Source: Mesodorylaimus sp. YZB2_4 (lineage: Eukaryota > Nematoda > Enoplea > Dorylaimida > Dorylaimidae). From it: DNA of 64,000 bases. Positions 1-64,000 of the stretch are shown here, piece after piece; the first letter of the stretch is position 1; each line of letters opens with the position of its first letter. The stretch is taken from NCBI GenBank assembly GCA_030248295.1, contig JASANH010000812.1, positions 248,001-312,000 of the forward strand, in the 5' to 3' direction. A model generated the notes under the pieces. It was not told the origin of the DNA. It saw only the letters and a list, made by a program, of their open reading frames with translations, and searched no databases. The translations under genes and the position numbers were made by a program.

Positions 1-3000
1 GTGGGCGAACTTTTGCTAAATCCACGCCAATTCTGCGGATTTATTTTGCAAAATTGTTCGGAAGCTTATAATCCTTTGAATAACACTTGGATCGTGCCAT
101 TGCCTGAGAGGAGACCCAATGCCAACAAAAAGGGTGGTCAAGAGGCCGTGATTCAAGTGAGAGCTTAAAAATGTGAATGAAAAGATGACGCGAAGGAAAT
201 AGCATTTAGGGAGCCCCAACACTGCGCGTGTTGCAACTGTCCGACATCCACTACGATCCGGACTACGCAGTTGGAAGCGAAGCTGATTGCAGTGATCCCC
301 TCTGCTGCCGTGATCGAGGCACTGGTAAGTACTGAGATCCTACTTCAGCGAGCTACCAAAAATTTTGTATGTTGAAGTCCAAACAATTTTGTACAGCACA
401 TCCGCGGACATCTAGCATGAATTTATAGGTTATCACTTCGGGGTAGCAGCAGGACGATTTATATCTGATTTTTCAGGTCCAATTAAGCGGCACGCTGGAA
501 AATGGGGATCATTGGGTCGATGCGACACGCCACTGAGGTTATTGGAAAATTTACTACAGCATCTGCGAGACAATGAGACGGTAAGGGTACTAGAACTGTA
601 CGACACTAGCGAAAACATTCGGCCCAACTGGAAATCCAACCTGCACCGGTTTACCGGAACTGAGCTTTAAATGTCTCACATAAGATTTGCCTTCCGCCAA
701 ATTAGTTGGATTTATAGCGCTCTCATAATCGCTCTTGACTGTTGCGCGGCTACTTTTTGGTTCCGATTTTTTGGTGCGCCAAGATGCCAAGACTGCACCA
801 GGCTTGGCGGGAGACTGATTGAATAATGATGGGGAATAAAAAGCCCAGAACTAAATTATACCATTTCTTTTTTTGCATTATGCTGAAATGTGTGTGAGTT
901 TTAGATTTCTATGCCCCCTAAAAAACTTACCTCTCGCCAACGTCATCTTTTCAGTTCGACTACATCATCTGGACTGGCGATATTCCCCCACACAATGTCT
1001 GGAATCAAACTAGGTCCGATCAGTTGGATATTTACAACACCCTCGTATCACTCTTATTAAAATATTTCCCAAACAAACTTGTCTTTGCTGCAGTTGGAAA
1101 TCATGAAAGTGCTCCTGCTGACAGGTACTGTATGCACGTTGATGATTTTAGTTTTCAAATTCCTGTTTTCGATTTCCGTGAAAATCTTTGGAAAACCTTC
1201 ACAACAATTGCTGTTTCAGTTTTCCACCACACTTTTTAACGCTACCCAGAAAATACTCCATTTCCTGGCTCTATGATGCTCTCGCTGTGCATTGGACAAA
1301 ATGGATTCCAGCATCGACTCGCTATGCGATCAGAAAGTAAACAGTATGAGAGAAAAGCGCGGACAACACGAAACAACCTTTTTTCAGCAAAGCCTCATAC
1401 ATGGTCATCCTTTACCCTGGCCTTCGACTAATTTCAATCAACACTAATTATTGCATGACTACGAATTTGTAAGTTAATGAGTTCGCACCCAGTTATCTAA
1501 GGTTTTTTAAAAATTTAGCTGGCTTTACCTCAACGACACTGACCCAGACTCAGATTTGACATGGCTTGTAAAACAACTGTACGAGGCCGAGAAAGCGGGC
1601 GATAAAGTGCACATTATTGGACACACGCCGAGTGGGGATCCTAATTGCTTGCCTCAATGGAGTGCAAACTATTACAGGATTGTGAACAGGTGAGAAAAAT
1701 ATGACTGAAAGTGTCAGGTTTTTCAAAATTACAATTTCAAAATGCATGAAATTTGAATTCCCGCTGAGATTGCTAAACAAGTGTATGACATATGCATATG
1801 GCCATGGCAATATATATTTAAGTGGCAGACACGGCAACGTCAAACAGGAAACAGGCAGTCTGGTGCACCTAATGGTCACAGACGGCTATCAGCAATTGGC
1901 GGGAATTCAAAATTAGCAAAGATTTTACGTTTTCTTTTGACATCGGACAAGGTGGATGCATGGTTTTATTCGTTCCCGTCTTAAAGAAATAAAGCAATTG
2001 ATTTGCGCTTTTCCTAAAATTCTAATCCCACACATTCTCACATTTCCAGGTTTAACGACACCATCGTCGCTCAGTTTTTCGGTCATACTCACGCTGATCA
2101 ATTCTCTATTTTCTTTGAAAATGGTGACCACACAAAGCAACCAACCAACATGTACTATGTGGCACCGAGTGTGACCACGTACGATGTTTACATGCCAGCA
2201 TACCGTGTTTACACAATTGACGGCAATCATAGCCAGACGACGTGGACAGTCCTCGATTATGAAACTTACTACGCCAACCTGACTGAAGCCAATGCTGATG
2301 ACAATGTGCAGTGGAAATTAGAGTACAGGGCAAAAGTAGGTTTCAAGCTACAGTACAATAGGTTTACTGAACAGAGTGTCGAAAAAGAACATTGATTTTA
2401 GGAATCTTATGGATTGAAAGATTTGTCGCCTGCGTCCTGGAGTCAACTGATCGATCGTCTGCTGACTAATCAGTCGCTGACAGACCTATTTCTGAGGTGA
2501 GTCTGAACGAAGCACACCTTGTACAAGGGCAGATTTCTTCTGGTGGTCGTATATTTAAACTGTATGGTTCCAGCCTACGGGTAAAATATAGATCCAGTAA
2601 AGAGCTCTCACTACAGCGAATTGCCTGATGAGGTGGCTTAGGCATAAAAACAAGCTTAGAAGTCCTCAAAACACGACTTCAATTATCAGGTAAAATATGG
2701 TTTCAGATATGTCATGAAAAAGGTTAGTTCCAGGATTCAATATAGCCACACTTGTCTTATTTCCAGGCACTTCTACAGATCAAACGATCCACCATGCGAT
2801 AGAAACTGCCAGCTTGATGTGCTCTGTCAGCTCCGTTCAGGACGCTCCCATGACTCAAATTTGTGTTCGGATTTTCCACCCGCGCCGCCAAAAAAACGTC
2901 AGCTGCGTCCTCTTATTCTGGACTGGGCCTCCTTGAACTCCACATCAAAAATACCATTCGTTCCAAAGGAATGCAAACCTAAGTGGCCGTGGCTTCGGCA

Positions 3001-3433
3001 GGTAAAAAGTCTGAGAGAACATGATATACTTTGCTAATGATATATAAGAAACTATAGTTTACCCACTCTACAAGGTTGTGCAACTACCAATCTAATGCTA
3101 GGAAAATGGGTACTTATTTTCGAATGAGAACATAAGGCTTATCATAGATACGCAAATTTTGCTCTCGACTTTACAAAACGTGTAAAATATAGTTTCAGAT
3201 AAACAGTTTACGCCTCATTGTTCTAGATGCGCCTCATTCTAAACAAAACAAAATTCTCTGTGAACGGGAACGCTAACTGCGATGCCATCAAAGCCGAATG
3301 CCACAATGATGAATGTGGACAAATTTGCGAAGGCATCGTGGCGGCTCACGAACGATTGGGCCAACCTGATCAACTTGACAAATGCCGCGAAGCAGTTTGC
3401 CATGTGTCCTCGGATTGCTGCTGTCCCCATTGA
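1..3433 (+). CDS. Acid sphingomyelinase-like phosphodiesterase, 5'-truncated
   Basis: Hydrolyses sphingomyelin to ceramide and phosphocholine; the family is secreted or lysosomal and uses two zinc ions. Model: 1-156, 210-324, 477-580, 955-1124, 1220-1336, 1388-1468, 1519-1689, 2050-2335, 2402-2496, 2767-3001, 3227-3433; all junctions are GT-AG and in phase, giving 578 residues. The start and most of the saposin-B part lie left of the window. Metallophosphatase motifs are intact: [32 protein letters not shown] and FFGHTHAD, so it is probably active. The last exon adds a Cys-rich tail (ending SSDCCCPH) that the downstream paralogue lacks; it begins with ATG but fits in phase. A possible AATAAA lies at 3551. 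Tandem with the gene at 5439. Confidence 0.9.
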
Positions 3434-3550
3434 TTGACCCATTCTCATTCTACCGTGCTTGTGGTCACGCGTCATGACGATCTGTTGGTACTGTAGTTAC
3501 TGAACGCTTGGTCCAACTTCTGTATTCACAGGTTCCTATGCTATGTATCA

Positions 3551-3556
3551 AATAAA
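3551..3556 (+). terminator. Polyadenylation signal of first sphingomyelinase
   Basis: AATAAA lies 118 bases after the stop codon at 3433, on the sense strand of that gene. No other candidate is nearer. The assignment rests on motif and position only. Confidence 0.55.
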
Positions 3557-5413
3557 GTACACTTGAACACTTGTCATTGTTGTATAGAAAAATTAGAGCT
3601 TTCACATTTCTGCTCTTTTCACTCTGTCATACTAGCTTTTTCAGCCCTGTAGGCATGTTTGACTGCCAAGACCGCACGCAAAAGGGGCTTGGTTGCAAGT
3701 GCAAGGATAGCTTGAGCTGAGAATTGCACGCACGCAATATACTTCAGCACACAGTGTCTGCGGCTCCATTTTCCTTCACTCTTCACAGCCTCACAAGCCA
3801 ATGCCGATGATATAAAAGTAAAGAATGCGTCTTCATCTTTTGAAAGAGTTAAAAAATGTTTTCCCTAAAGATAATTTTTGTATGCGCGCAGGCAAAAATC
3901 TCATCGTCAGAAAAGTGGTAAGTCGCTCTAGATAAAAAATTGCATGCCACACCCATCCAGGGACAAGACAGGTTATCGCTTTAGCTGCCCATCACTCTCT
4001 TGGTGAATATAGGAATCATTCCATCTTTGAATACACTGCAACCTGCTCGAATCACAGACTGGCCATATTACTGCAGGGATGAAGCTTTACACGACGCTAA
4101 ATACCCAGGGCAGCCAACCAGAGCATCTGATTCAGTCCATGGTTGAAACATCACCCAGCTGCAGAGGATCGATCGCCATTCAGGGCCTCTACAACAACTA
4201 GGAAACAAGACAACTGGTCTTGTGCCTTGTGCCTTATGCTGTGGCGTCATTTCATGTCATAATTTATCCAAAGCCAAGCACTGTGCAGCGGACTCGAGGG
4301 CTAAGGAACACATATTTAGCAATCATTGTTCACCCAGGCGGGAGTCGAACCCTCCCCTGTAAGTGCGCACCTAGCGCGAGAGACAGACGCCTCAACCGAT
4401 AGGCCATGATCCAAACACTTCATCTAGACCTCGATTGGAACGTGTTCTGCTTCTAGCAACCAGTACTGTACAATCAGGAAATCATGGCCCCATATTCTTA
4501 TTCCATGATAATCCATTGTAAATTTTGAGCCATATTTTTTGTTTGAATTTTTCTGTCGTGACAGTCAACGCTGACGATACCTACAGTAAGGATATGTGGT
4601 CCAGTGCAAACAATATGGATTACCCATAATGCAGGCGGCATGCACGGCTAATAAGGTCAGAATGTGGGGGCATTGTCAAATCGTTCCACGATTTCCAAGT
4701 AACTTGATAAACTACGCGACTATAATTTCCTTTATGATCGCCAATAGCAAATTTATGCTCTCGACATTCTCTCCGTTTTTTGTGTTTTTTCGCGGAGGGA
4801 AACGCGGAGACAGGCTAAGGTGCCAAGTGCTCTAGCGACACGCGCGGGAAATTTGAAAATTCAACAAAGCAAAAACCAAGTGAAACGGTCTATCATGCTG
4901 CAAATCCTATGCATTTTACCTCTCTAAATCATAAACCTGTTGATTACAAACAAAATGCTACCGTTTGAAAATCTTATCAGGAAAATCCAAAAATAGGGCA
5001 TTGGAACAGGAACACACCCATTCTGACGTAAATCAATATCAGCCCTATTTTCATTATCTTTTAGTTTTTGGCTGTATTTTAGTTTTTATCAAAGCCAGTC
5101 GTGTCAAGCGGCAGAGCTTTGTGAGTGGCGTGATGTTTTAGGTATGTTGTCACAACGCAGCACCGAAAACTGGAGAAGATGGCAGTGACAGGCTCGAGTT
5201 GGAGTTATCCAGTATATGAACTCGAGATGACTTGTCAAATTTGACGAGCGCATAAACAACTTTTATTGTTTGGCTGCATACTACTGTACTCGAGTTGCTG
5301 ATACGAAGAGACTAGGACGCCTATTGTTTATTGTCGGGTTTTAAAAACAGTACAAATCTTCATTGGTATGCACTTGGCAGTCGGAAGTGATGATGATAAG
5401 CGCGTGGTACTGT
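3557..5413. other. Intergenic spacer between the two sphingomyelinase genes
   Basis: Apart from the SINE copy at 4291-4412 I see no coding exon here. Short open frames on both strands lack splice support and family resemblance. The right end contains the promoter of the downstream gene. Confidence 0.5.
4291..4412 (-). mobile_element. tRNA-derived SINE, copy 1
   Basis: Read on the minus strand, a tRNA-like head carries an A-box-like stretch (TGGCCTATCGG) and a B box (GGTTCGACTCC). A tail follows with AATGATTGCTAA and CCCTCGAG. Copies at 11711-11827, 20067-20182 and 62118-62244 share head and tail. It does not look like a functional tRNA: there is no convincing cloverleaf, and the tail is conserved beyond the B box. 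Confidence 0.65.
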
Positions 5414-5419
5414 TATAAA
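5414..5419 (+). promoter_or_regulatory. TATA box of second sphingomyelinase
   Basis: TATAAA lies 25 bases before the first ATG (5439) and 58 before the second (5472). A GATGATAAG sequence just upstream resembles a GATA-factor site. With a usual TATA-to-start distance of about 30 bases, transcription would begin near 5445, favouring the second ATG. Confidence 0.5.
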
Positions 5420-5438
5420 TGAACTGATTCCAGTCCTG

Positions 5439-8400
5439 ATGTCAGTTTGCATTAGACACCCGAGTGCAATCATGGCTTTTCTAATTTCCTCCTTCCTGAT
5501 ACTGTCCGCAGTGGCTTTACCATCCTGCGTTGTACAAGCGCTTCCAACTACAAACATGGTCTCTGATGCGCGGTGGAAAATATCTGATTTGGGAAAAGAT
5601 CCATTCCGTTGCGCTCTGTGCTTGGAAACGATGAAAGAAGTTCTTAATTTGGCTGCAGCGAAAAAAACCACGCAATGTTTGGAAGCATTGATCGACGAAG
5701 GATGCAAGATCCTGCATATCGAAGATAGCACTGTGTGCAGAGGTGCTATCAGCGAGTACGGGGTATGTATATTCTGTTTCACCACTAGAGACCTAATGAT
5801 GTGACACCAGCATGATTCAGTAGGTCGAGGTGTTATGTGGTCGGAATGCACTTTGGCATGATTCAGTTAACTAAGGGCGAGGATAGCAAGGCTTTGTCTT
5901 ACTGTTGTAACCATCGCGTCTGGTAGGCCACGACGTGGGAGAGAGTAATCGATCTCCTCTGGCTGGGAGACGTCAGCCCGTCGGGTTGATGTTTCAGCCG
6001 TAGCTAGTCTCAGGACTTCACTGACTAATCCGGAGGTTCTCGATCTGCAGTGATAATAATCTACGTCCGTACCCTTTAATCAGTGCATTTTGCTTGCGCG
6101 CCTTGCCAGTCGAGAATCTACAACAGTCCCTTGCGACTTGCCTTCGTAAACGGTGGCCTCCTCTGTCCAAGTGTGTTCATGACCTGGGTTTTTCACTGTC
6201 TGACCTGACCCTGACCTTGACCGACCCTTCAAAAAAACTTTCTGACCTGACCTTGACCTTGACTGAACCAAAAAAAACCGTCTGACCTGACCATTGACTT
6301 GCGAGGAAATGTAAATTTTCTGGCTCTGCCTTTGACATTGATCGGACAAAAAGTTCTGCTTATAATCGGATGCAACAAAGCTTCTCTGTGTTTGCAATTT
6401 TACCAAGAAATTTCACTACAGCTGACAATTTCCTGGCATTACGTGAAATTAACGTGCAGCCCAAGGAACAGAATTTTTATCAAGCTCAAAAAGATATGCA
6501 GAGCTGCTTTCGGTAGCTTTTGGAAAAATAGAGAAGCTGACACCTATTTCGTTTAAATCTCATTCGTTATAACTTCGATTCTTGCCCAAACTGCCTCCGC
6601 ATGATCGATTTCTTTTCCTCGTAATCCGAGGCTGGTAATCCGAGCTGATCTCTACTAGGCTGGAAGTGGCTACGACTATGACTTGGTACAGTCAGAATAT
6701 ATCTTGCGCCAATGAGGCCAAGCTTGGATAAGAACGACTGGGAAGAGATAGGGATGGCTATGCCAAGGATGGATGGCATACGCAAGCAAGCACCGCGCTG
6801 GCACACAGTAGTTTATGCAACTAGGCTGGTAGAGCGCTGTGCGAGTAAGACAACTGCAATAGCACGAGACTCACAATCAGCAGGGGCCTGTTTCACAGTG
6901 CGATCCTAATTTCAGGACGGGTACGAATTCAGGGCACTGTTTAGGACAGCAACTTGGGACAACGCTGAGACACCATTTGAGGACGTGTCACAACAGCTGT
7001 ACCAGGAGTGCCTTATCCGTAGATTTAGGCACGTCCTAAGACAGGTCTCATCTTGTTCCACAATTAAAAAAAGGATGGCTTCAGACATTTCAGCAGACCA
7101 AAAAATTTAACGTCTGAAATAAGCTGCGGACCCATTATTTGTCGAAGTTTGCTGTGCGATTGTATCTGAATAATTTTACTACAGTATGTCACGAGGACGC
7201 CTTGGCTGAGGCAGGCTGGCTCGCATGATATGAGCTCCGTAAAAAAGTGGCTAATTGGGTTAATTTTATAAGCTTTAACATGGGTTTTATTATTTGGGAA
7301 TCCTCGTTTTATGCACAAAATCTGACCGTCCTGTTTGTGAACGACTCTGTGAACTACATCATTTGGATTTTCCAAGTCATTATTTTAAGTCCTACAAACA
7401 GAGTTTTGTGTTTTCTGCGACTCCTTTGCGGGATTCTGTACCACAGGATCATTCTTTGGCAGTAACTTGATCTCGTGTATGCCTTGATTAATTTTGTGGC
7501 CCCTTTCCCTGTCAATTGCATGTATTTGCTTGGGTAAGGAGTAAAGTGACGATGATGAAATTCTGTCGCCCCTTTCTGGCCTCAATGGATAAAAAAGACG
7601 ACAGAATTTTAGTTCAGCTGAAAAAGAATCCTTTTTTGCAGGTCGAGAGATGTAAGGCAAAGTGTTAGAATCTCAAGACGCCCAAAGATCGCCCTAAAAA
7701 TTGCTCTAGAAAGGTCACCTCAAAGGCGCAGAGCCATTGCCCTAGATCAAGGGCAATTTCTTTGCGCCTGAAAACCATGACAGCATGGCAGTGCTGCTAG
7801 GATATAAAAACACAAGACTTTGGACATGGTCGAGGTCCTCCTAAACTTAAGGCAGCTTGGTGTCCTTAGGTGGGACACTAAGCTGATTGTGAAATGACAA
7901 AGGACTGTCCTAGAATTTGGGACATGCCTTGGGATTCAGAACTGTGACATTGCTCCGAGATCCCCACGTAGGAAGGCGGGAGCTTGAAATATTTTCCACC
8001 ATTTCACCAAACTAACTTTCTTTCGCTGTCAGGATACTCTGTTTAGGTGCAAGAAATTCGGACCTGACCTTGACATGACCCTGACCTTGACCGGACTCCA
8101 AAACCTTTTCTGACCTTGGCCCTGACTTTGACCAAGGGTCGGTCAATCAGTGTTTTGATAGAATTCTGACCTTGAACTTGAGGTCATTTCTAACACTACT
8201 CTGTGCATTCCAGATCTACCTCTTATCGCGTGCCAGTGTTGGCAGGTTGACAGTGCTGTGTTGCAACTGACTGTGCCATGAACTTTCAGAACATCGTGGC
8301 CTACGTCGTAGAAAATCTTCTACTCGACCCCAAAAGAATATGTGGTCATTACTTCGATGGATGTGGAGGCCCACAACCGGACGTTGGACCTGACGGACCT

Positions 8401-11400
8401 TGGATAGTGCCTATGCTCAACACTACGAAACCGCCTCGCGTAAAGCCTATCTTGCCTGAAGTGAGTCAGTTTTTTCAAACATGAAGCTTTATCAGTTTAT
8501 TGATAGCTTTTTCTCAGCCTGGCAAGCCCACTTTGAGGGTGGTGCACTTGGCTGATCTTCATTTTGACAAGTATTACACCACGGGGGCGGAAGCCAATTG
8601 TAAGGAGCCCTTGTGTTGTCGGCCCTCAAATGATTCAAAAGGTGTGCATTAATAAGCTATCACTTGGCTGCAGGAAATGCGAATATATGCGTTCTAGTGA
8701 AACAGCCAGCTGGAAAGTGGGGCACCACAGGCAAGTGTGATATTCCACTGCGGACTTTAGAGAACCTATTTCAACATTTGGCATCCAGAGATGACGTAAG
8801 TGGCAATTACCACCTGATGCACCTCAGATTTTGATAAGATAGGCATCTTATCAAAGATCTTAGTAAGACGAAGCCCGTCCTGACAAGATTTCACTTAAAA
8901 GGTTAGAAACTGACACAATGGCACTACCTGATTAGTCCAAGGCTGAAACCTAATAATCCTGGTGATATGGGCAGCGCATTTTCTGGTTTTCGAGAGAGTA
9001 AAAGTGAGCAGAATTTAACAGTTTGCACCATGTTTCATTGCGCCAGAGAGTTTAAAACCTGGGCAAAATCTTCTGGGACACAGTGCAAACAGCACAAGGT
9101 TAGGGGGGTGGGGAGGGGGTCATGGCATCATACCGTAGTTTCTTGTGCTTCCCATTTTGGACTCTAGGAAGAGACTTTTTAGTATGATTATATCATTTGG
9201 ACTGGCGATGCTCCTCCGCACAATGTTTGGAACCAATCAAAATCAGACCAACTGGAAGTCTTGAACACGTTGAATGGACTGTTCACAAAATATTTTTCCA
9301 ATCGATTATTGATTTCTGCAGTTGGAAACCATGAAAGTGCACCTGCCAATATGTAAGTGGTGATAGATTTTTTGATATTGTGGAACGGAGGCAGTGCAAG
9401 TCTGTTTGCGATCCCACAAGCCAAGTATAGGACGAAGAAAATTTATCATTTTAGATTCGCACCTCACTCAGCAACAAATATTCCAAGCGAATACTCAACC
9501 GCCTGGCTTTTCAACACATTTGCCGACCAATGGACGGAATTCGGGATTGGTAGTGACCCTGAAACTTATCAATCCATTCAAAATCTGGCCTCCTATGTCA
9601 CCAAACCATACCCTGGTCTTCGAATTATCTCTCTGAACACAATGTACTGTCTGGAAGGCAATTTCTGGCTCTACCTCAACGAGTATGATCCCGATAATGT
9701 CTTACAATGGCTGATAAGACAACTGCAAGACGCCGAGGATGTTGGTGATAAGGTGCATATCATCGGCCACGTGCCACCCGGAGACACGTGCTTGAAGGAA
9801 TGGAGCGCCAATTTTTATGAGATCGTCAACAGGTTAGTATGGACTGGTGCACATGTATGGAGCCAGATGAAGGGTTGGTGCCCACGTGGTCTGGTTACAC
9901 CCAATATGGAAGGTAGCTAGAGTCACTCGCTATCTTTGCCAATGAAGCTGGAAGTATAGTTCGTTGCGATGCGTCAAATAAGCTTGCGATGCGACGTTTT
10001 AGGCATCTTTTTACATTGTCAGTTGACCCAACAATGACGCATCGCACGCTTATTTGACGCATCGCATCGAACTATACTTTGGGCTTAACGGTCCATTACA
10101 GGGTCCAGCAATCCGAACGAAGGGTGAGATTTGCCTTACTGCCTGGTGCATTGATATTTCAAAATCGACGAGAACCGTGTTAACTTGACCAATCCCGATT
10201 GGTTAATCAGTGCTGACTATAGTTGCATCAGCATTGTTGCATAGTCGCGAATTGTTTTGCTGGTGAGGAGTGAGGTGCAACAGGGTGTCACTTCCGGCAT
10301 GAAGCGGCCATACCCGTGGATTGTGTAGACTTGGGAAGAGCCATCTGGTGTTACCTGGAAAAACTTCGAAATGGCATACAGAGCATCATTATCCTACTGT
10401 ACCTTGAAAGTGCCGTCGCATATCCAAATGTTCGATTGATGCAGCGTCTCCAAATCCAAGTCGCTAGCGAAAATAAGCAGCAGCGGTTCGTCATGACTCA
10501 TAAAGGAGACACCTTTCGTTGAAGAAGCAACTTCCTTCCACCGCATATCTTCCCCGGTGTGTGACGCAGAGGTGCAGGAATTTGACGAGGATTGTCAACG
10601 GGAATGATGCCTCTTTCCGCGTGTCGGAACAAGCTTCTACGAGCTTTCTTGTATTGAGGGAATTCCGACTCGACTTCCTCATGAAGATCGTCGTTGTCCG
10701 CGAAGCGAACGTCGATCTCAGCTGCTGCTTCGACGTGGGCTTGCTTTGGCCGTATCGTACCCCTTCGGACGTCTGAAGTTTCTTAGCTTCAATGCCGGCA
10801 TTTGACTCTCCAACGCAACGAATGTGATGGCCAGCTTGTGGATTCGTGATAATTGTTTCGTTCTTTCCGACATGTTGGATGTGAAGCCGACAAACTGAAC
10901 CAGCGACTTGCAAAGCCTGATCTTCTTTCCGGAGACGCTTGCATGACATGCAAGACCAAACGCTTTTCATGATATCGCCAACTTCTTGGGGTTAATTTGT
11001 ACGACAAAATATGTACGACTGGCTCACGTCGCGATCAGATCTTACTGGAATCAGTTCAGTTTTCAAAAACTGCGTCATAAATTTCTCAGGAACTCCAAAG
11101 GCAGCCGCCATTTTACAATACAAGACAGACAATACAAGACACGCCAAGACAGCTTTACCCAGTGTTAAAGAGCGCGTTTATTGTAAGTGACCTCAAACTG
11201 AGGTAAACTAGCAAATTACGCGGCAATTTAAAATGAGATCCTTTTATTCTTTGCTTGCATGATGTTTTGTATCTTTTCCATTGCCTATGTCTAGCCATGG
11301 CATGTAGAAAGTATATGCGCGTGCACAAGTGGCGCGGTTGGCGTGCCAAGTGACTCGGGTCACGAGAACAATAGCGCGTGCCCAAGTGGCACTGTCCCTT

Positions 11401-12863
11401 ACAAGAGCCCCCATCCCCGGGTGGTGGTACCCCTTTGGTTCACACTGCAACTCGACAGTTTCCCATCTGCAGCATGTACTTTGTTGTCGTGTCATATCAT
11501 GCTGTATCCATTCACATTCCTAATTTTGAGAATTCCATCATGGTTACACAGTGGATCCATGCACATATTTACTGCTCCGACGCCTGGTGGATCCACGACG
11601 ATTCTACGTGGAAATACCTGGAACCACGCGAAGTTCTGATTTCCTCCTGGTTTCCACACAGGTCAATATGGACTCGCATGGAGCAAGGACATGGGATAGC
11701 CTACAGCGCACTCGAGGGGGAACACATAGATTGACAATCATTTTTTTACCCAGGCGATTGTCGAACCCTTCCCTCTGAGTACGCGCCCAGGCTATGAGGC
11801 CGACGCCTACCCACTAGGCCACGACCCGTGTAGCTCCCTACTTCTTCCACCAACTGTACTATGGCTGTTTGTTATTTCAGATACGAAAACACAATCAGCG
11901 GTCTATTTTACGGGCATACCCACAAAGATTCATTTTCAGTTTTCTATGAAAACAGTACTTTGACTGATCCAATTCATGTTGCTTACGTGTCCCCCAGCGC
12001 AACAGCCTATTCCAGCTACTGGCCATCCTTCCGTATTTATACCATTGATGGCAATTACAACGGCAGTTCCTACCGTGTGTTAGATCATGAAACGTACATG
12101 CTGAACCTGGATTATGCTAATCTCAGTGATAATCCAAAGTGGGAATTGGAGTACAGGGCGCGGGTAAGTTTGCTTATGCAGGTGGCGTACAGGTGTGTCA
12201 CGGGGCTGACAGGCCACAGGCATAGCATAGTCCATCAGCATGCATATTTGCATGAATCTTCTTCCAGGACGCCTACAATATGGACTCATTGTTGCCAGAG
12301 GCATGGAACGAGCTGATTCAAAGATTCATCTTGGATGATGACCTATTTCAAAAGTACATCAGGTAAATGGAAGCTCCGTCATCTGCTTGTCAGGCAGCTC
12401 GGCACAGGCAGACCATGCATTTTTCGCTGCGGCTTTTATAGGATAACCTTGCCTACAGCGCAGCACGCGCCGGTCGTTCTAGCGTCTAACTGTCCCTCAC
12501 TCAATTGATATAGCACAAAGGTAGGCGACCTACGGCTAACAGAAAAACCCAAGAAAAAGCACACGGCACTAAAGGAAATCACTAGAAGATAACATCCAGC
12601 ACGACCTATCTTCCCTTTCCAGGTACAACAGTCGTGCCCCAACCAGTCAATGCACGCACAAGTGCAAGTACGATGCGTTGTGTGACATGAGAAGAGGACG
12701 ATCGCACGACGATGATGCCCTCTGCTACGATTTACCTGGAAAAGAGCAGCTGAATAATGCTGATCATAGTGGAAAACCACACTTGAGCCAATGGGAGAGT
12801 GAATCTATTCGAACAAAAGTACAGAGTGGATTTTCTTTTTTACCTAGTCCATGTCAATTTTGA
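5439..12863 (+). CDS. Acid sphingomyelinase-like phosphodiesterase, complete paralogue
   Basis: Same predicted reaction as the gene at 1-3433. Model: 5439-5762, 8290-8460, 8518-8641, 8698-8795, 9183-9352, 9455-9832, 11881-12163, 12268-12362, 12623-12863; phases agree, 627 residues from the first ATG. The second ATG (5472) gives a classic signal peptide, MAFLISSFLILSAVALP, and is the likelier start. Next come a saposin-B domain with paired cysteines (RCALC ... ICGHYFDGC) and a catalytic domain with ADLHFD, IWTGDAPPHN, AVGNHES, IIGHVPPGD and FYGHTHKD; all metal ligands are kept. Intron 1 (2.5 kb) and intron 6 (2 kb) have swollen with repeats, including a MULE relic, a MITE and a SINE. The C-terminal tail differs from the first gene. 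Confidence 0.92.
5905..6030 (+). repeat. Dispersed repeat family B, copy 1
   Basis: A roughly 130-base block with GTGGGAGAGAGTAATCGA and GATGTTTCA resembles 61496-61645 (+) and 29425-29570 (-). All three copies are in introns or intergenic DNA. No coding capacity is seen. It may be a SINE or MITE; only internal similarity supports the call. Confidence 0.5.
6178..6300 (+). repeat. TGACC-rich degenerate minisatellite, copy 1
   Basis: Tandem CTGACC/CTTGACC units follow GACCTGGGTTTTTCACTGTC. A related block at 8058-8205, and a compact copy at 19095-19185 holding both ends (GAGGTCATTTCTAACACTA), suggest one dispersed repeat. Both copies here lie in intron 1 of the second sphingomyelinase. Confidence 0.55.
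6895..7955. repeat. Possible 1-kb intronic element
   Basis: The block begins TTTCACAGTGCGATCCTAA and ends with GGGATTCAGAACTGTGACA. It is full of AGGAC/GTCCT words on both arms, suggesting a decayed inverted-repeat element inside intron 1. The arms are too diverged for me to define true termini. Confidence 0.25.
8058..8205 (+). repeat. TGACC-rich degenerate minisatellite, copy 2
   Basis: GACCTGACCTTGACATGACC-type units end in GAGGTCATTTCTAACACTA. It is related to 6178-6300 and 19095-19185. It lies just before exon 2 of the second sphingomyelinase. Confidence 0.55.
9952..10080. mobile_element. Palindromic MITE in sphingomyelinase intron
   Basis: Arms AAGTATAGTTCG...GCGATGCGTCAAATAAGC and GCTTATTTGACGCATCGC...CGAACTATACTT form an almost perfect hairpin of about 129 bases with a short loop. 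It has no coding capacity and sits in intron 6 of the gene at 5439-12863. This is the appearance of a foldback MITE; only one copy is in this window. Confidence 0.65.
10255..10990 (-). mobile_element. MULE-type transposase relic with FLYWCH-like part
   Basis: On the minus strand, 10491-10970 encodes a stretch starting VWSCMSCKRL with later Cys and His (ITNPQAGHHI), resembling a FLYWCH zinc finger. Farther along the same strand (about 10470-10260) are NIWICDGTFK and QVYTIHGYGRFMP, close to the WICDGTF and LYTIHG motifs of Mutator-like transposases. Stops and frame changes interrupt it, so it is dead. It lies antisense in intron 6 of the second sphingomyelinase. FLYWCH plus MULE is a known nematode/insect combination; the FLYWCH part is the weaker call. 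Confidence 0.6.
11711..11827 (-). mobile_element. tRNA-derived SINE, copy 2
   Basis: Minus-strand head with TGGCCTAGTGGG and a decayed B box (GGGTTCGACAATC), then a tail containing AATGATTGTCAATC and CTCGAG. Same family as 4291-4412. It ends about 50 bases before exon 7 of the host gene. Confidence 0.65.
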
Positions 12864-13933
12864 TTCGCATCTTTTTTGCTTTTGTTATAAAAAATCAAAA
12901 AATGACATTGATTCCAATACGATCAGTAAGAAACACAGCGCTGACATCAAAATCTATGTAATCCTCAGGAAAGTGCAAAACGCTACTAATTCTGGTGAGA
13001 CTTTTTGAGGATTCCAGTTTCTGCTTGTTCAGTGAATCTATTGCATCCAAATTTCACAGCGCAACGGGTTGATTCATCTGGTGAGCGGCGGGTTTATTCG
13101 ACAGAAGTCACTGTTCTTTTCTATTTTACACACATTTCACACGAATCGATTCGAGCCAGGAGTCGATCACTCGCCAGACGCCCAACTCACCAAGCCTAGA
13201 GCCCCTAGAAATAAGACACCCAAATTAGAGATTCCCTTACAGCACGAAAAGGGGCCGGATGGAATGGAAGAGGCCCAGAATGGGTATCACCCGTTGCGGA
13301 CCTACACGCCTCGACAAAGACGTCCATTCCAGCGGAAACCCTATGCCAAGAAGCGTTGCACGATCTAAATACACCTACACTCAGTTGCAACATCAAGGCG
13401 ACGGGTTGCACTGCTACAAGTGACACCTGGTGGCTGATACGCTTTGCAGGAAATATGGCCACTTGGTAATTCGACCTGAAGGGGCTAGCACTCACTTGGG
13501 CCAGGTTCGATCGACCAGGAGAATTCCACTGCATTGATGTTATGCAAGAATGCATGCTTCTGTCGGGTGCTGTCTTATCTAGTGCAGGAACGAGAATTCT
13601 TCTGGTGCTGTTAAACAAAAGAACCGCAGCTAGGTGCGAGCATTACAGGTAAAAAAGGCTTTACTATATCACGGGTAAAACTGGGGTCCCGCAATTTCTT
13701 TATGCGTAAAATATAGTTTCAAGTTCAGGCTCCTAAAATTTTAAACTAGCGGCCTGTGAACTGTAGAGAAGAAATAAGCTCAAAATATTTGGCACTTTTT
13801 CAGAAAAAATTGCAATATTTACATAAGAGATTCGAATCAAATTTTCAAACAGGCATACAGGTCGTGTGTGTAGAAAGTAGTCATGGTCAGTGCAGCTCAG
13901 AAAAAGCTTGGTTTTAGGCAGCAGATACAAAAC
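12864..13933. other. Spacer between convergent genes
   Basis: No supported exon. Open frames at 13069-13368 (+) and 13205-13618 (-) overlap each other and show no family or splice support. A copy of the short word CGTAAAATATAGTTTCA lies near 13707. Confidence 0.45.
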
Positions 13934-13939
13934 TTTATT
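13934..13939 (-). terminator. Candidate polyadenylation signal of MH2-like gene
   Basis: AATAAA on the minus strand lies about 210 bases past the stop codon of the gene ending at 14150. The distance is acceptable for a 3' UTR but not decisive. Confidence 0.35.
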
Positions 13940-14149
13940 CTAGCGTCTACAGGGAAATCGATACAGCATAACAGCACACGGCATTTCACTGGGTTCAATG
14001 TTTTTTTGAAAATACAAGTGCACAAGAGCAACTCGATTGATTCAGAATAGTTAAAAAAATGGATACAGTACGCGCCTGTTCTCAGAATCTTAAAATTTTT
14101 TCCACACTATAAAATGTTTAAACCCACAAAAACTCTACGCCTAGGAACA

Positions 14150-17100
14150 CTACAATCGATAAACTTCAGAATCGGAGTCTGAAGATGACTCTGGTTTAGT
14201 TTTATTATTTTTCTGAAATACGCGAACATTGTTTCTAGAGGATATCGAATTTTGCACCGATCTCTTGAGACTATGTCCATTACTGATGTTGTTGCTGCAT
14301 AACTGTCGATCTGCGCAAGAATCGCCGTCATCCAGACGAATGTTATTATAACGAGCTAAGGCCGCCCTTTTGTTGTCCAAAACCGATGAATCACCCATGT
14401 TCAATATACCGAGGCCACCGAAAAGCTTCGATCGAATGGCATTTTTGAACAAAGATTGCGGGCGTGGTGGTGGCTCTGAAAAAGAGACTTTTCATGTGTC
14501 TCTTACCCCACAGTCCTAACCAAGGTGCTATTCTACGATCACACCAAGCAGGGCTTGAAGGGGGTTTGCTTATGGGGATGCTGGCGCACAATAGCAGTCT
14601 ATAATAGCTCGTCTGGCAATCCACTCTGAACGGAGCCTGCAGCTGAACTGTCACAAGTCATAGTAATGGTTTAGCCATGGATCAGGTCGGTAGAGTTACT
14701 TGGCTCCTGTCACTTCCGCCAGACACAGAACAAATCCTTCGTTGGTGCACAATAGACCTGTTTTGGTGCTAGGCTGCTGTTGATTTCGTTCATTTGATTG
14801 TGCCATTAATGGTCATACAGATGAAAAATTCTGATTAAATTTTTATAAAAATGTAGTTTTCTAGCATGATCATGATGACAAAAGTACCATACTAACAATA
14901 ACAGATGCCTAGATTGATGCGAACTAAACAAATCAGCCTAGTAAAGTTTATATGTCGCGTTTTTTGTTAACCGTGCACCACAGGTATCCAGTCCAGTTGT
15001 TTTCAGTTAGGGGACGAGAGCAAGCATGAATGACAGCCCATGCTGGCTGTTGTGCTGTAGTGTGCAGCTCTGACAAATCAGCCTGCGCTTGTGTGCCTAT
15101 ATTTTCCTGTTAGCCGTGCACTCCACATGTTGTTTTCTGCCATTCTTCGAGCGACTCACGCTAAGCAGATCCCTGTTCTTCCGCATGCAATGCACTGCAA
15201 ACTTCATTTCCCATCTCTTTGGCCAATCATCTGAAGGCCCTCTATACAGTTACAGGGCTACTGCACTGTGCCGATGTGCACTGTGGCACCTAGTGCGGGT
15301 TTTCTGTGTTTTCACGGATTAATAGGCAGTCAAGCGAACAAGCATGGCTGACACCCTACGTTGGCTGTTGCAGTGCACAGAGATGATTTGCTGCGGCATG
15401 AAAGCAGGAAGTTTTCTTCTAAAAAAACAGCTGGGAAATGTGGTCCCAGAAGTCAAAAAATGCAGGAAAAGTCAGCTGGTGCAGGATTCATCGCGTTGCT
15501 TGATGGCTATACTTGAGATGAAGTCATGTGTTCCTTATGCGTATTTTCTGCTGTGCATAAGTACCGTATTAATGACATGACTGAACTATAAGATGAGTTT
15601 TCACGCTTGTTGCGCGCATTTCAAAAGTGGCAGGCACGTCTTGATGTTTATGTGCATACTTAGCACTTTTGCATGACTTGGACTAATAATGCATCCTCGC
15701 TGTCCTTATCAAAAAGCACATATAACTGTAAGCTGTGAGAAAAAATCAAAAAATCAATGCTCGAGCGGGAATCAGACCTGCTTCTCATTCTTTTCAACAC
15801 TTAGCTAGCCTCTGATCGTGAGCAGAAGCGCTCAGAGCCAAGGACGAATTTTTAAATTCTGATTTTGCAGCCTTTGCATAAGGACTTGGCTTATCGGGCA
15901 TCCTTGGATTTGTGCTTGCCGGCAAGCACAAATCCAATCCTGGTGTGAGAAAATTTGCGTATCTAGACACCAGTTCAAACCCTTCCCCGCCAGGATGTCT
16001 TTCTATTGCGTGATTGCGCGGACTCTCACCTGGAGCCACTGGAGCCAGGGACAAAGTGTGACCAGTTGCATTTATTGAACTTCGACGGGTGGGGATGGGA
16101 ACAGTGGGTGGAATCGAACTGGGAATTGTATTACTAATCTTGCTGTACATGGCGTTCGAGCTGGAGACAAACATGGAATCTGATGAATGATGCGATTCGC
16201 TGGCTGTCTCGGATGAAATGCTTGGACTCGATGGACGGCACGACACCTGCAAAAATATATTATTTTGTAAAATTATTTAAGTGTGCAAATACAGTTCTCA
16301 CCCCGCTGCTGCTATTTGAGCTATTGGTTGACGTGGATTCATAAATTTCTTGTTGTTGACTCGTTCTGCCACCACTCGATGACGACGATTCAGAATCAGA
16401 AGTGGTGGAGATTGCTGACCGTCTGCCCCCACCATAAATACCCTTCTCCTTGTCGCTGGGCATAAGTGTGTTGGTGTCAGAACAACGTGGATGGTGAACA
16501 CTAGCATAGGTTTTTCTGGATGCAAAATGCTGTTGCGATTGGTCCATGGCCATGACCACGGGGTTATCACTGCTCGAATGGCCATCGGTCGAAGCATAGC
16601 ATCCAAGGCTGGTCACCCCCTCCACTGGTTGCATGGCCGATTGAGTCGTCCCGTATAAGCAATCCATACTGCGCGCTAGTGTGGTCGACCACCGGGGTCT
16701 GATCAGGGTGCTGTAACTGCCACCATATCCCAAGGCTAGGCTATTGGCCAGTTTGGCTGATAAGACTCGCTCGATAGGTTGATTGAACGCAGTGCCATTC
16801 TCGCCGCTGGTGGTGGCAGCGAGGTCTTCGTAGGTCTCACTCCACACAGGACTGGCCACTTCGCGATGGGCCGTCGAATTGGGGGCGGGTAAAAGGGCAG
16901 ATGAAAAGTATAAATCGTTTGAAGAAATGCTCAGATGTTTACTGGCCAGATGAAGGTCTGATGAAATGCTTTGACAACGCGACATGGTCGACAACGGGGA
17001 CTCACTGGCATTGCTATTGGCCATGGGCGGGAATACTGAAAAAAGAAACAAATTAATGATCGACCACCAATCCCACACCCTGCTTTCCATATCACATGTG

Positions 17101-20100
17101 AATACGCTAGGATTTTCTTGCGGTGATCCCCTGGGTGTGATGTAACCGCATAACGTAATCTGCAAACTGCATCTGCAGGCCTACACTATGAAGTGTTCAC
17201 AGCAGCCACCTACCAGGGACTACTTTAGCATTGAGCATATCCAAAGCGACCAAATTGATCAGCATGAACCAACAAGGCGTTTTTAAAGGATGTGGCTCGT
17301 CTTTGACCAAGGAAATGCGAACAGCACTTTTGTACAATAATTTTCTCCGATCAGGATAAGATTGCCGTAATTCATGCTCGATCGAAGCCTTGAATATGCG
17401 CATATCGAAAACTCTGGTGGGTTTTTCTGGCTCCAATCGGCCACGCGATTCAGTCACTTCGGGACCTTGGCAATAAGCACCGGGGCGATCCCATCCTTGC
17501 ACAATCACTGGCGAACTGCCTTCGCAACGTTTCGCGAGAATATTGCCTTGTTGATCCATTTTGATAAGGACCTGCCAGAAGTTAGAGTAAATTAAAGCCA
17601 CTGGTGATACAATGATAAGGATTTATATTAGCTAGCGATAAAGTGATAAGAGTTTATAGTGCGGGTGATGTGCTGATAAGTATCTTGATATGCAGGTGAT
17701 AAGGTGACAAAACTGCACAGCGAGTGATTAGGATGATAGCGGAGGATACAGATTGATATCTGCAGGATACAGATTGATATCTGCAGGATACAGATTGATA
17801 TCTGCAGGATACAGATTGATATCTGCAGGATACAGATTGATATCTGCAGGATACAGATTGATATCTGCAGGATACAGATTGATATCTGCAGGATACAGAT
17901 TGATATCTGCAGGATACAGATTGATATCTGCAGGATACAGATTGATATCTGCTTGTGTCAGTGATAATTTGATGGAAGTACTGATAAACTGATAAAAAAT
18001 TTGATAAGCCGACAATTTGGTGATAAGTCGAAAATAAGTCGGTGAAGTGACTGTGATAAGGCATTAAAGACAGGGTGATCAGGTGATAAGGTGTAGTATG
18101 AAGTGATGGAATGATAAGGATTTGTTGGGGATCAGCAATGGCTTCGCAACAATAAGCGATAGTTGAATCCACCGTGAATGATATGGTGCTAGACAACAAT
18201 ATGGCTTATGTTTTTGCAAACATGAATCAATCTTCGGCAGCAACAAACAGCCGATGGGAGCGATAAGAAGGACTTTTTCAAGAAGCGCCGCGTGATGACT
18301 GCACATACTGGTAACGTAAAGAGAAAGATTTTTAGCATACAGTAAGCGACATTAACACAATAAATTGAGGGGAACTTATGAAGTTTTCGACAGAGTTTGG
18401 GCACAGGACTGATAAGGATTAGTGATCCATCAGTGCATAGAGAGGGCGATAACATGCTATCTGAGGTGATAACATGCGGCCGGCTTTCTAGAATTTTGTG
18501 ATAAAATAAAACTGAAAAGCTCTTCATTGAATCAGCCTGAGTTTCTTGCCAGTGATGAAAGTGTTTATCAATAAACTTGAGACTTCCTACAAGTGTTTAT
18601 CAAACTGCGCATGTGAAAGCAGAAGTGATAAGCAAGAGGTTCACGGGGAAAAAAGACAGTAAACGTGATGAAAATTACAACACTTACCACACCAATCTTC
18701 TCTCTAATCTCCTCCACCATGGCATCTCTAGCAGTATTGTTCAAAGATTTGAACCCGATACGCTGGCCATCAAATTCATGGCCGGAACCATCGACGCGAA
18801 ATCGTGGCGCCCTCAGATAAGCTTTAGCGACGCGTTTATTCTTTTCCATCAGAACTATTTTACCCCAGATTCCATCATCTAATTGAGACAGTTTCTGATT
18901 GACTTCTTGGATTTGATCCTAAAATTGAGATTCACTATCCGAATTTGCTTTCCGATTTTTTTCTGTTAGCCGTGCACGCAAAGCTAGTTTGGGGAATATA
19001 AAAATGCGCATGATGACATTGGCTGGCACAGTAGCTTCTGGTACGCTTTCTGCAAGCTTCCTAGCCAGAGGATGCTAGTGCGGACTAGTGTTCCAATGAC
19101 CTGGGTTTCTTACTGTCTGACCTGACCCTGACTTTGACAGATTTCTGATCTTGACCTTGAGGTCATTTCTAACACTAGTGTGCATGTACAGTATGTATTA
19201 GCATTCGTGAGGTTTTCTTCTATTAGCCGTGAATAGTGTGGCTAACTTAGACACCCGCATGACGTTGCTTCCGCCAACTGTTTACTCCTAGTTCCCGAAA
19301 CCACTGCAGTCCAAACAAGCACTTGTCCAGTTTCCTACATTTCACAAATTTACACTTGAGAAATGTAGAGTTTCAATAAGAAGGAAATGAATACCTGGTC
19401 AACAATGGGTGCGCACTGGGCCAACACCCGAGTACAAACCCTGTTCTTACCTAAGCTAAAGTACACATTGGCGGTCACTGGTCGACCGAACTAAAGGCTC
19501 GCCGGCATTTTCTCGCTGAAATGCTCGATTTTAGGCGAAAAACACGAGCGAGACGTCTTTGCTCGCTGGCTCAGGTTGGACTTACGCTCAACACCAGCTA
19601 AGATATTTTTTGTATGTGAAAAAAACCTTGGCTTTGCTTGCAACTTACACGAGCGTGTCAAAAACTGGACATACAGCTGGCCTGAAAATGGACTAAAAAT
19701 CTAAGGTCGGTTAGCATGGAATGCTTTAGGACATTGTAAATTTTTTGTTGATCACGAGCGAAGTAATGAGATTTGAAGATGCCAATAAAGAGCGCCAAAA
19801 AAGAAAAATATAATGGGAGATCAAAGCGACATGATTCTCACAGAAATGAAATCTATCCTCGCAAGAAGCAATAATCTGAAAGCACCTTTTGCGCATTTTT
19901 CCAAAGGAAAAAAAATACGCGTGTCATTTGCAGTTCTTGCTTCATTGCGTAAAATATGGTTTCAGATCAACTGCGCCCTGTTTCAAACAGTTTAAAAGCA
20001 ATGCGTAAAATATAGTTTCAGATCTGATGTGACCTTCTCCGAACTGTTGATGAAGAATGCCGTTCCCGGATCGTGGCCTAGAGGGTTACGGCATCTGCCA

Positions 20101-21096
20101 CTCACGCTGGGTGCGCACTTACAAGAAAGGGTTCGATCCCCGCAAGGGTCAAAAATGATTGTCAATTATTCTTGTCTTTTAGCTTTTGCGACCAAAAAAC
20201 AGAACAAAATTATTTGAGATTAACTAATCCGCTACTCTTAATTTCCCTTGTCGTGAACCATAAAAAAGGCGCGGAATTCAAAATCATGTGAGCAAAAAAA
20301 GAAATGTTGTTGTGATTTCTTTCATGGTGTGGTTAAACTAAGAATTGAGGAAACAGAGTGAGCGATTTCAGGCGCTGTAGTTACTATAGTAGACAGCCTG
20401 GGCTGACATAATTCCCAGTGTCCTGGACTTTTCCTGTTAGCCGTGCAGTCGACTTTGGTGCTAGAATCGAATAGTAGTGATTATTACAGTTTATACAGCT
20501 TATAGTACAGCTTATAAAGTCCCGAGGATTCAATTTTTTTCATACCATGGCAGTCCGAAGTTTTACTACTGGTTTTACCAGCCAACGAAATACTGCGTTT
20601 GTAAAATTCACGGCTAGCAGGAAAACACACAAGAGCTGTCGGATTCGTGTTTTATCCGTAACAACCGCCTTTAACTCACAAAACTGTTAACATGTGCACG
20701 GCTAACTTAAACCTCCCCTTTTTACGCGGGTGTGTCTCGCAGAAATCTCTGGTAACAGCTCAAGGGAAGATCTAGGCAAACAGTACACATCTTCGACACA
20801 TTCCAGGCGTTTCCTATCTATCGGCTCGCCAGGCAGACCGCGCCAACTACTGTATAAGTGGACACAAAAATAGCAGCAGTCCATTGAAAACCATTTGACC
20901 CTGGTTCGTCGAGGTCGTGACAAAGGCACTGCTGGTATGTTTGTCTAACAGACCTGGTGCGTCTACGACTGCGCGCATTGGTCAAATAGACCTGGCTCAC
21001 CTTATAGAATTGATCCAAATTGAACCAAACATCGTCGGCATTGGTGCCGTATAAGATGCTGCTTCGGGATATGGTCTGGTCACATTGGTCGTACAT
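14150..21096 (-). CDS. Divergent MH2 (Smad-like) domain protein with Ser-rich tail
   Basis: Exons in transcript order: 21096-20954, 20849-20726, 18918-18688, 17571-17214, 17172-17077, 17035-16302, 16246-16030, 14475-14150; phases agree, 742 residues. The donor at 17077 is the least certain. Residues about 90-290 align with an MH2 fold: IGFKSLNNTARDAMVEEIR matches the start of the Smad MH2 core, then VLIKMDQQGNI, SPVIVQGWDRP, and TPCWFMLINLVALDMLN matches the TPCWIELHLNGPLQWLDK region. There is no MH1 domain, and MH2 is N-terminal, followed by a long Ser/Thr/Asn-rich tail without an SSXS end. That is unlike receptor Smads and closer to the MH2-only group of which insect Expansion is an example. 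An in-frame stop lies just upstream of the ATG. Probable protein-binding role; not DNA binding. Confidence 0.72.
15104..15120 (+). repeat. MITE terminal repeat, solitary
   Basis: TTTTCCTGTTAGCCGTGCA matches the terminal repeat of the family at 33165-33321 and 41541-41710. A decayed partner (GTTAACCGTGCAC) lies near 14966 in the same orientation, so no intact element is defined. It is in the last intron of the MH2-like gene. Confidence 0.45.
15906..15935. repeat. 30-bp perfect palindrome
   Basis: GGATTTGTGCTTGCC is followed directly by its exact reverse complement, with no loop. It lies in the last intron of the MH2-like gene. Cruciform or hairpin potential is clear; function is unknown. Confidence 0.8.
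17600..18560. repeat. TGATAAG-rich intron tract
   Basis: The intron holds many copies of GTGATAAG, CTGATAAG and ATGATAAG, largely in one orientation and interspersed with the 21-bp minisatellite. TGATAAG is the GATA-factor core, but the density looks like degenerate repeat expansion. Similar words recur at 32530-32720, 37060-37140 and 51780-51930. Confidence 0.5.
17742..17952. repeat. 21-bp minisatellite, about 10 copies
   Basis: The unit GGATACAGATTGATATCTGCA is repeated about ten times with almost no variation. Each unit contains the palindromes GATATC and CTGCAG. Because 21 is divisible by three and the unit has no stop in several frames, it opens long spurious frames on both strands. It lies in the intron between the third and fourth exons of the MH2-like gene. 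Confidence 0.95.
19095..19185 (+). repeat. TGACC-type repeat, compact copy
   Basis: It starts CAATGACCTGGGTTTCTTACTG, continues with CTGACCCTGACTTTGAC, and ends GAGGTCATTTCTAACACTAG. It carries in one piece both ends that are separated in sphingomyelinase intron 1 (6178 and 8205). Confidence 0.5.
20067..20182 (+). mobile_element. tRNA-derived SINE, copy 3
   Basis: The best-preserved head: an A-box-like TGGCCTAGAGG and a perfect B box GGTTCGATCCC, then AATGATTGTCAATTATTC. It is in an intron of the MH2-like gene, antisense to it. Confidence 0.7.
20431..20626. mobile_element. MITE with GTTAGCCGTGCA ends, copy 1
   Basis: The left end TTTTCCTGTTAGCCGTGCA and right end TCACGGCTAGCAGGAAAA are inverted, about 195 bases apart. 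The spacing resembles the copies at 33165, 41541 and 44225. It has no coding capacity. Confidence 0.6.
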
Positions 21097-23403
21097 GATT
21101 ACTAGAATAGGCGTAGTGCTGCAAGTTGATCAGTTCGAGTGCCCAGCAATAATGCACAGTATCGAGAATCAATTGAGAAGATAACAAAAAAGTGATCGAC
21201 GATTCTGCTTCCCACACAAAATACGAAATCAAGTCAATTCCCACAAAACGTTTCAAAATATTACAAACCGATCCACTTCAGTCCAAAATCCATTTGAGAA
21301 ACTAGCAGAAAATTTGCCATTCGTAAAGTTCGAATGCAGAAAATTCTTGTGCAGAAAAATTTTTCAGTCCTGAATCCAGTCTCCAGTTTCAGAATTATTC
21401 TGAAGCCTGAAATCGAATCAATTTTTTATGATATCATATCTTAAAAATCATAAATGCGTGTGCTGGGCACATGACTAAAAACCAAATAATGTGAACAGAC
21501 ACGTAAGCTTACGTGAATTGGGGGCATTGGTATGCAACAGATGGAACCATGGGCGACGAGTGCGAGGATGAAGGTCAGTAACCGGAATCGTCGAGTCAGA
21601 CTACCTTTTGCTTAGTTTAGTACAAATAGGAAAGGAATTGAGGTACGAAATTTTCCAGTAAGTATAGCGAGGAAAATTTTTGCGTCCACTCAAACACAGC
21701 GAACCATTTGAAAACACGCTCCTCTCAAAAGTCTACAGTATAGTTTGGGGGGGGGGGGGGGAAGCGGGAATGTTTCGTGCTGAACTACGCAACCATTCCA
21801 AGTCAGCCACTCAGAAATGACGGCCGCCCACCAGTCGACCATCGTCCACATATGACCTATGCACTTTGCCAGTTACACGTTCAGGGACTGAGGGGGGGGG
21901 GTGAGTGCTTCGAAAAACGATGACCAGCCGTGCCGTGCAGGTTTGGGAGGGTGGTTAGTTGTTTGTTCAATTCGAGACCGTTGTCCTTTTCCCCGCGCAG
22001 TCTCGAAGTAGCTAGGACCCTTTTAGGGGCTGGCACACGCGCGCGCCATCCAAGCATCCTAGTTTCCGCATGATACTCCACAAAACGGCCATGAAAATGT
22101 TCAAGAGTTTTATAAAATAGCAACCGTTCTGGCCCGATTCAGGTCCCTGCCAGTATTGTATAGTCGGAGTCGACAAGGGATGAAAAGTGTCATCATAATA
22201 GGCTCGAGCACTCTTGGCTCCGTGAAGGAATTCGAGGCGCGTGCTTAAACACTTCATCCCATCCCCCGACCATGCTTGTAGCTTAGCCAGGGTGAGTTTT
22301 TGACTTTTCAACTCGAGCTATAGGTTTAGTATTAGGGTCATGATTGACATGTAAGAAGGTATAAGATGGAGGCCACGATGCACACCCCGTCCTATTCATA
22401 GTGTACAAGGCACGACACGATGAACTCGTCGAGGGCCAATTGCCTTTATGACCTTTGAAATCGAAGAATTTTCGTCCAATTGAGGATCGTTTTTAAGTTG
22501 TTCATGTAACAGAGAGGACGTGCCGTTTGACTCAAAAGTCTCATACAATTCGATGATTCTCGGCCGAGGGACTTGATTCGAGAAAAGAATTTCGTGTCTC
22601 CTGAATAAAATTCAATAGCAAGTTAACAAGTGTTCATGTCTCGAATCTCGAGTAAGTGTTAATCCAACCTGCTACTTTATGAAAAAACAAGGAGCCAGCG
22701 AAAACTTGAAAGAAATGGAAAGGTAGTGGTGTGATGCACAATTGGTCGACACTTTTTTCTGCTTCTGTGTCTTCTGAGGAAAATACTAGCGTGTGAGTGA
22801 AGGACAATGAGGAGAATGACCGAAGTTTTCGGTTTTTATACCAGTTATTTGTTCATGAACCTTATGGACCCCTGTGTGTTTTCCTGTTTGCCCTGTATTT
22901 TCCCCCTATTGAACAGATTTTTATGGCACAGAAGCGAATTCTCTTTACTAAATTCTTCGTGCTTCGTCTTGTTATTTCCAATAGTGTTCATCGATCATGT
23001 GCACAAATTAGATTTCGATAAGTTCAGTGACTGGTCTCAGATGTTGACCCCAAGCTGCATTGCCTTGCAACTCAACGGCTTGCCTTGTAGCAGTGGAGCC
23101 GAAACTCACTGTTACGCCCGTGACACTTCCAGTGGCTTCCAGTTAGGCGCGTGCGCAGAGCATGGAAGGCTAACGGCTAACGGCGGGGGGAGAGGTGCAC
23201 AGCTTCACCTGTAGGTAAAAGTTAATTTCGGCGCCTTGGCTGCACATTGGGGGAGGGTTGTAAAGAAACAGTCAGCAGAAGCTTTTTTTAATAGTTGTAC
23301 GTGGGCTTGAATGAAATGCAGCTGATGGCGGTAAATGATCAGTCCTACAAGCAGCAAACACAAGGTGTAGTTACCGCCTTAACCAAGCACCACGTCAAAA
23401 CAA
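21097..23403. other. Spacer between two minus-strand genes
   Basis: No supported exon. It has poly-G runs at about 21747-21761 and 21892-21901. Open frames at 22012-22311 (-) and 22807-23214 (+) lack splice signals in phase or any family motif; the former could hide 5' UTR of the MH2-like gene. Confidence 0.4.
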
Positions 23404-24997
23404 CTAAAATCTACGAGCACCACTTCCGAGGACTCGTTCAGGCGTGCACTCTGCTGGGTAGGGCTCGACCGAGGCTCTCTGTCTTCCTCTTCCAGCTTCT
23501 GCTTTCCATTCGTCGTAAACAGTTTGCATGAGGGAGGCGACAGATTTCACCAATGTTTTTGCTGCTTCGAATCCAGTAGCTTGACAAGAAGCGATTATGT
23601 CGTTTTTGCGACAATTTAGGCGGCAATCGACGAATCTGTAGAAAAATTATTTTGGGAATGCGGGTGCAAACAGCCTGAGGAAACAGTATTGACTTACTGG
23701 CAAGCTGATTTCAGGTTCCTCATGCTCAAGGTGTCCTGAAAAGAGGTGTTACAAATTTCGAAACAGCACTGAAAGGCCTGATCTCTCACATTATCCATGA
23801 GCTGATTGAATCCTTCGACGACACCACCTTTAAATCTTTCACATCGCGCGTTGCATTGCTGAGATGGGTGTTGACTTACGTTCAGCAAGCATGGGAAATT
23901 GGCCTTGATCACTAAAATGGGGAAGATAAAACTACTTGCGCTGCATTAACACCATTTCGTGCTGCTGCAAATTTTTCCGCCTTTTTGAGTTTGAAATTTC
24001 TGTTGTAAAAGTGTATTTCTTGCTGCATTGTAAAACAGCTGTTGTCCAGGCTCGATCATGTTAGAACCTGAGGATTGCCCTCTATCTGGCATGCCTCCCC
24101 TGTGCATACACGACATAATTGTCTTGGGCATACTGTAGCCATTGGAATTAGAGGAAAATTGAGTATGCTGTCTCCTGAATATCGACACTATGATATTGAA
24201 CGAACCTGCATTGCAAATAATTGGCGAAATCTTGTCAATAATGGCTAAGTTTCTCCTTTTTTCCTCCGCGTTTTCGTGTTGCGCAGAAACGCAGGCACGG
24301 ATTTTTCCCAGCTCTCTGAAATCGATATTTTATGTCTTGTCTTTTTGTATCCTGGAAATTCCCGACCTGCAATAGGTGTCCCATTTGCTGGCATTCACTG
24401 CCGGCAAAATCATCTCGAAATTGCTCTCCATAAGTTGCCCCATGTAGATCATAGATTTGGGGATCAGATTCAGAAATATCCAGTCGCGATATTTGTCATT
24501 GTCGCTGATGCAGTCGACCTCAGCTCTGCAGTGGAAAAGTGGGAATAGAAGTGAGTCTTTAGTCGTCGATGCCAACGCTGGACATTTTGATTTTTTTATG
24601 GTACTGCAGGGACGCGGGTTGGTTACGTGATCAGCTACGATCCCAGAAGGTCCTGCCCTACAGTACATCATAGTGATATGGGTCATAAATTCAGGGTCCC
24701 TGGGGATTGTGTTAGTCGCATTATCTATTCTATGCATCATAAACTGAACATGAGCGCGTGTAATGATATTTCTAAGGCAAGTCCTCTTTACTCTGTGCTA
24801 TATGTATCCGCATGCAAATCCAACTCCAGACTGCTGAGCCCTCAGATGCGCACTTAAATTAGACGAAACGCACGACACGAAATATTGGCAAATACATTGC
24901 ACACACAATTGAAACCTAGAGAATAAACTTACTTCGCATTGCTGATAATAGAGCAAGAAAAAGCGAGACAGAACAAGAAGACGAACTTTGAATCCAT
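23404..24997 (-). CDS. Secreted cysteine-rich protein, unknown family
   Basis: Exons: 24997-24933, 24525-24367, 24174-23951, 23911-23698, 23635-23404; phases agree, 297 residues. The first exon encodes a clear signal peptide (MDSKFVFLFCLAFSC). The mature part has about 18 cysteines; the C-terminal half is densest: PCLLN, QCNARCERF, QCCFEIC, SACQFVDCRLNCRK, ASCQATG. The spacing is reminiscent of nematode secreted Cys-rich families such as CPG4 or DUF19, but I do not see a decisive match and assign no function. The donor ending the third exon (GTTAAT) is weak; alternatives there would change a few residues. A TATAAAG lies about 50 bases upstream on the same strand. Confidence 0.65.
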
Positions 24998-25043
24998 CTT
25001 GCCACCAGGCCGCCTTTTTTCCCCGTTGCTTATGCAATCGCAC

Positions 25044-25051
25044 TCTTTATA
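25044..25051 (-). promoter_or_regulatory. TATA box of Cys-rich secreted protein gene
   Basis: GTATAAAG on the minus strand lies about 50 bases before the ATG at 24997. Spacing suits a short 5' UTR. Confidence 0.5.
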
Positions 25052-27101
25052 CCCGGGATTTTACCAGGGAGAAACAAATGTAGTGCAGCAACTGTTTCAC
25101 AGGACGGGACAGGGTTTAATTTGTTGTTGACTCGGTGGGGTCTAGGCTCTGGCGCTTAGCGTGGGCGAGAGGAAAGGTGTGCTAGAACAACAGGAAGTGC
25201 ATACCTAGCCGAGGCCAATGACGCAATATGAAATGAGGGCTGTTAGACCATAGCCCTGGTGCAATCGCAAACTTTGAAATCCGAAATTCGGAACTCGTCT
25301 ACTGAACTGAAACATATAGTAAAGATTCGATAACGAAGTACTGGCATAGAGGGGAAAAGGAAGCAAATATTTGGTTAATTCCTGGCACTGCAATCGAGCA
25401 AGAAGATAATTCTACGTAAATAAAAACATATTCTTTGACGGAACTCTCACGCCAAAATGGGTTGCAAATTTTTAAAGGTTTGGTCTTTGGTTTTCCCTGC
25501 TCTGTCCCCTGGATCAGGAAAATTAAAGAACCGACTTACAGTATTTGGCAACTCGAACTTCTAAACTTTCCGTCATATTTATAACAAGTCAAGCCTTCTC
25601 ATTGTCTTGTGCCAGAATGAAAATGATTGCTGCGAGCACAGGACAATAAGGGCATATAGTATTCGTGTGGTACTCTGGCGTACCTTTCCAAATTTTTAAG
25701 AAACATAATAATCTATTGAAAAAGGCACAAATAACATCCACCAGAAATTCACTCTGAAAAAGCATTGTTCCAAGCATCAACCATTCCGCAGATCAGTTGA
25801 ATCCGATCCGACTGCTGCATTAGCCGAACTGAAAATAACGTGTGGCATACGTATTGCACAGTTATAATTGGTATAGTTATGAGAAAAACCAACACACAAT
25901 CTGACATCTAGCACAGAAGACATCACAGGCTGGCAGTAAAATCTACGTGGTCACATAAGGGGATGGATGGATGGATGTCCACTTGCCCTACGATAACCTT
26001 AGACTGACGAGCATGATCCCCGGTGCCCTCAGTAACTGACTGTGAGCACATCATGTCGACTTCTTTGTCATTCGCTGACATATCTTTAAGAAAATACATA
26101 GCATAAGGAAATGAAATGATTTTTCAATGGGATGTGCATAAAGCAAGTGTTCCACACTAAAAAAGTGCGAGGGCGTGCAGTGCTTGTTTGCATGAAGACC
26201 AACGTCATAGGAAGTCGGTGTCCAGTTCAGGATGCCCTCGCGTGGAGGTGCTCCCAACGGTACTGTACTGGAGACGCACAGAGGAACGCTGCTGTGTCCG
26301 CTAGTTCTCGCACAGCCTTGCTAAGAACGAAGGGTAAAGACAAAACTGGTACGAGCCCCAAAAATCTGAAAAATACATCTTTAAAATGAGAAACAAATCT
26401 TGGCATTCGTCGTATTCCAGCTTCGATATATTCTCATGTGTGAACGGCATGCTTTGATGACCATACCGAATGCTTGCTGCATTTCACAGCATTTACAAAA
26501 AACCCAATCATAAACCCAAACCCAATCTTTAAATTTCATCATTTACAAAAACTATGTACAACTTATAAACTGCCTCAAAAAAGATAGTCAATAAAGTATA
26601 AGTGCAAATTATTTGCAATAAAAAGAATCCAATGAACTTAATTTGCAAATATTGCCGAAAAATGGATCAAGTGACTAAAAATTGACAACTTGCTCATCCA
26701 CCCCTTCCTATTATGCGACTACAATTCAAGCCGTTTCTAATTGCATAGAAAACCAAACCACATCGAATTCGGATACAATATTATGAATGGACATATCTAT
26801 ATTGCTGCAGCCACTGTAAAAGACTGATCCAAGCACCTCGGCAATTAGGTATATCAACTTCGCAAAAAGCAAAAAATGTCAAAATGTTATCAGTCCCGTT
26901 TTCTGTGTGGTCAGAGCGAAATGGCCGATTATTTCCTGCGCACACCGGTTGGATTGTTCAACCAAGGATAGGCCGCTGGGCAGGTAAAACACGTTTTGAA
27001 CCAACGTTCGCCGAATGGTAGTTGTGTTTGGTAGGAACATCTTTGAGGGGTCTAAAATGTCAAATGCATTTTTAGCTCAATTTATCTTCCGTCCAGCAAG
27101 T
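25052..27101. other. Spacer, no supported gene
   Basis: About 2 kb between the Cys-rich gene and the end of the deacetylase gene. Only short unsupported frames are seen. A small GGATGGATGGATG run lies near 25963. Nothing else stands out. Confidence 0.4.
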
Positions 27102-30100
27102 TTAGGCCATGAAGATCGTTGGAAGAGTGAATGTGAAACTGCATCTTACACGACAGGGTGCTGCACTTTCGGGTTTTCTTTCATTTGGATTGCATTGCCA
27201 GGGTGCAAATGAGGACAACTGATTGTTGGTGGTTGGTCGACGCATCCACTCCAACACTTGTTTTTCGGTTACAATCCATACGTCCGGGGTGCGTAGAGTC
27301 TGTAAGACAAAGGAAGAAAAACAAGTGCTGACATCAACTCCAGCTGACATGATCGACCGAATCTTGCACACACAGTTGCTCATGGAGAATCACGCTCTGC
27401 TGCCATGTCTTGGCCTGCGTGCAACTTTACACTCTCCGTGCTGTTACTAAAACGGACCCCACTGTACACCGTTGAAAAGGGGGGTGCTCGCCACAGAAAC
27501 ACTAGAAGATCCGCGCGGACCGCGCGGCTCGACAGCGACTGATCATGATCGAGTAGACTCAGGAATCGAGTAGACTCAGGAATCTATTCGATAACGCAGC
27601 ATGCAAGTGATAATTTTTTATGCGGCCGATTGATCAGTTATAGATCAGTCATGATTCATGATCGAGCACCAACACCCCCCAGGTCGCTCTATCGATTAGC
27701 CACGCATATTATTATGATCAAGCAATCGATCAGGATCCCATTTCGATGATGCATCAGGGTACATATTACATCATCGTTATATCACCGATTACAGCTGATC
27801 AGTCGATAATGCATTAAATCCAAATCGATCAATCGATAATGCAATTATAATGCATAATCGATTGGTCGGCTGCTATCGATTATATATAGGTCCATCGGCC
27901 CTGTGGTCATTATTCATCTGCCCTGACCACACTGATTGCACTATCGATTACCCGTCCGTCCATTCTAATCAATAAGAGGGATAACTAGTCGTTAGTGTGA
28001 TCGCCATGATTAGGACAGACGGACGGGTAATCGACAGTGCGATCACTGTGGTCAGGGCAGATGAATGATGACCACAGGGCTGATGGGCCTACATATCACC
28101 AATGGCAGCCATCAATCGATTATGCATTATAATTGCATTATTGATGGATCACTGTGATTAAGGCAGAGGAGCAATCGGCGGTGTGATCAGTGTGAGCAGA
28201 CCAGACGACTCTCGATACTAAGATTACTGCATTCAGAGGGATAACTAATCGTTACTGTGATCGCTATGCAGTGATCATAGGATCGATAGCAATCTGGTCT
28301 GTTCACACTGATCACACCACCGATTACTCCTCTGCCATGATCACAGTGATCACACTATCGACAACGATTAGTTATCTCCGATCACAATGATCGCTGCATC
28401 GATTAGTTGTCTGGCCTGTTCACAGCGATTACACTACCGGTTAATCGTCTGTCCAAATCACAGCGATCACATTATCGATACCGATTAGTCATGAATCTGA
28501 TCTGAGCGATCACACGATCAAAGTCACTCATGCTGATAACAGAGTACAAAGCCTAATCAACTAACCAATTACGACCCAACACAACATCGCCTCCTACCTG
28601 TGTCAAGAAGCGGTCCAACGCTTCCATCGATCCATTATTGGGCAAAGTTTGAAAGAATGCGGCATCCAAAGTGATCACGTAGGGGGCACGATTCGTGCGA
28701 TAAACGCGATTGAAATTGTCCAACAGCATGTTGAATAAGGTTTCCACAGTCTCCTCAGGGGCATCGGCCATAGCAGCTCTGACCATGGCGCCTCGCTTAT
28801 GCTCTTGTATTTCAGGCAAGTAATATCCGAAGAATTGATTGATTGGTATGACCCACAATCCAGGGAACGATCGATCAGGGCACGGCTCCACTTCGCAACG
28901 CCAAGGAATTTGGAAGTCGAGCGTCTGCGGCCAAAAAGCGGGTCCATCTTTGCCAGGATTTGCTGACATGCTATTGTCGTATTGGAATCCATCTTGGCGC
29001 ATCATTTCGAATTGACTATTTCCACCTGGCGCTAATTGAGGAGCACGCACGCCCTTTATCGAATCGACAGGAATACCACTGAGTTGTTGGAGAATAGTAC
29101 GCATTCCATTCATTTCTGAACTCCAACGCTCAACTGGCTCGTGGGACAGGGTTTGGTGGCTGGAAAAGTGTCATAGGTCACTTGTGCTGAACCTATAGAG
29201 ATCATGACGACACACTTGCGGCAGTGCAAAGTGCAAGTGATTTTACACTGGTCGTTGCTGCAGTGGTGTTGACACAATGCACTACTTCAGCACTTGGGTG
29301 CTGGAACAGACAGCATTGTAAAGTGACAGTTCACTGTAGCCCCTGGGTTCACTAGGTTACTGTATGTTACGGTGCTCATTGAGTGTATAACCAAGCCTGG
29401 CAGGCGCAGGGGAGACTGTGGGACAGGAGTGGAGCAAGACAAGTCTTGCGACTACCTGAAACGTCAACCTGAGGGGTTGAAGTTTCCACGCCAGGGATGT
29501 CGATTACTGTCTCCTACTCGCTATGTCCCACCAGCACGAGGGTTACACGTGCCGCCAAAAAGTGTACTATTCTGGATTCTTCCTACTTCTACTGTATGTC
29601 GCCTTTCCCACATACCTGATAGAATTGACAGCAATTTCATGTCCATTAAAGTACAACCACTGGACCTCGTCGTAGTTGTTCCATTCATGAGACACGAAAA
29701 ATGTAGCTTTTACTTCGCATCCATTTGGGTTTTTGAAACGGCCATCAAAAAGGCGTCTCAAATAATTCATGGTTCGCCCATTCAGAGCGTCATCGATACT
29801 CAAAACCACCATCTGTGGCACTTCTGCGCTATTGTAGTTGCCAGGAATCTGTGTTCCATTTCGACTGCAATAACAGTCAGGTAATTGGCAAGCGACTGGG
29901 TTTTCTGGCAGTGGACACGATTGAGTGCGAGAACTCATGAAAACGTCTAAAACGAATTTTTGAATTGATTTGTACAAGTTCGATCCCATGACAGTCCAAT
30001 ACTTTTTTAAAATCTACACTTATTTTTTGCACAAAAACTTACTTTTGCAACTTTTTCCAGATTGCGTTGTTCCAGCTGGACATGTGCATTTGCCTTGTGC

Positions 30101-33100
30101 ACAAACGGATCCTCCACCACACACTTCGCCATTCAAACAACTCGAACCTGGGGTCACTAAAATGCAGATAATCTTGTTTTATGCCTGGCCACATCCACAT
30201 GGGTATCTTTTTGTTTTATTGCTGTTGATAATTCATGTCTTTGTGATATTTCCTTGCAGAACAATCGTGAGAAATACCTATTGGAGCTTCAGCGCATTGC
30301 AAGTTGACGATGAGTTGCCCGAAGGGGCAAGTGCACACATTGTTATAACAATACGAACCACCATTGCAGACAACCGCACCGCCGCACCAAGAACCTGGTG
30401 GTGCTGCGAGAAGATTCGAAAAGAACATACTTCATCCACAAGAAAAATCGATCGATAACCAGCAACCCGATAAAAGCAAGCCGCGCCGCGAAAAACACAA
30501 GGTCGGCCAACAAGAATAAAAATTTTACTTACCTTTCCCGAAGTGAATCCTGCTGTAAGCACTTTTAAGTAAAAAGGAATGTCAAGTTAAGTGGACCCCA
30601 GATACTCAAAGGCAGGTCCAAACTTCCATGCATGCCAGGACCCCGGAACCCCAAGGGCACCAACCTGCAAGCGTAATGACGACCTTGAAAAGCTCACATG
30701 CAAAGCACACGCGCCCAAATTTGTGAAAATCAATTACCAGACTTTTCAATCAGATCTCGTAATTTTCGAGGAATAGAGGAATCGTAAGTCACACACTGGC
30801 CATTTTGGATAGTGTGGCCCGGAGGGCATGTGCACAGGCCATTGAAACAATAGGCGCCACCCCCGCAAGCTCGATTTTCAGCACAGGGCGAAGCTGGTGG
30901 GACTAAAAAAGGACTTAAAACTGGTTGATGGGAGGAAAAATCAGACTTACCAGTTTTCCATTTAGGGATGCATCGATCGCCATAGGGCTCTTGATCGTTC
31001 TGGCATGTGCAGACACCACCTTGACAAGTCGATCCTCCAATGCAGTTGGTATTTTCTGATGGTAAGCACGGGTTTCCAGGCAGAACTGTAATATGAACAC
31101 TGCACTGGTATCTAGCCGAGTATGCTCATCTTACCTCCCCCATTCTCTCCCACGCACATCATATTCGACGCAACCGTTCCACCAGGACAAGTGCACAAGT
31201 CACCAATGCACAGTGCACCACCTGAGCAGACAGTGTGCGCGGCGGATGCCCCGGATGGACATGGCGCCCCTGGTGGAACACTGGAGGGGCCGCGGGCTGC
31301 GCTCACGTGGGGACCACCAATATTCTCCCGACTGTGGGCTGGGACCCGAGTGCAGAAACCATCCACGATCACATCACTTTCAGCACATGTGCACAGGCCA
31401 TTGATACACGTCGAATTCCCACCGCATGCCGTCGTACCAATGACACAGGGGGCCCCGGGTGGAGCTAAAATGGCACAGAGAATACAGTAGCTTACACCTC
31501 TTTGAGCCCCTCCTCACATAACGCTGACCAATGCACCCAGATGTCGGTAGACTTGAAAGACCCCTTGGGAAGCCCACTGATCTATAGCAAGGCTAGAATC
31601 TCTACAATAGGCAGGAGAGTTTCCCAAGGGAGCTTGAAGGAGGCCTAACATATCAAATCGACCTTCCTAGGAATGCTTGCCACATCGCCCCACCAGTGAA
31701 GTAGTTGTAAAGTACAAGCAGTACCCAAGTAGTAAAGTACAAGCGAGCTCACCAAAGTTTCCAGACGTTCCCATCGGAACACACCGTCCGCCCATGGCCT
31801 TCAGCCCGACAGGACAAGAGCACACTCCGGGTGGTGCGCACGTTGATCCAAATCCACAAACTGATGGTCCATGCAGATGGCTCGTCATACTCGTATTGCC
31901 AATAGTGCATGGGGAGCCGGGTGGAAGGAATCCAGATCCACCACCAATAAATTCAGAGGTCATGCCAGTCGTGGTTGAAATGCAGTGTCCATTTTGATTC
32001 AAGGTATTTTCAGGGCATACGCAGAAGTTGCTTCGACATACACTACCACCTGAGCATAGAGTTTGGCCAGGGGTGCACGGAGCGCCCAGCTCCACTGCAA
32101 CAAGAGTAGTATAAGAAGTGAGAAAGTGATGATCAAATCAAGCCTACCTCCACTCGTACTACCAGGTGCACTGATCGGCGGTGCTCCGAAGCTGGGCACG
32201 CATTGCATAGCACTATTGGCCACTGCGCCTTCAGGACACGTGCATATTCCATTCTTACATATCGAGCCCCCGGTGCACGGGGCAGACGGGTCGCACTGGG
32301 AGCCGGGGACGCCTTGGATGAGCAAATTGGGGAGAGTTGTGAGCATATTCATGCCAGCTACGCATTGGCCATTGAGGACGGTGTGGCCTGGCAAGCAAAC
32401 GCACGAGCCAAGGATGCACGTGGAGCCGCCACCGCAGACCAGTCGACAAGAGGGGCAGATATTGGAGGCTTCGCACGACGAGCCTGGGGGAACTAAAAAG
32501 CCAGGGTAGTAACCGGTTTAGATTGATTACAAACAATCACGACTGATAAGGAGTTGGTATGAGTGAGCTGCTTTGATTATATAAGTGATCACCTGCAGAA
32601 TTTTGTAAAGAGCTATAATAAGTGCATAGCATTTACTGGCGTCTCGCAACCATGCACCCAATTACAATGATAAGGTGCTGGACTGCAGGGCGATCGATGA
32701 CTGATAAGCTCATCCTGCTATCCTAAAGCCTTACTTGTCAGAGGGCTCATTGAGCAAAATCCGTTCACCACAATTTGACCTTGTGCACAAACGCACTTTC
32801 CATTGACACAGCTGCTGCCACCAATGCACCCAGTTCCGTCAGCCAGACAGTCGGCGCCAGGTGGGACTAAACATGCCACATTAGTTCACCTTCAATCGCA
32901 GATTACAGTACCTACTACCTTCTCGTCCAGGAATCGGGGCCCTAATTTCGGTACTATTTTCACCAATTTCATCACCAGGATTTTTTGGGTCTCTAATTTT
33001 CCTTGCATTTACGCTCGTACATTGTTCATTGACAATAATTTGGCCAGTTGCGCACGTGCAACGATCACCAATACAGAAACTGCCGCCGATGCACATAGTG

Positions 33101-36100
33101 ACGCCAGGAGTGCAAGGGTAGCCTGGTGGAACTGTAAGATCACGAAAAAGGAATGTTGCCTTGGTTTTTTTGTTAGCCGTGCAATATCATTCGGGTTTTT
33201 ATCGAAATTAAATCACTATCAGCTGTTTAAATTCACAGCTCAGTATTGTCTATGTGATTTTTAAAGTAGAATGCCTCAAAGCACGGAAAAAGGGCATGTG
33301 AAATGCACGGCTAACAGGAGAACACATACAAGCAGCAGAGTCCGCGTGTCTTACCAGCATTTTGCCGCATTATGCATTGACCATTTTCTGCCATTTGACC
33401 TGGCGGACAGTGGCATACCTCAATGAACAAAGAACGAGTACCACACCCGTCAAAGAAGGTACTGTGTATGCTTACCCCGTTCACGCAACTCGAATCACCC
33501 AGGCAGATGCTATTCGCATCGCAAGCTAGGCCAGGTAGCACTGAAAGCAAACTTGCAAAAGGCGGGTGCAGCATATCATGAGGCGGGAACTGTACCTGCA
33601 GATTGCTTAGGAACACATTCATTGTGCGCGATAACCTGATTTGGCGGACATGTGCAGATGCCACCAATACAACTCGAGCCACCGATGCAAGGCATGGACG
33701 GGAGACACGGCTGGCCAGGAAAAGCTGCAATAAAGAGATGCTACGCGAGACTGGGTGTACGTAAAAATGACATACCCCAGTTCCCAGGCTGCCGATTACA
33801 CTGCCCATCTTGAGCGTATGTGCCAGTCGGGCATGTGCACACCCCATTGTTACAGTATGATCCACCGGTGCACAGTGCAGTCGTTGAGGCGCAGTCCCCG
33901 CCAGGAGGCACTGAAACACAGAATTAATGTCCAGCTGAGTGGCGAAGAATGGAATGCTGAGGCCCGCAAATTTCTTACCCTCCCCTATTCCAGATGATAG
34001 AACACAAACTTCGTTTTGAACAGTGTGGCCAGCAGGGCAGATGCAAATGTTGTTGGTGCAGGACGAACCGCCACTGCATCGAGTTGTCTCATTGCACCAG
34101 CTTCCAGGTGGAGCTGAAATAACTACTGCTAAAAGGGCAAGAGGCATAGTCCACAGGTAGCATACCAAAATTTGATGACCAGGATGGAGTGCACCTTTGG
34201 TTCTGTACAATTTGCCCCATGGGACACGAGCAAATGTTGTTCACGCACACTGAGCCACCACCGCATGTTGTCACACCCAGAACACACGGGCCGCCTGGAA
34301 TAACGGCTAGAATGGAAAAAACAGCTTTGAATGAGCAGCGAGCATGGAATGATGACTTTGTCACCTGCAGCTCCAGTGCTCTGACAAACCCCATTGATGA
34401 TCATTTGTCCTGGGCGGCACATGCATTGGTTATTCTGACACATTGACCCGCCCAAACAATTTGTGGCAAAGTCGCATGGCTGACCGGGTAATGCTGAAAA
34501 TAAATAAATTTTATAATCGTATTGGGGCTTACAGAGCTGCATACCTGTGCTCTGGCCACCAGGTCCAGTGCATAAGCCATTCGAGACCGTCTGACCTTGG
34601 GGACATGTGCACAGATTGTTGATGCAGAATGATCCTCCTCCGCATGCCGTCTGGGCTGGAATGCATGGGCTGCCTGGTGGAACTGTAAAACACCGAATCA
34701 GAAAAAGCAAGAGAGGTGAAAGCGGCTACTTACCTCCACCAGTTCCAAAGACGCACATCTGATTCTCGACCACTTGGCCAGCTTGGCACACGCATACACC
34801 ATTGGAGCAGAAGGAGCCACCAGTGCAAGTGGTGATACCCAAGGTGCAGAAACCGCCAGGTGGAGCTGAAACACGTAACTGGTGGCAAAAGAAGAGCAAA
34901 GAAGATGAGCTCAGCATACCGAACTGGCCACTGCTCCCATCAAGACCAACGCACATTTGGTTTTGCACAGTTTGACCTGGTAGACAAGCGCAAAATCCTC
35001 GCTGACACACAGATCCTCCGGTACAAATGGTGCCGAAATCGCATTGCTGACTCGGATAAGCTGCAAGTCAAGTCGAGCGGTCATAAAAGCAGTGGTCAGT
35101 CGTTGGCGCCACGGCTCACCAGTGTTCGTAGATCCTGGGGATATGCACACTTGATTTTGTACAACCAGGCCTGGCCCGCATGAGCATTGCCTATCCATAC
35201 AATGCGAGCCCCCACCGCACGCTGTTTGGCCCATATCACAAGTTGCGCCTGGAGGAACTGCAAAAAGGTTCTATGAACGTACCCGTATAATCCGACTCAG
35301 AAAAATAGAGCCTACCTGACATACCCAGAGGCCCGATGCACATGTTAAATTGAGCAGTTTGACCTGTCGGGCAGGCGCATATGTTATTTTGACACCACGA
35401 ACCGCCAGTGCATATGGTCCCGAAGTCACAAGGCTGGCCTGGGTTAGCTGAAAGAAAACAGACACTCAGCATAACGGGGTGCGAAGGGACTACTTAACCT
35501 TTTCGACGATTACAGTGATCATGGAAACCCATTACAGTAATCAGCCTAGGGAGCAGGTCTAGGAAATTTGTCTGAGAGAAAGTTCAGCAATCACTCCGAA
35601 AGGGGAAATAATCATTCTAAACAACGGTCAATGCAATCACTGAGGTAATGTACTCGCTGTAGAGAGCCCGATGTGTCTGGTCTGGTGTGGCTCAACAGGT
35701 ACAGTATTTACATACCTTGGTTAATCATGACAGCAGGCTGGCACTGAACTAGATCATCAGTGATAACCATTCCAGCTGGACAGGCGCAAACTACAAATAA
35801 AAGGCCGTTGAAGGTCATAAAAGCAGTGCTTAAACGATGCTTACCTCCATTAATACATCGCGATCCGCCGCAGCATCGTTCAGCATTTGCGCACGAGAAT
35901 CCAGGTCCAACTAAAAAAAAGTAAGTTCAGAACCAGCTGATTTTTCACCCAGGGTATCTTACCGACGAGTGTGACACAGGTGAAGCCTTGTACCCCACGA
36001 CCAGGAGGGCACATGCAAAGGCCACCTTGGCAATACGATCCACCAGTGCACACGTCCATTAAGTTGCACGGTTCGCCTGGGTTGGCCATACGACCAGCTG

Positions 36101-39100
36101 AGAGGGAGGTTGGGTCAGAGGATTCACAGGCTTCAACGCCCGTAGCCACCAAAACCGACCACAACTGATAAACTGATAAGCCATCACAATAAACACCATA
36201 AAACAAAATCATGCTGAAACTGAATAATAATCCAGGACATGCAAAAACGAGCTCCATAAGAAATCCCATCCACCTACCTGCATTACAACCATGACCAAAA
36301 ACCCATCACCTGCCCCGCGCCAAAATCAAATATCTCGCGCCACCTACCTTGCATAGCCACGCATCGTTCACTGACTAAGCTAGTGCCATTCGGGCACTTG
36401 CACTGGCCATCCACACAAATCGCGCGTCCCAAGCACTTTTCAGTCAGAGAGCAAGAATGGCCGGGCTTTGGTAGTGGTTCCGACCATTCAATCACACTGC
36501 GCTTGCCACGAACAGGCGAAGAGGGACGGCGACGATACGCGTATCGATCATAGGATACTTGTGGGAGAGAAAAAGAAGGTGCTCATCGTCAGCTCAGACT
36601 GCTTGGCTCACTTTTATGCAGTGTAAAGTGGTAAGTAATGCCTGAGCATCTTTCTGGGCTACAGTATGACCATATGACCTTACCGACTGGTGGTTCCTGA
36701 CAACGCTGGTTAATGACCACTTGATCAGCAGGGCATGTGCACACATCACGAACGCATGAAGACCCGCCGCCGCAACGTTCGCCATTGGCACACGATGCAG
36801 TGGGTGGCACTAAACAGAGGCAGTTCACGTGAGAAAAGATGGCACTGTTCCACGGGGCCACTGACCTGTGGCTGTCGGCCGGCATGCACCACTAATCACA
36901 GTGTAGGTCGGTGGGCAGACACAAATGCTATTGATGCAAACTGAACCACCGCCGCACGTTTCACCAGCGCTGCACGCTGAACCTGGGGGCACTGCAATGC
37001 GAATGAGTGATTTTAGACCCTGATATCAAGACTGGTGATGAGCCACAGTCCGAGTTATACCCAAGGATGATAAGAGTTGATAGGACTGATAAAACAAATA
37101 AAATAGGACATTAACTTGTGAGCACCTGACAAACTGATAAGAATACCCTTAGAGTACCTGGCGCAAACGCCTTCAGGCATCGATTAGCAACTGTGATACT
37201 GCCACTTGGACATAAGCAAAGCCCATTCTCGCAGATTGAACCACCAACGCAAGATTGACCATTTCCACAAAAAGCACCAATTAAAGCATTAGCTGAAAGT
37301 AAGCTAACAAAAATTGAACAAAGCAGAAGAGAAAATGCATAAAATGGCTAACTTCGCGATTTCGGAGGTATGGTCGGCCAGGACGGAATTGGAGCATATG
37401 GAATCGATGATGGTGGAGTGGGATAGAGATTATAGACGATGGGTGTTTGACATATGCCATCCACTAGCAGAGTGGAGTTGGGGCATATGCACACACCACC
37501 AAGACACGAAGCACCACCAACGCATTCGCCGTCATTCACGCATAAGAAATTATAAGGAACTAAAAACGAGTTTTGAAAAAATTAAACAAAATAGCAAGCG
37601 AAAATTATAAATGCGAAGGAGAAAATTTCTGAGTATTTTGAAAGACCAAGGCTTACCCATGGGCGGCAATGTACAAAATTGATCGCGAATGACTTGGCCA
37701 GGTGGACATTCACATTTGCCCATTCTACACGTCGAGCCACCAGTGCATACTTCGGTGCCTATCGGGCATGGGTTGCCAGGTGACACTGAAAGTAGTAGTT
37801 TTTTTGATCGAATGGAGCAAGAAATCGAAGAAAAGCGTGCCTCTAAGTGGATTTCCACATTCTTGATTTCTTATCACCATATCAGCTGGACATTTACAAA
37901 CTCCATTTTGACACGTTGCTCCACCAGTGCACAGTTCGCCATTGGCGCATGACGATAGGGGTGGTACTGAAATTATTCACATCACAATTGTAAGAAAAGA
38001 TAAGGCATTTTGCGAAGCAGAAGCAGATGGAAAAAGGAATCACCTCTCCTCTGATTAACGCACTCTTCCCTCAGGGCAACACTGCCTCGGGGGCATGTGC
38101 ACGTGCCATTGATACAGGTCGAACCACCTGTGCATTGTTGATCGATGGCGGACAGCAGACATAATGAGCCAGGCGACAGGACTAAGCAGAAAGAACAAAT
38201 AATGGAAAACTTGGGAAAAGACATTCTTCTGGCATAGAAGAAGCTGAAAGCCAGACGCCCAGCACACACCTCGAATTTGTACGCATTCATTTCGGCGTAC
38301 CACTTGGCCTTGTTGGCACGAGCATCTTCCATTGATGCACCTGGAGCGATCAGTACACAAGGCCGAGGCGTGACAGTAGGAGCCAGGAGGAACTGAAATA
38401 CCAATACCCATAGCTGCATCAATAGAGATGAAGGAGCAGGTGAGCAGAAATAAGGAACCAAGTAAGAAGGATCAAAAAACAAAATGACAGGTTCAATGAA
38501 TAAAAGAATGCAAAATAACATTTTATGAAAGCACATACCAGAATTTGCAGCCACGCACATTCCGTTTGCCCACATTTGATTACGACGACACGTGCAGACA
38601 TTAGCAACGCATGTGGCGCCGCCGGTGCACTGCTCGTTGGTCAGACACGGAGCACCAGCGCCAGCTGAAGGAAAGTGCGGTCAGGAAGCTTTTGTAACCG
38701 CGCAAGAATTCAATAAAAAATCATACCAGATGAGTATTGACAAACTTGATTGAAAGCTGCTTGGCCAGCAGGACAACGACAAATGCCATCTTGACATTGC
38801 GACCCGCCGATACAAATCTCTCCATTAGCACAGGAGAAATTAGGAGGAACTAAATTGCAATCAAACTATTGCTTCACAAACACACAACACATGCAAAGCT
38901 GGTACCTGAAGCCATGAACTGGCATTGCAGATTAATAATCTTGGTCCCGGGTGGGCACATGCAAACATTGCCAACACATTCCGACCCACCCCCGCATCGC
39001 TCTTGATTAGCGCACGAAGAACCAGGTGACACTAAACTGACAGCATTAGTGACTGAAGAAGGTCCAATGTCGACCGAGATACCTAAGCCAGGGGTCCTGC

Positions 39101-42100
39101 ACATGGCTCCTTGAGGAACCATGCCATGAGGGCACGAGCAAATGTTATTGACACAAAATGACAAGCCAGTGCACAGTTCTGTCCCAGTACGACAAGCTGC
39201 GCCAGGCGGCACTGCAATGAAAAGTCATTAGTACCACAGAGGGAATACGCTTTGTGATAAGCACAAGCAACAATGCACCTTGCATTGGCACTAAGCAGCG
39301 ATTTTCGCTGAGCAAAGTTCCAGTGGGACATTGGCATATGCCATTTTGGCAAATCGACCCGAGCGTACAGCGATCCGAAAGTGAGCATGGGTAGCCAGGG
39401 GGCACTGCAAAAGTTAGCTGTAAGCTATATTAATTGCTCATAAGTTAATTAGGCACTACCGGAAGGCGGGATAGCGCAGAAGCCGTTAATCGATATTTGA
39501 CCTTCGGGGCACACGCACGCGCCATTTATGCAAACGCTATTTCCACTGCACTGGGCCGTTGGTCCGCAAGGTGAGTTAGGAGGCACTAGACAAAACAAGG
39601 CGAGGAAGCCATGTTAGAAGCGGTTAAGCGGGTAGTTGGGTGCTAACTTACCATTGGCTGGTGTGACGCACTGTTGACTCGATTTGACTGTGCCAATCGG
39701 ACACGAGCAAAAACCATTTTCGCAGTATGATCCACCAACACAGTATTCACCATCGCGACAAGATCCTCCCGGTGGAGACGAGGCTGAAGAGGTGTGTAAA
39801 GTGACCCAAAGCCTGCGAACTGTGTTTTCAGGGTGCAGGGAACATTGCGCTCATGCGTTTCCAGACAAATGCAGCAGGAAATTCTTTGGGACTGCAAAGT
39901 AATCAGCAAGCTTACCTCTGGTACATGTGCCATGCATGCTCTGAGTTCCTTGAGGACACATGCAAACGCGATTAGTGCAAGTTGAGCCACCTTGGCATTG
40001 ATTACTGACAACGCATGGCTGGCCAGGAGTGACCAAGTCTAAGCAATCTCCTTCGTACTCAAGTTGGGTACTTCGGCAAACTGCGAAGTAAAATCAAGAT
40101 TTTTATAAGACACTGAGCTCTAAGTGGAAGCTTACCTGGGCGACACATTCCTGACTTTGGGTTCATCATATACCCTGTTGGGCAGCTGCTGCTGCAAGCT
40201 GAAATACAGGAGAATATAGATGGACTCGCACTTGCACTGCCTCGCACTAAAACGCACTTTGCACACATGCTAAGCACAATCTTAAGTAAGCAGCGAAAAA
40301 GGAACTTTTGCGCCATAAGTGCACATTCTTCAAATAAAAGAATCCCCACCACCACTTACCAGAACCAGTCCACATTTGGTTGTTTGGACAACGGCAAATG
40401 CCTTTATCACAAATCATTCCAGGATAGATGGCGTGGCACTGACTCGAGTACTGACATCGATCGCCAGGTTGCACAGCTGAAAAAGGTTTGGTTTACTGCA
40501 GATTTTGGAACCGCAAAGAAATCGATAAGTCATACTCGGCACGCATTTGCCCAAGACTCCGGAATATGTTTGTCCAGAGGAGCATGAAGTGCCTGAAGTG
40601 GAAATGTTACTAATAAGGTCAAATAAGCAGACCAAGACTTTTCGATTGCAAAATACCCGCGCTCTCAAGCAAAGCCACTCTACCCTGGCTCGCCCTTCCC
40701 ACCCTAAGTCTCGAGTAAGGAGTCATGGATTATTGACCGAGTAAGAGATCGCATAAACAAAATACCTGAATTCGCTTACAAACAATTCACAGGATACAAG
40801 CCGCCTTGTGCTTGAAGCCCGCGCGCAACCTCTGCAAAGTGCGGTCAACAAGGTTTGTTGACCCAGGGGCTCGAATTACCACCACAACACTCGGGAGGGG
40901 GGGGGGGGGACGGGGGGAGGGGTGCATCTGCGTAGGAATGTGTCCCTTATTTGGGTATGGCCTGCATCCAGGTCTTAAAAATACTGGATAGGAAAAGTGC
41001 TTACCACACGTTCCATCCACAGCCACAGGCATAGCCTCAGGACATGTGCATTGGGTGAGGAAACACAAGGACTCCTGGTACGATGCGATACATTGCTGTC
41101 GATGGGTGCAAGTGCGAGCACCAGGGGCGATCACTGGCTTGCACTCGCCTAATTCGGATATCCATACTGTGCCACGTGTTGTGCAATTACTGTTGACAAA
41201 AGCTGAAAATCTAGGACTGAGATTTATTGCTAGAAATGGAAATAATTGTGACTCACTGCAGCGTCCGTCCCCCGTCACCACCATGCCATATACACAGCGA
41301 CAACGTAAATTGACGCAGAATGCACCAACTTCAGTACCACTGCATTGCTGAGAGTATTGACACGGCTCGCCTGGTCTTGCGACTGCAAAGAAAGCGGTAG
41401 AAGATCACGATGAATTACAAGGCTACACTACTTACTGTTCATGCATGCTCCAGCCTCTGATACGTAAACCTGGCCAGTACCGCAGTTTCCTCTTGAAGTC
41501 GACCCTGAAGTGGAAAAGTTGTACACCTTGCGTCAATGTTTTTCTGTTAGCCGTGCGTTCAATCTGGCTAGCCTGCGCTGCTAGATAGCACCCTACTGCT
41601 GCAAAGTTTAATTATGACCATTTGGCCATGCTAAAATCATAATAACGTTATCGTTTCTATCTGCTGGCCATTGTCAATCTTCCTACATAACACTGCACGG
41701 CTAACAGAAAAATACATGCTAGGTAACCTAAAATTTATCCCACACCTCGCCACTACCTGGTTCTAAACACGTCGATCCGGCATTTATGGCTCCATCTCTG
41801 CACATGCATGTCCCCATGCAATAAGCGAATGGATTTCCAGCACATTCTTGATCTTGCGAGCACACACCACCAGGTGGCACTGTTCCAAATCCTACTGCTG
41901 ATCCGAACGATGCAGGCGGCACCTGGGCTGGTTGTATTGCTTGGAAATTGATTACTCCACGCGTTCCGTACGATTTGGCAGCGGGTACTGCTCTTCTAGA
42001 CGCCACCTCCACTTCGTAGTGGAACACTGGCGACTGGGTCGTGCTAGTGGCCACTGTGCCTATGGCCAGACTTGCACCTACGAGCAACCACAGGTTGGAT

Positions 42101-42108
42101 AGAGCCAT
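27102..42108 (-). CDS. Giant EB-module protein with C-terminal chitin deacetylase-like (CE4) domain
   Basis: Secreted matrix protein predicted to bind and deacetylate chitin-like polymers. ATG at 42108 opens a signal peptide ([15 protein letters not shown]). About 48 exons follow, nearly all phase 1, each mostly one EB module: VPPGxxC, CxGGSxC, NxICxCPxG, NxxC. I count about 45 modules; exons near 32493, 32094 and 31467 hold two each, while modules near 35911/35790 and 33541/33420 are split. The last three exons (29946-29616, 29159-28598, 27299-27102) encode the CE4 domain: [30 protein letters not shown] across an intron, [24 protein letters not shown], and the end [13 protein letters not shown]. 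Total is about 2,700 residues. C. elegans LGX-1 and F48E3.8 have a similar EB-plus-deacetylase plan. Exact exon ends were not all fixed. Confidence 0.85.
27834..28145. repeat. Large foldback with 120-base arms
   Basis: Left arm about 27841-27963 (includes TGCATAATCGATT, CATCGGCCCTGTGGTCAT, GATTACCCGTCCGTCC) pairs with right arm about 28014-28136 (GGACGGGTAATCGA, ATGACCACAGGGCTGATG, AATCGATTATGCA). The loop is about 50 bases. It lies in the last intron of the deacetylase gene. Probably a foldback element; no coding capacity. Confidence 0.75.
28147..28352. repeat. Second foldback, adjacent
   Basis: Left arm 28147-28206 (GATCACTGTGATTAAGGCAG, GGTGTGATCAGTGTGA) pairs with right arm 28292-28352 (TCACACTGATCACACCACCG, CTCCTCTGCCATGATCACAG). 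The loop repeats AGAGGGATAACTA found in the loop of the first foldback, so the two are related. Confidence 0.7.
29425..29570 (-). repeat. Dispersed repeat family B, copy 2
   Basis: On the minus strand: TAACCCTCGTGCTGG, GCGAGTAGGAGACAGTAATC, GACGTTTCAGG, GTCGCAAGACTTG. It resembles 61496-61645 over its whole length and 5905-6030 partly. It is inside a deacetylase intron, between the two halves of the H-x3-H motif. Confidence 0.55.
33165..33321. mobile_element. MITE with GTTAGCCGTGCA ends, copy 2
   Basis: TTTTGTTAGCCGTGCA at the left and TGCACGGCTAACAGGAG at the right, 157 bases in all, no coding capacity. It lies in an intron of the EB-deacetylase gene. Confidence 0.75.
37160..37920 (-). other. 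EB exons with non-canonical donor
   Basis: The exon from about 37968 to 37841 has no usable GT after its last cysteine codon. Ending it at 37841 with a GC donor (GAG|GCACGC) joins in phase to the next exon (GTG TCA CCT GGC), rebuilding the usual VSPG module start and keeping the sixth cysteine. The only GT (GTGGAA) would cut off that cysteine. This exon set is part of the giant gene. Confidence 0.45.
41541..41710. mobile_element. MITE with GTTAGCCGTGCA ends, copy 3
   Basis: TTTCTGTTAGCCGTGCG and CTGCACGGCTAACAGAAA form nearly perfect terminal inverted repeats around 170 bases. It sits in the first intron of the EB-deacetylase gene. This is the cleanest copy for defining the family. Confidence 0.8.
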
Positions 42109-42171
42109 TTTATGTAATTTCAATAAGAAAATAGGAGCAGATAAAGTGCTATGACATTTTCCAGCGGGATT

Positions 42172-42179
42172 TATATATC
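42172..42179 (-). promoter_or_regulatory. TATA box of the EB-deacetylase gene
   Basis: ATATATAAAT on the minus strand lies about 65 bases before the ATG at 42108, a reasonable distance for a short 5' UTR. It supports 42108 as a real gene start rather than an internal exon of the upstream EB gene. Confidence 0.5.
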
Positions 42180-42405
42180 CGCAGTAACATCTGGCCAAGT
42201 TTTAGCAAATTGAGTGCATTGTGGGTGGACCAGCAGGGTTGTGAAATATTGCTTAGCCGGAGGGTATAAAGAAAGTTTATACAAAGCCTCAGCACTCAGC
42301 TGGAAGTCATTATTTTAGAAATCAGAGTGGGTTGAATATGTTGAAAATACGGTTGAATCATCGACTTTAGAAAATCTGCTGCAAAAAGCAGAGATAAATA
42401 GATGG

Positions 42406-44862
42406 CTAATTGTTATGACACGTGGCTATTTCCGGCTGGTTGTGCTCTCCTTGGCAACACACAACCTGCCTTATGGACTTACTAGTAGGGACACACGTCT
42501 GACCACTGGCCACAGATCCACCAGGACACTCGCAATATCGATTTCGACAAGCAGATCCAGGAAAAGCTGCTGAACATTGGCGACTGTCATCACATCCCAG
42601 TTGCCCAGGGTAAATTACTGAAATTACAGTAAGGGTCATTTTCTGCACGACCTACTGTGAGTCTAGAAACTAAAGAAAATGGTTACCAGGTAAGCAGTGT
42701 TTATCAATTTCCACGTGCGTTCTCAAGCATCGGCAATATCCGTAACTGCAGAATTCCCCTTGCCCGTAGCAGTCGACGTTACTGGCGCAGGGATTATTTA
42801 CAGTAGCTTCGCCTGCAAGATCGACTAATTTTATTTTCTCTGCAATAAAATTGTAATAACCGCTATAATTATAAAAAAATTTCATATCTTATTTCTGACG
42901 CATTGATTTCTGGTCACTCGCTGATCACCAGTCTCTAACCCAAATAGCTAACCACTAATCCCAAATCCCAATCATAATTCTTGTGATTAGTCAGGCCATG
43001 ACGTAGGTAAACAGGGGACCACACTGCAATGATCAATTTTGATGCGGACTGAATTATAATCATAATCGATAATCGAATTCTGGTGATAAGTAATCAGAGA
43101 TTGTGAGCCTGGTCATTATCAGCGATCACTGATAGATCACCATAGCCTGCATCAGCTGTCAGTGATCAGTTATTTGGGGCCATGGCAAATACGAGCAACA
43201 AGGTAAAAAAAGTTTTATCATTTCGATAATCATGATGATAAATGTCGTATGATCAAAATGCCGGATCTGATAACCAGCGTCAGAAGCTGACATTGTGACG
43301 ATCACATACCCTCATTGGGTCAACAGACTCATAATTATCGTTTATCATCGATTATTGCCGATTATTCAAGAACTGAATTTCGGTTATCGATAATCGATAA
43401 TTTATCATCGATCGCCAGTCATCATCATCGATTATCGATTATTATCGCAGCTTAGTCAGCATAAAAATTAATTATCACGGGGTGGTCACATACATCATGA
43501 CCTGAATGGCACTAGGATGATGAGGCAATTATCTATAAAAAAACTATAATCTACAATACCGCACAGGCCACGACACAATCATTGTTAAAAGTCACGAATC
43601 ACAGGGCTCAAAATTTTTGCTAGACTTAGGACCAAATGATGGTTACAGCTCCATCATTTTGACAATCCATTATTCTAAACCTGGTTTGAATGTGTTTTAT
43701 GCGGAGAAGCCAGAGTGCATAAAAAGCACGGCTAACAGAAATACTGTACTGATAATGATAAGATCGCAATCGCAGGAACACGATAAATTCTGATGATCGC
43801 GCCATCAGTAGGAAGATTACACGGGCATGATCAGTATATCCTGATCAATAATTACCGCGATTTCATAGTGATCTGCAACGTAATAGTTTAAAATCCTCAC
43901 TCGGAAAAGTCCCGCCAGGAAAAGAAAGAAACTTGCCCCTGGGGTCTTATAATTGATAAACCGAGTTTTCAACTCCTAGTGGCAGGGTTTCTGAATGATA
44001 AAAAGATTTACCAGGTGCAAAGTAGCAGTGTCCGTTTCGAGGTGAATATGGAGATGCGCATTGGCAGGTGTTATTGATGCAGATGCTGTGCAATGTTTGA
44101 CACGGGGCCGATGTTAGTGACTCGCTGCACGGTCCGTGAAGTGTGCCCATTGCATTGGCTGAAATTGAGACGCAGTGGAAAAGAACTCTTTCGGGCTTAC
44201 TTGACTCATTGTGTGAGAGTGCGCTTTTTCTGTTAGCCGTAAAATTTTATATATTGTACTGTACTAGCTTGACTTCCCTGGGAGACAGTCATGCAGACAC
44301 AAATACTGTAGAGCAGCAAACACTCGTCTGGCTGACCGTGACATACGCTGTGTATTTCACTTGCTGCAGCAACGAATTGCATCTAAAGCACGGCCAACAG
44401 AAAAACCTCCGAGCCACATGGACTAGTTTACAATTTATACTCCCTCCCAATTGTATGGTGTCTTTCACCACCCCCTAAAGTCCTTCCTCATTGTGTCTGA
44501 ATGACCAAGTGTTCTCCACAATCTTGGCGCCTGAATCAACGAAACGATCTGCCTCCAGTGTATGCTTAGGGGACAGCTGACACAAGTCACGACAGGACGA
44601 TCTCACGTCGTGGCACAATCTGTGTAAACACACGAAGACGCTGTTGAAACGCGAGCCCCGTCTAAGACCAGAAATGGACATGGGGCAAGCACCTATCACG
44701 TAACACGTGTCGTAATCAACAGCCTAGCTACTGTATGTGAAACCCGGGACGAGGCACGAAAACAAAATCAAGGCACCACTTACCTGCCCCCATCGATATT
44801 ATCGTTGATAAAAAAATGAGTATCCAAATATCAACTTTCAGGTATCTCTTCGTTGTGGCCAT
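42406..44862 (-). CDS. Small EB-module protein
   Basis: Exons: 44862-44784, 44158-44012, 42812-42687, 42617-42406; every junction is phase 1, 187 residues. The first exon gives a signal peptide or anchor (VDIWILIFLSTIISMGAG). Three EB-like modules follow, one per exon: PCQTLHSICINNTCQC; PCASNVDCYGQGEFCSYGYC; and CRNRYCECPGGSVASGQTC. It lies immediately upstream of the giant EB gene on the same strand, with the same phase-1 one-module-per-exon design, so the two share ancestry. It ends with its own stop about 300 bases before the ATG of the giant gene, which has its own TATA box. No enzyme domain; role unknown, probably extracellular. Confidence 0.75.
42890..43780. repeat. GATAAT/ATCGAT-rich intron tract
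   Basis: The intron between the second and third exons of the small EB gene is dense in CGATAATCGATAAT, TCATCGATTA and CAGTGATCA words with local palindromes, like the last deacetylase intron. A solitary MITE end (GCACGGCTAACAGAAA) lies near 43727. No coding exon is seen. Confidence 0.5.
44225..44404. mobile_element. MITE with GTTAGCCGTGCA ends, copy 4
   Basis: TTTTTCTGTTAGCCGT on the left and GCACGGCCAACAGAAAAA on the right, about 180 bases. It is in the first intron of the small EB gene. Confidence 0.7.
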
Positions 44863-46685
44863 TCCTTTTTTACATGTGCAAAATTTTGCGTAACCTGATG
44901 AAAAATCCAGACAAATCAAATTGCAGAAAAATCGATCTAATCGATTGTCAGTTCAAATCTCGCGACCACCAAGAATTAATCGGATATGAGCTCGCAATAA
45001 TAATTATAATCGAAAACCGATTCCGTTGCGGTCGCAAATTTTGAAAATTATATGATAAATAAAACGAAAGGCGGGTGGACAAATCCAAAATGCAGACCTT
45101 CTTTTGAGGCCTTAAAAGCTTGCACTAAACTGTCTTAAATCGAATGAGCGGGGAAAAGAATAAAATGTAAGCGGCCAGTTCAGTCACGCTTTAAAATTGA
45201 ATTGTTCAATTATTCTAAGAGTCCGAAATCCGGTAAAGCGTGGGTTTGGAGGTCGTAACCGGATGGCCGAGGTTGGTCGAGACGTTGGGACGACGTGGTT
45301 TGGTCACCTTTTGTCATCCTAGTTCCCTAGGTCCTAGGTCAACGAAGAAAATCCGAGTAAATAAGCCTTTGCACTACCAATTCAACGTTCGGAGTTTGAA
45401 GTGGTAGAGGTTGAAGGAAATGCTTATTTGAATAGGGTTCCTTGCAAGTCCCGGTGTACAAAGCGAATTGTTGTCCTTTTGTCGATTGTTTGATCCCGCG
45501 GTCACTCTGGTCACTCGGTGAGTAAATGACCAAGCCAAAGAAATAGTTCCAAAGTAAACTTACAAGCACGAATTGCGCTCTAGGTCGACGTGCCGACGAG
45601 CTACGTTTGGTCGAGGCGATACTAAAGAGAAGGCAAATTTGGTCTGTTTGTTTCTGCTTAGACAATAAAACGAAGCTGAGTGAATTGTGAATAGTCTAAA
45701 CATGAACACAACCAACAGATTCTCCCTCTTTCTCCCAAAGATGACGTGCCAACCGATGCTCGAGACCAGCGCGTCGTGTCCAGATGCAGATGTCTCCACC
45801 GTAAACGTCACCAACCACGTCCATACCAAGCACGAGCCTCGGTCACATCGCTGTGGCTGGGGACGAGGAATAGAGCGGCCGATGCCGCTGTGACACAGCT
45901 GCCATGGCCGCCCGTCTCGTGCTTGTCCCCATGCAATAAACAATGCCCCCATACATCTCGGATAAATAGAGAAGGAAGATTGAATGAAAAAAATTTTAGT
46001 TCATAAGTTATGGCAGTTTTTGTATCAATCGACTTGAGCAAACGCAATTTTAAAAAGTGATAGCTATGATAAAATCTTTTTCCTTCACTTCTTCAGAAAT
46101 ATTTATTTTTGTACTGAGATTTCGATTGCTGCTAATTGTCTGACTAGAGTCCATAAAAAGGCGCGAAATTCAAATCTAACGAAAGTTTGCTCGCTGAAAT
46201 CTGAAATGTAGATAAGCATGGGTATGCGCGCCTTGAAACATTGGATAAGACCCAAGGGGCCGTACAAATGACGTCTCACGCCAGGGGGGCGCCTAAAAAA
46301 CGATCTTGTACGACAGGGGTGGGGGGGGGGGGGTCAAGCCAAATACAACGTCGTGTATGCACTGAATATTCCAGGTAACTGCCGCCTGTGCAGACTGGAA
46401 GATGCTGATAGCAACGCCAACCCAGGGCCTGCTATAGGTCCCAAACCCACACAGATTCCAGTGGGTGTTATGTCCATGGGCATCGGCTTGGGTTGGGTGG
46501 ACTTTGAATTTCTAAAAGTGAATATACTGTATGTGGTGACAAAGTTGGGGTGGGTTTTGGTTCAGGTTTAAAGCATGGCGAGGGCCTTGGTTTGAGCTGA
46601 ATGTGGCCCTCGAGGGTCTGGGCTTGGGCTGGCGGGGTGTGGTTTCAGATTCAATGCTGGGCTTGGACGCTAACTCTTTTTGTAG
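44863..46685. other. Spacer, no supported gene
   Basis: Minus-strand frames at 45339-45665 and 45560-45952 overlap and include splice-like signals (TTCTCTTTAG near 45632, GTAAGTTT near 45562), but no family resemblance or consistent start is seen. A poly-G run lies near 46319-46334. Treat as non-coding until tested. Confidence 0.35.
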
Positions 46686-47688
46686 GTTTTTTACCTGGTG
46701 TCCTCGAATGGACTTCAAAATTTTTGAACACGTCAGAAAATTTTATTTAGATATTCCCCAAAAAACCAATTCTGAATGGGAGATCAGATCTGAGAATACC
46801 AAGTAAGCTCTTGCCACTTACAAGGGAACGTCATCAACCGTTAATTCGAACCTTAAAAAAACCAAAATAGTAGTTTGTTTCGAGGTGCAAAACCGGAAAT
46901 CTGTGGAAAATATTAGAGGCGTCAAGCCAATTGGTCAGCACTGGTCAGCGCCTACAGTCTGCCAGATATTTGAACTTTTATTTGAACAGGAACCGAGCGT
47001 TAAGAAAAACACGCAGGGTTCTTTCCAAACTGGATTTTTTGGTTTCAGGCTTTGAGTTTAAGCTTTCTTTTTTCCTTAAGAAACCCAAAAAAAGTCAGGA
47101 ATTCAAAAATTTCACAGGACTTTAGGCGGTGACCGCGGCTGGCTAGTTGGCGAGACGCCTCTGATATTTTCCACTAAGCTTTCTTTTGCACCTGGGGACA
47201 CATTGCAATTTTTTTTTGCAAAGTTCGACTTTACATTTGGCGATGCTCCCTTGTTAATTGATCAGTTTGCATTGATCTTAGGCAGTCTAGAGGTCTACCA
47301 AATTGAAGCTGAGGGTGATTTAATAATTGTTGAATCACAAAATTTGCTAGACCGGTGGTGTTTTTTTCCATGTCAAGTCATTTACTGTCGTCAAGCATCG
47401 CTATTATGCACTCGTTGGCGCAGCACACAGTGTATAGTGTAGTGTACGCTCACGAACTACACGAGAATATACAGTAAGTACTTTGATAATTACTTAGAAA
47501 AAGGAGTTCCCGCAACGATGCTTTCAAAACATTTTGGCCTTGAGCTGTTAAAAAAAGTAGAATCAGAGACGAGAACTGGCACCGCGGTCTTTCAATCTTG
47601 GGTAAGACAAGACACAGATTTACTTAAAAATCTGGCTGATCAGAATCCGAAAAAAATAATTTTAAACAAATCAACGACATTTAAATAA
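46686..47688 (+). CDS. Possible exons of an unknown gene or pseudogene
   Basis: Three blocks look coding. Block 46686-46802 is bounded by TTTTTGTAG and GTAAGC and contains FKIFEHVRKFYLDIPQ and NSEWEIRSENTK. Block about 47220-47360 reads FDFTFGDAPLLIDQFALI and IEAEGDLIIVESQNLLDR. Block 47473-47688 reads KYFDNYLEKGVPATMLSKHF and ends with a stop. The second and third join in phase (TG|T), but the first does not join the second in phase, so an exon is missing or the gene is broken. No family is recognised. The 3' end overlaps the convergent LicD-like gene by about 50 bases. Confidence 0.3.
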
Positions 47689-48383
47689 CAGCGCAATTTG
47701 AAAGGAATAGCAATATATGGATAAGTGTACGGGTACCTGGTCTTCAATATGGCACTCGGCTTGTTCGGACACATCAACAACTTATTCTCGAACGGGCACT
47801 CTTGCGTCGGCAATAAATCCTCCAAATTCATATCCGAATAAGTTTCCTCGAAAGATTCGGACACGCGATAAAACATTCTGGTCAAGGTTGTGTTAGTGCT
47901 TGAGGAAGGCATTGGTTGTCCGAGATCGTCGTAGGTTCCATAGGCGAACATATCGACTGTGGTGCCCTGGTATTGCATTTGTACTGGTCGTTGTATGTCC
48001 AGGAACACACCGTAATCAAGAAATAAAGATGGCGCCACAATCTCGCCTATTTTAGACATATCCTTGTACAAATAACCGATATCTCCGTCGTGATCATAGG
48101 GAATCAGGCCGCCTCGACGAGTGCTGCCTAATAAGGTGCCGTAATCGATCCAATAAGTCAAGTTTTCTCGAGTCATTATATTATGCAATCCGAATAGCAT
48201 ATGTCGAAGATTGTAGCGCGTCGATTCGTTGGCGTAACATGGCAATTCGCCGTGGCTTACATCGTAGAGGTAAGGCAAAAATCGATAACTGAAATATATT
48301 GTCAAACAAATAATCCCAAATATTATACTTCTACGGGTATTAAAACGGAATTTTCGAATTATTAACCGCATTTTGCAAATCAT
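47640..48383 (-). CDS. LicD/fukutin-like phosphotransferase family protein
   Basis: A single-exon gene of 247 residues. A short basic N terminus and one hydrophobic segment (SIIFGIICLTIYFSYRFL) predict a type II membrane protein, as expected in the Golgi or ER. The LicD core is clear: YWIDYGTLLGSTRRGGLIPY followed directly by the acidic DHDGDIGYLY motif, where aspartates bind metal. FLDIQRP and TTVDMFAYGTYDD follow; near the end is ILKTRYPYTYPYI. Fukutin and FKRP of this superfamily transfer ribitol-phosphate and LicD transfers phosphocholine; the substrate here cannot be read. A GTACCC after the codon for LKT could be a donor, but read-through gives family-like sequence. A second ATG lies four codons downstream. 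Confidence 0.75.
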   Translation of the reverse strand: MICKMRLIIRKFRFNTRRSIIFGIICLTIYFSYRFLPYLYDVSHGELPCYANESTRYNLRHMLFGLHNIMTRENLTYWIDYGTLLGSTRRGGLIPYDHDGDIGYLYKDMSKIGEIVAPSLFLDYGVFLDIQRPVQMQYQGTTVDMFAYGTYDDLGQPMPSSSTNTTLTRMFYRVSESFEETYSDMNLEDLLPTQECPFENKLLMCPNKPSAILKTRYPYTYPYIAIPFKLRCYLNVVDLFKIIFFGF

Positions 48384-50615
48384 TGCTGACGAAAAAGGCT
48401 AGATGCAGGGCACTGCTTAAATAAAATGTACAATATCGACGCCTGCAGGAGACCCCAACAAAAATATTGGCCAGGGAGCATAGGCAAACTGGCTGTGTAG
48501 CGTAAAGTACTGTACTGCAGATCGGTCGACTGAACACTTGGGTACACTGGAGCGGGCGTCAGAATCGAATAACGTACAGTACAGAAGCAAGATGCGCAAA
48601 GGATAGAAAAAACGAATGGAATGCGTATTTTCAAAAAACTTCTTGTCGGCAAATCCATTACTTGGTGAGGACTCGCCTGAAAATTATTTGAAGTGTTCAT
48701 GTACATTTTTCACTTCTCACATTAAAAAGTTCTCATGAAGATGAACGCTGGTCAAAGACTGCCAACGTGGGGTAGATTATTTCGATGTTATGCTTTCTTC
48801 CGACTTTGGGCTCATATAGTTTTATGCAACTCGGTCTGTGACTTCGAGTGGAAGGTTGCCAGGATAAAGGAACTGACAGACAGGATACGACGTACGCATG
48901 TTGTACAGTATATGGAGGAAGCCAGCTCAACAGCGCAGTACACAAAAACTGAAATTGATTAGATCTGGAAGTCCGATGAAAGCATACACAACGGTGATTT
49001 TCAGGCAACGAAATCTTTATGCAACAGCGTGAGTGTAGGGGATTTAGTTAATGCCCGCTGAACTTTTTCAAATAGCACCTGATAAAATAGCGCGACATTT
49101 CTTTCCTTTTCCATAGTGTAATGCAGAAATATCGAGCCTGCACCACTTGTGTATCGTTCGCACATCCACTGTTCTGACTCCTCTCAGTAACAAAATAAAT
49201 GCGCGATTTCTAGTACGAAATTGGTGTAATGAAATAACAACGCAAATTCAAACTGCAGTATAACCTACAGATGTAACTGCAGTTTATACCTACCGTATAA
49301 ACTGCAAATGTTGATACCGCATACCATATATAATACCACAAACCAAAAACATACCATATATGATACCACAAACTGCAGATCAGATACGGTATAAACCAAT
49401 ACATACATACTATCGTATGCCCACGACATAAGTGTATACATAGAATATACATACTTCGTGTACATATATTTTCACGTACTAATGCCAATTATATTTTTTT
49501 ACCTGTCAATATGTACTAAAAAAATATATAAAGAAAAATTATCAATATATATGCGCAACTTCAGGACATATGTACTGTACATATACAAATCTATATATTT
49601 GCACGTATATATATATATAATAGTAGGTTTATAATCATTATATTATGTATATTATTATTATGTAATTTATTATAAATACATAACTATGATAAATATACAT
49701 TACATATTCATATACCGTTATGTCCAAAAATTATATATATCTCATATTTATATGCAAGTATGTATATGAATATCTGCTCATTTGTTTATCTGCATGTTTC
49801 CACAGCACATATATACAATATACATGTATAATATGAATATGATTCAAGTAAAAGATCCCAACCCGATATATATACTTATTTTTTCAGTAAATGAATAGAA
49901 CCGATATATAAATTGATATAGATATATGATTTCAGTGAAAGAATACGACCCGGTATATACATCGATACATATATACTATTTCAGTGAAAGAATACAACCC
50001 GATATATACATCGATTTATGTATTTGTACATTCCATGTGTATATAAAAAGTATATAAAAGCATAGTGCGCAAGATAGTTGAAAAACTTGAACTTTTCTGC
50101 GACAAAAAGTCATCTCAGCCCTTGTTTTGTGCATGTACCTCTATGATCAAACAAGTCAATCCTCTTATACATTGCTTACACAGCCACCGTGGAACAAAAG
50201 AACAAGAGGAATTTTTAAACTCTTCTTTAAATTTGCATCATTTCCAAAACCACACCCGACCTAAGATCTATTCCCGCCAACTGTCTCGTCTAAGGTGTCT
50301 GAAAACAATCGCCAATGTTAGCCTGTGCCTGTTAGCTAGCGGCACGTTGATGACAAAGTGCGAACAGTTGTCAAAAAATCAGCACTTTTAAACATGTTAA
50401 AAGTCGTAGTAATGCCGCTAGCGAACTGAGTTAAGCTAGAAGGTTTGGAAATGTTTCAGGAAACGACATAAGCCTCTTGTAGCTTGCTGCCCACTAAGCA
50501 CTACTGCAATCGAGATTAGAAACAAGAGTAGCCTGGCTATCTCATCATGGCTCCACATGATGGGAGTTCGATAGCAGGGGGAATTGGAAGAGTGTGCTTT
50601 ACAGTCGAGGCTACT
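48384..50615. other. AT-rich spacer with degenerate tandem repeats
   Basis: About 49200-50060 is extremely AT-rich with TATATA runs. From about 49850 to 50015 a unit of about 55 bases repeats three to four times: TTTCAGTGAAAGAATAC, then ACCCGATATATACATCGAT. About 49260-49400 carries CTGCAGTTTATACC/GGTATAAACTGCA-type inverted words. No gene is supported. Confidence 0.5.
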
Positions 50616-53185
50616 ATGCCGAACTCCATCACAATTACATTATCGGCCGCTTGTGTCTCATTATTGACAGCTTTTTGTGCAACTTTATTAGCTTCGGCTA
50701 TGATGTAAGAAAAATAAAAGATAAGTACATAGTTTCTCTTTGGTTTGAAGCAAATGTTTTCAGATATAATGGTTTAAAAAGACATCAAAATGAACGCCGA
50801 TTTTGTGTTTTGGTCGCTCTGACTTTAGCCAATATTGTATCTGGTGTTTTATACTTTGATAAATATTGGGCTTTAACGCATAAAGTGGAGCCGACAGTGA
50901 AAGGGGATGTGCTCGCCTTGGTACCAACGGCAGCTACAACCAGTGAGAAGCCATCCCAGCAGCTGATTGTTGTCTCGGTGAGTGAACAAAGTTCTTTTCC
51001 TCACTTTAAAGATACTGTAGGATAAAAAAAATTGAATTCAGCGGATTTTAAAAAAATTGTGTGCACAATGCTAGTCATGAGATACATCACATTGTTTCAT
51101 GATATGATTTCATCTGAAACTTTATTTTACTCGTCGGTAAAAACTGGTTTCAGTTTGAAATAAGATTAGATCCATTCTGATGGTCTGGTAGTTTTCGACA
51201 CGACCCCACCGACAAACAGATTTAAAATCACTTGAGAAAACCTGAACTTACTTTGCTGTGGTAAAAAGCAGTTTCAGATAAGGATACTACTAGTCGCAGA
51301 TCACAGAGTGATACTCCCTGATATCGCTCTGTTAGCGATTCAAAGTCGCCAAAAAGCTAGCAAATGTAAGCAAAGCACCCTGATAGTTCTCAGTAACATC
51401 ACGCTACAAAATTTTTGCATGAGAGTAACAGAAAACTGTTTTTTAGCCTGCACTTTGCGAAACATTGCAATTTTTGCAAGAATTCGCATTTTGTTCAGTC
51501 ATCATTTGGTTGAGTGCTGAATGCTTCCATTTGATCAAAGCCACATCTTTCACGCCCATCATATATGGTCAGCCATACCGGTCAAACTTTGGTATCTGGC
51601 TGGTACCTGGAATAAGTATGTTTTGCAGGTGATAAGGCGATACTGTACGAATGGCAGGGCTGATATAAAAATAGAAAATGCACACGATGATGTATTAGGG
51701 CTGACTGATAAGAGATCTGAAACTACAAAGCCAGATATAATAATAGTCATTGCTCTTGAACTGGCTGAAAATTATAATGGAAATCAGCTGATAGGCAGAT
51801 AAGTTTATTTTTTCATCTGATCAGCTAATCTATCAGCTTATCAGCTGATAGGCTTGCCTATCTGCCTATATAGCCTATCAGGCAAGCCAGCCAACATGAT
51901 AGGTTGATAAGCATATCATGCTCGTAGCTGATAGGCTGATTGGTCAAACAGAGGCTATCCCGAACAGCTTTGTGACTGCGGTAAGTCAGTTGCTGATTTA
52001 AATTGACTGCCTTGAGCACTTGAAAACCAGTTAATTCGTTTGTAGCTGACTAGCTCTTCCGCATTTTGCTTGGTCATCAGCTGATAACAGGCCTGAGTGG
52101 TCTAATGTTTCCAGACAGCACTGAGAAAACGTCGCGCCGAAATTGGACCCACAAAATTTAGAAATGACGATTAAAACGACTTGGTAGTTCATTTAGCAGA
52201 AAATATATTCTAACTTGCTGATGCACCATAACTTCACAACTCATGTGAAGCCTTTCAACTCTTTTCTGTTCCAAGCAAATATTTTTAGCATAGTAAGCAA
52301 GCCAAATTTTTTAAAACCAGCACGCCTTGTCATGTCATGAATTACACCACAAGTGGAATCTGACTGCAGTTCCACTCTGTGATAATGATCCCTGAGCATA
52401 ATACTGTACTTGTGTGCGAGTGCAACTTGTAAGAACTCATATCCACTAGAATAATCTACAGTCATATTTAGTGTACCCATTCACGTTTACTGGACTCTGG
52501 CTGATTTTCAAACTTGTTCATCGCGAACATTGGCTTGGGTAAGTTTTTATCTCTAAAAAAAAATGCTCACATGTTTTTCGTTCTCAGATGTTTCGAAAGA
52601 AACGATTATGATCTGACCACGAGCATCCCAAACAGCTTTGTGACTGCGGTAAGTCGGTTCTCGATTTAGCTCGACTGTTCTGCACTAAAAAAAGCAGTTC
52701 ACTCATTCGTTTGTAGCTGACTTGCTTTTTCGCATTTTGCTTGGTCATCGTTTTTTGTATGCCCAAGTATGTTAGGCGAGGGCAAACGAGGTAAGCCTGG
52801 CTCATCAAACAGTAAGCCGGATTGACTCAAAACAATGAAAAAAACGGTTTCAGGTTTGCACCATGTTTGATCAGTTGGCTGGCAGTACAACCATTGCAAG
52901 TGCTGACACTTTTACAAACTATGAACTTCATTTCGAGGAAATATGATTTATATTATGGTGAGCCGCAAGATATGGCCTACCAAATATTGCACATCAGCTA
53001 CGGCATGTGGATTGTGGTTCTGTACATTATCTTACTGGTAAGAAAAAGCCCCAGGTGTTCATAATATCCTCTTTCAGAAACTATTTTCTATTATTTCTAT
53101 TTGATTGACCCTCTTTTTAAATGAATTTCACTTTCAGATTCAAGATTGGCGAAAAAATCTAAGAATGATGCATTTTATAATATAG
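50616..53185 (+). CDS. Seven-transmembrane receptor, class B/cAMP-receptor-like fold
   Basis: Exons: 50616-50704, 50764-50977, 51447-51615, 52472-52538, 52588-52648, 52717-52790, 52854-53037, 53138-53185; phases agree, 301 residues. Seven hydrophobic segments are visible: TM1 after the ATG; TM2 FCVLVALTLANIVSGVLYF; TM3 beginning ALCETLQFLQEFAFCSVIIW; TM4 NFGIWLVPGIMYPFTFTGLW; TM5 FFAFCLVIVFC; TM6 FAPCLISWLAVQPLQVLTLL; TM7 YQILHISYGMWIVVLYIILL. The cysteine opening TM3 and the one in loop 2 (LGCFERND) can form the usual disulphide. TM3 is like class B or cAMP-type receptors (C...F...W). The N terminus is very short, so there is no hormone domain. It is same-strand neighbour of the class B GPCR at 55353; ligand unknown. 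A decayed copy of the exon 5-6 region lies in its fourth-exon-side intron. Confidence 0.75.
51948..52083 (+). pseudogene. Decayed duplicate of receptor exon 5 end and exon 6 start
   Basis: It shares CCGAACAGCTTTGTGACTGCG|GTAAGTC, the following intron and TTTGTAG|CTGACT...CGCATTTTGCTTGGTCATC with 52619-52752. In the copy the TM5 frame is broken after VI by TGA, and no matching donor follows. It lies between exons 3 and 4 of the live gene, so it is a partial internal duplication. Confidence 0.75.
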
Positions 53186-55352
53186 GCTGTAAAAAAGACG
53201 TGATTATTGATATCTGATTATTTTCTTAGTCTCATAGGGGTTTCAGAAAATAAAATGAAGGGATTCTGTAAATTTAAAAATGATTGTAGTTTATTATTTG
53301 TCTTATGCGGAGGTATGACTTTTTGTGTACAGTAATTTAGTGTGTGTTCGGTCTGCTTCATACTGAAGTGATTTTTGGTGTATTTGTCAGAATAGTTTAG
53401 AAGGCAAGAGGGTAACTTGGAGATAATTCTGGTCTGACGGCCGCTTATTTTGAACTGTGAGGGCTAGTGGGCCTCGTGCAACAGATCTGAAGGCTGTACT
53501 ATTTCAAGTATTTTTTCTTAACATCAGTGCTAATAATAGATATGGGGTTTGGGAGGGGTAATGACTGAACCAGAAAGTTTTAATATTTGGATGCTTCAAA
53601 TGTATTTACGATGTAAGAATACCGACCTCGCATAACAGTCTAGCCCCAGAGATATAGAGCGATGGCGGCGACAGAATTTCATAGCGGTCTGACTGGTCGC
53701 TGAGAGGGAAAGAAGTCAGGATTCATGGTGTGTCGTTGATCGCACTTTGTTGTACACTTCTTTCTTGTGTGGCATTGAGCTGATCGGGAGACCAGTTTCA
53801 AGCTGCACCACGGGGAGGTTGTCACATCGCAGCCATCCTGATATACAGACCTATCTAGCGATGGCCAAGACCAGCGTTCAACGAGACCAGCAGGCGTGGC
53901 CAACAACATCCACATTCCCTGGCAGCTGGCTCACTGGCGATGACAACGGGGGCAATGCAGCCATGACCATCATTCGTCAACGAGCAGCCAATCGGAATGA
54001 CGAGACACGCCCAGCAGCGTGCTTATATGTGTAGGCTGCCAGGGCAGTGTAAAGTGTCAACAGCGCAGCAGACTAGCGAGGGCAGTGTAAAGTGGCGAGA
54101 ATGTACCACACTAGCAGGCTGCCAGGTCAGTGAGGAATGGCGAGAATGCAGTATTCTTTGTCAGAAAAATATGATGGTGTCACGCGATTGGTCTGTCTAT
54201 CGATCGTGGGCTTATTTTGCAGCGTTCGAAAGATGGGAGGACGCCTCCGGGGGCGATTCTCGCGCCAGGGGGCACCATCGGCGGTCGATCGGTTGGTGCG
54301 TGGGTAGAAATGGTGGTCAGTGATTGGGGAATCGACATGGATCGATGATAGATTGATCAGGGAAAGGGGCAGAGTGAAAAGGGAGTATGGAAGTGGCTAT
54401 ACTACTACATGGACTCAAACTTTTGAAAACCCCCTAAAATACGTGCGTGCTGAATGTGAATATCATACTCTTTTAAATATTTAGACATCGACTTTACATA
54501 CTGCATCTTTAAGATGGCTCAAGACCTTTAAACGTTTTAAATCCACGCAATATCTTTGGTACAAATTCTTTTTCGCTGTCTCTGACTAGCGCATTCACTT
54601 TCTGTACTTCCCTTGGCTGTCCTTATTTCCTCCACAATAGCCTCAGGCCCGACTATACTGTAGTATTTCAATTATGCCTGTCAAGGAGTGTCTTTTGCTA
54701 ACTCATTGTCAGTCCAGGCCCGTGGTAACTTGTGCTCTGCCGTGAGAAGTGTTTTAAAAAAAGCAGCTTATTGCTAATACAAATACGGCTAATGCAGTAT
54801 TAAAAAAATATGGCATACAGCAATAAAACTTGAAGGTCTTTCCACGAAATTATTAACATTTCATAACGATTTCTTATTTCGAAAATTGCCATAAAAAGAA
54901 GCTACACGGAAAAATATAGAGCCCTCTCCTGTGTTCAGAAAGAGTTAAAATTTGCAGGTGATAAAAGTATAATTGGCTAAAACAGAAACAAATTTAACCT
55001 GTTTCTCTTCTCAGAAATCTTTCTTCAAGAAATGTTCTCGTTTCCTTTTCCGAAAAACCTCATTCACTCACTCTGAGTTTCGTGTGTGTCTACTCTTTTT
55101 CTCACTTGGCCGCAGCCCAGCGCAGAGAGGACGTGGCCTTTCACTCAAATGTGAAACAGCTGATTGAGTTTCGTTAAGACGATTTTAGCTGCTTCCAAAG
55201 CTTTAGGAGTTAAACAATTTCACGTTCTTGCTGGCCCTTCTGGCTGTTGGTGGTAGCGCCAGATGCTGGGGAGAAGGGTTACGTATCGGGGTTAGCTTAA
55301 ATTAGCTATCTTTCCAGTCAAGATATTTCACTGTGGTCTTTAAAAAAGGAAT
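53186..55352. other. Spacer between the two receptor genes
   Basis: No supported exon. Around 54028-54160 a block CAGGGCAGTGTAAAGTG / GGCGAGAATG repeats two or three times. Open frames at 53679-54323 show no splice or family support. Confidence 0.4.
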
Positions 55353-58300
55353 ATGGACTACGGGCAAGGCGATCAAGCCTTTTTGAATCGACTGTCGCAA
55401 GAAGAACGACAATGTCAGCTGCAGTGGAGTATGGCAGAGGCCATGCATACGTTGGAAGATAGTAAGTCTGATCAAGTTTGTTTTGACCTTTGCAGCCGAG
55501 AGACTGATCCTAAAAATGCACTAAGCTGTAGCGGGGGGGGGGGGGATTTTCACAATAAGCAAATCTGGAAAATCTGTCATCAGTTTCAGGACAGAAACTC
55601 AGGTCATTTCTACGAAGACCCAAGCTCTGCCATGCTGGTAGATGACTACCAAAGTGTGCATGGTGTCTTGTTTTGGTAACAACAGTTCAGCCCAACCTTC
55701 CAGATTATATACACCTAGCCAATATTAGATTTGGAATAAGCTCAGAATCAGAAATCAAGAAAATATGCATAAAACTTTTCTCTGAGCGGGATTCGAACCC
55801 GCACAGCAATTTTTTTTCTCTGTAGTGCAATTGTTTTTTGCTTAGCTACGCCTTGCATATGCACACTTTTTTCATTCTGGGAGATTTGTTGTCAAGGCAT
55901 CATTAATGAGCCTGCTTTCCCGAGTCGTGCTTGCTACTCCACATAAAAGTGTGATTTTGTTCAGGTAAATCTCCATATTGCAATATTACCTGGGATTCTA
56001 TACTATGCTGGCCATTGATTCCTCTCAACAGAAGTATTCGCTTGCCGTGTCCATCGACGCCAGGACTTCAGCACGAAGGTAAATATCTCAGTCAAAAAAA
56101 CACACTGAAGAGAAACAATGGCTCAGAGCTGACACTATATTGCAATTATATTTTTGAAGGTTGAAGAATTGCTATTGATTAAGAAAATAACATTTCAAAA
56201 CTATTTTCACAGGTTTTGCTGAACGACATTGCCGTCAAAGAGGGCCTCTCTTGAATAATGGACGTGTCGAGGTGGTCAGTTGGTCAGATTATTCACAATG
56301 TTTTAACACAGAGCTATCGACCATGGGTTCTGCTGGTCGAGAAACTGCTTTTAGTCAGCTCGGGTCGATACATACTGACGATATTGGACATTGGGCGTCG
56401 GCTGATGTGCAGGTATCATGAACCAGCCTTTGGCCTTTTTTATGCTCTTCCGTTAGCCGTGCAGTGCAGGCAGAACAGCTGCTCTCTAAAGTGCAGGCTG
56501 CGGAAAAACTACACAGCTGACAGAAAACCTCCAATAACAAGCATGTTTCCATATGTAGTACTCGCGATTGTAGGGTGCTGTAATGGAAAGTGTGGCAGTC
56601 ATCGAACGAGGAGCAAAACAACTGGAGACGATCGGGTTGCTTCTCACAATTTTTGTCATTTGTGCAACCATTTACATATTGTATCGATGGAAGTAAGTCA
56701 CATTTTTCAGCTTCCTAATCGACAGCATTGTACATTCTCTTTTACTTCCTGTTTTGCGACTTATCACAAAGATTCGATGTGAAAGATTTCTCATTTTAGA
56801 AGGTTCACTCTTCCTGAAAACCTGATTCGAATCTACGTTCTGATATCAGTCCTGCTACTTGCCACTGTCAAAGCTGTTGTCATGCTGGATTTGACAACCA
56901 CAGCTGGCTCTTCTTTCGCTTCGCATACAGTAAAAATTTTCATAGCTTGCATCGTTTTACATTCTAAAGGCTCATTCTTTCAGCGTGGCTGGTGCGAAGT
57001 TTGGCATTTTCTGTTGGAATTTTTTAAAGCTTCCTTGCACTTTTGGTTTTTCTTTCGTTGTTTCGCCTTATTATGTATAGTTTTCGTGTCTTGGAAGAAG
57101 AAACGGGCGTTGAAAGAATGTCCATATCTATTCGCGGGATGGAGTAAGCTGCCCCTAGTTATGTTTTCTAGCCAATGTTTTCCCCACTTAATATTTTTAG
57201 TTGCACCGATTTTGACAAGCATCACTTGGCTCTCTGGATTGATCATTGGTGATCACACTGGCAAAGGAGTCTCGTAAGTGTGTGTGAAGTTGCATCCTTG
57301 AAGGCCCGCTGAAGTCTGGGCTCAATGAAATCCTGCACCTGCCCTCTCTCGTGCTCAGAAAGATCAAAATGCTTTAAAATTTGAATTCGCGCAAAACTCC
57401 CTCTCCACACTCAGTATCATGCTGGAATGGCCATGGGTGCGCTTAAATGCCACACGGCTGCTCGGTAAAGAAAAGTAAACCAATCACTATGAATAGAAGA
57501 CTTTGTTATTGATGCGCTTCTTAAGATCAGATCTGGTAAGAAGAAAAATTGGAATTTTATCATTTAAAAAGTTTTAAAAAAAGCCTAGCGGCTGTTTAAA
57601 CTGGAGAGCCGCCTCTTCCAATGGTTCGTCAGTTGGATATTCTGAGCTCATTGGCATTAGAACTGTTTCGTATATTTTTATTCGCGAATAAAAAAAAACC
57701 GCTTTCCGTTCATCAAAAACCTAGATTTCTATGTTTTCCGGGCAGACGTGTGGCCTTAACATCACTATACTATATGTGATAAATCACTGGCTCGCACCGA
57801 CGCTTGCGCCTCCTACTGGTATGAATCAGTCATCGCTGCCGGTGTCGCGTCAAAAAATGTCCGCATCGTAATGTGCCCGCTTGCTAAATTAGGAAAATAA
57901 AACGGAGGACACGCCATGAAAGCCCGGAAAGGAATGATAACAAATGAACAGCGCCAAGAGGCATGAAATCAGTCAAATTTGAACAGTCATCGTGTTTGTG
58001 CCAAACCACCATTACTTTGAATTTGCCGCCAATGAGGTCCGCACAGGTGCGCAACATAGTCAGCTTGCCGCATTCTAGCAGACAGAACCGATGGAGACCT
58101 GATGGGCGGCAAATTCAAAATAATTGTGGTTCCGCCCTAACATGATGTCTATTCAAATTGTCCACATTCAACTGCTTTCATTCTTCTTGGCACTGTTATT
58201 TTTTATTATTTCTTTCTGGGCTTTCATGGAGAATGCCGACAACGGTGACTTATTCATACCGTCAGTGCGAGCCAGTGAGTTGACACTTATGCCGTGGGCA

Positions 58301-59323
58301 TATACACGCGCATATGTACATTTCAACACGAACCTGAGCGTGGAGAGGCCGCTTGGCGCGAATTCAAATTTCACGGCGTTTTTATTTGTGAGCCCGAGGG
58401 AGGAGGGCAGGCTGCAAGAGTCAGAGTTCCCAAATGTTTTAACAGAGAATATACTTAGCCCCAAAAGCATAAAACATTGACTTCAATGGTTCTTTAACGT
58501 TGCGGTTTTGCCAATTCTTCTCTGCGCCTGGAAGTACAGCCAGAATGATCGGGCAGATCAAACAGTTTATGCATTTGTTCAATGAGTTGCAGTAGAATCC
58601 TGTTTCAGTTGCCCAGAGCTCTACTACCACACGAGTGAATATTGGTCTGTTTTGCTGCCCCAGCTGCTAACTTTACTTGTAAGTCTGATTTATCTTATTC
58701 TGCCACTTTTTTTAAAACAGTGCAACAAATGTTTTTTTAGTTCTCAGCTGGATGTTTAACAGCAGGCTTAACATTAATTTTTCGACAATTTCATAAAGCT
58801 CAATCCGAAGTGCACGTGGGCGATGGTACATTGATCGAATGTGGGGAAAATCAGCAACTGTCACCGCCTTGCTTGGAGGCTGATGCAATGCTTTCAGTAT
58901 CGACTATGTCTTCAACAGCTACAATTTTGAGCGATTTGAATCGCCATAAATGGCAATTGGTTATTGAATTTATTGTGCTTTTCTTATTGGCTTTACCATT
59001 CGCCTTGGAAATGTTCGTGTATGCGCCAAATGCACAAAATCTACACGTTGTGGCGACTTTGAATTATCTTGCATCATTTTTCTCCATGTTACAAGGATTA
59101 TTTATATCGATTTTGTATGGTTTCGCCCAGGTAAGTCTAAAAAATGACTAAAAGTATCGCCTAATCGTAAATATGCTTTTAAATTTTTGCAACACCAAAT
59201 GCAAAAAAGAACCTGAGTGAATTTTACTAACTTTCTGAAATTTTTCAGATATTTATCCCAGCAAATGGTCATAGAAATTCTGTGGTTCTTCAAAAATTCG
59301 AAGGTCAAAAGTTCGACGAGTAG
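55353..59323 (+). CDS. Class B (secretin-type) G-protein coupled receptor
   Basis: Exons: 55353-55461, 55965-56078, 56213-56412, 56574-56692, 56800-56929, 56984-57273, 58609-58678, 58741-59130, 59249-59323; phases agree, 498 residues. Exons 1-3 form a hormone-receptor domain: FLNRLSQEERQC, YCNITWDSILCWP, LPCPSTPG, FAERHCRQRGP and SWSDYSQCF keep the six-cysteine plan and the WD/CWP/PCP signature. Exons 4-9 give seven helices: LLLTIFVICATIYILYRW, then ENLIRIYVLISVLLLATV (as in class B TM2), GWCEVWHFLLEFFKASLHFW with the TM3 cysteine, its partner in SCPELYY, and TM7 ending SFFSMLQGLFISILYGF, like the class B QG motif. Loop 3 is long. No signal peptide is visible; an in-frame TAA precedes the ATG, so an upstream exon may be missing. 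Nematode relatives would be PDFR-1 or SEB receptors; subtype not resolved. Confidence 0.85.
56447..56525. mobile_element. Short MITE-like relic in GPCR intron
   Basis: CTTCCGTTAGCCGTGCAGTGCA is followed about 50 bases later by GCGGAAAAACTACACAGCTGACAGAAAACC. The ends resemble the GTTAGCCGTGCA family, but the element is short and decayed. It lies in the intron before TM1. Confidence 0.4.
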
Positions 59324-59454
59324 ACTTTGTGAGCTGTGCGTATCGCACACTTGGTTGCCTATTTGGGCACGTTCCGTGAAATCGGTTACCTAGACTCCTC
59401 ATCGATGTATCAAATCCATGTTTTGTAATGAAACCAGACCCTTAAAATGAATGC

Positions 59455-59460
59455 AATAAA
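59455..59460 (+). terminator. Polyadenylation signal of class B GPCR
   Basis: AATAAA lies about 130 bases after the stop codon at 59323, followed by AATAATTAAAA. Position and sense strand fit. Confidence 0.5.
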
Positions 59461-60032
59461 TAATTAAAATTGTGGGACTTGAACGGAATAAAAAAAACGC
59501 TAAGATTTTTTTAAGGTTTGTATGAAAAATTTTTTAACTTCGATCTGCTGCAGGAAGGCGAGCACAATTTATTTGGATCTGATGGAAAATCAATATTTGG
59601 AATGACAAAATGACGCGCGCACTCCTGACGACAGCATGAATTTAAAGAAATAAGAATACAAGGTTTGATTCTTCTGTAGCGACAGCCAAATGCCACGACC
59701 TTACAGTACATTACAATGAATCTCGCCGGGCCCGCGTGATGCGTTGTGGGTTGTCTTTGGTTTGGGGAATTTTGAATATGGCGCCAATTCGTTGCCTGTG
59801 TCTCAGGTATGTCTGTTTGTGAGCGCGACAGTCTGGCGTGGTAATCAGAGCTACAGAGTTGAGGAGGAGAGCTCGCTCGCTCTCATCGTCAGTCTCTCGT
59901 ATGGCTGCGAGTGTAATATTTGGTTGTGTTTTGATTGGGCCTTCAGTAAAGTTTGGCATCTCGTGGCGTGTGGTTTGTTGGCTTTAGGACTGGCAATGAA
60001 TCCGTGGAAGGACAGTGAGACTCCGGCATCAC

Positions 60033-60155
60033 TGAGCGGCGGGCATTCCGCCACTCTCCGCCATAAGTTCAAATTCGCTTAGTTCGCCTGCGCGTGAACT
60101 TTTGGCGGTAGATGGCGGAATGACCGCACCTCTGTGGGCATGTCTGCAATTAGCG
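60033..60155 (+). mobile_element. Foldback MITE, copy 1
   Basis: About 120 bases reading GAGCGGCGGGCATTCCGCCA...TGTCTGCAATTAGCG. Internally palindromic: GCATTCCGCCACTCTCCGCC and AAGTTCAAATTCGC on the left answer GTGAACTTTTGGCGGTAG and ATGGCGGAATGACCGC on the right. The copy at 62407-62530 is almost identical and inverted. Confidence 0.75.
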
Positions 60156-60207
60156 GCACTATATGTTCCAGCTACTAGATACAGCCGTCGCGAGGCATGT
60201 TTTGCCT

Positions 60208-61130
60208 TCTGTTGCTGGAGTGGCGATCGGAAGTGAAGTTCCCGACTATTGATCATAAGAAGTGGGTCGAGTTGCGCAAAGTACAATTCGTCCTGTACAA
60301 TATCATCGAATTGTCAAATCGTCAGCCGTGCGACGGAGATACGGACCAAGAAATTATATAGTATATCCAACATTTACTCGTTTCGGACCGAATTTGAGTC
60401 ATCGTCTATTGTAGGATTGGGAACGGGAAAATCGATTTTATTGGCTATTGACACAAAATGTTGATGGACTGCATCAAAATGCTTGAAGTGAACAATTGGG
60501 TGAGGTTAGAATAACTAAGTCCGTGGGACAAGGGGTATCTAATCGGCTGATTTGGGCTGGTTAGTCATTAGCCACTTCGAGTTTTTGAAATTGTTGTACC
60601 AGATTTTGATCTTAACTTTCAACTCCCTGTCACATTCCTTGTCCTTGCAAAGTTTATCTACTGAATCAATAATTCAGAATTAGGTCCCTGTTTTTCTCAG
60701 AAGGGCTGGCGGCTTGGCTCGTAAGGTGTTCAATGCAGATAAACAGCACAGTCCAAACTGATCTTCTGATCCGTTTCAGATGAACAGTTCGATGCGTGCG
60801 GCTCGTTGTCTCCAATGCACATGGCGCGGGCCACGATCGAATTTCCAATCCGATTTATTGAAGTCAAGTCCTAATGATCTCGACCATATCAAACCAACGG
60901 CTCTGGATGGGGAGTGGATTTGCCGTATTCGAAGATCAAAGAATTCAATTAATCTTCCGGGCTTGAATGTGGTCATGATATCGTCCTTCCTGATATGATA
61001 TTCTTCAGTGATAACATGCCAGTCGCTTGGTGTATCGATTGATGGAAAAGTGGATTTAGCTTATGGGTTGCTTGCATATGTACTTGGCTCGACAATTAGC
61101 ACACATGCTGCATTTATCGGGGCGTACGAC
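60208..61130 (+). pseudogene. Decayed SIRT4-type sirtuin
   Basis: NAD-dependent deacylase remnant. One frame from 60208 runs through GSEVPDY, stops at 60250, 60256 and 60412, RPVQYHRIVKSSAVRRRYGP, FYWLLTQNVDGLHQNA, a TGA at 60484 where the family has glycine (HQNAGSEQL), then SEQLGE and a possible donor at 60505. After TTTCAG the frame resumes at 60780: MNSSMRAARCLQC, where the family has ELHGSM...CLQC; the catalytic His is Asn. LDGEW, then a frameshift to VDLPYSKIKEFN, ECGHDIVLPDMIFF and later LLAYVLGSTIS complete the Rossmann half. Intron retention argues against a retrocopy. It is flanked by inverted foldback MITEs at 60033 and 62407. Confidence 0.8.
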
Positions 61131-61232
61131 TGGCCAAGTATGGGCAAGGTCGGCTGGCTTGGGGGGGAGGGGGGCTGGGAGGTAGGGGAGATGGCTAAGA
61201 TGAACGCTGGCGCGAAGCGCAGGGGATTGGGC

Positions 61233-61265
61233 AGTTTCGCCTCCGGCGGGGCGGAGGCGAAACTT
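61233..61265. repeat. GC-rich perfect hairpin
   Basis: AGTTTCGCCTCCG, a GCGGGG loop, then CGGAGGCGAAACT: a 13-base perfect stem. It is just past the sirtuin relic. It could be an intrinsic fold of a repeat; no RNA gene is recognised. Confidence 0.7.
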
Positions 61266-61495
61266 TTAGAAATTACTGCTTTATTATGCGCATTTTCCTG
61301 TCATGGAAGCTATGCCTTTCTTTCTTCCTGCTGGACGTGAGGTGAGGGGGAGGGTGTTCGAGACGAAGGCTTCAGTGTCCTGGCTGGTCCCCTTACCCAC
61401 AACTGCGACTGGTCACAGGCTCTCGACAGCCAATGACACAGCGCATAATATGTAACTGCGTGCCTTATATGGGCATTGGATAGCATACTTACCTT

Positions 61496-61645
61496 TGTAT
61501 AACCCTCGTGCCAGGCATGCCTTGGCGAGTGGGAGATAGTAATCGACCCTCCCTAGGCTGGGATCGTCAGCACCGTGGGTCGATGTTTCACTCGCACGTA
61601 TAGTCGCAAAACTTGCGTTGCTCCAGTTGAAGTTTTTGTCTAGCT
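61496..61645 (+). repeat. Dispersed repeat family B, copy 3
   Basis: TATAACCCTCGTGCCAGGCA, GCGAGTGGGAGATAGTAATC, GTCGATGTTTCA and GTCGCAAAACTTGCG in order. It is the fullest of three copies (5905-6030, 29425-29570). Confidence 0.55.
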
Positions 61646-62117
61646 GACATTCTCTTCTGCCAGGCTTATTACATCTGGCCACAAGGCCATGCGCCGGCCT
61701 TGGCCTCGGGAGAGGGCGTGTCTGGTCGTTCTATACGCATCTCCAAGGTCGTATCGAAATTTACCTCGATGAAATCAATCCGTCGTGATAGACCGGCAAA
61801 TACTCAGAAAGCAATCAATATCTTTTAATGAAAACTTAAGAGGGAACTTTACCAATAACGGCTTGTGAAATGCAGCATTTCAGAAGCTCAGGATCCAGTA
61901 ATAGACATGGTTCAAAATATGCATTTCGTGCGTTTCGCCCAAGAAGCATCTTTTTGCACAGGGGCAAAGCCACTGTAGGATTATTGCACTACCCCTGTGG
62001 AAGCCGCCATTTCATTGGATAAGTTTGGTGTGCACGTCACTGTATACAGTATACATTAAGAAGCAGCAAATGCATCAGCAGCTGTTCTAGGTTTTTAGCA
62101 AAGTGAATGCACAAGCT

Positions 62118-62244
62118 GGGTCGCAGCCTGGCGAGTTTAGGTGTCCCCCTCTTACGCTAGCCGCTCACTTAGAAGATATGTTCGACTCCCGCCAGGGTTA
62201 AGAATGATTGTCAACAGATACTTATGTCCCTCAGCTCTCGAGTG
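62118..62244 (+). mobile_element. tRNA-derived SINE, copy 4
   Basis: GGGTCGCAGCCTGGCGAG at the head, B-box-like TGTTCGACTCCCG, then AATGATTGTCAAC and a tail ending CAGCTCTCGAG, which matches the outer ends of the copies at 4291 and 11711. Confidence 0.65.
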
Positions 62245-62406
62245 CGTTGTTAATGCTCCGATGTATGACTGAAAAAATTTGCTTCAGTGACAAAAAAATT
62301 TCCTGATACACTTAAAAATCCCGCTTTTTTAAAATCTCTATGTGCAACTTAATCCTCAATATCCTCTAGCCATGATCCTCATGAAAAGCATATTACTCCT
62401 AATTCG

Positions 62407-62530
62407 CGCTAATTGCAGACATGCCCACAAAGGTGCGGTCATTCCGCCATCTACCGCCAAAAGTTCACGCGCAGGCGAACTAGGCGAATTTGAACTTTTG
62501 GCGGAGAGTGGCGGAATGCCCGCCGCTCAC
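62407..62530 (-). mobile_element. Foldback MITE, copy 2
   Basis: Inverted, nearly identical copy of 60033-60155, starting CGCTAATTGCAGACATGCCC and ending GGCGGAATGCCCGCCGCTCA. Differences are a handful of bases, so both insertions are probably recent. Confidence 0.75.
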
Positions 62531-63796
62531 ATCACGACTAGATGTGCTGGCAAGAGGCATGTAGCCGCTACGGCGCCTGGCGTTGTGGCGTCGCTGATAG
62601 GGCGCCTTTGAAACAAACGATCTTCTTCGAAGGCTTTGCTGAGAGTCTTTTTTGTTTTTGTGTGACAAAATCAAAACACATTTGCAAGCAGCTCTAACAG
62701 ACTCAAATCTCCAATACACTGATCATAGGCCAACAGGGCTTAGGATCAGAACCCAGCCTACATGCATTCGATCTGGTGAAATAGGCACCGAAGATTTGGA
62801 TGGCATTCGTGTACTGTGATTATTGGTGCGCAGTGGAGAATCTTCCACATTAAGACGAAGTGCACTGCATGATCGATATGGGAATATTTGAAGAAGAGTA
62901 CGATATTCAGATTCAGCGTTTGCGTTTTCAGTGAACTTGTGGACTTTCAGCACCTTTGTAAAAAAAGTCGGAGTTCCTGGTTGCAAAGGGGGAATAAAAA
63001 TTTCGGCCGAGAGCGGCGCAAAGTTTTAGCCACCCACTAAAACGTAGGGGCTGAATCTGAACATTGTTTTCTTATTTGATATTCCAACATCGATTCTAGA
63101 GCGTACTTCGTGTTTAAGCAGTTTGTTATTGCTAGACTGATAATCTTAATCCCATGCTGGAACATGCATGCTGCTCCGAATATCCAGCCACAGCATGAAC
63201 ACCAACCAATGGGACCCCTTGAATTTTCACTCCAGGCTTCTTTGGGCGAAATATTATTTCCAACCTACGCTCCCAAATGTGGCAGCTGATGGCTTTTAGT
63301 GCATCGAGCGTGGCAAGTTTTCCAGGCTCTTTATCAGTCAGAAACTCTGATGCACTGTGATGAGTCTCAAAGCTTTCAGCGGCCACATTTGGGAGCACAC
63401 TGTGAAATAACAGCCAGCCCAGACGAGCCTCGAGTAATAATTCGAGACGGCCCCCTTGTTAGTATTTATCCTGCGGCTGGAGCAGCATGGGTGTTCTGGC
63501 AGCCATGACCCGGCATAGGCACGACGAGGTCAGAATATCCTCACAAAATTTTTGTCATGGCAGCTAGAGTGATTTTTAGATTTCAAATCGACAAAAGATA
63601 TTTTACAGTACGCTATGGCTAGTGAGCCACGTATCAAAATGCCTGTTTCGCATCAAAACACGAGGCCATACGCGGAATTCCACATCTGATAAGCAACAGT
63701 CACAAACCACAGACACTTATTTACAGAACACTACGTCATGACCCAAATTTTACAGAGTATCTGATGATGAATACTGGCCAACCCTCATCAAAAATG
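62531..63796. other. Spacer with a large imperfect inverted repeat
   Basis: About 63160-63490 folds on itself: CATGCTGCTCCG...CAGCC answers GGCTGGAGCAGCATG, and CTCCCAAATGTGGC answers GCCACATTTGGGAG, centred near 63330. The 88-residue minus frame and 69-residue plus frame here are products of this structure. No gene supported. Confidence 0.5.
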
Positions 63797-63934
63797 TTAG
63801 CGGGTGATAATCTGACTTCCATCGTTGGCATTCTCTAAACGAGCATGACGAAGGGTCTCGAATCGATAAAACTCAAAAGTGACGAGAAGAATAATAGGAA
63901 AGTACAAGATGAAAGCAGCGGTTAGCAATATCAT
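63797..63934 (-). CDS. Small single-pass membrane ORF
   Basis: 45 residues. The hydrophobic N terminus MILLTAAFILYFPIILLVTF is followed by a polar tail FYRFETLRHARLENAND ending ITR and TAA. The shape is that of a small membrane microprotein, or of the last exon of a gene continuing right of the window. No family is recognised. Chance cannot be excluded at this length. Confidence 0.35.
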   Translation of the reverse strand: MILLTAAFILYFPIILLVTFEFYRFETLRHARLENANDGSQIITR

Positions 63935-64000
63935 GTTTTCACTATGAAATATACTCCGCCCGCTTCAAGCGAGCACTCGAGTAGATGATGGAGTGGAGAA

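Follow-up and report, generated by a model that had tools for sequence, protein, structure and literature searches.

The gene described here lies in a window of 64,000 nucleotides, positions 248,001 to 312,000 of contig JASANH010000812.1 of the nematode Mesodorylaimus sp. YZB2_4. It is predicted on the minus strand from an ATG at 42108 to a TAA at 26929, and its 51 exons join into a single open frame of 2723 aa (Table 1). The product is a long roundworm protein, probably secreted, in which about 46 small cysteine-rich modules appear to be followed by a chitin-deacetylase-like domain. The initial annotation had described a deacetylase carrying about 45 EB modules in about 51 exons; that observation is real and is confirmed here with corrections. 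The number of exons agrees with our curated model. The 3' limit of 27102 was too short because the open frame that had been followed runs past a splice donor; the gene ends at 26929, and exon 51 (27051-26929) had been missed.

The 51-exon model was obtained by manual curation after an automatic pass, with a preference for exons that keep the six cysteines of a module, and the regularity of the modules was therefore partly used at doubtful splice sites. The first automatic model (49327-26301, 78 exons) was rejected; it merged upstream EB exons, cut the CE4 exons and overran the stop. The start, the exon use and the EB/CE4 fusion are predictions from the genomic sequence. The donors are 49 GT and one GC (exon 17, uncertain), and AG is the acceptor throughout. 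Introns have a median length of 66 bases; of the 50, 46 are in phase 1, three in phase 0 and one in phase 2. Besides the GC donor, the model is weakest at the acceptors CAAG of exon 23 and TGAG of exon 38 and at two in-frame introns of 54 and 57 bases, each splitting one module (exons 25/26 and 37/38). These two introns can be read through in frame and could be retained, so that the exon number is 49-51. The intron between exons 49 and 50 (27300-28597, 1298 bases) is dense with inverted repeats, among them one of 104 bases (87%) and one of 86 bases (86%), and with short direct repeats in which ATCGAT/GATCA is frequent; these are perhaps the remnant of a mobile element.

Table 1. Positions of the predicted gene, its exons and its features in the window, and of the second gene of the same plan on contig C237.
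Feature	Position	Strand	Remark
Whole gene	26929..42108	-	One open frame, 51 exons; splice sites canonical except one GC donor
Putative TATA-like ggatatataa	42171..42180	-	About 65-70 bases 5' of the ATG; read directly
Exons 1-7	42108-41757, 41504-41436, 41382-41257, 41202-41005, 40592-40536, 40476-40360, 40198-40136	-	
Exons 8-14	40080-39916, 39783-39652, 39585-39460, 39404-39279, 39211-38906, 38849-38727, 38664-38539	-	
Exons 15-21	38392-38270, 38181-38044, 37966-37841, 37785-37657, 37559-37353, 37292-37158, 36991-36866	-	
Exons 22-28	36809-36684, 36557-36348, 36097-35963, 35910-35845, 35790-35716, 35447-35316, 35257-35120	-	
Exons 29-35	35060-34920, 34865-34734, 34682-34545, 34493-34365, 34306-34166, 34113-33979, 33910-33776	-	
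Exons 36-42	33724-33596, 33540-33476, 33418-33355, 33131-32976, 32866-32735, 32492-32148, 32094-31753	-	
Exons 43-49	31464-31135, 31085-30951, 30902-30738, 30403-30278, 30156-30043, 29946-29616, 29159-28598	-	
Exons 50-51	27299-27150, 27051-26929	-	
Exon 1: signal-peptide-like start, linker, first EB module	41757..42108	-	Start judged by eye
Exons 2-8: EB modules 2-5	39916..41504	-	Exons 2, 5 and 7 hold a short Cys-containing half-module only
Exons 9-47: core array, modules 6-46	30043..39783	-	One-module exons mostly 41-47 aa
Exon 12	38906..39211	-	Two modules
Exon 23: Arg-rich linker with RGKR (residue 1082)	36348..36557	-	Before module 21; weak acceptor CAAG
Exons 25/26	35716..35910	-	Single module, split by the 54-base in-frame intron
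Exons 37/38	33355..33540	-	Single module, split by the 57-base in-frame intron; acceptor TGAG
Exons 41-43	31135..32492 (32492-32148, 32094-31753, 31464-31135)	-	Two modules each
Exon 48: CE4 start	29616..29946	-	Motif 1 SIDD (Asp pair kept), first part of motif 2
Asn in exon 48	29626-29624	-	Zinc-binding His in insect CDA1; alignment
Exon 49: CE4, continued	28598..29159	-	Rest of motif 2 (His kept), motif 3 RAPQL, FQYDN, motif 5 TLD
Motif-5 Asp in exon 49	28666-28664	-	His in both insect CDAs; alignment
Exon 50: C-terminal part of CE4 region	27150..27299	-	
Exon 51: last exon and stop codon	26929..27051	-	Silkworm CDA1 aligns through exon 51
Second EB-array and CE4 gene	C237:71111-82068		About 20 modules found; Gln-rich stretch inside the array

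With the C-x-C core as anchor, 46 EB modules were counted in exons 1-47, and 42 stretches pass the Pfam EB profile (PF01683) alone when the protein is taken in four pieces (7+13+13+9). The whole pieces score 198.1-305.9 bits against a cut-off of 24.3. The core module has six cysteines, with the spacing 6-6-5-2-11 in 24 of the 46 modules and 7-6-5-2-11 in 11 more. Searched on both strands, a Cys-spacing pattern was found 38 times in the gene span and 2 times in the other 48.8 kb of the window, while 50 shuffles of the gene span gave a mean of 0.06 and a maximum of 1. The modules share the cysteine pattern and the profile matches with the EB module proteins of nematodes in Pfam; they differ in that the repeats are mostly six-Cys, and in an exon-by-exon search many of them match PF01683 only from about position 10-17 to position 52 of 52. 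The initial annotation proposed one phase-1 exon per module, which holds as a rule and is broken by half-module exons as well as by the two-module exons (12, 41, 42 and 43) and split modules that it had correctly seen side by side. The gene holds 29 of at least 148 EB matches in its own genome, where 150 of 317 candidates were scored. Among solved structures no convincing relative of the modules was found; there was one match, to reelin, at E 0.036. An AlphaFold model of one two-module exon (4 sequences) was weak, with a mean pLDDT of 66, and placed two units of short strand pairs on either side of a low-confidence stretch.

Among exons 2-47, 44 of the 46 are symmetric (phase 1-1) and could be skipped in frame. 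It is conceivable that these exons form a cassette library from which splicing gives many isoforms of different length. Three predicted transcripts were reported for the C. elegans relative F48E3.8, and the deacetylase activity of whole-worm soluble extracts was found in bands of 104-178 kDa, smaller than a full-length product would give (PMC3396651). However, such bands could come from proteolysis or from other proteins, and RGKR in exon 23, a possible proprotein cleavage site that could split the protein, could also yield shorter forms. We regard the cassette library as unlikely.

A profile built from the gene's own modules found three further modules in the 64-kb window, all on the minus strand at 42493-44138. 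They belong to what is apparently a separate small EB-module gene directly upstream (42296-44158, minus strand), which has three or more EB exons. Inclusion of these upstream exons (44158-42483) in the present gene was rejected; they were set apart because they can be read into a last exon of their own, whose stop near 42296 precedes the ATG at 42108 by about 190 bases. Two modules of this upstream gene resemble, by eye, an adjacent pair in the array of the second EB-CE4 gene of this genome, on contig C237.

The existence of an EB exon run lacking CE4, assigned to a separate gene directly upstream, raises the question of whether an EB-only gene and a CE4 gene were also merged in our model, which was built from genomic DNA. 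The join between exons 47 and 48 argues against it. The intron there is of 96 bases, with good splice sites and phase 1 on both sides, and AATAAA is absent. Exon 48, where the CE4 part begins, has by eye no secretion-type start of its own, and the C237 gene has the same order of EB modules and then CE4. The two parts look like one gene, as the initial annotation had it in stating that the modules feed into a complete CE4 domain, and we consider a merger of two genes very improbable.

Exons 48-51 encode the CE4 region of 388 residues. It scores 33.0 bits with Pfam Polysacc_deac_1 (PF01522) against a cut-off of 23.1, and the two profiles proposed as a check on the gene, EB and Polysacc_deac_1, thereby both pass their curated cut-offs. 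Insect CDA structures match the region at 3.4e-79 and 5.4e-49, and the nearest solved chain is silkworm CDA1 (5zns; 3.4e-79, 269.9 bits), over residues 17-384 of 388. With silkworm CDA1 (PDB 5zns/5znt) and CDA8 (5z34), the alignment covers the whole CE4 region and the C-terminal part, whereas the solved CDA1 and CDA8 chains (385 and 369 residues) consist of little besides CE4 and have no EB modules. No chitin-binding domain was found in the protein with Pfam at E up to 0.001. In silkworm CDA1, zinc is bound by Asp206, His261 and His265, the catalytic base is Asp205, motif 3 is RAPYL with Arg306, motif 4 is AMVDS and motif 5 is YFH (PMC6463723). Motifs 1, 2, 3 and 5 of the present gene are SIDD, NSISH, RAPQL and TLD, so that Asn and Asp stand where insect CDA1 has two active-site histidines. 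In a four-way alignment, the triad of both this gene and its C237 paralogue reads Asp, Asn and His and their motif 5 reads TLD; neither carries the Asp-His-His zinc triad with the motif-5 His of CE4 (PF01522). Motif 4 of CDA1 aligns ambiguously with AMVRA of this gene and AMIRA of the paralogue and was left unscored. The description of the CE4 domain as complete is borne out by its length but not by its active site, and since two residues are replaced there, an active enzyme cannot be assumed.

It is quite possible, though we lean against it, that this CE4 domain has little or no catalytic activity and is a pseudo-deacetylase, whose part would be to bind chitin at the end of a structural EB cable. 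Both replacements occur in both EB-CE4 genes; moreover, the reported activity was that of whole-worm soluble extracts rather than of a purified product of the gene, and a chemical assay detected no chitosan in whole worms (PMC3396651). On the other hand, both genes keep the Asp pair of motif 1, one of the zinc-binding His and the Arg of motif 3, and Asp might in principle stand in for His. In the published alignment the nematode sequences share the Asn; its authors argue that activity is retained, and they observed Eosin Y staining of the pharynx in addition to the activity bands (PMC3396651). The domain is also well conserved, with 49% identity between the paralogues, which indicates that it is under constraint. 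The Asn in place of one zinc-ligand His has already been described for nematodes; the unusual point is the motif-5 Asp together with this Asn in both CE4 copies. The enzyme encoded by our gene may thus have little activity or none, and the role of the protein may be mainly structural.

The EB-CE4 plan is no one-off, as the C237 gene is a second one of the same plan in this genome. Its last EB module runs to 79857 and its CE4 frame starts at 80280, with about 420 bases between them, and its CE4 region (C237:80280-82068) has the motifs TFDD, NSITH, RSPQL and TLD, with FLYDN. The genome search with PF01522 missed both EB-CE4 genes, so other CE4 genes may exist; it did find a gene on contig C153 (C153:97307-97672, frame of 300 aa). 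This is a single-exon, microbe-like CE4 gene with, by eye, a signal-peptide-like start and intact canonical motifs (TFDD, HTFSH, RPPYG, LQHD). Its closest solved chain is ArCE4A, and its best plasmid match is 38%. The GC content of 43% and a serine-protease-like frame nearby, by eye, suggest that C153 is a nematode contig, and the gene may have come from lateral transfer or contamination. As for the genome itself, matches to the cuticle-collagen N-terminal domain were found in 133 of 137 candidates, and it is these collagens that mark it as a nematode genome; the canonical SL1 22-mer gave 0 matches, and Rfam SL1 gave no match among the 50 of 31302 candidates scored, nor did the controls. A bolder proposal, which we hold to be rather doubtful, is that both long EB-CE4 proteins are pseudo-deacetylases, that is, EB cables of about 20 and about 46 modules with an inactive CE4 head that grips chitin, and that the C153 gene is the sole CE4 gene met here with intact canonical motifs. 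If this were true, the 'deacetylases' of nematode chitin linings would be mainly structural.

The initial annotation also saw in the array exon shuffling and duplication in progress. In favour of current expansion by exon duplication, the reading frame would survive the gain or loss of any of the symmetric exons, exons with one module, two modules and split modules stand side by side, and the block of modules 24-36 is more alike than the rest. The comparison of the modules with each other did not uphold it. Among 46 modules (1035 pairs, with module 37 cut from its second Cys), the mean amino acid identity is 0.42 and the maximum 0.69; no pair reaches 70%, and 10 pairs reach 0.60 or more. Codon-aligned DNA identity has a mean of 0.48 and is at most 0.65; a raw nucleotide identity of 0.865 for modules 33 and 35 was discarded as a gap artefact. 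Neighbouring modules are no closer than modules 2-8 places away (0.445 at lag 1 against 0.43-0.45 at lags 2-8, modules 5-46), and a comparison of the 50 introns with each other gave no more than three matches (14, 16 and 19 bases; same strand, E up to 0.01). Modules 24-36 are closer to each other, with a mean of 0.492 (78 pairs) against 0.428 for the other pairs among modules 5-46 (783), and because of this mutual identity the block has probably expanded later than the rest, yet long ago. The best match of a module within the gene has a mean identity of 0.559, against 0.509 for the best match to the 19 modules of the C237 paralogue, which nevertheless wins for 10 of the 46 modules; by eye, no collinearity of best matches between the two arrays was evident. 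Because of the low module identity, the neighbours that are no closer and the few shared intron bases, we take the array as a whole to be an old, inherited feature of the gene. A burst of duplication under way at present has hardly any probability left.

The nematode relatives that have been tabulated include F48E3.8 of C. elegans (2444 aa, domain 2124-2277), a protein of C. brenneri (2693 aa, domain 2373-2526), C. elegans C54G7.3 (1876 aa, domain 1500-1650), B. malayi (1802 aa, domain 1469-1624) and T. spiralis (1524 aa, domain 1190-1343) (PMC3396651, Table 1). As motif 1 lies at about residue 2384 of 2723 in our protein, the stretch before the domain is normal for the family, and the predicted length is not unusual when compared with these relatives. 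The consensus published for the nematode family is NSI(T/S)X for motif 2, R(S/A)PX for motif 3 and FXXDN for motif 4; the Asn of motif 2 is the nematode pattern, the Caenorhabditis motif 2 is NSISH, and motif 5 is variable, with Trp instead of His at position 7 (PMC3396651). The present gene agrees with this family in its nematode origin, in the C-terminal CE4 of a very long protein and in NSISH, RAPQ and FQYDN. It departs from motif 1 (T/S)FDD with SIDD and has no Trp in ITLDAAFF, which was taken as motif 5; the C237 paralogue has the fitting TFDD, but also TLD and no Trp.

Orthology within the family appears mixed. In F48E3.8, apparently the CHTS-1 of PMC9629831, and in its Caenorhabditis orthologues (four species, 2444-2693 aa) more than 2100 residues likewise precede a CE4 domain close to the C terminus. 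They share NSISH with our gene, which differs in motif 1, with SIDD instead of (T/S)FDD, and has TLD at motif 5. C54G7.3 (lgx-1) shares with it a large CE4 protein and the Ser of motif 1, but is shorter before the domain. The length thus fits F48E3.8, while the Ser of motif 1 belongs to the C54G7.3 group according to PMC3396651. The C237 gene may be closer in size to C54G7.3, despite its TFDD. The main text of the paper on F48E3.8 and C54G7.3 does not use the term 'EB module' and mentions a chitin-binding domain as weak-scoring only (PMC3396651). In the open-licence literature surveyed, we found no description of EB modules together with a deacetylase. F48E3.8 is annotated with EB in databases, and from this and its length we infer that its long part is an EB array. 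The architecture of the present gene is ordinary for the family, and what is notable is the module array and the active site that is off-canonical in two places.

Taken together, the explanation that we prefer, and consider probable as a whole, is that this is one gene and a member of the known nematode polysaccharide-deacetylase family typified by F48E3.8 and C54G7.3, encoding a secreted EB stalk with a chitin-docking CE4 domain, and that its array is old. Both relatives show pharyngeal expression in C. elegans; double knock-down of F48E3.8 and C54G7.3 delays development, as does knock-down of C54G7.3 alone in a sensitised strain, while F48E3.8 knock-down alone had no consistent effect (PMC3396651). 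EB-module transcripts were also upregulated in the Anisakis tissue 'PX', which we read as pharynx (PMC5763927). After secretion the protein would reside in the pharyngeal lining, which contains chitin, and its cysteine-rich and presumably disulphide-bonded modules would make up a long, flexible stalk by which partners in the matrix are bound or held apart. The CE4 domain would dock on chitin and, if still active, deacetylate it locally. The proposal that the EB array serves as a long extracellular tether or scaffold is plausible.

With mostly one module per exon, the gene is a clean case for the study of how repeats are kept. The chitin deacetylases of nematodes have been discussed as targets for intervention and nematicides (PMC3396651; PMC10853968). 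Should their active site prove degenerate and most of the protein be an EB cable, the rationale for such targets would change, and the pharyngeal lining would gain a giant structural protein.
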